Of a DNA stretch of 41,880 nucleotides, positions 1 through 41,880 are shown in pieces; within the stretch, counting starts at the first letter, position 1; every line of letters begins with the position of its first letter. The stretch is from a virus. A program made the position numbers and the translations under genes. The notes below the pieces were generated by a model. The model had not been told where the DNA came from. It did no database searches and saw only the letters and a program-made list of their open reading frames with translations. The stretch lies in IMG/VR virus record IMGVR_UViG_3300035661_000134, positions 1 to 41,880 of that record. The stretch is one strand, 5' to 3'.

Positions 1-71
1 ATAGGTAAGATTAAAAACCTATTGACAAAAAGTTTAAACTGTGATATAATTATAATTAATAAAAGTGAATA
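1..71. repeat. Terminal direct repeat (copy 1)
   Basis: These 71 bases are identical to the last 71 bases of the window (41810-41880). Exact identity of this length at both ends is what a circular contig with k-mer overlap, or a terminally redundant phage genome, gives. The repeat contains one full early promoter. Because a 68-bp tandem repeat lies here, the true copy number at the junction could have been collapsed in assembly. Confidence 0.9.
22..50 (+). promoter_or_regulatory. Early promoter, first tandem copy
   Basis: TTGACA at 22-27, a 17-bp spacer and TATAAT at 45-50, with an upstream TG (42-43) giving an extended -10. This is a full sigma70 consensus. The spacer carries the palindrome AGTTTAAACT (31-40), a possible operator. 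It reads towards the early genes that start at 151. Confidence 0.9.
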
Positions 72-89
72 GGTAAGATTAAAAACCTA

Positions 90-118
90 TTGACAAAAAG
101 TTTAAACTGTGATATAAT
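90..118 (+). promoter_or_regulatory. Early promoter, second tandem copy
   Basis: TTGACA at 90-95, a 17-bp spacer and TATAAT at 113-118, exactly 68 bp downstream of the first copy and identical in the promoter core. The sequence diverges just after it, leading into the AGGAGGTG ribosome binding site of the first gene. In the closed circle three consecutive copies would stand in a row. Confidence 0.9.
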
Positions 119-150
119 TATAATTAAATTTATATAGGAGGTGTAAAGCT

Positions 151-516
151 ATGCAAACAGAAATTTTTGAGTTTAAGGTTGAACGTGATTTGTTAAGTGC
201 GTTATTAAGAACCTTTTCAAAATCAGTTAGAAAAGGTAAGAACCTTTATTTAGAAACATTTAAAGAGAAACCTTATGTGGATATGTGGTTAATTGATAAT
301 AGTTATTACTACATAAGAAGGGTTTTATTACCTATTAAAGAATATTCGAACATTCCAGAAGGGTTGATAAGCTTAAATAAAGAACAGTTTAAAAAGTTTA
401 AACAAACGGTCGTAAATAGTAAAAACAAATACGTTAAATTAAAAATGTATAAATACACGGGTGGATATAGTCCAAAATATGTGTTAATGGTTGAAAATAC
501 CACTATTGAACTTTAA
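151..516 (+). CDS. Small early protein; possible clamp domain 1-like
   Basis: A 121-residue protein, the first gene after the tandem early promoters. ATG at 151 follows AGGAGGTG at good spacing. I cannot name it from a known family with certainty. Its N-terminus (FEFKVERDLLSALLRTFSKS, residues 6-25) resembles the start of bacterial beta clamp domain 1, which typically reads F-x-V-x-R-x-x-L-L. The rest alternates strand-like stretches with a second helix (about 73-88), as expected of one clamp domain. The nearby gene at 1500 encodes a clamp that lacks domain 1, so this could be a detached or paralogous clamp domain. That is inference from pattern only. As the first early gene it could equally be a host-takeover protein. 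Confidence 0.85.
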   Translation: MQTEIFEFKVERDLLSALLRTFSKSVRKGKNLYLETFKEKPYVDMWLIDNSYYYIRRVLLPIKEYSNIPEGLISLNKEQFKKFKQTVVNSKNKYVKLKMYKYTGGYSPKYVLMVENTTIEL

Positions 517-528
517 AATCTAACTAAT

Positions 529-544
529 GCCGGCATATGCCGGC
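529..544. terminator. GCCGGC palindrome, early hairpin 1
   Basis: GCCGGC-ATAT-GCCGGC is a perfect 16-bp palindrome between two early genes. No T-run follows directly, so it is more likely an mRNA-processing, stability or attenuation element than a full terminator. It belongs to a family of such hairpins through 5.1 kb. Confidence 0.6.
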
Positions 545-552
545 GTGTTATA

Positions 553-576
553 TCTGAACCTTGCGGGTTAATAAAA
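553..576 (+). repeat. Leader repeat, copy 1
   Basis: A 24-bp element beginning TCTGAACCTTGCGGG sits upstream of the ribosome binding site and recurs exactly at 1008-1031. Variant forms with CTGAACCGGGCGGG occur at 2784 and 4626. AACC can pair with GGTT to form a tiny stem. It may be a shared 5' leader signal. Confidence 0.65.
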
Positions 577-597
577 TTTAAATAGGAGGTGTTTGTC

Positions 598-969
598 ATG
601 TTAGAATTAACAGGTTTTGATTTAAACCAATTTAAAGACATTTTAGAGATGGTAGAGTATGATATCCATCTCTTAAAACAAGAGGGCGGGGCGTTTTTTG
701 GCTTGCATGTAATATTAAGTAATAACAAATTAAAATTTTTGTTTGCATCTACCAATGAATTATTTGACAATTTCATTGAACCTTTAGAGATGTTATTAGA
801 TGGCTCATATAATTTTAAAAACGGGTTTTTAGAGTATTACATTGTCTATGATTTAATAAGAATTTTTAAAGAATATGATAATGATTTAAAAATAGTGTTA
901 AATGAGGAGTTAACAGAGTTAAAAGTTATTAAAGATAATAAAGTAATATTAGATTATACCATTAATTAA
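598..969 (+). CDS. Small early protein, clamp-domain-like
   Basis: A 123-residue protein. The ATG at 598 is chosen over the GTG at 589 because AGGAGGTG at 584-591 overlaps the GTG and is well spaced from the ATG. No family was recognised with certainty. The pattern is strand (MLELTG), helix (about residues 7-21), then paired strands (GLHVILSNNKLKFLFAS), a second helix near YIVYDLIRIF and closing strands. That order is compatible with a single sliding-clamp domain. The gene shares the L-E-L-x-G opening with the frameshifted gene at 3722. It lies between GCCGGC hairpins in the early operon, two genes upstream of the clamp homologue. Function unknown; the clamp-fold suggestion is inference. Confidence 0.8.
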   Translation: MLELTGFDLNQFKDILEMVEYDIHLLKQEGGAFFGLHVILSNNKLKFLFASTNELFDNFIEPLEMLLDGSYNFKNGFLEYYIVYDLIRIFKEYDNDLKIVLNEELTELKVIKDNKVILDYTIN

Positions 970-980
970 ATCTAATCTAT

Positions 981-998
981 GCCGGCATTACTGCCGGC
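981..998 (+). terminator. GCCGGCA hairpin, early hairpin 2
   Basis: GCCGGCA (981-987), loop TTAC, TGCCGGC (992-998), then GGTTTT. The short T-run makes it a possible leaky terminator after the preceding early gene. Confidence 0.6.
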
Positions 999-1007
999 GG
1001 TTTTAAA

Positions 1008-1031
1008 TCTGAACCTTGCGGGTTAATAAAA
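1008..1031 (+). repeat. Leader repeat, copy 2
   Basis: Exact second copy of the 24-bp leader element seen at 553-576, again just upstream of a ribosome binding site. Same position relative to hairpin and start codon in both cases, so hairpin plus leader moved or were conserved as a cassette. Confidence 0.65.
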
Positions 1032-1051
1032 ATCTATTGGAGGTGTGTATT

Positions 1052-1390
1052 ATGGTATGTGTAAATTTAGCAGTTGTTAACATGACTTGGTCTAAAGCAT
1101 TAAACAGAAGTATTTTAGAATTATGGGAAGTATGGGATCGTGAAGAGCTGATTAAAAAAGAAGAGTTTGAATATGGGACTTCATTTTGTTTAGGTTGTTT
1201 TAAAATTCATATTGACGATCGATTGATTGATAATTACGATGAATTTATTGATAAGGTGGTATTAAAATATAAAAAATGCCATCTTACAATCGAGTTTTAC
1301 AAAAAAGAAAAGTTAATAGAAAGAATAGAAGTTAATGATTATATAATCACAGAAAAAGGTAATGTTTGGTTATGGGCTTCTAAGTTTTAA
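1052..1390 (+). CDS. Early hypothetical protein, paralogue of gene at 4200
   Basis: A 112-residue protein of unknown function. ATG at 1052 follows TTGGAGGTG; the reading frame is open further upstream, but those starts lie inside the leader repeat. The stretch TSFCLGCFKIHID lines up with TTFQLGHFVIDF in the protein encoded at 4200-4526. Downstream spacing is conserved, including the YKK/YKD and IE-x(3)-V segments, so the two look like diverged paralogues. Cysteines and tryptophans are more frequent here than in the neighbours. The gene lies directly upstream of the clamp homologue, separated by the double hairpin at 1402-1460. Confidence 0.8.
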   Translation: MVCVNLAVVNMTWSKALNRSILELWEVWDREELIKKEEFEYGTSFCLGCFKIHIDDRLIDNYDEFIDKVVLKYKKCHLTIEFYKKEKLIERIEVNDYIITEKGNVWLWASKF

Positions 1391-1401
1391 TATCCATAAC
1401 T

Positions 1402-1460
1402 CCCGGTCTATTATAGACCGGGGCTCCTGTTAAGACTTCTTTATAAGAGGTTTTAACAAG
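1402..1460 (+). terminator. Twin-hairpin intergenic element, copy 1
   Basis: Hairpin one: CCCGGTCTA (1402-1410), loop TTA, TAGACCGGG (1414-1422), a perfect 9-bp stem. Hairpin two begins near 1427 (TGTTAAGACTTCT) and pairs with AAGAGGTTTTAACA. The whole unit recurs almost identically at 2301-2359, so it brackets the clamp gene on both sides. Confidence 0.65.
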
Positions 1461-1499
1461 AGTTTTAAACTCTAAATAAAAATTATAGGAGGTTGTGTT

Positions 1500-2291
1500 A
1501 TGATATTTAAAGATGGTGTATTTAGTTTAACAGGTGAAGAGTTATTAACAGCTATCAAAAAGGTTAATTACGCATCAAAAAAGAAAGCTCTCAATGAAAG
1601 ATTTTCTAACATTGGAGTATTTATCAATGTCAATGATATTGAATTTATGGCATCAAATGGGCATCGAATAGCGGTTTATACTCTAAATTTAGATGATGAA
1701 AACTCAGAGGATATTAACAACGATTTAATAGATACAAATTATCCAATCTCGCAAAATACTGTTAAGGAGTTATTAAAAAAGGTTAAAAAGAAAGATATTG
1801 TTAAAATTGAATTTAACAGTGATAATGTTATTTTTGAAAGTAAAAATTTTAAAATTATTGAAAAAGTAAATACTTTTTATCCACATTATACAGAAGTTAT
1901 ACCTTCAGAATATACAAATACAGTGAAAATTTATAAATCTGATTTAATAAATGCTTTAAATCAGATTGAAAATAAACCTTATAAAAGCAATGAAGTTGGG
2001 AATTATACATGCTTAAAACTAACATTTGACAGTATCAATGAAAAGTTGATTATTACTCCTTATTTATCTGATTTAAAGTTTGAAATTGATATTACAGTTA
2101 ATGATTATTACGATGATTTAATGAATATATACATCAATGATAAATATTTATCAGAGGCAATATCTCAAATTGAAGGCGGGGCTGTTATAATAAGATATAT
2201 TAATAATGATGAACCAATTGAGATATTACCTAATAACAATTATGAAGAGTTATATAAAGCTTATATCATGCCTATGGACTGTAATTTTTAA
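1500..2291 (+). CDS. Two-domain beta sliding clamp homologue (DnaN-like)
   Basis: A 263-residue homologue of the bacterial replication clamp, which encircles DNA and tethers polymerase. ATG at 1500 follows AGGAGGTTG. Residues 46-60 (DIEFMASNGHRIAVY) match the beta domain 2 signature F-x-A-T-D-G-H-R-L-A. FYPHYTEVIP (126-135) matches the F-P-x-Y-x-x-V-(I/L)-P end of domain 2. The C-terminal IMPMD (256-260) matches the terminal M-P-M of domain 3. Cellular beta is about 366 residues with three domains; here domain 1 is absent, leaving domains 2 and 3. A six-domain ring would then need three subunits, as in PCNA or T4 gp45, or a separate domain 1. It presumably works with the PolA at 13291. The homology is strong by motif; the oligomer is inference. 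Confidence 0.85.
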   Translation: MIFKDGVFSLTGEELLTAIKKVNYASKKKALNERFSNIGVFINVNDIEFMASNGHRIAVYTLNLDDENSEDINNDLIDTNYPISQNTVKELLKKVKKKDIVKIEFNSDNVIFESKNFKIIEKVNTFYPHYTEVIPSEYTNTVKIYKSDLINALNQIENKPYKSNEVGNYTCLKLTFDSINEKLIITPYLSDLKFEIDITVNDYYDDLMNIYINDKYLSEAISQIEGGAVIIRYINNDEPIEILPNNNYEELYKAYIMPMDCNF

Positions 2292-2300
2292 ATCATAACT

Positions 2301-2359
2301 CCCGGTCTATTATAGACCGGGGCTCCTGTTAAGACTTTCTTTAAAGAAGGTTTTAACAG
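2301..2359 (+). terminator. Twin-hairpin intergenic element, copy 2
   Basis: CCCGGTCTA (2301-2309), loop TTA, TAGACCGGG (2313-2321), followed by a second stem CTGTTAAGA.../...TTTTAACAG (2326-2359). It is a near copy of 1402-1460. Having one on each side of the clamp gene suggests processing or protection of that message. Confidence 0.65.
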
Positions 2360-2395
2360 AAGTTTAAAATTAAAATCTTATAGGAGGTGTAAACT

Positions 2396-2680
2396 ATGGT
2401 AGGTAAAAATGAAATTTTAATCTCAATCTCTAATGATGGTGTAATTTTATACCATCATGAGGGTAAAATGGGCGGGCTGTCTTATTTAGACGGTGGTGTG
2501 ATTTTAGAAAACTCACACGTGCTTTTTAGAGTGGATATTTTAAAATCTGATTTATCAAAATCTTATTTGTTTAAATTTAATATTGATAATGATAAGGTTA
2601 TTTATGAAGGTAAAGCGTATAAGATTTTTACATTTGAAAATGAAGAGGTTAGTTTAGAAATAGGAATTTATGACGATTAA
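2396..2680 (+). CDS. Early hypothetical protein, beta-rich
   Basis: A 94-residue protein, ATG at 2396 after AGGAGGTG. No family recognised. The sequence reads as short alternating strands (EILISISNDGVILYHH, HVLFRVDIL, YLFKFNIDNDKVIYEG, VSLEIGIYDD) with few helices. Its acidic end and length resemble one half of a clamp domain, but there is no motif to support that. It lies just downstream of the clamp gene and before a TGCCGGCA hairpin that could terminate transcription. Confidence 0.8.
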   Translation: MVGKNEILISISNDGVILYHHEGKMGGLSYLDGGVILENSHVLFRVDILKSDLSKSYLFKFNIDNDKVIYEGKAYKIFTFENEEVSLEIGIYDD

Positions 2681-2694
2681 TTAAATCTAACCAA

Positions 2695-2720
2695 TGCCGG
2701 CATTACTGCCGGCAGTTTTT
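2695..2720 (+). terminator. TGCCGGCA hairpin with T-run
   Basis: TGCCGGCA (2695-2702), loop TTAC, TGCCGGCA (2707-2714), then GTTTTT. This is the best intrinsic-terminator candidate among the early GCCGGC hairpins. Confidence 0.65.
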
Positions 2721-2824
2721 AAAAGAATATGATTTAAATCATAGAAAAGTTTAAAACGATGATTTAAAATTATAATCAATAAATCTGAACCGGGCGGGAT
2801 AAAATTTAATAGGAGGTGTTAGTT
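2717..2824 (+). repeat. Duplicated early leader with 14-bp palindrome, copy A
   Basis: About 105 bp between hairpin and start codon. It holds the palindrome ATGATTTAAATCAT at 2729-2742, an AT-rich middle with TATAAT at 2771-2776, and ATCAATAAATCTGAACCGGG at 2775-2794 before AATAGGAGGTGTTA. The outer parts match copy B (4559-4667) almost exactly while the middle has diverged. The same palindrome occurs next to the early promoters at 41739, so a common DNA-binding regulator is plausible. A weak internal promoter at the TATAAT is possible but has no good -35. Confidence 0.65.
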
Positions 2825-3202
2825 ATGTTAAAAAAAGCTTATTTTGAGGTCAATTGCAATGGTGAGTGGTGGTGTGTGGAGTTTGAACTTGAACCAAAAG
2901 GTTATATTACTATTGAACCTTATGGTTGCGGGGATTATGGAGACGAAAATTTTAGAAGGTTTGGCGTTGTAAGTGGGGCTTATATTAGGCAATATCTAAT
3001 TTTTAGATTAACAGATATTTACAAAAATACCATGTATTTAGTAATTGATATTAATTTTTGGGATACTGATTATACTGACGAACAAATTGAGTTTGAATTT
3101 GCGGGCAGAAAAATAACAGTTAAAGCTAAACTGCCGGATTTTAGATATTATTTAATGAATGAAGATGAGTTAAATAGATATTATGAAAGTATGGACGAAT
3201 AA
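2825..3202 (+). CDS. Early hypothetical protein
   Basis: A 125-residue protein. ATG at 2825 is preferred over GTG at 2816, which overlaps the AGGAGGTG site. No family recognised. It is rich in aromatic residues and glycine in the first third (GEWWCVEFELEPKGYITIEP), then strand-like, with an acidic tail (ESMDE). The tryptophan pair and alternating strands suggest a compact beta protein. It has its own leader, shared in arrangement with the gene at 4668, so the two may be co-regulated. Confidence 0.8.
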   Translation: MLKKAYFEVNCNGEWWCVEFELEPKGYITIEPYGCGDYGDENFRRFGVVSGAYIRQYLIFRLTDIYKNTMYLVIDINFWDTDYTDEQIEFEFAGRKITVKAKLPDFRYYLMNEDELNRYYESMDE

Positions 3203-3214
3203 TTAAAACTACCT

Positions 3215-3234
3215 GCTGGCATATGCCGGCTTTT
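3215..3234 (+). terminator. GCYGGC hairpin, degenerate copy
   Basis: GCTGGC (3215-3220), ATAT, GCCGGC (3225-3230), then TTTT. It differs from the 529-544 palindrome by one base, giving a G-U pair in RNA, and is followed by a short T-run. Confidence 0.6.
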
Positions 3235-3268
3235 ATCAAAAATTTAAAAACTAATAGGAGGTGCTACT

Positions 3269-3673
3269 ATGAAAAGAGAGTTAAAGAAACTACAAAAGCT
3301 TTACAGATTAAGAGAGGAAGGCAAACTTCCTTATGTTGAGTATGATATTATTGACAAATACTTTGGCTATGATTACAGTGATTTAATCATTTGGTTTGAA
3401 GATTATCTAACTCCTATACTTGAAAAATCTAACTCAGAACAATTAGAGTTTTTAGGTAATCTGTTATATAGGCTTTCGAAAAGAAAAAGAGATTTTAGAG
3501 AGGATTATAGATTAATGAACTACTTGCAAGAAGAGTTTGGCTGGGAGTTAATAGAATTATTGAATAGATTAGACAGATGGCAGATTAGATTATTAGGGGC
3601 TTATTTAGTCTATCTGTCAGATGAACCTTTAGCATGGGATATGTTAATTGTAAAGCTTAAAAAATTATATTAA
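3269..3673 (+). CDS. Early helical hypothetical protein
   Basis: A 134-residue, apparently all-helical, charged protein. ATG at 3269 after AGGAGGTG. No family recognised. Repeating leucine, arginine and glutamate patterns (LKKLQKLYRLREEGKL, ELIELLNRLDRWQIRLLGAYL) suggest amphipathic helices rather than membrane segments. No cysteines or obvious catalytic motif. Its size and small-helical character fit a phage early protein that binds a host protein, but that is only a guess. Confidence 0.8.
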   Translation: MKRELKKLQKLYRLREEGKLPYVEYDIIDKYFGYDYSDLIIWFEDYLTPILEKSNSEQLEFLGNLLYRLSKRKRDFREDYRLMNYLQEEFGWELIELLNRLDRWQIRLLGAYLVYLSDEPLAWDMLIVKLKKLY

Positions 3674-3721
3674 AACTAATAAGAATTTAAACTTAAAAAT
3701 AAATGTAGGAGGTGTAAAGCT

Positions 3722-4134
3722 ATGTTAGAATTAGAAGGAAGATATTTAATGAGATTTCTTGATGCTATGCATTGCATTTCTACTGAAAGAAAGGAGTTTT
3801 AGAGTTTGACGGAATTTATCTAAAACTTTCTACTGCTGATGGGTTTGTGTGTTTTGAAGAGATGGTCGTAGAACCAGATTATTACTATTATTCTGAAGAT
3901 GAAGATATTGACGATGAAGATTTACCTATCCTTCCTATCGAACCTTTCAGAAAAAGAGTAAATCCAAAATGCTTTAGAAATTGTCTTAAAGAAGTATATG
4001 AGTATGCAAATGAAGACGAAGATTTACTAAGAAAGATTGTAAGGTTAGAAATATACACAGAAAAAGATAAGGTTTATATCGATTTAGTCGATAAATGGAA
4101 ATGCGGTGCATTTAGTGGTTGTATTTTAAAATAA
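3722..4134 (+). CDS. Frameshifted early gene, clamp-domain-like
   Basis: ATG at 3722 follows AGGAGGTG but its frame stops at 3800-3802 after 26 codons. The -1 frame picks up at about 3790 and runs to 4134. Joined at GAAAGAAAGGAG, the product is about 137 residues, continuous in sense: strand LELEG, helix RYLMRFLDAMHCIST, then GVLEFDGIYLKLSTADGFVCFEE. That order resembles a sliding-clamp domain, and the opening resembles the gene at 598. An acidic insert (SEDEDIDDEDLP) follows, then a second helix and strands. The start of the 3' open frame (GTG 3847) has no ribosome binding site, so it is not an independent gene. The shift may be a mutation, a sequence error, or programmed -1 slippage at A-AAG. 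Confidence 0.7.
3785..3796 (+). other. Frameshift site, GAAAGAAAGGAG
   Basis: The upstream frame reads GAA AGA AAG GAG TTT TAG. Slipping back one base on AAG to AAA gives GGA GTT TTA GAG and the long downstream frame. AAAGGAG is also Shine-Dalgarno-like and could stimulate slippage. No strong pseudoknot is evident just downstream. Confidence 0.55.
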
Positions 4135-4143
4135 AAACTAACT

Positions 4144-4166
4144 GCCGGCAGTGATGCCGGTGCGTT
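4144..4166 (+). terminator. GCCGGCA hairpin, variant
   Basis: GCCGGCA (4144-4150), loop GTGA, TGCCGGT (4155-4161), then GCGTTTT. One end pair is a G-U wobble in RNA. It sits between the frameshifted gene and the gene at 4200. Confidence 0.55.
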
Positions 4167-4199
4167 TTATTTATTTTAATTAAAAAAGGAGGTGTTATT

Positions 4200-4526
4200 A
4201 TGCAAAAACCTAACTTAGTTATTATTAATCTTAAAAATCATATTTATGAATTATGGAATATTGTTATTTATTATAATAATGAGGTAAAAGAGGAATTTAT
4301 AAGTCAAAAAGAGTTTATTAGTAAAACTACTTTTCAGTTGGGGCATTTTGTAATAGATTTTTCTATTATTAATAATACTGAATTAGATAAGATTTTAATT
4401 GGATATGTAAAAGGTAAATTGAATATTGATTTATACAAAGATAATAGAATAATTGAATGTTTTGATGTATATAAAAATATACGTATTCAAAAACATGGTA
4501 TTCAAATGTGTATATCAGAAGTTTGA
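4200..4526 (+). CDS. Early hypothetical protein, paralogue of gene at 1052
   Basis: A 108-residue protein, ATG at 4200 after AAAGGAGGTG. No family recognised. Its middle and C-terminal parts (TTFQLGHFVIDFS, KLNIDLYKDNRIIECFDVY) align in spacing with the protein at 1052-1390, so the two are probably paralogues. It is strand-rich and low in charge clusters, with no metal-binding or nucleotide-binding motif. It ends just before a perfect 10-bp GCCGGC hairpin. Confidence 0.8.
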   Translation: MQKPNLVIINLKNHIYELWNIVIYYNNEVKEEFISQKEFISKTTFQLGHFVIDFSIINNTELDKILIGYVKGKLNIDLYKDNRIIECFDVYKNIRIQKHGIQMCISEV

Positions 4527-4532
4527 TAGTTT

Positions 4533-4560
4533 AACTGCCGGCTATTAGATGCCGGCAGTT
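4533..4560 (+). terminator. AACTGCCGGC hairpin, perfect 10-bp stem
   Basis: AACTGCCGGC (4533-4542), loop TATTAGAT, GCCGGCAGTT (4551-4560), then TTAAAA. This is the longest stem of the GCCGGC family. Confidence 0.65.
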
Positions 4561-4667
4561 TTAAAAGAATATGATTTAAATCATAGAAAATGATATAACT
4601 ATCGTTTAAAATATTAATCAATAAATCTGAACCGGGCGGGATTAAAAATCTAATAGGAGGTGTTATC
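4559..4667 (+). repeat. Duplicated early leader with 14-bp palindrome, copy B
   Basis: Second copy of the arrangement at 2717-2824: ATGATTTAAATCAT at 4571-4584, a diverged AT-rich middle, AATCAATAAATCTGAACCGG at 4616-4635, and AATAGGAGGTGTTA before the ATG. Conserved ends around a variable middle indicate selection on the palindrome and on the leader just before the start codon. Confidence 0.65.
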
Positions 4668-5054
4668 ATGGAGTTTTTAAAAAATGTTTTTGATGTTGTC
4701 AAATTTAAAGAATTTGACAAAGCGGAGTATGATGAAGCTATCTATCACTTTGTAAACAAAAATTATGCGGGCGGTGAGATTGAAAGAGTTTATGCTCCTT
4801 CTAACAAGATTGCTAAGTTTATGAAAGAATTGTATGAAAATTATCCTGAATTACTAAACCTTGTAAAAGAGGTTAAGGTTGCTTATTGGAGAGGTAATAG
4901 ATTTAGAGGTCAAGGAGTAGATAAGGGCTTTATAGAAGCTGATAGAAGGTTTTTAAATGCTATCATTAAAGAAGCTTATTTTGAATGGATTGATATGGGC
5001 TGGGGTCATTGGAAGGGTGATTTACAATATGATTTAACTATGTATAAATATTAA
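4668..5054 (+). CDS. Early hypothetical protein
   Basis: A 128-residue protein, ATG at 4668 after AGGAGGTG. No family recognised. The N-terminal half is helical and charged; the C-terminal third is unusually rich in tryptophan, glycine and tyrosine (MGWGHWKGDLQYDL, residues 109-122). A basic patch WRGNRFRGQG (84-93) could contact nucleic acid. It shares a leader with the gene at 2825, so co-expression is likely. Confidence 0.8.
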   Translation: MEFLKNVFDVVKFKEFDKAEYDEAIYHFVNKNYAGGEIERVYAPSNKIAKFMKELYENYPELLNLVKEVKVAYWRGNRFRGQGVDKGFIEADRRFLNAIIKEAYFEWIDMGWGHWKGDLQYDLTMYKY

Positions 5055-5062
5055 CTGAGATT

Positions 5063-5093
5063 AACTGTCGGCATCTAATAGCCGGCAGTTTTT
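5063..5093 (+). terminator. AACTGYCGGC hairpin with T-run
   Basis: AACTGTCGGC (5063-5072), loop ATCTAATA, GCCGGCAGTT (5081-5090), then TTT. One G-U pair; otherwise the same stem as at 4533-4560. Confidence 0.6.
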
Positions 5094-5118
5094 AAAATCT
5101 AATAGGAGGTGTATAGTC

Positions 5119-5391
5119 ATGTTTTTAAGAAATGTATTGTTAATCTATGTTTACCAAAACAGAGATACTAAAATCCAAACAATTATTACATTCACAAACG
5201 AACAAAAATTTAAAGAGTTTTCTAATGCATCTAACAAACGGCTTTATCTTCGTGAAGAGTTGGATTTACCGGAAGATTATTTCTGGAATACTTACATAGA
5301 ATTAGACGAAGATAGTTATTTTAAAGAAATTGACGATGAGTATAAGATTGATAAAGAATTACAGCAAGCAGATAAATTTACTATTAATTAA
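5119..5391 (+). CDS. Small early hypothetical protein
   Basis: A 90-residue protein, ATG at 5119 after AGGAGGTG. The N-terminus is strand-like (LLIYVYQNRDTKIQTIITF); the C-terminal half is acidic (ELDEDSYFKEIDDEYKID). No family recognised. An acidic, small early protein of this kind could be a DNA mimic or a partner-binding peptide, but nothing in the sequence settles it. The next gene follows within 15 bases. Confidence 0.75.
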   Translation: MFLRNVLLIYVYQNRDTKIQTIITFTNEQKFKEFSNASNKRLYLREELDLPEDYFWNTYIELDEDSYFKEIDDEYKIDKELQQADKFTIN

Positions 5392-5405
5392 AAGGAGGTG
5401 ATAAC

Positions 5406-5711
5406 ATGGCTAACAAACGAAGAAGAAAGCGTTTGAAAGGTGTAGCGGTTTATTTACCACGTGCTTTATACGATGCATGGCTTGAGTATTTAAGTGCAAA
5501 GGAGCTGGCGTTGGCTATGTTGCCAACGTCAGAAAACGAATTAATAGGCATTGAACCGGGCGATAGGTCAGAGTTTAGCATAGTCTATATGCAAATGCCA
5601 TCATGGTGGCATGAATGGTATAAGTCATTAGACAAAGAAGATAAGTTTAGGTTTGGCAAGCTTATTCTAAAAAGATTAAAAAGCGTTGGCTTAGTTGGAA
5701 GTAGTATTTAA
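5406..5711 (+). CDS. Basic early protein, possible DNA-binding
   Basis: A 101-residue protein, ATG at 5406 after AAAGGAGGTG. Residues 1-11 are strongly basic (KRRRKRLKG), followed by VAVYLPRALYDAWLEYL, which loosely recalls a ribbon-helix-helix strand and helix. The second half has MPSWWHEWYKSL and a basic helix. A DNA-binding role is plausible, family unproven. A strong hairpin lies inside the gene at 5505-5532. Confidence 0.75.
   Translation: MANKRRRKRLKGVAVYLPRALYDAWLEYLSAKELALAMLPTSENELIGIEPGDRSEFSIVYMQMPSWWHEWYKSLDKEDKFRFGKLILKRLKSVGLVGSSI
5505..5532 (+). other. Intragenic 11-bp hairpin
   Basis: CTGGCGTTGGC (5505-5515), loop TATGTT, GCCAACGTCAG (5522-5532); one G-U pair in RNA. It is preceded by AAAGGAG. 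Such GC-rich pairing stands out in this AT-rich region and may slow ribosomes or polymerase. Confidence 0.5.
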
Positions 5712-5738
5712 AGAATAATTCTAACAGGAGGTGCAAAA

Positions 5739-5990
5739 ATGAAAGGTAAACTTATTTTAGGTCTGGCAGGTTTTGGGTTAGTTTTCACCTTGTTTAAGGT
5801 GCAGGCTATCAATTATCAAAAAGAATTGGATAAGATGCAATCTGAGATAGCAGAGTTAGAAATCCAGAACAAAATACTTCAGGAAGAAGTAAACAAATGT
5901 AAAGAAACAGAAGAAGATTTTAAGACAAAGAATGATAGAATGCTTGCAAAGTTATTAAGAGATTTTCACGATTTTAAAAAATCTAATTAA
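5739..5990 (+). CDS. Membrane-anchored coiled-coil protein
   Basis: An 83-residue protein, ATG at 5739 after CAGGAGGTG. Residues 3-22 form one hydrophobic N-terminal segment (LILGLAGFGLVFTLF), followed by a heptad-like charged coil (ELDKMQSEIAELEIQNKILQEEVNKCKE). The layout resembles an i-spanin, yet this is in the early block and a better spanin pair exists at 36292-36875. It may instead anchor a replication or takeover factor at the inner membrane. Function unknown. Confidence 0.8.
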   Translation: MKGKLILGLAGFGLVFTLFKVQAINYQKELDKMQSEIAELEIQNKILQEEVNKCKETEEDFKTKNDRMLAKLLRDFHDFKKSN

Positions 5991-6011
5991 ACTAAAAGGA
6001 GGTATTTAAAC

Positions 6012-6707
6012 ATGGTAAACATTAACGAACTCAAAGCAAAAATCTTATCTGAAGCTCAAGGCTCAAGACGTGGGCTACCATTCAAAAAGCTAAACGTCAA
6101 TCATGCAGAACAAACATTTACAGTCAAAGATGGTGAGATTGAAAAAACATTAGGGAAGGAAGCTGAGATTTTCGTTGTCGGTGAGTATTCACAATATTAC
6201 TTTTACGATCCAAAGCTTGAAAGGATAACTATGCTAAGTCAAATTACAAAACCTGCTCTATTGAAGCAGGCAATTGATTTGAAAAGTGGTAAGAAGGTAA
6301 GTGAACTGGTAGAAAAATTGAAAGCTCAAGGTCTTAAACCTACATACACTACTATCCTTGTCATTCTCCTTAAAGTCGATAACACTTGGGAAGAAGCTAT
6401 CTTTTACTTAAAAGGGGCTGTCTTACAGTCTTGGCTTGAAATTACTAAGCAATTGCAACAGCAGGGAACTACTCACATAGCTAAGTTGTTAAAGTTAACT
6501 TTAAAATCTCAAAAGAAAGGTGCAGTTAAGTATGCTACACTGACACTATTAGACAGTCAGGATACAGAAGATAAAGATATATTGGCTAAGGCAGTGATAC
6601 TCCTTGATAGATTTAAAGAAGAGGTTAAGAAGTATAACACTTATGAACCTATAGAAGAGTTGCCAGTAGAACCTGACGAAAGTGTAGAAGATGGCGTAGA
6701 GTTTTAA
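6012..6707 (+). CDS. Probable single-stranded DNA-binding protein
   Basis: A 231-residue protein, ATG at 6012 after AAAGGAGGT. The N-terminal part (about 20-75) has beta-strand character with aromatic residues (GEYSQYYFYDP), as in OB folds. The C-terminus is an acidic tail ending in phenylalanine (EPDESVEDGVEF). That tail form is the hallmark of SSB and T7 gp2.5-type proteins, where it recruits replication partners. No cysteine or catalytic motif is seen. It would coat single-stranded DNA for the PolA and primase-helicase encoded downstream. A terminator follows at once, fitting a highly expressed product. The SSB call is inference from the tail, length and context. Confidence 0.55.
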   Translation: MVNINELKAKILSEAQGSRRGLPFKKLNVNHAEQTFTVKDGEIEKTLGKEAEIFVVGEYSQYYFYDPKLERITMLSQITKPALLKQAIDLKSGKKVSELVEKLKAQGLKPTYTTILVILLKVDNTWEEAIFYLKGAVLQSWLEITKQLQQQGTTHIAKLLKLTLKSQKKGAVKYATLTLLDSQDTEDKDILAKAVILLDRFKEEVKKYNTYEPIEELPVEPDESVEDGVEF

Positions 6708-6719
6708 TTTAACTTTCTT

Positions 6720-6741
6720 GGGGGCGTCAAGCTCCCTTTTT
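6720..6741 (+). terminator. Intrinsic terminator after SSB-like gene
   Basis: GGGGGC (6720-6725), loop GTCAA, GCTCCC (6731-6736) with one G-U pair, then TTTTT. It is a classic rho-independent form and differs from the GCCGGC family. Confidence 0.8.
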
Positions 6742-6777
6742 ATCTAACTTAAACAAAATTTAATAGGAGGTGCTACT

Positions 6778-7095
6778 ATGTTTAAAAGTTTAAAAGATAT
6801 GCAGTATGTATTAGATGAGATTAAGTTTTTGGATAGGTTATTTTCTGATATAAACGAAGATGAAAGAGGTAGAAAAGTAGAAAAAGAAATTTTTGACAGG
6901 TTGGATAAAGCTTTTTTACATTTTGATTATACTTTTGATGATTGGGAAAAAGAGGAAGTATATAAAGCTATTGCAACAATATTAGACAGAGCTGATGCTC
7001 CTACCTTATATCATATAGCTGTATTATTACTATTCTTTTTACAAAGAGCAGATTTAGGAATGCATTTTAAACATTATATTGAAAGAAAATATTAA
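6778..7095 (+). CDS. Early helical hypothetical protein
   Basis: A 105-residue protein, ATG at 6778 after AGGAGGTG. It appears all-helical with many aspartates and lysines in the first half and a hydrophobic stretch LYHIAVLLLFFLQRA (77-91) that may be a buried helix rather than a membrane span. No family recognised. It lies between two intrinsic terminators with the next gene, so the pair must be read by read-through or a local promoter I cannot see. Confidence 0.75.
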   Translation: MFKSLKDMQYVLDEIKFLDRLFSDINEDERGRKVEKEIFDRLDKAFLHFDYTFDDWEKEEVYKAIATILDRADAPTLYHIAVLLLFFLQRADLGMHFKHYIERKY

Positions 7096-7114
7096 AATAT
7101 AGGAGGTGTAAACA

Positions 7115-7471
7115 ATGATTAAACTAACATCTTTAAATGATTTAATTACCAGTCTTATTTCTAAATCTTTAGGTAATTCTTTAATGTCGTTTGTAGTATA
7201 TCCACAAGGTAAGGGAAATACTGTATTAGAATTTACATCAAGTGATTACAAATTTATTGTAAGTAGAAAAGAAGATGGTTTAAGAATTTACGATAAAGGA
7301 AATATTTATTTAATTTCTAACATACTACCTGATAATTTTTCAGAAGAGGTTGACAATATTATTAAACAGCAAGCTGAAAATTTACAAAATTATTACAAAT
7401 TAGAGTATTATTTAGATAAAATAAACAAAGATTTAGAAGCTAATGTTTATAGATTAGTAAAGTTAGATTAA
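7115..7471 (+). CDS. Early hypothetical protein
   Basis: A 118-residue protein, ATG at 7115 after AGGAGGTG. The first half alternates strands (SFVVYPQGKGNTVLEF, YKFIVSRKEDGLRIYDKGNIYLI), the second half is helical and charged. That strand-then-helix order vaguely resembles the other clamp-like small proteins, but no motif supports it. Function unknown. It ends 10 bases before the terminator hairpin at 7481. Confidence 0.75.
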   Translation: MIKLTSLNDLITSLISKSLGNSLMSFVVYPQGKGNTVLEFTSSDYKFIVSRKEDGLRIYDKGNIYLISNILPDNFSEEVDNIIKQQAENLQNYYKLEYYLDKINKDLEANVYRLVKLD

Positions 7472-7480
7472 GTTTTAATC

Positions 7481-7502
7481 GGGGCTTATGCCCCTGTGTT
7501 TT
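7481..7502 (+). terminator. Intrinsic terminator-like hairpin
   Basis: GGGGC (7481-7485), loop TTAT, GCCCC (7490-7494), then TGTGTTTT. The T-tract is broken, so it may be leaky, letting early transcription run on into the helicase gene. Confidence 0.65.
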
Positions 7503-7525
7503 AAAAATTGAATAGGAGGTGTAAA

Positions 7526-8677
7526 ATGATTAAGTTATTCAAGCATCAACAAGAAGCTATTTCTCTTTATAAAGAGAGAAATGGTCTCCTTTACTTAAAC
7601 TGGGAGACTGGAACAGGCAAGACTTTGGGGGCGTTGGCTATTGCTAATGCTTATAATTTTAAAAACTTACTTGTTGTTGCTCCTAAAAGTAGTCATTTGT
7701 CATGGCTTACTGAAAAAGAACATTTTAAAGATTTGAATTTAAACGTTATTACATACGAAGCGTTTAGAGATAAAATAGACGATTTTTCAAAATACGATTT
7801 TTTAATCTTTGATGAAGCTCACAGGCTTAAAAATCCGAGTGCTAAGATTACAAAGAAAGCTGTTGAGTATGCAGTCCAAGAAAAACTTCCACCACGCATT
7901 TTACTTTCTGGAACTCCAGCAGACCGTTATTATGAGCTATACTCTCAATTAAAAGTGCTTAATCCAAATGATAAAACATTTAAACTACACTTTCCAAGTT
8001 ATACTAAGTTTATAAACTTCTTTTATTACTTAGATGATTATTACAAACCTGATAGATTACGCAGTAATGATTACGAGAAGTGGCTTAAAGAGTGGTTTTT
8101 GGAATATGCTCATGTAGTTAGAAAAGAAGATGTGGTGGAATTGCCACCACTAATAGAAATTCCGATAAGACTTCCTAAACAAAAGATAGATGTTGATGTG
8201 GAAGACCTTTCACTTTATACAGTATCCACATTTATAACAGAATTTAGAAAGTCTGTTAGCAAACAAAAGATTGAATGGGTATTAGACTTTATAGAAGACA
8301 ATCCAAATACAATTGTGTTTAGTCTGTTTCGGGAACCTGTAGAACAAATAAAGCAAAAACTTGGTGATAAGGTTTACTTAATAACAGGTCAATATCGTAA
8401 AGATTTTGACAATGCTTTAACCAGACAAGACAAACCAATAGTATCAACTTTTGCCCTTAAGGAAGGGGCTAATCTTCAGAGATATAATAACATTATTTAC
8501 CTTGCCCCACCGTTATCTTACAGAGATTATCAGCAATCAATGGCAAGAGTTTACAGGACGGGGCAAGATAAGAAGGTAAGCATATACAAACTTTTACAAA
8601 ATTCTATAGACTATAAAGTGTATAATATATTATCTCATAAGGCATCGGTCTATGATTTTCTCAGAAAGGAGGCATGA
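7526..8677 (+). CDS. SNF2-like superfamily 2 helicase/ATPase
   Basis: A 383-residue DNA-dependent ATPase. ATG at 7526 is used because AGGAGGTG lies at 7514-7521; an upstream TTG in frame precedes it and would have no site. Motif I GTGKT is at 29-33, motif II DEAH at 96-99, motif III SGTP near 131-134 and motif VI QQSMARVYRTGQ at 336-347. This helicase core is close to the minimum for the SNF2 group, without accessory domains. Phage proteins of this kind are thought to remodel or unwind DNA during replication or recombination. It starts the replication and processing cluster that continues with the nuclease and primase genes. Confidence 0.9.
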   Translation: MIKLFKHQQEAISLYKERNGLLYLNWETGTGKTLGALAIANAYNFKNLLVVAPKSSHLSWLTEKEHFKDLNLNVITYEAFRDKIDDFSKYDFLIFDEAHRLKNPSAKITKKAVEYAVQEKLPPRILLSGTPADRYYELYSQLKVLNPNDKTFKLHFPSYTKFINFFYYLDDYYKPDRLRSNDYEKWLKEWFLEYAHVVRKEDVVELPPLIEIPIRLPKQKIDVDVEDLSLYTVSTFITEFRKSVSKQKIEWVLDFIEDNPNTIVFSLFREPVEQIKQKLGDKVYLITGQYRKDFDNALTRQDKPIVSTFALKEGANLQRYNNIIYLAPPLSYRDYQQSMARVYRTGQDKKVSIYKLLQNSIDYKVYNILSHKASVYDFLRKEA

Positions 8678-8680
8678 AAA

Positions 8681-9436
8681 ATGTGTGAGAAAAATTATAA
8701 AAGACTTCTTTATATTGAAGAGTTAGACAATTGTATATCTGTTTCTGAAAGTGGAGAAGATATTTCTCTTTTAAGAGAGTGTAATCTCTCATATACATAC
8801 AAAGCTAAACTTGGTTGTTATGATGTAGAAGCAAATTTTATAAAACGAGATTGGGATTATACAGATTACTTAGATTATTTATATGATGGTGGCGATGAAA
8901 TACCTACAAGTAAAGTTCGTATTGAAGTGGATTTAGATAAGATTAATATTGACAACTTAGAAGGAATATTTGTTAATATAATACCGAAGCAAAATTGCTT
9001 AAAATCTATCATCGGTTATAAAGGAGATTTTTATAGAGGGTTTGAAGTTTTGTTTAAAAAGAGAGAAAACTCTTGTGAAGATTTAGAAAGTTTTAATTGG
9101 TCTCCTGAGCTTATATTAGAAGATGTTTATAAAGGTAAACAAGTTAGTATTAATATAGATAAAACTTATTCTTATCTTAGTTATTTTGATAATACCAACA
9201 GGCGTGTTGATATTCAATTTGACTACACTATAGGAAAACCTTTAGAGTTTGTTTTAGAAGATTTCAAGATAAAAGGTCAAGTTGATTTAAATATCCCATG
9301 TCAGATAAGTTTCACTTGTTTTAGAGCTGAAGGTTTATTAGAAGTTAAAGTTAATAATATTATGTTTTATGTAGAAAACAGTTTAGAGTTTTCAATAAAT
9401 AATAAAGTTGCAAATTTTGAAATAAAAGCGAGGTAA
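8681..9436 (+). CDS. Hypothetical protein, beta-rich, in replication cluster
   Basis: A 251-residue protein. ATG at 8681 follows AAAGGAGG; an earlier ATG at 8674 is out of frame and stops after four codons. No family recognised. It is strand-rich and acidic throughout (KVRIEVDLDKINIDN, RRVDIQFDYTIG), with scattered cysteines but no clear metal site. The C-terminal 60 residues look like a beta sandwich. Position between the helicase and the Cas4-like nuclease implies a DNA-processing role, perhaps as an accessory subunit. That is context only. Confidence 0.8.
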   Translation: MCEKNYKRLLYIEELDNCISVSESGEDISLLRECNLSYTYKAKLGCYDVEANFIKRDWDYTDYLDYLYDGGDEIPTSKVRIEVDLDKINIDNLEGIFVNIIPKQNCLKSIIGYKGDFYRGFEVLFKKRENSCEDLESFNWSPELILEDVYKGKQVSINIDKTYSYLSYFDNTNRRVDIQFDYTIGKPLEFVLEDFKIKGQVDLNIPCQISFTCFRAEGLLEVKVNNIMFYVENSLEFSINNKVANFEIKAR

Positions 9437-9441
9437 GAGCA

Positions 9442-10146
9442 ATGATAGAGATTTCACCAAGCGGTGTAAATTTATATCTAACATGTCCGTTTGCATTTAA
9501 GTTAAAATATGTAGATAAAGTTGAGATAACACAACAAGAGAATACATTCCTGATAACAGGGAAGCTCGTTCACAGGAGTTTAGAGTTATACTTTAAAGAT
9601 AGAATGGAAAATAAAAACGCTGATTTAAAACCTTCAGATTACTTGAAATCAGCAATGGAAGATTTTAAACATGTTAATTATTTTCAGCTTGACGAAGCTA
9701 TGGAAGAAGCAGACCATTATTTAACTATCTACTCTTCAATGGCTCAAAAACTAAAACCTTTATCTTCAGAGGAATATTTTGAGTTGGAATTAAGCGATAA
9801 CATTTTACTAAGAGGTGTGATTGATTTAATCGTTCAAGAAAAGAAAGGTAGAGCGTTAATAGACTTTAAAACTACACGCTCTCAAGTTAAAGACAATTAT
9901 AAATACACTCTTCAACTTTCGCTTTATTCATTGACAAATAAAGCAGATGCATACTATCTGCATTACATAACACCTACACACATTCAAGTAAAAGAAATAT
10001 CTCCAGTGTCTAAAGATTTGCTTAATGATATTATAAAAGATATTGAAAAATCAGTAAAGCATGGAGTTTTCCCAGCTTCGGGGCTTGGTATAGCATGTGC
10101 TAATTGTATGTTTAAAAAAGTATGTAAATATTCTGATATAAAGTAA
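9442..10146 (+). CDS. Cas4/RecB-type Fe-S exonuclease
   Basis: A 234-residue PD-(D/E)XK nuclease of the Cas4/RecB/AddB type, likely a single-strand exonuclease. Motifs: C15 in LTCPFAFKL, H44 in GKLVHRSLE, D128 in RGVIDLI, D141-F-K143, and Q158 in YTLQLSLYS. C219, C222 and C228 (CANCMFKKVC) join C15 as four cysteines that would hold a 4Fe-4S cluster. Length is normal for the family. No CRISPR array or other cas gene is present, so this is a phage recombination or end-processing nuclease. The ribosome site is weak (GCGAGG); translation may be coupled to the preceding gene five bases upstream. Confidence 0.88.
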   Translation: MIEISPSGVNLYLTCPFAFKLKYVDKVEITQQENTFLITGKLVHRSLELYFKDRMENKNADLKPSDYLKSAMEDFKHVNYFQLDEAMEEADHYLTIYSSMAQKLKPLSSEEYFELELSDNILLRGVIDLIVQEKKGRALIDFKTTRSQVKDNYKYTLQLSLYSLTNKADAYYLHYITPTHIQVKEISPVSKDLLNDIIKDIEKSVKHGVFPASGLGIACANCMFKKVCKYSDIK

Positions 10147-10161
10147 TATTAGGAGGTTGCT

Positions 10162-13023
10162 ATGGAGTTGCAACAGTTAGATTTTTACACTTTTGCAGAT
10201 GTTCTTGGATTACTTGAAAGAAAAAAGAAAACTTTTAATCCACAGAACTTGGTTGTAGAAGTTGCAAATTTTAACGAGTTGTATTTAGTTGGATTTAATC
10301 CAATGGTTGTAGCTTTACAAGGAGATAAGCTTACAACCATGAGAGAACTTTTTGGTGAGACTACAGAAGAAGTTTTTAAGAACAGGATAAATTCTTTATC
10401 AACTGACACTTGGAAAGACCTTAGATTTACAGTAGGTTTATATTTAAACAATAATCATTCACACTCTAACTTTTATAAGTCAAAAGTTATTGCAAGATTA
10501 GATACAGACAAACAAATGTCTTTAGAAGAGTTTAGACTGCATCTTGAAAATACATTCCAAGAGTATCAGCCAAACATTATCCATAAAACTTTCAAAGGTT
10601 GGCATGCGTTTTGGTTGGCTGAAGATTTTATTGAGAGTAAAGATAAACACTTAATAGAAAACTTCGTCGCATTCTTAAATGCTTTAAAGACAAAAGCAAA
10701 AGCAACTTGGATAGATGAGATAAAGTGTTTTAGTGCTTTTACAAGAATAGTTAATGAAGATTTACCATGCTATACATACAATCAAACTCTTTACTCTTTA
10801 GACTTTTTAAGAGATATTAAAGGTAAAGACATATCTACAGAACACGAATATATAACACCTTCACTCCAAGAGTTTGAAGATGTATTGGCTCATTGTGAAG
10901 CTTACCAAACTTTAGACAACTTATGGGAAATTCACACTTACGACCAATGGTTTGTAATGGCTTGGCTTTATGCTGTGAGATATTACCTTAGCACAAGTGA
11001 AGCAGAGAAAAAGCTTATTTACAATGAGTATGTAGATAAGTCTTTAACTTACCAGAAGAAGAAACCTAACATTAAAGAAATAGAAAAGCAGTTTAAAGAA
11101 GCTTTAGAGTGGGCTACTGAAGATGGAGTTTTAAAGCTTCCTTCATGTAGAAAGTTGTATATTCCAAACATATGTGAGAAATGCCCGCTGTTTAGGGAAA
11201 AAGATGGTTATATTGTTTCACACCCGTTTAGGGATAAATACAAATTTGAAGTTCAAGTTGATGGTTTTGTTATAAAGAACGGGCGTTGGTATGCTATAGA
11301 GATTGATAAAGAAGGTGAAGAATATCTTATTGAAGTTTGTAAAGAGTTTAAAATATTAAAAATCTTGCGTAAATATATGCCATCTGAGACTGTAGATTAT
11401 TTAAAGTTGTTAGTTAATAATAAAACATATGTTATTGAAAAAGATAATAAAGCAGATGGCGGGCTTAATCTTTCAAATATTGCAAATATAATTCCTGTTA
11501 AAAACAAAAGCAAGTTTAGACAATTGATTGAAAGCTATATTTATAAGATGTTATTTGAAAGTAATAATTTTGTGGAAATAGACTTTATTGGATACAGAAA
11601 AAGATTTGGCTTTAGAGATTATGAGTATATAGTTGCGAATGAAAACGTTAGCGAGCAGGATATTTACGGTGTGTTATATGGCTATTTCAATGACCCGTCA
11701 AACCTTGCAGACTTTATACCTTCCAAAAAAGGTAGTTATGAGAAGTGGAAAGAAGCATACTTAAAGCTTTTTGAACTACAGGAGCCATTATCTTTATATC
11801 TTACAGGTTTTGCTTTATCCCATCTTTTACTTGATTGGTATCGTGAAGAGACAGGATTTTTATTAACTCCGATAATCGCTCTCAAAGGAGAAAGCCGAGT
11901 AGGAAAAACAAAGAGAAGTATAATCTCTTTGGCTCTGTTTGGTAAACCAAAAGAGTTTAGCTTTGGCAGTATTACAGAAGCCCGTATCAAAAATCAGTTC
12001 GGTGTGATAAAGACACCACTTATCATTGACGAAGTTGTGTCAAAAGGCAATAACTTTGATAAGATGAGAAATCTTTTATATCACATAGCTAATGCCAGCA
12101 TTAAAGCCGATGCCTACAAAACGGCTCCACCTATAACAAGCCCTGTCATTCTTACAGGAGAACCTAAGAACTTTTCTTTAGAAAAACTCTTTGAAGAAGC
12201 ACAGGGTTTAGTAAGAAGAGTTTTCACCATTCTTTTAAAAAGAGAAACTCTAATGAGCCATATATGGGAGACAATAGATAATGAGATATTGCCTACTTTA
12301 TCTAAAAACTACGGCTGGATTTTTAAACATCTTAATGCGTTTAAAACAGCTGATTTAAGTAAATTATTTAAAGAGACAAAAGCATTGGTGGAAACTAAAT
12401 TTGATAAGTTTAAAGGCACTTTGTATGAAGACCATATTATACAAATATCATTATCTTTCACTGCATTTAAAATCTTTTACACCGAACTTGGAATAAGTGA
12501 AAAAGAGATAGATAAAACTTTAGAAATGATTTCAGATTACTTACTTGAAAAAGCAGAAATACTTGCTGATTTCTTATCTTCAGATAATACGTTTGAAGAC
12601 TTGTTATTAGATATTGCTAACAAGTTAAAAGAAGCTATCTCTTTAAGAAAAGAATTAGCGGGGCTTTCTCTTTCACAAGCTCTTGCAAAAGCTGATGTTA
12701 GCATTAGTGGGCTTGATAAAGAGGAAAGCTTAATCCTTAAACTTGTTTTCGGGAAACGTTATAAGTCAGGTAATTACTACTATACCGAAACTGTGATAGT
12801 TGACCCAGTGCATAAAGATGCCGATATAAACAGATTACTTCATAACAGAGAATTAGTTAATCAAAAGACTTGGAATTATTTTGTAGAGATTTACAGAAAT
12901 TTAATTAAGAAAAAGTATGATGAAAAGATTGCGTCAAATATACTAAACCAATTTGCTAATGCTGGTTTAGAAGAGTTTAAAGAAGAAAGTAAAACTAATG
13001 AAATAGAGGAGGTAGATTTCTGA
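10162..13023 (+). CDS. Primase-helicase (AEP-like primase + SF3/AAA+ ATPase)
   Basis: A 953-residue replication protein, ATG at 10162 after TAGGAGGTTG. N-terminal primase-like part: D114-T-D116 (RLDTDK) and H141...GWHAFW (148-153), as in archaeo-eukaryotic/PrimPol-type primases. A cysteine set C329, C338, C341 (NICEKCPLF) resembles the zinc-like motif linking primase and helicase. The ATPase has Walker A GESRVGKT (576-583) and Walker B LIIDE (620-624), followed by an arginine-rich segment near RRVF, in the style of DUF927/SF3 helicases. It would prime and unwind at the origin. The C-terminal end is acidic. The primase assignment is less certain than the ATPase. The stop overlaps the next ATG. 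Confidence 0.82.
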   Translation: MELQQLDFYTFADVLGLLERKKKTFNPQNLVVEVANFNELYLVGFNPMVVALQGDKLTTMRELFGETTEEVFKNRINSLSTDTWKDLRFTVGLYLNNNHSHSNFYKSKVIARLDTDKQMSLEEFRLHLENTFQEYQPNIIHKTFKGWHAFWLAEDFIESKDKHLIENFVAFLNALKTKAKATWIDEIKCFSAFTRIVNEDLPCYTYNQTLYSLDFLRDIKGKDISTEHEYITPSLQEFEDVLAHCEAYQTLDNLWEIHTYDQWFVMAWLYAVRYYLSTSEAEKKLIYNEYVDKSLTYQKKKPNIKEIEKQFKEALEWATEDGVLKLPSCRKLYIPNICEKCPLFREKDGYIVSHPFRDKYKFEVQVDGFVIKNGRWYAIEIDKEGEEYLIEVCKEFKILKILRKYMPSETVDYLKLLVNNKTYVIEKDNKADGGLNLSNIANIIPVKNKSKFRQLIESYIYKMLFESNNFVEIDFIGYRKRFGFRDYEYIVANENVSEQDIYGVLYGYFNDPSNLADFIPSKKGSYEKWKEAYLKLFELQEPLSLYLTGFALSHLLLDWYREETGFLLTPIIALKGESRVGKTKRSIISLALFGKPKEFSFGSITEARIKNQFGVIKTPLIIDEVVSKGNNFDKMRNLLYHIANASIKADAYKTAPPITSPVILTGEPKNFSLEKLFEEAQGLVRRVFTILLKRETLMSHIWETIDNEILPTLSKNYGWIFKHLNAFKTADLSKLFKETKALVETKFDKFKGTLYEDHIIQISLSFTAFKIFYTELGISEKEIDKTLEMISDYLLEKAEILADFLSSDNTFEDLLLDIANKLKEAISLRKELAGLSLSQALAKADVSISGLDKEESLILKLVFGKRYKSGNYYYTETVIVDPVHKDADINRLLHNRELVNQKTWNYFVEIYRNLIKKKYDEKIASNILNQFANAGLEEFKEESKTNEIEEVDF

Positions 13024-13310
13024 TGGGTGCTAAAACTAACTACACTTTAAAAACTATTTTAGACAAGTTTTCTTTACTTAAAGATGAGTTTTCAAGTTAT
13101 GATAGCTACTATGCTTCTAAAGTATTGTTGATGGTGTTTTATGATAAGACTTCAAAATCAACAACTGATTTTATGGAGTTTGTTATTGATGTTATGTTAG
13201 AACATTTTGAGCCAGAAGATTTGGAAGTTCTCAAAGAGTTTTTAAAAGATTTTGAAAGTATGTATAAAACTTTAATACGGAGGCTTGAAAATGTATCAAT
13301 TGATGAATAA
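13023..13310 (+). CDS. Small helical protein between primase and polymerase
   Basis: A 95-residue protein; ATG at 13023 overlaps the preceding stop (TGATG), with GAGGAGGT upstream. It is helical and acidic (FEPEDLEVLKEFLKDFESM). No family recognised. Its last 20 bases overlap the start of the DNA polymerase gene, so it is translationally coupled on both sides. It could be a small partner of the primase-helicase or polymerase. Confidence 0.8.
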   Translation: MGAKTNYTLKTILDKFSLLKDEFSSYDSYYASKVLLMVFYDKTSKSTTDFMEFVIDVMLEHFEPEDLEVLKEFLKDFESMYKTLIRRLENVSIDE

Positions 13311-14931
13311 CTTACCTGACCTTTCAAGAGATAAAACTCTTTATGTTGATACAGAGACAACAGATTTGTATGGAGATGTAGTATTACTCCAACTTTATCA
13401 GGAAGGAATGGATAAAGTTTTAATTGTTAATACTAAGGGTATATCAAAAAGTGATATTTTACAATATCTTAGAAGTTTTAAACATGTTGTAGGTTATAAC
13501 TTACAATATGATTGGGAGGTTTTGGGGGCGGTTTATGACGATGTTAAAGATAAATATTTTTACGATGACCTTTATCTTGCTTCTCGTATAGTGTTTTACG
13601 ACCAAGAAAGCTTTAATCTCTATGATATTTTAAACAACGTGTTAAAGTTGGATATAAAAATTGATAAAAAGAAAATGCAAAAGATGGGGTTTGGCGGGTT
13701 ATTCTTTACTAAAGAACAGCTTGAGTATGCCTCTACAGACGTTATTCATTTACCAAAACTTTATAAAGCTATACTCAACCTTGAGCCAAATTTCTTTACA
13801 CATAATAGAGTGTATAGAATGGATTTATTTGTTTCAAAGATGATGCTTGATATTCACCGTGTTGGGCTTAAAGTGAATAAAAGAAAGTTAAATGAAAGAA
13901 AGTTAGAATTAGAAACAAAGCTAAAAGAATTTAACTTTAGCTTTAATCCATTATCCCCACAACAAGTAGCTAAAGCTTTAGGCACTTTAAAAGCGAATAA
14001 AGAGACACTGCAAGATTTGGCTTACAAAGGTAATGAAATAGCCAAACAAATATTAGAATACAGGAAAATTTCTAAGTTATTGAACTTTATAGAAAAATTT
14101 GACCGTGAAAGAGTGTATGGGAAGTTTAATGTGTCAGGTGCAAAAAGTGGGCGTATGACTTGTAGCAATGAAAACATACAACAAATCCCCCGAGAGCTTA
14201 GAGATATATTTGGCTTTGAAGATTACGAAAATAAAGTGTTTGTAGTTGCAGACTTTCCACAGATAGAGCTTAGGCTTGGAGCTTTGATTTGGCATGAGGA
14301 TAACATGATAAAAGCTTTTGAAGAAGGTATAGACCTTCATAAATACACTGCTTCAGTAATTTACAATAAAGATATGGAAGCTGTAAATAAGACAGAAAGA
14401 CAGATTTCAAAGTCTGCTAACTTTGGTTTATTGTATGGTATGGCAGGTAGAACGTTTTCAAAATATGTTTATACAAACACAGGGATTGCTTTAACAGAAC
14501 AGGAAGGAGAGTTTATTAAATACAAATGGTTGGAAATGTATCCAAGAATTGCTAAAAGACATAAGCAAGTAAAAGATAAGCTTTACTCTTCACAATATTT
14601 TGAAGGCTCTACTATTCTTGGCAGGAAGTATAGAACTCAAAGCTTTAATGAAGCTTTGAACTTACAAATACAAGGAAGCGGGGCTGAGTTGCTTAAACAA
14701 ACTTTGATAAGCTTAAAACAAAAGTATCCTTCATTAAAGATTGCAAATGTGATACATGATGAGATAATCATTGAAGCAAATAAAGATGAAGCTCAAGATA
14801 TAGCCAATGCTTTAAAGCAAGAGATGGAGCAAGCATGGGATACAATTTGTTCTAAAGCTAAAATACCTATTAAATATTTTAAACTTGAAGTAGAACAGCC
14901 AGAAATTCTTACTTCTATAGCAAAATCATAG
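13291..14931 (+). CDS. Family A DNA polymerase with 3'-5' exonuclease
   Basis: A 546-residue replicative DNA polymerase of the PolA family. ATG at 13291 fits GGAGG at 13279-13283; the upstream TTG at 13285 is too close. Exonuclease motifs are intact: D20-T-E22 (ExoI), N70-x3-D74 (ExoII), Y146-x3-D150 (ExoIII). Polymerase motif A is DFPQIELR from D321, motif B RQISKSANFGLLYG (370-383) and motif C HDE (489-491). The 5'-3' nuclease domain of E. coli Pol I is absent, as usual in phages. F378 sits where E. coli has F762, predicting discrimination against dideoxynucleotides. A clamp-dependent PolA would be unusual; the clamp homologue at 1500 makes it testable. Confidence 0.95.
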   Translation: MYQLMNNLPDLSRDKTLYVDTETTDLYGDVVLLQLYQEGMDKVLIVNTKGISKSDILQYLRSFKHVVGYNLQYDWEVLGAVYDDVKDKYFYDDLYLASRIVFYDQESFNLYDILNNVLKLDIKIDKKKMQKMGFGGLFFTKEQLEYASTDVIHLPKLYKAILNLEPNFFTHNRVYRMDLFVSKMMLDIHRVGLKVNKRKLNERKLELETKLKEFNFSFNPLSPQQVAKALGTLKANKETLQDLAYKGNEIAKQILEYRKISKLLNFIEKFDRERVYGKFNVSGAKSGRMTCSNENIQQIPRELRDIFGFEDYENKVFVVADFPQIELRLGALIWHEDNMIKAFEEGIDLHKYTASVIYNKDMEAVNKTERQISKSANFGLLYGMAGRTFSKYVYTNTGIALTEQEGEFIKYKWLEMYPRIAKRHKQVKDKLYSSQYFEGSTILGRKYRTQSFNEALNLQIQGSGAELLKQTLISLKQKYPSLKIANVIHDEIIIEANKDEAQDIANALKQEMEQAWDTICSKAKIPIKYFKLEVEQPEILTSIAKS

Positions 14932-14941
14932 GAGGTGTAAA

Positions 14942-15982
14942 ATGGATTTAGAACAAAAATTTAAAGAAATTCAGGAAGTTTATCTATCACAGAATAAACC
15001 ATTTGTTATTGGTTTCAGTGGCGGGAAAGACAGCACAGCATCATTGCAGTTAGTATGGGAAGCTTTAACACAGATAAAAGATAAGCTTAATAATCCTGTT
15101 TATATAGTATCTTCAGACACATTAGTTGAAATTCCGAAAGTTGTTAATTACTTAGATAAAACATTAGAGAAAATAAAAGAGACAGCAGAGAAAGAAAATC
15201 TACCTTTTTATGTCGAGAAAGTAGTTCCAGATATTAAAGAAAGTTTTTGGGTGTGTGTTATAGGTAAAGGTTATCCTGCCCCTTCAAGAAAATTTAGATG
15301 GTGCACTGACAGATTAAAGATTAAGCCAACTAACTCATTTGTAAAAAATAAAGTTTCTAAGTATGGTGAAGTTATAATCGTATTAGGTGTAAGGTCTTCG
15401 GAAAGTGCAAGTAGAAGTAAAAATATAAAAGAACATTCTATAAACGATAGTTTATTCTTAAAACACGATACTTTAAAAGGTGCGTTGATTTATCCTGTTA
15501 TTAGAGATTGGAGTGTTGAAGAAGTGTGGGAATATCTTTTAACTAATCCTTCACCTTTTGGTATAAATAACAGGGAACTTTTCAACTTGTATAAACAAGC
15601 AAATGCGGGAGATTGCCCTGTTATAGTAGAGCTTAAAGAAGGCTCAGAAAGTAGTTCTTGTGGTAATAGTAGGTTTGGTTGTTGGACTTGCACTGTAGTA
15701 AGTAAAGAAAAATCTTTAAGCTCTTTAATAGAAAATGGGGAAGAGTGGTTAAAACCTTTAGCTGAATATAGACAATTTTTACTTGAAAGCTCTAAAAAAC
15801 CTGAGTTAAGAAGAGAAAAAGTTAGGAAAGGGAAAGTAGTTAAAGGTGGGTTTAAGTTGGAGTTTAGGAAAGTTTTATTAAAGAAGTTATTAGAGGTTGA
15901 AGCACAAGTAGGTATAAAGTTAATCAGCGATGGTGAGCTTGCTTTAATCAAAGAAATATGGCAGAAGGAGGAAGCGAGTTGA
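14942..15982 (+). CDS. DndC-like sulfurtransferase (PP-loop, Fe-S), orphan
   Basis: A 346-residue protein closely resembling DndC, the ATP-pyrophosphatase/Fe-S protein of DNA phosphorothioation. ATG at 14942 after AGGAGGTG. The PP-loop SGGKDST is at 26-32. SSDTLVE (57-63), IGKGYPAP (107-114) and KFRWCTDRLKIKP (117-129) are DndC-type segments. C225, C240, C247 and C250 (SCGNSRFGCWTC) form the expected cluster site. Ordinary PAPS reductases lack this combination. It is shorter than many DndC proteins, which are nearer 500 residues. No dndA, B, D or E is in the window. It could use a host IscS as sulfur donor, or do another sulfur reaction. Gene order polymerase-dndC-nuclease suggests DNA modification. 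Confidence 0.88.
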   Translation: MDLEQKFKEIQEVYLSQNKPFVIGFSGGKDSTASLQLVWEALTQIKDKLNNPVYIVSSDTLVEIPKVVNYLDKTLEKIKETAEKENLPFYVEKVVPDIKESFWVCVIGKGYPAPSRKFRWCTDRLKIKPTNSFVKNKVSKYGEVIIVLGVRSSESASRSKNIKEHSINDSLFLKHDTLKGALIYPVIRDWSVEEVWEYLLTNPSPFGINNRELFNLYKQANAGDCPVIVELKEGSESSSCGNSRFGCWTCTVVSKEKSLSSLIENGEEWLKPLAEYRQFLLESSKKPELRREKVRKGKVVKGGFKLEFRKVLLKKLLEVEAQVGIKLISDGELALIKEIWQKEEAS

Positions 15983-16308
15983 AAAAGATACTTGAAATTC
16001 CTACAAACAGAAAATTTGAAAAAGAAAAAGACACTTACAAATTCCTTAAGGATTTTGTTTTTGACGAAGCGGTGAAGCTTTACACTCCTATCTTACGTGG
16101 CTTTCCAGACTTCATTGCTGTTAGTTATAAGAAGCCTTATGATGAAGTGCTGAAGCCAGCTTTTATAGAAGTAAAACTGAATAACGGTAAATTATCTTTA
16201 CACCAAGCTAAATTCTTGGCTTGGCTTAGTAAAGGATTTACCGTTTATGTATTTCATATAAAGACTACAGTTGACGGAAGTTTGATACAAGTAAGAGAGT
16301 GGGATTAA
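15979..16308 (+). CDS. VRR-NUC domain nuclease
   Basis: A roughly 109-residue VRR-NUC nuclease. TTG at 15979 overlaps the dndC-like stop (TTGA) and has AAGGAGG at 15965-15971. An in-frame ATG at 15958 adds seven residues but lacks a site. The core reads GFPDFIAV, then FIEVK and LSLHQAKFLAWL, giving the D, E-x-K and Q of the family. Such compact phage nucleases act on branched or flapped DNA; many are in replication modules. The overlap with the DndC-like gene implies coordinated expression. A restriction-like link with phosphorothioate DNA is conceivable but unsupported. Confidence 0.88.
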   Translation: MKKILEIPTNRKFEKEKDTYKFLKDFVFDEAVKLYTPILRGFPDFIAVSYKKPYDEVLKPAFIEVKLNNGKLSLHQAKFLAWLSKGFTVYVFHIKTTVDGSLIQVREWD

Positions 16309-16340
16309 TTTATTTTCAGTTAAATTAAGGAGGTGTGAAA

Positions 16341-16694
16341 ATGGCAAGAAGTATAGTGTTATACATTAATAAAAACGGTGAATTTACAGATGAAAGATTT
16401 AATGGCGAACAAAGAGCAAAGTTTGAAGTAGATGGTTGGAGTTTTGATTTTAAGGTTGTGAAAAGTGATATACACGAACCTGTTTTTTCTAAAAGGTTTA
16501 AAGGTATTCGTATAAAAATTACATTCTTTAAAAGACATATAACAGTTAATTTTGCATCAGAGTTTATTAGAAATTCTTTTATAAGACAATCTTTTAAAAT
16601 AAAAGACGACGAAGTATGGGCGGATTTTACTTATGATTGTGGAATATCACCGTATTTAGTAGATGTTTATATTACCACGAAGTATGGTTGTTAA
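16341..16694 (+). CDS. Last early/middle gene, hypothetical
   Basis: A 117-residue protein. ATG at 16341 follows AAGGAGGTG; GTG at 16335 overlaps the site. No family recognised. It is basic and strand-rich (WSFDFKVVKSDIH, GIRIKITFFKRHITVNF) with many phenylalanines. It resembles the early small proteins in style, notably that at 2825. It ends at the hairpin where early and late transcription converge. Confidence 0.8.
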   Translation: MARSIVLYINKNGEFTDERFNGEQRAKFEVDGWSFDFKVVKSDIHEPVFSKRFKGIRIKITFFKRHITVNFASEFIRNSFIRQSFKIKDDEVWADFTYDCGISPYLVDVYITTKYGC

Positions 16695-16705
16695 TGATGG
16701 CTACG

Positions 16706-16721
16706 GGGTAAAACTACCCCA
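16706..16721. terminator. Convergent terminator between early and late blocks
   Basis: GGGGTA (16706-16711), loop AAAC, TACCCC (16716-16721). A T-rich tract follows on the plus strand (CTTTCTTTTTC). The stop codon of the minus-strand gene lies inside the stem. It is well placed to stop both converging transcripts. Confidence 0.7.
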
Positions 16722-16896
16722 CGCCTTTCTTTTTCTTTTTACTTTCTTCTTTAGTAGCTTTCTCAACAGCTTCAGCTATAGTTTGAGCTACCCCTTCTCC
16801 AATCTCGGGTAGCTCTGTAGATAAATCGTCATACTCAACTTCAACTAAAAGCTTGTAAGCTCCTCTGTCAATTTCAACTATCTTTTTATTCGCCAT
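16714..16896 (-). CDS. Small late protein, basic tail
   Basis: A 60-residue protein, ATG at 16896 with AAGGAGTT upstream. It has a strand-rich start (KIVEIDRGAYKLLVEVEYDD), a helix (IAEAVEKATKEES) and a lysine-rich end (KKKKKG). It is the last gene of the late block. Unknown function; as it follows the largest virion protein it may be a minor structural or packaging-associated protein. Confidence 0.75.
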   Translation of the reverse strand: MANKKIVEIDRGAYKLLVEVEYDDLSTELPEIGEGVAQTIAEAVEKATKEESKKKKKGVG

Positions 16897-17122
16897 CTTC
16901 TAACTCCTTTACTTTTTGTTTTATTTCTTGAATTTCTTTAGAAAAACTCTTTTCAATATTATCTATCTTTTTATCTAAATTGTCAATTAAAAACTTTGTC
17001 ATAAAAGTTTCTTTCTCCATAAACAGTTTTACTTCCCAGAAGAACTTTACTATTGGAATTAATATAACCATCAACACTATTTGTAATATATTCATTACAG
17101 CTTGAAGGTTATTGAGATCCAA
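16886..17122 (-). CDS. Small membrane protein with coiled coil
   Basis: About 78 residues. A GTG at 17131 lies directly on the GGAGA site, so the TTG at 17122, nine bases downstream, is the better start. One hydrophobic segment (MNILQIVLMVILIPIVKFF) near the N-terminus is followed by a charged coil (DNIEKSFSKEIQEIKQKVKELE). This is typical of small phage membrane proteins such as spanins or holin partners. Here it stands away from the lysis cassette, after the ejection proteins, and could act in membrane penetration. Overlaps both neighbours by 11-14 bases. Confidence 0.7.
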   Translation of the reverse strand: MDLNNLQAVMNILQIVLMVILIPIVKFFWEVKLFMEKETFMTKFLIDNLDKKIDNIEKSFSKEIQEIKQKVKELEDGE

Positions 17123-20100
17123 TTTTTTCACTCTCCAATTTTCTTTTAGCTCTGAGTATATCCTTATAATCTACATCAATTCCTTTTTCTTTCAACACCT
17201 TATAAGCCATTCTATGAAGCTCTCTAACTCTATCTAAAGTTAAATCATCAGACACTTTATCCCAACCTAAATAGTCAGCTACTACTATATAGTTTTGTAA
17301 AGCTTCATATCTATGTTTAATCTCTTCAATTTCTTTATCTGTGCCTTTTCCTTCTTTTACAAGTTTTACCATCTTATTTAAGTTTTTGATAATCAAATCA
17401 TCTGCTCTTTCTTTAACTTTTGGTATATCATTTTCAGGAATGTATTTAAGAGTTGCGATAATATCTTCAGGTTTATTTCTAAATACGTTATAGTCTTTAA
17501 AGTTTAAAAGCTTATAGTAATCTGTGCCTTCAGGATTTTTAACTGGGCTAAACATTTTCTTCTTATCTTCATCTGAAGCTAATTCATATCTAAACAATTC
17601 TGTTGCTTTTTGTATTTCGGCTCCGTTAAATATAGCGTCAGCATGTAATAACATAAAGCCTACTAAGTGAGCTAAACCTAATACACCTTGACCTTCTTTG
17701 GATAACAACTCTTGTGGTAGTGATGGTTGCCAAATCTCTTCTTTACCTTTTTCTCCTACTCCTTTAACCAATGTTCTGCCTGCTATTTCTTTATAAAGGT
17801 TGTTTGTGAGTGGGAAGCTTTGGATTAAAGCAAGGATAGTTTGAGTTTGTTTTGATTGGTCGTCAGTAGCAAACATACTTTTTCTTACAATATTTTGCAC
17901 TATAGATAAAGAAGGAGCAGGTATATCCGCAACGTATGAGCCTGCGGTTGGAGATATAACTCCGCTTGCTCCTATTTTAGATATAAAGTCTAAACCAACT
18001 CTTAAAGAGTGTATAAATGCATTTGTATCCCAGCCTTTAGCTTCAGCTCCAGCTATTGCTTGCAGTAAAGCAGAGCCAAAGCTTGTGTAAAAATTAACTC
18101 TTTCATTAGGGTCAAACAAACCCGTTTTAAGTATATGATAATCTAATTCTTTTAATACCAACTCTGCAAAGTTTTTATCAGTAAATACTTCATCATCTCC
18201 TAATGCTACAGCAAGAGTATTGACTAAAGTTTTAGCTACATTATAAACAGTTTCAGCAGGAGCCATAAAAGGAACAGCTTGAGAGCCTAAAGCGATGGCA
18301 GAAAAAGTTGTAAATGCCAATGCTTTACCAAATGTTTTACCTACACCTAACCTTGTTATATACTCGGGAGCATTTTTCCATTGTCTTATTGTTTCAACAG
18401 CTACAGATAAAGGAGTAAAGATAAATCTATACCACGGCATTATACTTTCGCCATATTTAGCAAATTCTATAGACCATACTTGTAATGCTCTTGCATCTAA
18501 ACCTGAGATAAAGTTTATTATGTTATCTGCTAATTCTTCTCTTCTATCTTGGTAATAAGCTTTAACACTTTCAAGTATTTTCTCATCTTTTATACCTATG
18601 TGTTTAGCATAGTCTAAAATAACATTATTAAAGATTTTGTCATCTTTTAAGTTAGCTAAAACATGTGATTTTAAAATTGTTTCAATTGCAACATAAAACG
18701 GGTTAAGGATATTGTATTTGTATAAGCCTTCAGCATATAACATCTTTTTAAACTCTTTATTCCAAACATGTTTAATCTCTCCAATTTTCATTAAGTCTAA
18801 GCTTGGGAATAAAGCGTGGATAGATTGCAAGCCTGCGACAAAGTTTCCAAGTGCTACACTTGGGTTTAATAGAGTTATTAAATTTCCAAGTATTCTTTGA
18901 GATTTAGCAAAGTCAGACATATTTCTATGGAGATAAAGATTTAAAAAGTCTTTAACTACTTTTTGTGTCGGGTTTAAACCATGAGGGTTTCTTTTTTCTA
19001 AGTTTTCTAACTCTTCAACAAAACTTTTCATAAAAGATGTTGCTTTCATATGTTGAAAAGTTGGGGCTAAATACTTTAACGATGCATAAGCTTTAAAGCT
19101 TTCGTAATTATCAAATGTAGTAGCAAAGCCCCCTCCCTCTCTTCTCATTTCTTGGTAAGGAGTAGTAGCTATTTTCTTAATAGTGTCAGCTATTGCATCT
19201 ATTCTCATAGCAGATTTATCTATCAAATCTGTAAGTTTGATATTGTCTCTTAAACTAACTCTTTCAGCAGAGGTTAAAGCTTGGGCTAAGTCGCTCAAAT
19301 CTTTAATTTTACTTTCTATTTTTTCATTTTGTAAAGTGTAGTCTTTAAAACTTTCTTTAGCTGTCTCAAAGTAGCCTTTAATAGATGTGTATAAATCTGT
19401 AGTATCTAACTTCTGTAAGCTTTCGTTTAATGTTTTAAAATCGTTCTCAATGTTTTTTATTAACTCTGCTTTATTTAGTTTAGAAACTCCTTGTTCTGTT
19501 TTAATTAAGTTAAGTATATTAGTTAAAGAGTTTTTAATCTCTGCGTAGTTAGACTTTAATTCTTTTTCTATATTTGCAATATCTGTTAAAGTATCCTTAC
19601 CGATTTGTCTATATCCTTTTACACCACGTTTTAAATCTTTCAAATCTGATTTATTGAAAAGAGATTTAAACAATTTCTTAAAGCTTCTTGTTTGAACGTT
19701 TTTAATTAACTCTTCAATCTTTCCAAATTCATGATTTAATCTATAAGCTAATTCATCTCCGCCGTCTTTTATGTATTCTTTAGCTTTGCTTTTGATATTT
19801 TTAACTGCATTATCTATTTGTTTTAAATTACCGCCAACATCTTTTACATAAGATTTAACGCTTTGTAATAATTCTTTTTCAATAGAGGCATCATCTTTAG
19901 CAAAAGTTTTTGTTTTAGATAAAACATCTTTTTCAGTATTTATTACATTTTCTTTCATTCCTTTTACTAAGTCTCTATATTCTTTCAACTCATTTTCAAC
20001 TAACTTAAGCAAGCTTCCGCCTTCGTCATAAATCACTTCTTTAAATATTCCTGAAGTCTCTTTGTTTCTTGAGATAATATCTTTTGTATGTTGAATGATA

Positions 20101-22109
20101 TTATTTTTAATAATTTTGAAAACTTCTTGTGGTTTTGCTTGTAGATAGTAATCTAAAGGAGTTGTTAACTCTACTTCTTGCTTACCTACTTTTTTCTTTA
20201 TTACAGGTGGTAAATAACCACTTTCGTAAGCTTCTTCTACAAGCTTTCTAAATTCTTCAACTTCTTTATCTTTTATCTTTTGATTGTTTTTTAAGAGTGT
20301 ATTTTCTAACTTTAACAATCTATCAGATAATCTAACAAGCTTGTATGGGAATATGTTAGTAGCAGGTTTAATATATTCTACTGCACCTTCTACAGGTTTA
20401 ATATCAGCATAACCTTTTTCTCTTGCAATCTCTTTTAAAGTAGTTTCAAGTTGGTGTGTTCTTGACATAGGAATGGTAAAAGTGTCTTCTATCTCTTCCC
20501 ATTTATCATCTTTTAAAACTTGAAACTTACCTTTCAAAATCCTAAACTCATCATTAGACGGAGCATAAAAAGGTTTAATTGTTCTGGATATAGTGTCGCC
20601 AGATTTTGTTTTGTAAGTTATTGATAGAATAGCATTTTTGCTAAACTCTTTTTCTGCTTCGTCTATTATTGATTTTAAAGGTTGTGTTAAATCAATTATT
20701 TTATCTTCTGTTGCAGGTGTTGTTTCACTGCCAAGAGTGTTTGGTCTCATAACACTTATACTTACTTCTGTATTACCATGTTCTACAGCTTTAACTAATT
20801 CTCCGAGCAATCTTTTTTGTCTGTTATATTTCATAAAGTTAGCAATTACAGGGTCTTTCTTAGCCATTTTAGATAAATCTTCTTCAACTTTGTTTATATC
20901 TTCTATTACAATTTTTCCGTTTTTGAAGTGATTTTCCATAAAGTATCTCTTTAATGGCTCATGCTCTAAGAAAGCGTTTATAATATGATTATCATTTTGT
21001 AATAACTCATTCTCAAAATTGTGTCTTGATATAATTTTATCCAGAATAAAAGAGTGTTTATCTCCTTTATCTTTTGCTAAGGCTTTAGCAAATACTTCAG
21101 ATTTCTTAAACTCTTCATTTTCACTTCGCATTATAGTAAGTTTAAAGTCTGCTAATTCTTCATTTGTTAAATCATATTTTTTAGATAACTGAGATAGTAA
21201 ATGTTCTATCGGATTAAAGTTAGGGTCTTGCAGTTGTTTATACATTTCGTAAGTTGCAATTGCGTCTTTTGTTTTAAGTATTTCTTTACCGCCTCTAATT
21301 ACATCTCCAATCATAAGAGCATCAAGCGGGCTTACTGCCTGAGATAAGCTTTCTTGGTTAGCTGATGCTTTATATACACCAGTAATGATTGGTGTTCCAG
21401 CACTTGCAGTAGCTATAGCATGAGATACTGCTTTTATTAAAGGAGTTTTAAAAACACGAACACCAAGTTTTCCTGCTCCGAAAGTAGCTATAGATAATAA
21501 ATTAATCATATCAAGTGTTTTATTTATTGTGTGATATTTGTCTATAGCTTCTTTAACTCCTTTATACTCAGGGTGTTTTTTAAGCCAATTTTCATCGTGG
21601 AATTTAGCGTTTAGTTTAGAAACATAAGGCAACATTTTAGCTATATTAGGGTCTTTTGTAAATTGAGATAAAAGCTCCAACTCTCTTGCAACAACAATCC
21701 CATCTTCCGCTGTAGCTTTACCACTACTAAGTGCGTCAATTTTATTTAATAAATCATCTTCAGCAGTCTTTAAAACAGTCTCAGCAGATTTTGGATTTTT
21801 AAAAGAATGTTGTAAAGTGATTTCAATCAATTCGTTATTATTCTTTTTAACAGCTTTTAAAAAGTAATGTTTAGCTTTGTTTGGGTCATTTAATTCATCA
21901 TCAGTAGGAATATCACTAAAGACTTTTCTATTTACAAGCTTTGTAGTAATGTTATTTACTAAAACTTTACTATGAAGAGGTTTGCCTAAAGTATGACCTG
22001 TAGCTTTGTAATAGACAGTATTAACTATATTATAGCCTGCATCTACAACATCTGTAGGAATACTTGCTACAAACTCTGCACCTTCTCTTAATTTCCCTAA
22101 AATATCCAT
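17109..22109 (-). CDS. Giant internal virion/ejection protein
   Basis: A 1666-residue protein, ATG at 22109 after GGAGAGGAA. It occupies about 12% of the genome. By position (end of the structural block) and size it parallels T7 gp16-type internal core proteins, which form the DNA-ejection conduit, though no transglycosylase motif is evident. The middle (about 640-900) is long helical and lysine-rich, probably coiled coil. Hydrophobic glycine/alanine-rich stretches occur near 215-245 (LLSIATFGAGKLGVRVF) and about 1240-1290 (FGKALAFTTFSAIALGSQAV), which could insert into membranes. It probably assembles with the three smaller proteins upstream. The ejection role is inference. Confidence 0.8.
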   Translation of the reverse strand: MDILGKLREGAEFVASIPTDVVDAGYNIVNTVYYKATGHTLGKPLHSKVLVNNITTKLVNRKVFSDIPTDDELNDPNKAKHYFLKAVKKNNNELIEITLQHSFKNPKSAETVLKTAEDDLLNKIDALSSGKATAEDGIVVARELELLSQFTKDPNIAKMLPYVSKLNAKFHDENWLKKHPEYKGVKEAIDKYHTINKTLDMINLLSIATFGAGKLGVRVFKTPLIKAVSHAIATASAGTPIITGVYKASANQESLSQAVSPLDALMIGDVIRGGKEILKTKDAIATYEMYKQLQDPNFNPIEHLLSQLSKKYDLTNEELADFKLTIMRSENEEFKKSEVFAKALAKDKGDKHSFILDKIISRHNFENELLQNDNHIINAFLEHEPLKRYFMENHFKNGKIVIEDINKVEEDLSKMAKKDPVIANFMKYNRQKRLLGELVKAVEHGNTEVSISVMRPNTLGSETTPATEDKIIDLTQPLKSIIDEAEKEFSKNAILSITYKTKSGDTISRTIKPFYAPSNDEFRILKGKFQVLKDDKWEEIEDTFTIPMSRTHQLETTLKEIAREKGYADIKPVEGAVEYIKPATNIFPYKLVRLSDRLLKLENTLLKNNQKIKDKEVEEFRKLVEEAYESGYLPPVIKKKVGKQEVELTTPLDYYLQAKPQEVFKIIKNNIIQHTKDIISRNKETSGIFKEVIYDEGGSLLKLVENELKEYRDLVKGMKENVINTEKDVLSKTKTFAKDDASIEKELLQSVKSYVKDVGGNLKQIDNAVKNIKSKAKEYIKDGGDELAYRLNHEFGKIEELIKNVQTRSFKKLFKSLFNKSDLKDLKRGVKGYRQIGKDTLTDIANIEKELKSNYAEIKNSLTNILNLIKTEQGVSKLNKAELIKNIENDFKTLNESLQKLDTTDLYTSIKGYFETAKESFKDYTLQNEKIESKIKDLSDLAQALTSAERVSLRDNIKLTDLIDKSAMRIDAIADTIKKIATTPYQEMRREGGGFATTFDNYESFKAYASLKYLAPTFQHMKATSFMKSFVEELENLEKRNPHGLNPTQKVVKDFLNLYLHRNMSDFAKSQRILGNLITLLNPSVALGNFVAGLQSIHALFPSLDLMKIGEIKHVWNKEFKKMLYAEGLYKYNILNPFYVAIETILKSHVLANLKDDKIFNNVILDYAKHIGIKDEKILESVKAYYQDRREELADNIINFISGLDARALQVWSIEFAKYGESIMPWYRFIFTPLSVAVETIRQWKNAPEYITRLGVGKTFGKALAFTTFSAIALGSQAVPFMAPAETVYNVAKTLVNTLAVALGDDEVFTDKNFAELVLKELDYHILKTGLFDPNERVNFYTSFGSALLQAIAGAEAKGWDTNAFIHSLRVGLDFISKIGASGVISPTAGSYVADIPAPSLSIVQNIVRKSMFATDDQSKQTQTILALIQSFPLTNNLYKEIAGRTLVKGVGEKGKEEIWQPSLPQELLSKEGQGVLGLAHLVGFMLLHADAIFNGAEIQKATELFRYELASDEDKKKMFSPVKNPEGTDYYKLLNFKDYNVFRNKPEDIIATLKYIPENDIPKVKERADDLIIKNLNKMVKLVKEGKGTDKEIEEIKHRYEALQNYIVVADYLGWDKVSDDLTLDRVRELHRMAYKVLKEKGIDVDYKDILRAKRKLESEKIGSQ

Positions 22110-22110
22110 C

Positions 22111-23211
22111 TTATTCCTCTCCGTTGTCTTTATCTAATTTTTTCCTTATCCCGTCCGAAGTAATCCCTTTACCGTTTTCGGCTTTCTCTTCTTTTAATCT
22201 CACTTCTCGTTCTCTTAAACCTAATGCCCTATCATGATAATATTTCTTTTCGTTAAGAGATGCAAATCTATAATTCATCATTTCATTAAATTTATTCATA
22301 TCAAAATTAAGTTTCGTTTCAAATTTGTAAGCGTCAATTATTTCTTTATACAATTTACCTTTTTCTTCTAATTCTTTCAATATGTTTTGATATTGGTCTT
22401 TTAATGCTCCCACTTTATCCATATTGCTTTTTATTTTATATTTTAATATCTCTCCCATCTGTTCTAAAAACTGTGCTAAATTTTCATCAACAGATTTAGC
22501 TAAAACTGGATTTTCTGCAATCTCTGTTAAATCTGTAGTAGATAAAGAGCTTGGGTCAACACCATTAACTTTTGCTAAGTAATAACCTTTTATCACTTGA
22601 TTAACACTATCAATAGCTGTGCTATAAGGCATTGATGTAAATAGACTGTTTACATGATGAAGTAAGTCTTCATTTGTCATATTATTTAAAGGTGTCTTTG
22701 CTAAAAGAATAGGGATTATTTGCATTGTTTGAAGGAGTTGTTTTTCGTATATTTCGTTAGCTTGTAAATACTGTTGTGATAATACTTCATACATTTGTCT
22801 ATGTTTGTCAAGGTCAACAAATAAATCTTGTATTCTATTTGCTATTTGTGATAATTCATCTCCGTTAGATTGTTGAGAAGATAAAGGAATATCTGCATTA
22901 GAAACATTACTGCCTTGTTGGAATAAGCTTTCTAAAGGAGGAAGATTGATATTACCGTTTCCGCCTGAAGAATGGGTTTTTTGTTTTGGTTGTTTTTTAG
23001 CTTGTTCTTGCTGTTTAGTTTGCTCTTGTTGTGAAGCTTGTTGTGTTGTTTCTTGTTGTTCTTTTTTCTTTTCAGGTAAGAAAGTAGAGCCTACAATAGC
23101 AGTTCCGATAGCTCCGCCTGTAGTAAGAAATTTATGGTTTTTAGCAAAATCTACCGCCCATTTTCCTACTGTTGGTAAAAATGTTAAACCTCTTAATAAA
23201 GCTCCCCACAT
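22111..23211 (-). CDS. Internal virion protein, Q-rich
   Basis: A 366-residue protein, ATG at 23211. N-terminus carries hydrophobic residues with a glycine run (TTGGAIGTAIVGSTF), then a low-complexity Q/K segment (QQETTQQASQQEQTKQQEQ, from about 53), and a long helical C-terminal half with charged repeats. Together with its neighbours it fits the set of internal/ejection proteins in short-tailed phages. No catalytic motif is seen. It is just two bases from the giant gene, so co-translation is likely. Confidence 0.75.
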   Translation of the reverse strand: MWGALLRGLTFLPTVGKWAVDFAKNHKFLTTGGAIGTAIVGSTFLPEKKKEQQETTQQASQQEQTKQQEQAKKQPKQKTHSSGGNGNINLPPLESLFQQGSNVSNADIPLSSQQSNGDELSQIANRIQDLFVDLDKHRQMYEVLSQQYLQANEIYEKQLLQTMQIIPILLAKTPLNNMTNEDLLHHVNSLFTSMPYSTAIDSVNQVIKGYYLAKVNGVDPSSLSTTDLTEIAENPVLAKSVDENLAQFLEQMGEILKYKIKSNMDKVGALKDQYQNILKELEEKGKLYKEIIDAYKFETKLNFDMNKFNEMMNYRFASLNEKKYYHDRALGLREREVRLKEEKAENGKGITSDGIRKKLDKDNGEE

Positions 23212-23220
23212 GTTAGCTCC

Positions 23221-24150
23221 TTACCATATTTTAGTTGTTTTTGGTAGTAAGTTATCCCACGGTAGTAATGGTAAACTTGTATTTTGCCATGGGAATATTA
23301 TACCTGAATTTGAAGTATTTTGTTGGCTTTGTTGTTGGTTTTGTTGCTGATTATTTTGTTTAGACTGCTTTTTCTTATTTACATATTGTTTTAATTTATT
23401 AACAACTTGCTTTTTCTTTTCTGAGTTTGATGAAGAAGATGTATTTGTTTGAGTTGTATTTGGTGTAAGTGATTGTAAAATACTATTTGTTTTCTCATCA
23501 AATATAGAAGCTATACTACGCATAGCTGGAGCTGAGAATGTATTCTCTTCTTGTGTATTGTTTGTATCAGTTTGATTTTGGTCTTGTTGTAGCATAAAGA
23601 ATGGTAAAACAGAAGTTAAAACTTCTGGATTATCGGCTATCTTCTCTTTATTAAGCAATAGAAATGTTTCTACAGGTTTAGGTAAATTTAACTTTTTTAT
23701 CTGCTCTTCAACATCTTGCATTCTCTTTAAAACTGTTGCTTGTTTTGTTAAAAGCTCGCCTGATAATATAGGAGCCATTTTATCTGCTACATCTTTATCA
23801 TAAAGAGTTTTAAGTTTATCTCCGACTGAAGCATTGGCAAAACTTTCTCTTGTTTGTTTTATCCCTAACACTGTTTCTGCTAATTTGTTTCCTTTTGACG
23901 CCAATTCTTCAAGTTTTGCAAAGTTAATACTTCCGTCTTCATTTAAAGCTTCAGGTAAATAAGTTTTAATTTTATCTTTTAAATCAGAAAGAGATGTATC
24001 AGAATATCTATCAATATAAGGTTTTGCTTTTTGGTATGTAGCTAAAGTAGTAAATAGACCTTGTAAATCCACCATAGCGTCAAGAAACGGATTGCCTGAA
24101 TATTTACTTAAATCTTTAAAACCTGCTTCATTTACTATTGCTATTCCCAT
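23221..24150 (-). CDS. Internal virion protein
   Basis: A 309-residue protein, ATG at 24150 after AAAGGAGTAG. The N-terminal two thirds are helical; the C-terminal third is low-complexity N/Q/S (TNTSSSSNSEKKKQ, QNNQQQNQQQSQQNT), ending IIFPWQNTSLPLLPWDNLLP. Such a disordered Q/N tail recurs in its neighbour, so both may be packaged inside the capsid. Family not recognised; role from context. Confidence 0.75.
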   Translation of the reverse strand: MGIAIVNEAGFKDLSKYSGNPFLDAMVDLQGLFTTLATYQKAKPYIDRYSDTSLSDLKDKIKTYLPEALNEDGSINFAKLEELASKGNKLAETVLGIKQTRESFANASVGDKLKTLYDKDVADKMAPILSGELLTKQATVLKRMQDVEEQIKKLNLPKPVETFLLLNKEKIADNPEVLTSVLPFFMLQQDQNQTDTNNTQEENTFSAPAMRSIASIFDEKTNSILQSLTPNTTQTNTSSSSNSEKKKQVVNKLKQYVNKKKQSKQNNQQQNQQQSQQNTSNSGIIFPWQNTSLPLLPWDNLLPKTTKIW

Positions 24151-24162
24151 CTTTCTACTCCT

Positions 24163-25065
24163 TTAGAATAGTGCTAAACCTAAATCTAAAATATCGTCTA
24201 AACCAAAATCAGCAAGAGCATCAGCTCCCACGTCGGCAATAGCATCAGCACCTACATCAGCAACAGCGTCAGCTCCTATACTTGCACCTACATCGGTAGC
24301 AACGTCAGTAGCTCCGCCTAAAAATCCTCCTGCATTATCAAAAACACTACTTACAGCACTACCTACATCTCCACTAATATCTGGAAGGAAGCCAGATGAA
24401 CCGCTAAAAAGATTACTAACTCCGTTTATTAAACCACTTAAAGTAGGTAAGCCATTAGATAAAAGAAATGCCGAATTTAATAATTGTCCTGCTTGAGCTA
24501 AAGGAGATGTTTTTGGGTAAACTATAGTATTTAAACCGTTTAATACTTTTGCTAAATCAAGTTGCATTTGATACTTACCTATATCTGGATTTATGTTAGC
24601 TAATGTCTCTCCGAAAGAAGCTAATACTTGTGGTGCTGAAGTATAATAATTAACAAGACTTCCTACTTTATCCATATCTAATTTGTTTAAAGTTTTTGTT
24701 TTCTCTTCAGCAACCTTTCCAAAAAGTTGGCTAATTATATCCGATTGTGTATATTGCGTTGCAGGAGTATTATACATACCCATTGCAGATAGATTTAAAG
24801 CAGACTTATTCCATTGATTATTTAGCTGAGTTTGAATAGTATTAAATAAATCTGAATATCTATTTGTTATACTGCTTTGAGTATCACCAAATATCTGGTT
24901 TAATGTATTTGGAAAGTTTCTAAATGTGGATAAAGCTTCATTTACATAAGGAGATATTATATTATATTGAGATGAAGCAATATTACCAACCTGACCTTCT
25001 AAACCTTGAATGATATTATAAGCTTCTTGAACGGTTGGTGGAGTATAATTACCTACATTAGCCAT
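24163..25065 (-). CDS. Internal virion protein with A-D-V-G repeats
   Basis: A 300-residue protein, ATG at 25065 after AGGAGATTAG. The first 210 residues are helical with N/Q/S/T-rich composition. The C-terminal 50 residues consist of short repeats (ADAVADVGADAIADVGADAL), then DILDLGLALF. These amphipathic acidic-alanine repeats resemble membrane-active tails of P22-type ejection proteins, but that is a resemblance only. Position directly after the adaptor protein matches ejection-protein order in podoviruses. Confidence 0.75.
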   Translation of the reverse strand: MANVGNYTPPTVQEAYNIIQGLEGQVGNIASSQYNIISPYVNEALSTFRNFPNTLNQIFGDTQSSITNRYSDLFNTIQTQLNNQWNKSALNLSAMGMYNTPATQYTQSDIISQLFGKVAEEKTKTLNKLDMDKVGSLVNYYTSAPQVLASFGETLANINPDIGKYQMQLDLAKVLNGLNTIVYPKTSPLAQAGQLLNSAFLLSNGLPTLSGLINGVSNLFSGSSGFLPDISGDVGSAVSSVFDNAGGFLGGATDVATDVGASIGADAVADVGADAIADVGADALADFGLDDILDLGLALF

Positions 25066-25080
25066 ATCTAATCTCCTTAA

Positions 25081-25710
25081 TTAATATCTTGGATTATCAA
25101 TCCTTATAAGCGTTTTAGAATATTCTCTTCTTTCCTGTCTTGCTCTCTCGTTGACTTCCATATATTCTTTCAATTTAGCTTCAAGATTAATATCTGCTGA
25201 ATAATATCTTTCAATTAACAATCCCATTGTTAAATTCAATAACTCAAAGTTTTCTTTAAGCAATGGGTGTGTTGCGTTCGGGTCTGTTAAAGTAGGGTTA
25301 TCGTAAGTATAAACATAGTAATCAACAATATAATCACAGTTGTCAACGAGAGAGCAAGAAAAGTATAATCTTTTGTCTATTGCATCGTAATAATAACGAG
25401 TTGGATAACTCTTTAAAGAAGCATCAAACATTAAAAAGAAAGCTTTTGTATCTTTGTCTCCATACAATTCTGTCTTTCTTATTTTATCAAATACTGATTT
25501 AATGTATTTAACATTATCTGTGATGTCTATATAGTAGTTGTCTTTTAAGACTGTAAACAGAGTTGTGCGGTGAGCGTAAGCAAAGTCAATGCGAGTTTCT
25601 AAATCTTGGATTGCGATTGTAAAGTAATTCCATATTTGTGAAAGCAGGGTGTCGTCATACGGGACTTTTTTATCCCGTATGACAAAATCTATAAAATCCT
25701 GATTTGTCAT
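25081..25710 (-). CDS. Head-tail adaptor/connector protein
   Basis: A 209-residue protein, ATG at 25710, right after the capsid gene. Helical start (TNQDFIDFVIRDKKVPYDD), then strand-rich aromatic middle (YYYDAIDKRLYFSCSL, YIVDYYVYTYDNP), and an arginine-rich helix at the end. Size and order match head-tail adaptors such as T7 gp11 or P22 gp4, which bind the portal ring. A strong hairpin overlaps codons 10-19. Confidence 0.65.
   Translation of the reverse strand: MTNQDFIDFVIRDKKVPYDDTLLSQIWNYFTIAIQDLETRIDFAYAHRTTLFTVLKDNYYIDITDNVKYIKSVFDKIRKTELYGDKDTKAFFLMFDASLKSYPTRYYYDAIDKRLYFSCSLVDNCDYIVDYYVYTYDNPTLTDPNATHPLLKENFELLNLTMGLLIERYYSADINLEAKLKEYMEVNERARQERREYSKTLIRIDNPRY
25654..25683 (-). other. 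Perfect 11-bp hairpin at start of adaptor gene
   Basis: GTCATACGGGA (25654-25664), 8-base loop, TCCCGTATGAC (25673-25683). It lies in the first codons of the gene downstream of the major capsid gene. It could attenuate transcription or protect capsid mRNA, giving the high capsid-to-adaptor ratio. Confidence 0.6.
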
Positions 25711-25713
25711 TTA

Positions 25714-26790
25714 TTAAGCTCCGATTAGAACTCCGCCAGCAGGTTGACCTTCTACGCTAAACCATGTTGGAGTTTCGCCCCTTATTGTATGCACTGCTAC
25801 AGACATGTATCTTTTGAAGTCTGCATATTCAGGTGCAAGCACTTGCTCTGGCATTACGATTGCTTCTCTGATTGCATCTTTTGAAAGGAATATTGCGATA
25901 GCTTTTCCTTGTAAAGAAGATTGTGCTTGAGTAAAGAACATATCAATCCATTTACCTTTATCTAAGATAATATCTTGACCGTAAAATCTTCCAACATAAC
26001 CACTGTAAATTCTATCGCTATCACCAAGTCTTGATACCATTGTTTTAAAGTCAGGGTCAGTCATTAATCTCATTTGTGCTTGGTGGTTAATGATTACTAA
26101 GTAATTACCAAATCCTTTACCGTCATATGAAGGAGTATTTTGGTCTGTTAAAGCTTGTGCGAAGTTAAGGATAGTGTCTAAAGTAAGGTTAGCAAAAGTT
26201 GTTTGTGAAAGGTCTTGTTGCTTAATTGTTATTGGAGTTGTATTTTTTGAGAATGTTTTATCAGGGAATACAGACTTACCAGTTAAAACTTGTAATCCGT
26301 TATTTGTGTTTAATCCTAATACATCTAAATAACCAAACGCATTTTCTATTAAATCTCTTTCAAGTGATGCTACTATGCTATCAGCTAATTGTTCTCTGAC
26401 TTCAGCTACAATATCAAAGTTTGTAAATATTTGAGCGTGTAAAGTAATAGGGATTTGGAAACCTCTTTCGTCAACTTCAATGTCAGAAGTTTTGAATGAA
26501 ATAGATTGAGTAGGTAATGGGTCAAATTCACCAATATTGCTTTGCCATAAAGTATCAGTGCCACGAGTAAGTTTCTTTGGAACAATTAAATATTTTCCTT
26601 GATTTTGCCCGAAGTTAGTAAACTTAGAAACATATCTTCTAAAGGTTGCTTCAGGCATTACTTTTTTCATTAACTCTTTACTAATCTCAGCACGAGTTAT
26701 CGGAGCTGTATCGCCTGTGTCAATAAATACATCTGAGCTAAAAGATGCTTGGCTTGGTGTTGCTACTGATTGCCAAAAAACTGTTGCCAT
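25714..26790 (-). CDS. Major capsid protein, HK97-like
   Basis: A 358-residue protein, ATG at 26790 after AAAGGAGGAATG. Sequence features fit an HK97-fold capsid: N-terminal arm with threonine/serine residues, an E-loop region rich in beta (GKYLIVPKKLTRG, IGEFDPLPTQSISFKTSDI), a spine helix (FDIVAEVREQLADSIVASLERDLIENAFGYL) and A-domain strands (NYLVIINHQAQMRLMTDPDF, SGYVGRFYGQDIIL). Preceded by the scaffold gene and driven by the strong promoter at 27438. It is likely the most abundant virion protein. The capsid call rests on order, length and style, not an exact motif. Confidence 0.82.
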   Translation of the reverse strand: MATVFWQSVATPSQASFSSDVFIDTGDTAPITRAEISKELMKKVMPEATFRRYVSKFTNFGQNQGKYLIVPKKLTRGTDTLWQSNIGEFDPLPTQSISFKTSDIEVDERGFQIPITLHAQIFTNFDIVAEVREQLADSIVASLERDLIENAFGYLDVLGLNTNNGLQVLTGKSVFPDKTFSKNTTPITIKQQDLSQTTFANLTLDTILNFAQALTDQNTPSYDGKGFGNYLVIINHQAQMRLMTDPDFKTMVSRLGDSDRIYSGYVGRFYGQDIILDKGKWIDMFFTQAQSSLQGKAIAIFLSKDAIREAIVMPEQVLAPEYADFKRYMSVAVHTIRGETPTWFSVEGQPAGGVLIGA

Positions 26791-26815
26791 AGTCTCTCAT
26801 TCCTCCTTTATTAAA

Positions 26816-27418
26816 TTAGTTTAAACTTTCAGGTAATATCTCTTCGTAAATAGTTGCTTTAGGTATGCCAGTCTTTCTTTTCTTACCATTTTCATCTTCT
26901 ATACCATCTAAAAATTCAATATGTGCTATACCTTTTGCTGTTATTCTTTCAAGATATTTTTTATAGTCATTATAAAAGTCTTTCATATTGTATGAAGGTA
27001 ATTGTTGTTGTGGTTTTTGATTTGATGAAGAAGAAGTTTTAAATTGTGAAGAGAGTAATTCTTTAGAAAAAGATGCTACCTCTCTTATAACTTCTTTGTA
27101 AGCATCTTCCAGATACTCTAAGTAATCATCTTTAACTTTATTAGCTTGAATGTCAGCTAAAACTTTTTGGTCTGCTTTAGGCACGACCATGTTTAAAATT
27201 TGGTAAAATTTCGGTAGATTTTGATACTTTGAAGCGAACCTTACAATGCCAATCTCTTTCCATGCTTTAAATTTTGCTTCTACATCTTCATTGTTTTGTT
27301 GTGCTTCTGCTTGAGTATAATTCTGCGACTGTGATTGAGACTGAGATTGAGATTGAGATTGTGTCTCATTTGTCAATTCTTTCAATTGTTCTAATAATTG
27401 CTCAAGTTCTTTATCCAT
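26816..27418 (-). CDS. Scaffolding protein
   Basis: A 200-residue, highly charged, mostly helical protein, ATG at 27418 after AAAGGAGG. A serine-glutamine repeat (QSQSQSQSQSQSQ, residues 21-33) lies near the N-terminus, with a second low-complexity stretch (TSSSSNQKPQQQLP). Directly upstream of the capsid gene, as scaffolds normally are. Assigned by position and composition. Confidence 0.7.
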   Translation of the reverse strand: MDKELEQLLEQLKELTNETQSQSQSQSQSQSQNYTQAEAQQNNEDVEAKFKAWKEIGIVRFASKYQNLPKFYQILNMVVPKADQKVLADIQANKVKDDYLEYLEDAYKEVIREVASFSKELLSSQFKTSSSSNQKPQQQLPSYNMKDFYNDYKKYLERITAKGIAHIEFLDGIEDENGKKRKTGIPKATIYEEILPESLN

Positions 27419-27437
27419 TAGTATCCTCCTTTTATAA

Positions 27438-27466
27438 AATATAATATAAATTTCTCAATTTGTCAA
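27438..27466 (-). promoter_or_regulatory. Capsid promoter
   Basis: On the minus strand TTGACA (27461-27466), 17-bp spacer, TATATT (27438-27443). The -35 box overlaps the end of the terminase gene. It sits right ahead of the scaffold and capsid genes, matching their need for high expression. Confidence 0.8.
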
Positions 27467-28914
27467 TACTCTGGCACAACAATTTTAAGTTTATCAAATT
27501 TGTTTTGTCTTGCTACTCCCCATATCACATAACGCAATGCATCATGGATATGGTCGTAGTAGCCATCTTTTATCGGTTTCCCAAGCTCGTCCATTTTGAA
27601 CTCTCCTAAGAAGCCTGCCATTGAAATAGGGGCATCTGGGGAAACCTGTAATGCTCTTTGATTTCTTATATCTTTCTCTAACAATTCCCTAATCAATCCT
27701 ACACTATCCATAATCGGCACTTTATTTGTTTTAACTTCAATATTATACTCTTGCCTAATTCTATTGATAAGTGAAACGCCATCTGATTGTGAAGCTTGAC
27801 GCCCTGCAATATCTCCATACCATTCAATTTGTAAGGGGTCAAGTCTCCACTTCTCCCTTAACCTTCTTCTAAGCAAGTCTATAAACTGTAAAGTAGAAAT
27901 GTTTTCACCTAATAGTTCATCTATTACAATCAACCTTCCCCACTCATCTTCAGCAAGTAAAACAAATGCTGGGCGTCTGAAACCAAAATCAAGCCCAGCA
28001 TAAACTTTATAGAAATATAAAAGGTCTTTTGGAGTTATAGCACCTTTGAAAACATTTGCTTCACTAAAAGATGATGTATATAAACCATCATCAACATATG
28101 CAGAACCCCATTCCCCGTGTAGCATAACACGGCGAAATGCATAATTGCGATGTTCCATTTCAACGTAAAACGAGTGGGAAAGATTAAATTGTTTTGCTAA
28201 TATATAATCACCTTCTCTTCCAATCACTTCATAACGAGTATTACCAATTACATAATACTCTTTATCTTCATACATATATGGAATAGCTTTTGAAGTGAAA
28301 ACACGCACAGGAATTTTTACTTTGATATAGTTATCGTAAGACGAGCTTTTAATTATCTTAGTCTGAGGATAATTGTTTTTTACGAACTTTTTATAAACCC
28401 AGTGCGTCTCAGGAACAGGGTTAAGATTAAGTAAGCCTCTGTTGAAATCTCTTCTTAAACGCATACGTTGAGAGACTTCGTCAAAAGCTTCTTCACTAAT
28501 ACGATCAAGCTCATCTATTACTACTACGTTAAACTCATATGAAAGAACCGACCTATATTGTTGATTTTTATCTGAAAGTGAAAGATAAAAGATTTTCGTG
28601 CCTGTTAAAAGGTTTTCCATATATTGCAGGTCATCTTTAACAACAAACACTTCATCTTGCTTAGCCCCAATCTCAGCACACTTTTTGCGAAACTCCGATA
28701 CAAGCGTGTTTTTCAAGTCTCTAAGACTTTCCCGAGCTATCAAAATTTGGCTATTTTTATATCTCTCATCAAAAAATAAAGTAAGGAGTATAATAACAGA
28801 TACAGTTGTTTTAGCTGAACCTTTACCTCCAACAGATAAAACCCACCTTATATCAGGCTCATTAAAAAACGTATTATAAATTTCTGCCTGCTTTTCAGTC
28901 AGAATAATACTCAA
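27463..28914 (-). CDS. Terminase large subunit
   Basis: A 483-residue DNA-packaging motor. TTG at 28914 with AGGAG six bases upstream. ATPase: Walker A GGKGSAKT (29-36), Walker B VVVIDE (130-135). Nuclease: D309 in YAGLDFGFRRPAF, with a later acidic set around YGDIAGRQ and DHIHDALRY, as in RNase H-like terminase nucleases. Length is normal. It cuts concatemers and packages DNA through the portal encoded at 33612-35459. The small terminase is not obvious; the protein at 31336 is a candidate. Confidence 0.93.
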   Translation of the reverse strand: MSIILTEKQAEIYNTFFNEPDIRWVLSVGGKGSAKTTVSVIILLTLFFDERYKNSQILIARESLRDLKNTLVSEFRKKCAEIGAKQDEVFVVKDDLQYMENLLTGTKIFYLSLSDKNQQYRSVLSYEFNVVVIDELDRISEEAFDEVSQRMRLRRDFNRGLLNLNPVPETHWVYKKFVKNNYPQTKIIKSSSYDNYIKVKIPVRVFTSKAIPYMYEDKEYYVIGNTRYEVIGREGDYILAKQFNLSHSFYVEMEHRNYAFRRVMLHGEWGSAYVDDGLYTSSFSEANVFKGAITPKDLLYFYKVYAGLDFGFRRPAFVLLAEDEWGRLIVIDELLGENISTLQFIDLLRRRLREKWRLDPLQIEWYGDIAGRQASQSDGVSLINRIRQEYNIEVKTNKVPIMDSVGLIRELLEKDIRNQRALQVSPDAPISMAGFLGEFKMDELGKPIKDGYYDHIHDALRYVIWGVARQNKFDKLKIVVPEY

Positions 28915-28923
28915 ATATTACTC

Positions 28924-29295
28924 CTAAGTGTTTGATTTAGGTATTTTTATAACTAAACTATTTGAAGCAATGATAAACTGGTCTTGGTTTAGATATGGTT
29001 TAGCTTCTATTAAATTTACCGTAGCTACTAAGTTATTACCGTTATATAACTGCACCTGCGAAACCATATTGTTAGTAGGTGCAATATCAGATGTTGCAAG
29101 GCAAAAAGTTATTGCAGATGCATTAGATATATAAACATAAGAAGTATCTTCACTTGTTTGAGTTTGTCCGAATTGCACTCTTTGATAACCGCCACCTTGA
29201 CACTCTGTTCCATCTTGTCTAATCAATGCAACATATAAGTTTTGAAATGTTGGAGCTATCAAATCTGCAAATGATTTAGTTAAAACTGTTGCCAT
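28924..29295 (-). CDS. Small tail/virion-surface protein
   Basis: A 123-residue beta-rich protein, ATG at 29295 after GGAGG. The pattern YVALIRQDGTECQGGGYQRVQF with later AITFCLATSDI and LYNGNNLVATVNL resembles a family of small phage structural proteins with a conserved G-G-x-Y-x-R motif. It is probably a tail or decoration component. It has its own consensus promoter (29320), so it is likely made in quantity. Confidence 0.7.
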   Translation of the reverse strand: MATVLTKSFADLIAPTFQNLYVALIRQDGTECQGGGYQRVQFGQTQTSEDTSYVYISNASAITFCLATSDIAPTNNMVSQVQLYNGNNLVATVNLIEAKPYLNQDQFIIASNSLVIKIPKSNT

Positions 29296-29468
29296 TCTTT
29301 ATCAACCTCCGATAATATTATTATAACAGAAAAATTAGATGTGTCAATTACTTTCTCATTTAACACTAATTCTCCTTGAACGGAGCCATCAGATTTAACA
29401 TATATAACCGCTCCTTGATTTACTTTTACACTCTTACCTTGCTTGCCTTGTATTATATCTATACCCAT
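29280..29468 (-). CDS. Small late protein
   Basis: A 62-residue beta-rich protein, ATG at 29468, overlapping the end of the preceding tail gene by 10 bases and the next gene by 16. It reads IIQGKQGKSVKVNQGAVIYV then SVIIILSEVDKEWQQF. Unknown function; its placement inside tail genes suggests a minor virion protein. Confidence 0.65.
   Translation of the reverse strand: MGIDIIQGKQGKSVKVNQGAVIYVKSDGSVQGELVLNEKVIDTSNFSVIIILSEVDKEWQQF
29320..29347 (-). promoter_or_regulatory. Late promoter within tail genes
   Basis: TTGACA (29342-29347 complement), 16-bp spacer, TATAAT (29320-29325 complement). It lies inside the 3' part of the 62-residue gene and points at the 123-residue gene starting at 29295. 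Confidence 0.75.
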
Positions 29469-30631
29469 ATTACGAATTCCTCAATCCTTAAAGCATTTTT
29501 AGAGTAAAGAGTGATAACAAACTCATCGCCACGAGCTAATAGCCTGTAATTACTCTTGTTATAAAGTATGCCATAAGACCAGATATTGTAGCCGTTATCA
29601 TATCTTGCTTCAATTGTCATAGAAGCAATTCTATCTGTATCCGTCTTTTGAGCTTCGGGGATTTTTATTGTTGCATATTTAAAGACTAAATAAGGAGTAT
29701 TTAATCTAAAGTTAATTTCATGGTAATTAGTAGTGATTAAAAATTCACTTTGTAAAATATCTGTAATTATATAAAAATTAGTCTCTTGTAGCTTACAACA
29801 GACATTAGGAGTTAAGAATATAGTTTCTCTACCAAAATAATAGTTTTTCAAATCTTTAGTAATGTAAATGAAAGAGTTATAAAGCGTATTGTAAAACACA
29901 AAAAATGATTGTGTTTCTCTAACAAAAACAACACCTGAATTTTCAAATTCTTGAAATGGTGTATATCTATAGTCAAAAGTTTTTAAAGTTTGTAAATAAA
30001 TAATATCCTTTATATGCATTTTCAATATAACTGTAAAATCATCACCAATGAGATAAAGGTTCTCTTCAAAGCTAAGTAAATCAATATTCACAACAGGATT
30101 TGAAAACGATGTGAAAGAAAATGAATTAATATTAACAGTAGAACCATCATCAGCAGAAGCGATAGCTCCTGCACTATCTAAACCAAAAAGATGAATAGTG
30201 GTCGGATTAGATGTTATAACAGCAAAAAGTTGCGGTGTTAGTTGCTTTACTTTAATAATGTTTTGATTGGCATTATCTATAGTTAAAGTTATTGTTTTAG
30301 CTTTATCTGTTGTAGTATCTATTACTAAACATTTGTTTTGGTAAAATACATAATAAACATTTCCAAATACACAAAAACCATTGAAGTTTGGAGTTTGGTA
30401 TAGTGTATTTAAATTGTATAAAACTATATCGTCAATTTGTTTATAAATATAAATTATCTTACCGTTTAAATAAAAACCATCGTAAACATCTGTAGCGTTA
30501 AGTGAATAATTAGAAATTAATGTTTTAAGAATTTGAGGAAATATTACATTTTTGTTTTCAGCTAACTTAACAAACTCGCCAGTAATTTTATGTATTGGCA
30601 ATTCTAAAGGTTTAATAAGTTTTAACTCCAC
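29459..30631 (-). CDS. Tail protein, beta-propeller-like
   Basis: About 390 residues. The frame opens at TTG 30649, but GTG at 30631 fits the GGAGG site better. Repeated strands with aromatic residues (YDGFYLNGKIIYIYKQIDDIVLYN, FCVFGNVYYVFYQNKCLVID, ENLYLIGDDFTVIL, SFFVFYNTLYNSFIYI) suggest a beta-propeller. Podoviral tail tubular/stabiliser proteins such as P22 gp10 or T7 gp12 share this look. Position after the 237-residue tail gene supports a tail-tube role. Confidence 0.68.
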   Translation of the reverse strand: MELKLIKPLELPIHKITGEFVKLAENKNVIFPQILKTLISNYSLNATDVYDGFYLNGKIIYIYKQIDDIVLYNLNTLYQTPNFNGFCVFGNVYYVFYQNKCLVIDTTTDKAKTITLTIDNANQNIIKVKQLTPQLFAVITSNPTTIHLFGLDSAGAIASADDGSTVNINSFSFTSFSNPVVNIDLLSFEENLYLIGDDFTVILKMHIKDIIYLQTLKTFDYRYTPFQEFENSGVVFVRETQSFFVFYNTLYNSFIYITKDLKNYYFGRETIFLTPNVCCKLQETNFYIITDILQSEFLITTNYHEINFRLNTPYLVFKYATIKIPEAQKTDTDRIASMTIEARYDNGYNIWSYGILYNKSNYRLLARGDEFVITLYSKNALRIEEFVIWV

Positions 30632-31335
30632 GTGTTGCAATCCCTCCAACTGTCAAATTTTCTTATCCAATAAGTCATTTTACAATTAGGTTGAATATAG
30701 GTTAAACCGTATACAGGAAAATTAGCAATTGAGGTAATATACCTATCGCTGTATATAGTAGGTGTTATTGTAATACTGTAATTAGCTGGTAAATTTATAT
30801 ATCTTAAAGCTGTTGTAGAAGCTGTAGTATTTAAACTAAACTGCATATTAGAATTTAAATATCTCAACAAATTAACACTACTATAACCATAAATAGAGAT
30901 AGTGGATACATTACCTAAGAAAACAATTTTATATTTATTTAATACATCTGATTTAGGTAGCTTCATATCAGAAGCTAAATAAAATTTAAGTTCAGTTGAG
31001 TTTAAATCCTGTCCTAATGTAAAAGTATTTCCTATTATATATTCTTTGATATTTGTTGTAGGTCTTTCTACTTTATTAAAAGTAAAGCTTGAAAATAATT
31101 CAGGATTGTAAGATTTTACAGGTAAAGGAAATTTAAGTTTTGCCCCTTTTGAGAAATGTATAATATCAAAAATATATACTTGAGCTATAACTGAAAAATA
31201 ATTATAACCTCCCCAATAATCACATTCATTCCAAGAATTTGTAAATTTATAAGCCCATGCTGTATTATCACATTTTACTTGTTCTTTTATATAATCAGAA
31301 AAAGATAAAGTTGTTCTTATTGTGTTTATATTCAT
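30622..31335 (-). CDS. Tail-associated protein, beta-rich
   Basis: A 237-residue protein, ATG at 31335. Rich in asparagine, tyrosine and threonine with many short strands (YNYFSVIAQVYIFDI, YSITITPTIYSDRYI), and paired cysteine/tryptophan motifs at both ends (WNECDYWGGYN and WRDCNTWS). The matching W-x2-C motifs are notable and may clamp the ends together. No family recognised; tail position suggests a structural role. Confidence 0.7.
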   Translation of the reverse strand: MNINTIRTTLSFSDYIKEQVKCDNTAWAYKFTNSWNECDYWGGYNYFSVIAQVYIFDIIHFSKGAKLKFPLPVKSYNPELFSSFTFNKVERPTTNIKEYIIGNTFTLGQDLNSTELKFYLASDMKLPKSDVLNKYKIVFLGNVSTISIYGYSSVNLLRYLNSNMQFSLNTTASTTALRYINLPANYSITITPTIYSDRYITSIANFPVYGLTYIQPNCKMTYWIRKFDSWRDCNTWS

Positions 31336-31749
31336 CTATTCTTCAACCTCAACTTCTATAAAGTCGTCAACGGTTTTCTGTGTAGTTATCGTAATGTTAA
31401 TTAAAGGGGTTGAAACTTGTTCGTTTTTAGGTTTTAATTTGTCAGTAGCGTTAGAAAGTGATGCAAGCTTTTCAGCAATCATAATCTTTGTTTGTAATAA
31501 CTCAGTCATAGTGCGTGCTGGATTTTTAACCTTAGCAAACATCTCAGCATCATTAAATAAAAGCTCAGCTTGTATATATGCTTGATGTAAAATTTTTCGT
31601 GCTGTTTCTAAATCTTCAATCTGTCTCTGTATAGCGTAGTTTACTATATCTTCCTGAGACAGTTTAAGAGAAGCTTTCTCTTTAACTATCTGCTCTATAT
31701 CTTCCTTCTTTACAAGCATGTTATTTTCCAAGTTTGCTAAACTCTGCAA
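31336..31749 (-). CDS. Small helical protein; candidate small terminase
   Basis: A 137-residue protein. TTG at 31749 lies six bases from GGAGG; a later ATG at codon 11 lacks a good site. Mostly helical (KKEDIEQIVKEKASLKLSQEDIVNYAIQRQIEDL) with a strand-like acidic tail (VDDFIEVEVEE). A small terminase subunit is plausible from size, helices and tail, but it is separated from the large subunit by several tail genes. Not certain. Confidence 0.6.
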   Translation of the reverse strand: MQSLANLENNMLVKKEDIEQIVKEKASLKLSQEDIVNYAIQRQIEDLETARKILHQAYIQAELLFNDAEMFAKVKNPARTMTELLQTKIMIAEKLASLSNATDKLKPKNEQVSTPLINITITTQKTVDDFIEVEVEE

Positions 31750-32929
31750 AGCAATCCTCCAACTGCTCCAGTTCGTCAGTCAGAGAATAAGCTTCAACTT
31801 TGTTAAGTAAATTAGACATTGTATCTTTAATTTTGTTTAAGGCTAATTTGTCAAATACTTCGCAAACAATACCGCCTGAAGGTTGTTCTGCTTTTGGTAT
31901 GTAGTATTCGTTTTTAACTTTCATCAGTGCTTCAAAATTAAACCTTTTATCTTTTTCTGGAAACTTTATATTAACAAACATATTTTTAGTTTCATTGACA
32001 GAAAACGGAACAGCTACATAATACTTACCTTTAAACTTAGGTGATGCACTATTAAATACTACATCTTTAAAGTTTTCTATTGCGTGTCTGTAGCCAAGAG
32101 ATAAAGGATATGCTCCTCTGACTGTAATATCTAAAAAGTAATGCTTGCCTGTTTTTAGATTTACAAACTCTTCAGTTGAAAGCATACCTCTATAACCTGT
32201 TTTAATTAAAAGCTGAGATAGTTTTAAAACCGTTTCTTGAATAGGTTTTGGCAATTCCCCGAGATAATTTATAACTCTGCCTATATAAACACCTTTACGA
32301 TATTCAACTCCAAGCAATAAAGGAAAGATAAAACCGCCTTTATCAGCATCAAAAAATCCGTCAATACCACATTCAACAAAGTTTTTATCTAAATCCATTA
32401 AGTCTTCAACTACAAATTCCATATCTTTTAAGAACTCACCAAATTCTATCTCAAGCTTTGTCTTAAGATTTTTCTTTTGTGTTTCATTCTTGAGTATAAA
32501 CGTCTCCATAGAACCTCTAAAAATGGAGAGTTTAACTACAGATGGAACATTTATATTGTCATAACCTTTGACTACTTCGTAAGGTGGTGAAGGAAGTTTT
32601 ACTACAGTTAAAGCCGACTTCAAAGATTTTCTGTTTAATTCTAATTCTGTAGCTACACCGCCACCAAAAGTTTTATATCCCTTCTTTTTCAAAAACTCAA
32701 ACATATCACCATTCAATACATCAAAGTTGCAGATTATATCTACTTTATCAACATATGTAAATGGGTCATGAACTTTCTTTATATTTGGAAAGCCATAGCC
32801 AGTAGCAAAGTCGTCAAAGCTTGGGAAAGTTGATATAAAATCTGTATAGTAATAAACTTCAACTCCTGCCTCAGCTAAAGCTAAAACATGTGAAAATTCT
32901 ATCCCTGTGCCAATAACTAACGCTTTCAT
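31721..32929 (-). CDS. ATP-grasp enzyme (PurD-like) in virion operon
   Basis: A 402-residue protein with the ATP-grasp layout. ATG at 32929 overlaps the upstream stop (ATGA). N-terminal dinucleotide-like domain (MKALVIGTGIEFSHVLALAE), a central segment with VVKLSIFRGSMETFIL and EFVVEDLMD, and a C-terminal core ending HYFLDITVRGAYPLS (about 270-285). That corresponds to the D/N-x-x-x-R metal and ATP site of PurD and carbamoyl-phosphate synthetase types. It probably ligates an acid to an amine using ATP. Lying between portal and tail genes, it could modify a virion protein or a small molecule. Substrate unknown. No purine genes are nearby. Confidence 0.7.
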   Translation of the reverse strand: MKALVIGTGIEFSHVLALAEAGVEVYYYTDFISTFPSFDDFATGYGFPNIKKVHDPFTYVDKVDIICNFDVLNGDMFEFLKKKGYKTFGGGVATELELNRKSLKSALTVVKLPSPPYEVVKGYDNINVPSVVKLSIFRGSMETFILKNETQKKNLKTKLEIEFGEFLKDMEFVVEDLMDLDKNFVECGIDGFFDADKGGFIFPLLLGVEYRKGVYIGRVINYLGELPKPIQETVLKLSQLLIKTGYRGMLSTEEFVNLKTGKHYFLDITVRGAYPLSLGYRHAIENFKDVVFNSASPKFKGKYYVAVPFSVNETKNMFVNIKFPEKDKRFNFEALMKVKNEYYIPKAEQPSGGIVCEVFDKLALNKIKDTMSNLLNKVEAYSLTDELEQLEDCFAEFSKLGK

Positions 32930-33366
32930 TTGTTATATAACTCCTCCACATCTTTATAAACTTTTTCTACTTCTTCAAGTGTCTTTTTACCTTCTATAAT
33001 TTGTAAAACATTATGAGCTACGGACAGGTCTTTAAAATCAGAAGTAAACATTTTAGGGAATAAAAGATAAAGTATATGACCTTTATAAGTCATAACGTCT
33101 TGTGCGAAAAATACTCTATGCCCATTTATCAACACGAAAGCTTTTCTATTTGGATTATAGTAATCATTAATAACTTTTGCTTTGTATTTTTTCAACATAT
33201 CTTTTATAAGAAGAGTTAAAGCTTCATTAGGTCTATACTCAAAAAATACTTCATCTTTAAACTTTCTGCCAATAATCAAATCTTCAAACTTTATAAAAGT
33301 AGGCTCATCAGTAGTCATATTAAAAGCCTGTTCTAAAGTTAAGAATTCAGGCTGTATTAGAGACAT
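32926..33366 (-). CDS. Hypothetical late protein
   Basis: A 146-residue protein, ATG at 33366 after AAAGGAGGTG. It has helical ends and a strand-rich middle (KAFVLINGHRVFFAQDVMTYKGHILYLLFP). No family recognised. The stop overlaps the start of the ATP-grasp gene, so the two are translationally coupled and may be functional partners. Confidence 0.75.
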   Translation of the reverse strand: MSLIQPEFLTLEQAFNMTTDEPTFIKFEDLIIGRKFKDEVFFEYRPNEALTLLIKDMLKKYKAKVINDYYNPNRKAFVLINGHRVFFAQDVMTYKGHILYLLFPKMFTSDFKDLSVAHNVLQIIEGKKTLEEVEKVYKDVEELYNK

Positions 33367-33634
33367 TTAACACCTCCTTTATCTTATCTACATCTTCAGG
33401 TTTAAAAGGAACAACTTTCGGTTTCTCATCTTTTTTCACATTCTTTAAATTAAGCTTTGTTAAAAATTTAACTGCGTCGGATAGCTCAGAAATCTTTCCT
33501 TCAAAGTTTCCTTTAATAGTTTCAAACTCAATTTTAAAGTTATGTTTTATTTTCTTTATCTCTATAAACAAATACAAGAGAAGCCCAATATTAACTGAAA
33601 TCACTACAATATTAATCGCTATTAGAATTTCCAT
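33347..33634 (-). CDS. Small membrane-anchored coiled-coil protein
   Basis: A 95-residue protein. The second ATG at 33634 is chosen because AAGGAG is six bases upstream; an ATG two codons earlier touches the site. One membrane segment (LIAINIVVISVNIGLLLYLFI) is followed by a charged helix. The layout is like a small phage membrane protein. It lies between the portal and the 146-residue gene and overlaps both. Confidence 0.7.
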   Translation of the reverse strand: MEILIAINIVVISVNIGLLLYLFIEIKKIKHNFKIEFETIKGNFEGKISELSDAVKFLTKLNLKNVKKDEKPKVVPFKPEDVDKIKEVLNVSNTA

Positions 33635-35459
33635 CGGCATCTCCTTTTAATTGTTGTGCTTGAGAAACCTTAGCATTAGCAACCATTTGTATATATGCTA
33701 ATAAACTTTCAGGGTCTTGAGCTAATTTAGAAAGTATTTCTTTATCTTGTAAAAATTGTTCTGATATTGAAGCTGTTAACTCTTCTGATATTTTTTGTTT
33801 TTCAAGTTGAACTTTTGCCATTGCTTGTAATTCTTCTGGAGTTGGAATACGAACAAGCTCAGCATCTAATTGTAGAATTTGGAATATTTTCTTGAAAATT
33901 TCTACCATGTTAAGATATGGAACTAAACCAAGATTAGATGACATTTCTATAACATTAAGTATATTCTCAAGCTCTTCTTTTTGTTTTATAACACCCGACA
34001 TACCTTCAACTTTTATCACAGTGCCTTTATACAATTCTTTAACTAAATAATAATATGGCTCCCTATTTTCAAGGATAGCCATATTTATAAGTTCGTTAAC
34101 TTCTTTTAACTCGGAAGGCTCAAGCATACCAGAGTTAATAATTTCGTTTAAGTGATATTGGAACATTAGAGATATTAACTTTCTTGTAATTCTTGCTATA
34201 AATTCATCTTCAATTCTATTAATGATTGTAGATATAACGCTTTGGTTCATCTGAGTTTTTAATGCGACTTCTTTAGCTGTTGGACGACCTTTTGATGTTG
34301 GTTGTCCCATTAAAAACTCAGTCAAAGCAGAAACGTTTTGTGCTTCTTGTAAAATAAGTTGACGCACTGGAAGAACGTTTGGGTCAAAACTTGCCATAGA
34401 AAATGGGCGAATAGCTGGTTGGTCTGAAACTGTTTTTATTACAGTAAAAGGTTTTACAGTAAAAGTTTCATCTTTTGACGCCAAAGCAGAAGTATTTATC
34501 TCAAAGCCCATTGTTGTTGACAATATAGCACGGTCAACAATAGCCCTCATAATACGGCTATCTTCTTTGTAATAATCCCAAATCAAATCCGAGTATGAGA
34601 GTTGCATATCTTCAGAATAGAAGGAAATAGAGATTACAGGAAATTGTTTATCAGCATGAAGTATATTCTCAACATCAACAAGATATTTATCGTTATAGAT
34701 TGTAAACTTTAAAGGAAGTGAAACTTCTCCTTCAGAATTTACATAACGACCGAAAACATACGTAATCTTACCGTATGTTGAACGGTCTTTCATAGAAGAA
34801 ATTAAAAAGTCTGTTCTATCTTTATCTGTAGTTAAGCTATAAACCTCAAGCTTTTCAGGTGGGTATTTCCATAATTTTGATAAACCTTTTACTTTTTCTA
34901 TAGGTAGAAATATATCGTATGCATAAAATTGGTTATCTGAAGATTTATAATATTGAAGCGGATTTAAAGCTTTAGCAACAATAGTAAACTCTACATCGTC
35001 CCATTCATCAATAGTGTAATCAGCATCTAATAAAATAGCAAGCTCACCTGATAGAATACCATACCATAAAGCTTTGTCTATAGCTTCAAATAAAGATGTT
35101 TTATATACACCTAAATTAAACACCTTCCTATAAGCAGAAGGTAGGTATGTATATTTTTTACTCTCAAATGAAAGTAAAGACTTTGTAGATTTATGTAATA
35201 ACGCACGCAAATATAAGTATGCAAACAAAGTCTTCTGAAAGAAGATAGATGATTTTATATTTGTTCTCCAGTTTCCTGTAGCATCGTCAGGATTAGGTAT
35301 TGCAGAATTTCCGTTCAATTCTGCCAAATAGTCAATAACACGAAACCTTCTCGGTTGAGAAACTGATTGAAGTTCACGATAAACCGATAAAGCAAATGTT
35401 TCTAACTCTTCCTTTGGTAAAGTTAACTCTCCGTTTACAGCAGTTATATTGAAAAACAT
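33612..35459 (-). CDS. Portal (head-tail connector) protein
   Basis: A 615-residue protein, ATG at 35459 after AAGGAG. Features typical of podoviral portals: N-terminal alpha-rich part (ELETFALSVYRELQSVSQPRRFRVIDYLAELNG), a central stem with GQPTSKGRPTAKEVALKTQMNQSVISTIINRIEDEFI (about 400-435), which is the most family-like stretch, and a helical C-terminus (about 555-600) with a polar tail. Length fits T7/P22-type portals. It forms the 12-fold ring through which DNA passes and to which terminase docks. Own promoter lies at 35488. Confidence 0.8.
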   Translation of the reverse strand: MFFNITAVNGELTLPKEELETFALSVYRELQSVSQPRRFRVIDYLAELNGNSAIPNPDDATGNWRTNIKSSIFFQKTLFAYLYLRALLHKSTKSLLSFESKKYTYLPSAYRKVFNLGVYKTSLFEAIDKALWYGILSGELAILLDADYTIDEWDDVEFTIVAKALNPLQYYKSSDNQFYAYDIFLPIEKVKGLSKLWKYPPEKLEVYSLTTDKDRTDFLISSMKDRSTYGKITYVFGRYVNSEGEVSLPLKFTIYNDKYLVDVENILHADKQFPVISISFYSEDMQLSYSDLIWDYYKEDSRIMRAIVDRAILSTTMGFEINTSALASKDETFTVKPFTVIKTVSDQPAIRPFSMASFDPNVLPVRQLILQEAQNVSALTEFLMGQPTSKGRPTAKEVALKTQMNQSVISTIINRIEDEFIARITRKLISLMFQYHLNEIINSGMLEPSELKEVNELINMAILENREPYYYLVKELYKGTVIKVEGMSGVIKQKEELENILNVIEMSSNLGLVPYLNMVEIFKKIFQILQLDAELVRIPTPEELQAMAKVQLEKQKISEELTASISEQFLQDKEILSKLAQDPESLLAYIQMVANAKVSQAQQLKGDADGNSNSD

Positions 35460-35487
35460 TTTAGCTCCTTGAGAGGTTTATATTATT

Positions 35488-35516
35488 AGTATATTACCAA
35501 AAAGGTATTAAGTCAA
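35488..35516 (-). promoter_or_regulatory. Portal promoter with overlapping dyad
   Basis: TTGACT (35511-35516), 17-bp spacer, TATACT (35488-35493), minus strand. An inverted repeat AAGGTATT/AATACCTT (35502-35522) covers the -35 box; on the minus strand it is followed by TTT, so it can also terminate the lysis message or bind a regulator. Confidence 0.72.
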
Positions 35517-36087
35517 TACCTTTCTTATATTTCTGACCGTAATTAAAGATATTTAAAGAATATGAATAGTTAATATCACACGCACTTTTATACTGCATAC
35601 ATCTTCCGTTAATTTTTTGCACGCAAACATAACCACGCATACAAGCTTGTTTGCATTTACTCCAATCATATATGCCAGCTCTTCTACATTCCTTTAACAC
35701 CCAATCTCCGCCGTTGTATCTTTGGTATGTAATAAATAACTTGCCCGATGGATTTGTTATATAAAGAGACTTGATATAATAAGCGAAAGCGTAAAAATGG
35801 TCTTTAGAATAAGGCTTATCGTAATCAGGATAAAGAGGTCTTAATATCGGATTTAAAAATTTCGGTGTAAGTTGAAAGTATCCGACCGAACCATGCCCGT
35901 CTAAAGAAGTTCGCCACCTACAATTAGTTTCTTGTTTAGCTAAAGCTAAGTTATACCAATAGGGAAACTTGCTTGATATAATTTTCTCGGTAGCTTCTTT
36001 TGTAGGTGCTTCAATATTAATGCAATTATCCGAAGCTAAAGACAAGCCCGATATAAAGAAGCAAAGCAAGAGAATAAATTTTATCAT
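35494..36087 (-). CDS. Secreted lysozyme/lytic transglycosylase (SLT-like)
   Basis: A 197-residue cell-wall hydrolase, ATG at 36087 after GGAGCG. An N-terminal signal peptide (MIKFILLLCFFISGLSLAS) would export it. LALAKQETNCRWR carries the catalytic glutamate, and GHGSVGYFQLTP is the G-x-x-G-x-F/x-Q motif of the SLT family. The C-terminal third has at least eight cysteines, suggesting disulfides in the periplasm. Such a signal-bearing endolysin would need no large-hole holin. Overlaps the upstream membrane gene by 62 bases. Confidence 0.85.
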   Translation of the reverse strand: MIKFILLLCFFISGLSLASDNCINIEAPTKEATEKIISSKFPYWYNLALAKQETNCRWRTSLDGHGSVGYFQLTPKFLNPILRPLYPDYDKPYSKDHFYAFAYYIKSLYITNPSGKLFITYQRYNGGDWVLKECRRAGIYDWSKCKQACMRGYVCVQKINGRCMQYKSACDINYSYSLNIFNYGQKYKKGIDLIPFW

Positions 36088-36295
36088 ACGGTTCGCTCCA
36101 TTCTATATGCCCGATTTTAACAAATCTTGTGATGTAATAATAAACAAGACCAATGCTTGCTAAAGATATTTTACGAGCCATTGCTGATAATAAAGCTGAA
36201 TTGTCATACACATATATAAAAGCAATGATAGAAAATACAACAGCTAAAATAATATCTATATGATAAAACTTCAATAATCTTTTTAACAAAATCAT
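36026..36295 (-). CDS. Holin-like membrane protein
   Basis: An 89-residue protein; the ATG at 36295 fits GGAGG with seven-base spacing. It has two or three hydrophobic segments (IDIILAVVFSIIAFIYVY, ISLASIGLVYYYI, IYSLALLLYIGLVF). It lies between the o-spanin and the transglycosylase, the usual holin slot. With a signal-peptide endolysin, it may be a pinholin-type protein. It overlaps the endolysin gene by 62 bases, an unusually long overlap. Confidence 0.7.
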   Translation of the reverse strand: MILLKRLLKFYHIDIILAVVFSIIAFIYVYDNSALLSAMARKISLASIGLVYYYITRFVKIGHIEWSEPYDKIYSLALLLYIGLVFSFG

Positions 36296-36525
36296 TTGCA
36301 AACCTCCTGAGCTTTTCTTAACAACTCATTCTCTTTCTCTAAATCAAACATATAATTAAGCAAAGCTTGTAATCTTTCAGGATAAGGCATATCATCTTTC
36401 AAAACAGGTTTAGGTGTTTTAGGAACTTCAGGGATATTACATTTTAGATATATCGGTTTTTCTATATACTTAGTTGAAGCACAAGAAAGAATAAAGAGAG
36501 TTGGAATAATTAAAAGCTTTTTCAT
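36292..36525 (-). CDS. o-spanin (outer membrane lipoprotein)
   Basis: A 77-residue lipoprotein. ATG at 36525 overlaps the upstream i-spanin stop (ATGA), with AGGAG eight bases before. The signal peptide MKKLLIIPTLFILSCAS has the lipobox L-S-C, so it is lipid-anchored at the outer membrane. The rest is short with prolines (PEVPKTPKP) and a terminal helix. With the i-spanin it would fuse inner and outer membranes in lysis. Implies a Gram-negative host. Confidence 0.82.
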   Translation of the reverse strand: MKKLLIIPTLFILSCASTKYIEKPIYLKCNIPEVPKTPKPVLKDDMPYPERLQALLNYMFDLEKENELLRKAQEVCK

Positions 36526-36875
36526 TTCAACTGCTCCTGAGCTTGCTTTATCAAGTCTGCCATTTGTTGGCATTCTTGGTTTGTAATATAGACAGGTTCT
36601 TTAACTACTTGCTTAATATAAACACGCTTAGGTGGTTTGTTGTAAGCTTCTTGTAAGATTTGTTGTGCTTTATTATATTCTTCTTGCTGTATTTGAATTT
36701 GGTTTAAAAGTTGTTGATTAGTGTTTTTACATTGCTGTAATTGTGTTTGGAGTTGGTTAATTTCATGTCTAAGTTCAGCTATCTTATTAGTTGCTTTTAT
36801 AACACTAAAAATACAACCAAGAATAAAACCACCGATTATAAAGATAGCTATTAACTTATACTTTAAGCTTATCAA
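36522..36875 (-). CDS. i-spanin (inner membrane spanin)
   Basis: A 117-residue protein, TTG at 36875 after GGAGGAG. N-terminal membrane anchor (LIAIFIIGGFILGCIF), long Q/N-rich coiled coil (ELRHEINQLQTQLQQCKNTNQQLLNQI), and a C-terminal segment with ECQQMADLI that resembles the conserved end of Rz-type i-spanins. Directly followed by the lipoprotein gene, the typical two-gene Rz/Rz1 layout. Confidence 0.8.
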   Translation of the reverse strand: MISLKYKLIAIFIIGGFILGCIFSVIKATNKIAELRHEINQLQTQLQQCKNTNQQLLNQIQIQQEEYNKAQQILQEAYNKPPKRVYIKQVVKEPVYITNQECQQMADLIKQAQEQLK

Positions 36876-37242
36876 TTATTCTCCTCCAATACAACCAACC
36901 GAAAGCTCTAACCATAAAATAAAAGATATAAGCCTTGTATTTGTTTATTCCGAGTGCGAACATAAGTTCAAGGAATATTTTATCAGATGTTTTTCTATCA
37001 AATTGTTTAGTATGATACAACCAATCATGCACTACACTTGCTTTATTGAATTTATCCCGCCATTCTAAGAAAGGTATAAAAATTTTTGGTATTGAAGCGA
37101 AATCAGTCTCAAAACCTTCTTCTACTTCAATCCAAATCTTTTCTTCTCCCGCTTTCTCTGTATAAACAATAAACTTCTCAGATAGCTTCCACTTTTTACC
37201 ATTGGCTTCTAATTCTACTTTTAAAGGAGTTAGTAATCTCAT
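36856..37242 (-). CDS. DUF1353-family protein
   Basis: A 128-residue protein, ATG at 37242 overlapping the upstream stop (ATGA). EGFETDFASIPKIF and ASVVHDWLYHT match the DUF1353 pattern G-x-x-T-D-F-A-S-I-P and H-D-W-L-Y. Members are common near phage lysis genes and may be metal-binding peptidase-like proteins, but no activity is established. Here it sits between the tail-fibre and lysis genes, as usual. Confidence 0.8.
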   Translation of the reverse strand: MRLLTPLKVELEANGKKWKLSEKFIVYTEKAGEEKIWIEVEEGFETDFASIPKIFIPFLEWRDKFNKASVVHDWLYHTKQFDRKTSDKIFLELMFALGINKYKAYIFYFMVRAFGWLYWRRIIDKLKV

Positions 37243-37820
37243 GGCAAGCTTGGGAATGGTGTTTTAAAATTAAAAGTCGGTAAAGGAAGAGATGTAGCTT
37301 GTTGTATTTGTTGTAAATACAATGCGTATTCTTGTTTTACTAAGAAAACAAAATATTGTCTATAAGCAACCTTCAATACTTGAGAAAGCCAATAAGAAAT
37401 CATTTGGTCGTTGTTTGAGTTATACTTTTGATTTAATGTATTCAAGGCAGTTTGAAAGTCTGTGTTTGATAACACTAAAGAAGTTATGTCTTTTCTAATT
37501 GAAGATGTGTCAAGCCCTCTATAAGCAATATAACTCTCTGCATTCTCTTTGTCCGACACATCACTTCTTTGCTTTATATCAGAGTAATACTGTAAAATAT
37601 AAGCTGTAGCTTTTTGTGATAGTTCATTAATAGCTTTTTGTTTTGCTTCTTGTAATTTTTCGTCGGCAGTTTTAACTCTAATTACACCATTGTCTAAAAC
37701 AATATCATCGGGAGTTTCTACTTCTAACTCAACAGCATTTACATTACTTGGAACAGCTTCAGGAAGCAAAGCACAACAAAGAATATTAGTCTGTGGATTT
37801 ATATAAGCCCATACTTTCAT
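37239..37820 (-). CDS. Tail fibre accessory/assembly-like protein
   Basis: A 193-residue protein, ATG at 37820 after GGAGG. The start MKVWAYINPQTNILCCALLP resembles the phage tail-fibre accessory type, in which a short N-terminal strand domain precedes a helical body with DEKLQEAKQKAINELSQKA. It follows the fibre gene within one base, again as expected for an assembly factor. No precise family claimed. Confidence 0.65.
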   Translation of the reverse strand: MKVWAYINPQTNILCCALLPEAVPSNVNAVELEVETPDDIVLDNGVIRVKTADEKLQEAKQKAINELSQKATAYILQYYSDIKQRSDVSDKENAESYIAYRGLDTSSIRKDITSLVLSNTDFQTALNTLNQKYNSNNDQMISYWLSQVLKVAYRQYFVFLVKQEYALYLQQIQQATSLPLPTFNFKTPFPSLP

Positions 37821-37821
37821 A

Positions 37822-38667
37822 CTAAACTAACCTCCTTACTAAAATATATCCTGAAGATGATTGTGGGAAAGAAACAGTTCCAAGAGAAGTCCAAGCTGTA
37901 GATGTGTCTTGCCAATCTGTAGAAAAAATATCTATAGTAGGAAATTCGTTAGAAGTCCCGTTTATATCATAAAACCCTCTCACATTTTTATATTGTGTAT
38001 AGTTTGTTATAAAAATTGTTGCATTCGGAAACCCCCAACCAACCCTAAAAGCAGAATAAGTTGCCTTATTTGAACTTCCTCCACTTCTATTCACAACTTG
38101 TTCCATATATAAAAAACCATTACTATAAGTTGTATTGTTAGGGTTCAAATAAGCAGGGTTAGTTGACCCGCCTGAAGTTCCGCCAGTATTACTACAGATT
38201 AAATGCATTTCATAATAAGTCCCGCTTTGTGTCGCTATATGTAAAGCAACACTTGAAGCATTACTGAAACTTATATAAGCTTCTTCTCCTACTTGAAGCA
38301 GATAATCACTACTTGCATTTGATAAATCAACTCTTCTAAAAGTATAAACATTACTTTTCACATAAGCATTACTCAAGTCTAAAACACCGCTTGAATTAAG
38401 TGGAGCCATAAGTCGCCAACTATTACCATCATACACTTTCAGCATAGGTGGGTTAGATGAAGTATCAAGCCAAGTAGTGCCTGCTACAGGATTACTCGGA
38501 GCTGAGGAACCTACATAGGAGGCTCTAAGCACAGGATTAGACGATGGGTCGTTATTGTAAAATGCCTGACCTAAGATTGTGAAATTAGTATTAGCAGTAT
38601 TTAATTCAGTAGCGACTTGATTTTGGTAAGGCGTTGAAGGATTAAATGGAGCTAATGTATATGCCAT
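37822..38667 (-). CDS. Tail fibre/receptor-binding protein
   Basis: A 281-residue protein, ATG at 38667, overlapping the upstream stop (TAATG); its GGGAGG site lies inside the upstream gene. The N-terminus (PSTPYQNQVATELNTANTNF) and GTTWLDTSSNPPMLKVYDG repeat are typical of phage fibre and collar proteins. The remainder is rich in S, N, T, G and Y with alternating strands, as in receptor-binding C-termini. The C-terminus ends in short strands. Host receptor unknown. Confidence 0.78.
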   Translation of the reverse strand: MAYTLAPFNPSTPYQNQVATELNTANTNFTILGQAFYNNDPSSNPVLRASYVGSSAPSNPVAGTTWLDTSSNPPMLKVYDGNSWRLMAPLNSSGVLDLSNAYVKSNVYTFRRVDLSNASSDYLLQVGEEAYISFSNASSVALHIATQSGTYYEMHLICSNTGGTSGGSTNPAYLNPNNTTYSNGFLYMEQVVNRSGGSSNKATYSAFRVGWGFPNATIFITNYTQYKNVRGFYDINGTSNEFPTIDIFSTDWQDTSTAWTSLGTVSFPQSSSGYILVRRLV

Positions 38668-38810
38668 TATTTACCTCCCTTATCTTTCTTCCATTTACCG
38701 CCTTTAGCTTTTTTATAGCCTGTGCTTTCGGAACAGATAGCATAAGCTTCTGATTTTGATTTACCTTGAGCCATTACTTTCTTAACACAGTCTTCTAATT
38801 TTTTAGGCAT
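38667..38810 (-). CDS. Small phage protein, two-cysteine and lysine-rich tail
   Basis: A 47-residue protein, the first gene of the late block. ATG at 38810 with TAGGAGAATATACT before it. Sequence starts MPKKLEDCVKKVMAQGKSKS, with a second Cys in AYAICSES. This C-x(17)-C helical hairpin with a lysine/glycine tail resembles a short conserved protein found in many phages, of unknown role. Its stop overlaps the tail-fibre ATG. Confidence 0.75.
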   Translation of the reverse strand: MPKKLEDCVKKVMAQGKSKSEAYAICSESTGYKKAKGGKWKKDKGGK

Positions 38811-38830
38811 AGTATATTCTCCTAAAATAT

Positions 38831-38838
38831 GATATACT
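38831..38838 (+). promoter_or_regulatory. Extended -10 promoter for thymidylate kinase
   Basis: TGATATACT around 38830-38838 is an extended -10 without a clear -35. It faces the tmk gene starting at 38872 and overlaps the divergent late promoter region. Confidence 0.45.
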
Positions 38839-38841
38839 ATC

Positions 38842-38870
38842 AATATACACCTTTACAAAGGAGATGTCAA
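38842..38870 (-). promoter_or_regulatory. First late promoter
   Basis: TTGACA (38865-38870), 17-bp spacer, TATATT (38842-38847), minus strand. Identical boxes to the capsid promoter. The spacer holds CCTTTACAAAGG (38850-38861), a dyad that also contains the ribosome site of the divergent tmk gene. Confidence 0.8.
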
Positions 38871-38871
38871 G

Positions 38872-39420
38872 TTGTTTGTTGTAATTGAAGGTATTGACGG
38901 AAGCGGTAAATCTACACTTGCTAAATTTCTTGCAGAAAAAATTCCTAATTCAGTTTTAATGAAAGAAAATACAAAATGGTTAGAAGCAATGCCTCAGTTT
39001 CCTGAAATTGCAGATATGTTGTTTGAAGACTTTTGCAAGGAAAGGGTTAATTATAGTAAGCGTATAGAAAAGTTAATAAAAGCAGGATATGTAGTAATTA
39101 GCGATAGATTTTATCCTTCAACTATATGCTATCAACTTGAAAATTGTGAAAAATATGACTGTAAGAAAATGATTGAAATTTATAATAAATATTACCCTCA
39201 ATGGTTAAAGCCTGATTTAGTTTTAATCCCGTCAGTGCCTTTTGTGATTTGTTTAAAGAGAATTAGAAAAAGAGGGGAAGAAGTTGACGCAAAGTTTCTA
39301 AGAAAAGTAAAGAAATGTTATAACATGATTGGTGATATGGTTGACAATGTAGTGTATGTTAGAAGTAAAAACTATGCTTTAGCAGTTATTGAAGAAATGT
39401 TAAAAAGACCGCCTGAATAA
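38872..39420 (+). CDS. tmk: Thymidylate kinase
   Basis: A 182-residue dTMP kinase, phosphorylating dTMP to dTDP. TTG at 38872 with AAGGAG eight bases upstream. P-loop EGIDGSGKST (6-15), the D-R-(F/Y)-x-x-S motif as ISDRFYPSTICYQ, and PDLVLI. Length slightly below bacterial enzymes, fitting a phage version. It pairs functionally with ThyX encoded opposite, supplying dTTP. The start has an extended -10 close by. Confidence 0.92.
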   Translation: MFVVIEGIDGSGKSTLAKFLAEKIPNSVLMKENTKWLEAMPQFPEIADMLFEDFCKERVNYSKRIEKLIKAGYVVISDRFYPSTICYQLENCEKYDCKKMIEIYNKYYPQWLKPDLVLIPSVPFVICLKRIRKRGEEVDAKFLRKVKKCYNMIGDMVDNVVYVRSKNYALAVIEEMLKRPPE

Positions 39421-39430
39421 ACTCAGGCGG
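39409..39430. terminator. Convergent terminator between tmk and thyX
   Basis: CCGCCTGA (39409-39416), loop ATAAAC, TCAGGCGG (39423-39430). On the minus strand the stem is followed by TCTTTTT, so it works best for the thyX message; it covers the tmk stop codon. Confidence 0.7.
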
Positions 39431-39460
39431 GGCGGGAGGGGGTGTATTGGATAGGAGGTG

Positions 39461-40366
39461 CTATGGAATATTATAGCACTGATTAATTTTTCTGTCAAGT
39501 AAGTCTTTCATTGTATTTGCAATGTGTCTAATCTCCCACTGTGCGTGCGGGTCTATTCTCTTTTCTATAAAATCGTAAATCCAATTCAATGTGCCTGAAA
39601 CCATGATTGTTGTTCTCATTCCAGCAGGTAAAAGGTATCTTGCATCTTCTCTTTTAACTTTGTAGTTATAGACCAAATCCTTGTAAAGGAATTTTGACAG
39701 CTTTTCGTGTATTATTGCTTTCTCTTCTGCTTCATCATCGTTAAAAATACTGTCAGGTAATACAACATAGTTATCATCTTCTTTAACATATCTTTGACTT
39801 CTTTGTGAAAAGTTTAAAGCAGAATGTCTAACAAGTTGGTGTGTTGCTATTCTACTTACACCATCAATGTAAAATACAGCGAAACCGTCGTATTTAGTGT
39901 TTACATAAAGCAAAGAAACTTCAATGCTTTGTCTTTCATTTTTTATATCTACTAAACCACCGTTGAAGTATTTATACGGAGAAACATCGTATTCAGCAAG
40001 TTTAGTAAAAGCGTTTTGATATTGCTCTTGGTCTATTCTTTGTAATTCTTCTAAATAATGTCTTAAAGAGATGCCTATAACATCAGGATACTTAGGATTG
40101 TAGCGAGATTTGAAATATGTTGCACCTATACGTAATGCGTTTTCTTCTCCAACTTTTTTATAAGCGAATGAATGGGCGAAGATTGAAAAATGTTTGCGAT
40201 TAGCAAGACTAAGCAAAAATTCAGCTCTTCTTTCTTTGTCAGCTACTCTCGGGTCATCAAGTAAAAGCTCTTCAAAAGATTTATCCGAGTAGCATACTCT
40301 TGCTCCGAGAGATGCTAAAGGAAATGTGTCTTTGAAATCTTCAATTGAAAAGTGTTCTAAAAGCAC
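39461..40366 (-). CDS. thyX: FAD-dependent thymidylate synthase ThyX
   Basis: A 301-residue flavin-dependent thymidylate synthase that makes dTMP from dUMP. GTG at 40366 after GGAGGTG. The signature SRIATHQLVRHSALNFSQRS (171-190) is the ThyX motif, but the canonical R-H-R is R-H-S here. The S-F-S position is N-F-S; S190 at the end of the motif is kept. The usual E-H of the helix motif reads SIFAH (61-65). Either these substitutions are tolerated, as in some divergent phage ThyX, or activity is altered. Length is a little above the family norm. Provides thymidylate for the tmk product. Confidence 0.9.
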   Translation of the reverse strand: MLLEHFSIEDFKDTFPLASLGARVCYSDKSFEELLLDDPRVADKERRAEFLLSLANRKHFSIFAHSFAYKKVGEENALRIGATYFKSRYNPKYPDVIGISLRHYLEELQRIDQEQYQNAFTKLAEYDVSPYKYFNGGLVDIKNERQSIEVSLLYVNTKYDGFAVFYIDGVSRIATHQLVRHSALNFSQRSQRYVKEDDNYVVLPDSIFNDDEAEEKAIIHEKLSKFLYKDLVYNYKVKREDARYLLPAGMRTTIMVSGTLNWIYDFIEKRIDPHAQWEIRHIANTMKDLLDRKINQCYNIP

Positions 40367-40506
40367 GATTACACCTCCGATAGTTTATGTTGGTGGAGAC
40401 CTTATTCTACAAACCATAAAAAAGCTTCTAAAGAACAACTTACCCTTCCACGCTTCGCTCCAAGAAATAGTTTAACATAAAATAAAAATATTAGCAAGAT
40501 GAAAGT

Positions 40507-40861
40507 TTTTATGATTACTTTATGACTTCTTTATGATGTTTTTATGACTATTTTATGATTGGTGAAATCCTGTCATAAGGTTTAAGTTATTGATAAATAG
40601 CACCTTTTGTTAAATTTTTATGATTAGGTTTCTTTTATTACATTATGTATATTTTTAAAAATTAAATATGAGTATATTATACTCAAGTATAGTATATAAT
40701 ACGTATAGATATGCATAAGTATTTTTCAATCATAAAATCATAAAAAGTTTTTACAAAAGCGTTATTTATCAAACACTTAACCTTTATTGCAGATTTTCTC
40801 CGACCATAAAGAAGTCATAAAATAGTCATAAAGTAATCATAAAGAAGTCATAAAATTAGGT
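40507..40861. repeat. Dyad 1: inverted iteron arrays, 11-bp phased
   Basis: Left arm: five YTTTATGA units whose ATG falls at 40511, 40522, 40533, 40544 and 40555, exactly 11 bp apart. Right arm: five inverted units with CAT at 40805, 40816, 40827, 40838 and 40849, again exactly 11 bp. Between them an inner inverted pair (TTGATAAATAGC near 40590, GCGTTATTTATCAA near 40760) flanks a very AT-rich centre near 40681. This is origin-like architecture. Confidence 0.75.
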
Positions 40862-41026
40862 AAAATGCGGTTTAAAAGATAAGTAAAGAATGGTGAAAGG
40901 TTGTGGGGGAAGGTTTTAGGTGTAAGGTAATACCTTTTACTTACTAAGGCTGTAGGCTACCTTAGGAATTTGAGATTTTCCATGAATGAGAATAAGAGAC
41001 CAAAAGCGGGCTGTGGGCGATTTGCA

Positions 41027-41085
41027 AGCCAAGACCAAGCCAAACCGTTTCAACCCGAGCCAAAGCCAAGCCAAATTTTAGCCAA
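41027..41085. repeat. AGCCAA cluster
   Basis: Six copies of AGCCAA at 41027, 41038, 41058, 41064, 41069 and 41080 within 59 bp, in a GC-richer pocket. Followed by the stem ATTGAGA/TCTCAAT (41092-41110). A protein-binding cluster, perhaps for the primase or an initiator. Confidence 0.6.
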
Positions 41086-41122
41086 AATCTAATTGAGATT
41101 GTGTCTCAATTTCAGTTATAAG

Positions 41123-41253
41123 TTAAGCAGTGCATAATGTAGGAGTGTATAAAGGAATGCTTAAGCAGTGCATAATGTAGGAGTGTATAAAGGAATGCTT
41201 AAGCAGTGCATAATGTAGGAGTGTATAAAGGAATGCTTAAGCAGTGCATAATG
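41123..41253. repeat. 38-bp tandem repeat, 3.4 copies
   Basis: Three identical units beginning TTAAGCAGTGCATAATGTAG at 41123, 41161 and 41199, plus a 17-base partial unit at 41237. It lies between the two dyads. The period is not a multiple of three, so it is not a coding repeat. Confidence 0.9.
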
Positions 41254-41279
41254 CAATATAAGAAATGTTATATTGCATT
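41250..41279. other. Perfect 12-bp hairpin
   Basis: AATGCAATATAA (41250-41261), loop GAAATG, TTATATTGCATT (41268-41279). It starts inside the last partial 38-bp repeat and is followed by TTAC. Possible regulatory or single-strand origin structure. Confidence 0.6.
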
Positions 41280-41318
41280 TTACAGATTAATTTTTAAAGT
41301 GTAATTTTAAAGAGTGCT

Positions 41319-41733
41319 TTTTATGGGTCTTTTATGGTGTTTTTATGGGTCTTTTATGGTGTTTTTATGGGTCTTTTATGATTGATTAAAGCATTGAAAA
41401 ATAAGCATTTTTTATTAAGTATTTGAAAAATAAGCATTTTGTAAGTATTTGAAAAATAGATATTTTTAAAAAATAAGGTTATGGTTTTATGGTGTATATT
41501 TATATATACTATTTTCATAGGGTTTAATTAATAATTATAATTATATATACGTATATAGGGGTCATAAAATCCACTTTTTAACCTAATCATAAAAAACCTA
41601 AAAAATGCTTATTTATCAATACCTTAAAAAATGCTTATTTATCAATATCTTAATAAAAAATCTGTATTTTTCAATGCTTTCGTAATCATAAAAGAACCAT
41701 AAAAGAACCATAAAAGAACCATAAAAGAACCAT
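41319..41733. repeat. Dyad 2: inverted iteron arrays, 11-bp phased
   Basis: Left arm: six TTTTATGG/A units, ATG at 41323, 41334, 41345, 41356, 41367 and 41378, exactly 11 bp apart, alternating TTTTATGGGTC and TTTTATGGTGT. Right arm: five inverted units with CAT at 41687, 41698, 41709, 41720 and 41731. Inside, three GAAAAATAAGCATTTT-type elements face three AAAATGCTTATTTATCAAT-type elements. The centre near 41530 is almost pure A/T. Confidence 0.78.
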
Positions 41734-41738
41734 AAAAT

Positions 41739-41752
41739 ATGATTTAAATCAT
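41739..41752. promoter_or_regulatory. 14-bp palindrome, third copy
   Basis: ATGATTTAAATCAT is identical to the copies at 2729-2742 and 4571-4584. It sits just upstream of the -35 box of the early promoter at 41763, the right place for an operator. Confidence 0.6.
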
Positions 41753-41762
41753 AAAAAACCTA

Positions 41763-41791
41763 TTGACAAAAAGTTTAAACTGTGATATAAT
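41763..41791 (+). promoter_or_regulatory. Early promoter at right end, first copy
   Basis: TTGACA (41763-41768), 17-bp spacer, TATAAT (41786-41791). Same core as the promoters at 22 and 90. Confidence 0.88.
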
Positions 41792-41809
41792 TATAATTAA
41801 TAAAAGTGA

Positions 41810-41880
41810 ATAGGTAAGATTAAAAACCTATTGACAAAAAGTTTAAACTGTGATATAATTATAATTAATAAAAGTGAATA
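41810..41880. repeat. Terminal direct repeat (copy 2)
   Basis: Identical to 1-71, base for base. It contains the promoter TTGACA (41831-41836) and TATAAT (41854-41859). When the ends are joined this copy merges with the first. Confidence 0.9.

Follow-up and report, generated by a model that had tools for sequence, protein, structure and literature searches.

A two-domain phage beta clamp that lacks domain 1, and a possible split sliding clamp

The window, by which we mean the whole stretch of viral DNA analysed (the full record of 41,880 bases), encodes a 263 aa sliding clamp of the DnaN type that consists of domains 2 and 3 and has no fused domain 1, and the same early region holds a gene (151-513) whose product is predicted to fold as one single clamp domain. 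It is quite possible, if not quite probable, that the clamp of this virus is made in pieces, with domain 1 supplied in trans and a hetero-oligomeric ring as the outcome. Our preferred reading, which we put forward tentatively, is a natural split beta clamp: a six-domain hetero-oligomer built from the two-domain DnaN and one or two separate single clamp domains. Such a clamp would be new among ring clamps in having a single-domain subunit, and it could stand as an intermediate between the three-domain dimers and the two-domain trimers. The clamp gene and its motifs are:

1500-2291, plus strand: two-domain DnaN-type sliding clamp, 263 aa (profile and profile-profile matches)
1650-1676, plus strand: domain 2 pocket motif ASNGHRIAV, residues 51-59, in which the equivalents of E. 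coli G174-H175-R176 are kept
1875-1904, plus strand: inter-domain motif FYPHYTEVIP, residues 126-135
1962-1994, plus strand: QIENKPYKSNE, residues 155-165, replacing the R-A-S-L-L helix
2259-2288, plus strand: C-terminal pocket segment AYIMPMDCNF

An earlier note, made from the sequence alone, had described this protein as a beta clamp lacking domain 1, and profile searches agree with that description. TIGR00663 aligned residues 10-259 with its positions 129-365 of 367 (E 1.3e-16), at a score of 60.6 bits that lies below the family cut-off of 137.65. Among the Pfam matches were PF02767 (central domain, E 6e-7) and PF02768 (C-terminal domain, E 4.5e-6, its score of 26.9 bits being just under the cut-off of 27), and PF00712 was absent. 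Residues 5-260 matched positions 125-364 of 368 in phrog_947, a family of phage processivity factors (E 1.9e-19). Beta clamps of the PDB match the protein from about residue 126 onward. In the profile-profile comparison the whole protein was aligned to positions 124-366 of full DnaN (probability 99%), with residues 6-134 on domain 2 and residues 135-260 on domain 3. We set the limits at residues 1-134 for domain 2 and 135-260 for domain 3. The signatures on which the original assignment had been based were located in the translation (GHRIA at 54-58, FYPHYTEVIP at 126-135, MPM at 257-259).

The N-terminus of the clamp is genuine. An AGGAGG lies immediately 5′ of the ATG, giving the gene its own ribosome-binding site, and a hairpin repeat stands between this ATG and the preceding gene. 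No domain 1 was found upstream of 1500-2291 in any frame, and 263 aa leave no room for a third domain. Since a 68-bp tandem repeat is found at both ends and closes the record, domain 1 was probably not cut off. The protein is a diverged DnaN with domain 1 lost or split off, and not necessarily an ancestral form. An identical hairpin, CCCGGTCTATTATAGACCGGG, occurs at 1402-1422, 5′ of the clamp gene, and at 2301-2321, 5′ of the ORF at 2396, in both cases inside an 83-nt repeat.

The architecture departs from that of other viral clamps. We compared 80 viral contigs with DnaN loci, taken as the closest matches to a standard phage clamp query; because of this ranking, rarer forms may be under-represented among them. 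Domains 1, 2 and 3 were encoded in a single ORF in 78 of the 80, and the remaining two were cut by contig ends, so that every locus with a complete N-terminus (78/78) had three domains in one ORF. Against these 78 loci, the missing domain 1 is far beyond chance. The ten viral loci found first comprised nine full-length clamps and one 200 aa clamp (domain 2 and a short tail). This 200 aa clamp, from a 69-kb virus (L133:5685-6287), retains only a little of domain 3 after its domain 2. A Bacillota genome contains a 125 aa stand-alone ORF resembling DnaN domain 3 (L131:4719-5096).

For the peptide-binding pocket we used the residue list for the beta clamp given in PMC11139829. Retained in the phage protein are G, H, R, P, V, M, P and M, and the equivalents of R246 and R365 are changed to E and D, respectively. 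This retention argues for selection over decay, and partner binding by the pocket is probably under selection, as judged from the residues kept. A functionless remnant, left after a captured DnaN had lost its domain 1, would account for the low number of conserved domain 2 and domain 3 positions retained (17 of 51) and for the broken gene nearby at 3722-4134. This explanation is highly improbable, given an intact frame with a good ribosome-binding site, the retained pocket residues and a two-domain cut that falls exactly at the domain border.

The contact edge of domain 3 is altered. R-A-S-L-L, the dimer contact of beta in this domain, is missing, with QIENK/ENKPY in its place, and a few residues are inserted at the site; the R of this motif is present in 35 of 36 non-redundant DnaNs. 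Loss of the dimer contact is compatible with a two-domain monomer that binds to the phage DNA polymerase and acts without forming a ring. Herpes UL42 is a monomer-type, non-ring processivity factor of this kind, and a family A polymerase could take a small accessory factor. The predicted inner helices of clamp domain 2 are basic (+3, +5), as in rings, and we regard such a non-ring factor as quite improbable.

The changed edge would also suit a homotrimer, in which three two-domain copies close a six-domain ring as in PCNA and T4 gp45 through a new contact between domain 3 and domain 2, and in which the single-domain proteins act elsewhere. One chain holds two complete clamp domains, which is the layout of PCNA and gp45. 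PMC8357120 reports that PCNA aligns with domains 2 and 3 of beta and does not decide between a gain and a loss of domain 1. A homotrimer leaves the adjoining single clamp domains unexplained, and we consider it fairly unlikely. These neighbours and the other elements of the early region are:

22-118 (22-50 and 90-118), plus strand: two perfect tandem TTGACA-17-TATAAT promoters, in a 68-bp unit, 5′ of 151
151-516, plus strand: 121 aa protein, predicted single sliding-clamp domain and candidate domain 1 in trans (AlphaFold2, Foldseek)
598-969, plus strand: 123 aa protein, probably another single clamp domain (AlphaFold2 model of low confidence, Foldseek)
2396-2680, plus strand: 94 aa ORF, weakly similar to the second half of clamp domain 2 (equalled by 5 of 500 shuffles)
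3722-4134, plus strand: broken frame, possibly a decayed third single domain (opening DNA resembles 598-969)

The genes 151-516 and 598-969 lie 0.5-1.3 kb from the clamp gene and share its early block, which is preceded by strong promoters and begins with 151-516. AlphaFold2 models cover the products of 151-513 and 598-966, each predicted without a partner. For the 151-513 sequence alone a confident model was obtained (pLDDT 83.6, pTM 0.77). It consists of a strand, a helix and three strands, twice in succession, which is the make-up of one clamp domain. In a Foldseek search of the PDB with this model, 49 of the 50 best matches were sliding clamps (DnaN, gp45, PCNA, 9-1-1), the sole exception being a designed protein at rank 1, and TM values of the PDB matches reached 0.65. 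The neighbouring clamp was not known to the predictor, so the agreement in fold is independent. Among viral models, the best-named match of equal length was A0A6J5L0N7 from an uncultured phage, annotated as 'DNA polymerase III, beta chain, N-terminal'. This stand-alone clamp domain of 123 aa is close in length to the 121 aa protein and was matched to it by fold only.

At the level of sequence, the 121 aa protein has no relatives in Pfam, PHROGs, tblastn searches on phages or phmmer searches on the PDB. The comparison with DnaN domain 1 by hhalign, which is the clean test, gave no match (0.4%); in hmmsearch against domain 1 profiles, whose set contains some domain 2 sequences, 18 of 300 shuffles scored as well. 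The N-terminal stretch FKVERDLL had been likened to a domain 1 motif, and this resemblance was lost on profile scoring. The net charge of the protein (+9) falls outside the range of domain 1 in 36 DnaNs (-14 to 0). Its predicted helices are basic (+3, +3), like those of clamp domain 2 and as expected of a DNA-facing side.

The evidence for 598-969 is weaker. The model of 598-966 is of low confidence (pLDDT 56, pTM 0.55), and its 50 top matches in the PDB are all beta clamps, at E values of 0.07 or worse. No real relative of the product, which has a net charge of -11, was found through Pfam, PHROGs or tblastn on phages, and hhalign and hmmsearch on domain profiles showed no sequence-level similarity to domain 1. 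The third candidate, 3722-4134, opens with MLELEGRYLMRF (MLELEG..), which resembles the 598-969 opening at the DNA level (repeat D18), and its frame breaks near 3785-3800. The layout suggests another, possibly decayed, single clamp domain; a profile signal for a clamp domain was not found in 3722-4134.

Further features were observed in the early region. The ORFs at 1052-1390 and 4200-4526 form a paralogous pair (32% over 109 aa, z 13.6). A leader motif, CTGAACCNNGCGGG, lies 5′ of four early genes, at 554, 1009, 2785 and 4627, a number reached in none of 100 shuffles, and a DNA scan for it matched one contig. GCCGGC hairpins with T runs are found 3′ of several early genes.

In the split clamp that we propose, the 263 aa protein would provide domains 2 and 3 with the entire peptide-binding pocket, and domain 1 would be a separate small protein, most likely the 121 aa product and possibly also the 123 aa product. 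Two copies of each part would make up the usual six-domain ring around DNA, with each single-domain protein bridging domain 3 of one large subunit and domain 2 of its counterpart. The earlier note had named a partner domain as one way to close such a ring. This option gains from the prediction of a single clamp domain, made with good confidence for 151-513 and more weakly for 598-966; that the parts associate into a ring we infer. No clamp loader was recognised among the phage genes, so that opening and loading of the clamp would fall to the loader of the host; the clamp would then tether the phage PolA. The proximity of the genes, their common early region, the predicted fold and the basic helices of the 121 aa protein suggest a split clamp; the missing sequence trace of domain 1, the charge of +9 and the loss of R-A-S-L-L speak against it.

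The small genes come first behind strong early promoters, which is typical of genes for host take-over. The single domains might block replication in the host by binding its loader or the open edges of its beta clamp; the two-domain protein might soak up the clamp-binding peptides of host polymerases or replace the host clamp. The opposite charges of the small proteins (+9 versus -11) and a pocket that is retained with the ring contact lost would be in agreement with this, and Twort Gp168 is a phage protein that targets the beta clamp (PMC11139829). We found no evidence of inhibition, and a role in replication fits TOSV and TGBSV, for which a putative sliding clamp and no clamp loader were noted (PMC7689252). 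Take-over of the host is unlikely in our view.

Other genes of the window are:

10162-13023, plus strand: DUF927 primase/helicase-like protein, separate from PolA (profile; PMC7689252)
13285-14931, plus strand: family A DNA polymerase with 3′-5′ exonuclease, the presumed client of the clamp (profile)

A PD-(D/E)XK/Cas4-like nuclease, an SNF2-type helicase, terminase, portal and capsid proteins were also identified by profile. The 68-bp tandem repeat with its promoters is common to both ends of the record, with two further copies at the right end (41763, 41831), so that the record probably represents either a full circle or a genome with terminal repeats. QLDFY (DUF927 residues 5-9), the sole candidate for a terminal clamp-binding motif, was dropped, as it is missing in the relatives L219 and L221. 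A 251 aa beta-rich ORF (8681-9436) lies between the helicase and nuclease genes and is missing at this place in the related contigs G089 and G091.

The proposed genus Pyrovirus from hot springs comprises genomes of 37-42 kb with PolA, DUF927, nuclease, helicase, thymidylate kinase, portal, terminase and capsid genes (PMC7689252). This gene content was found in the window, counting a thymidylate kinase-like ORF (38872-39420) whose assignment comes from reading the sequence alone. Judged by its gene content, the virus belongs to a clade that resembles Pyrovirus. TOSV and TGBSV are viruses of the same kind, with PolA, DUF927, Cas4-like nuclease, helicase, thymidylate kinase and a clamp but no loader; the main text of PMC7689252 does not give the domain make-up of their clamps, and the likeness is one of gene content.

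Relatives sought with the 263 aa clamp (P0001), the helicase and the A2 pattern yielded little. PolA patterns led to L219, L220 and L221, which form one clade with L002, their PolA being 70-86% identical to that of the window. All four clade contigs (G089, G090, G091, G002) are without the region 1-5,200 of the window, and no match to the clamp, the 121 aa or the 123 aa protein was found in these contigs, where the early region is absent. Repeats in the region 1-5,200 probably break assemblies. At its end (L289:1-400), G091 seems to carry a gene for a ribonucleotide reductase beta subunit, a feature also described for JC39 (PMC7689252).

In the known ring clamps considered here, six domains come from two chains of three or from three chains of two. 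With the bacterial beta clamp (DnaN, TIGR00663) the phage protein shares domains 2 and 3 by profile and the pocket motifs GHR, YP..VIP and MPM; it differs in lacking domain 1, in the lost dimer-contact motif of domain 3 and in its score below the cut-off. PCNA and T4 gp45, which are trimers, likewise have two clamp domains per chain, but the phage sequence is of the DnaN type and only DnaN families were matched; a trimer is a possibility here. Hetero-trimeric PCNA of crenarchaea and 9-1-1 are rings of different subunits, as proposed for the phage, yet each of their subunits has two domains, whereas the candidate partner in the phage has a single one. A beta clamp that is split or lacks domain 1 was not found described in the open full-text literature. 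The possible evolutionary link between the beta and PCNA designs, raised in the earlier note, is already in print (PMC8357120).

If the split clamp is real, its separate subunit of one domain would mark clamp domains as building blocks that can be exchanged. One could then test whether beta arose by domain gain or PCNA by domain loss, both of which are considered in PMC8357120, and the phage would offer a small, probably heat-stable clamp for a family A polymerase that can be reconstituted.
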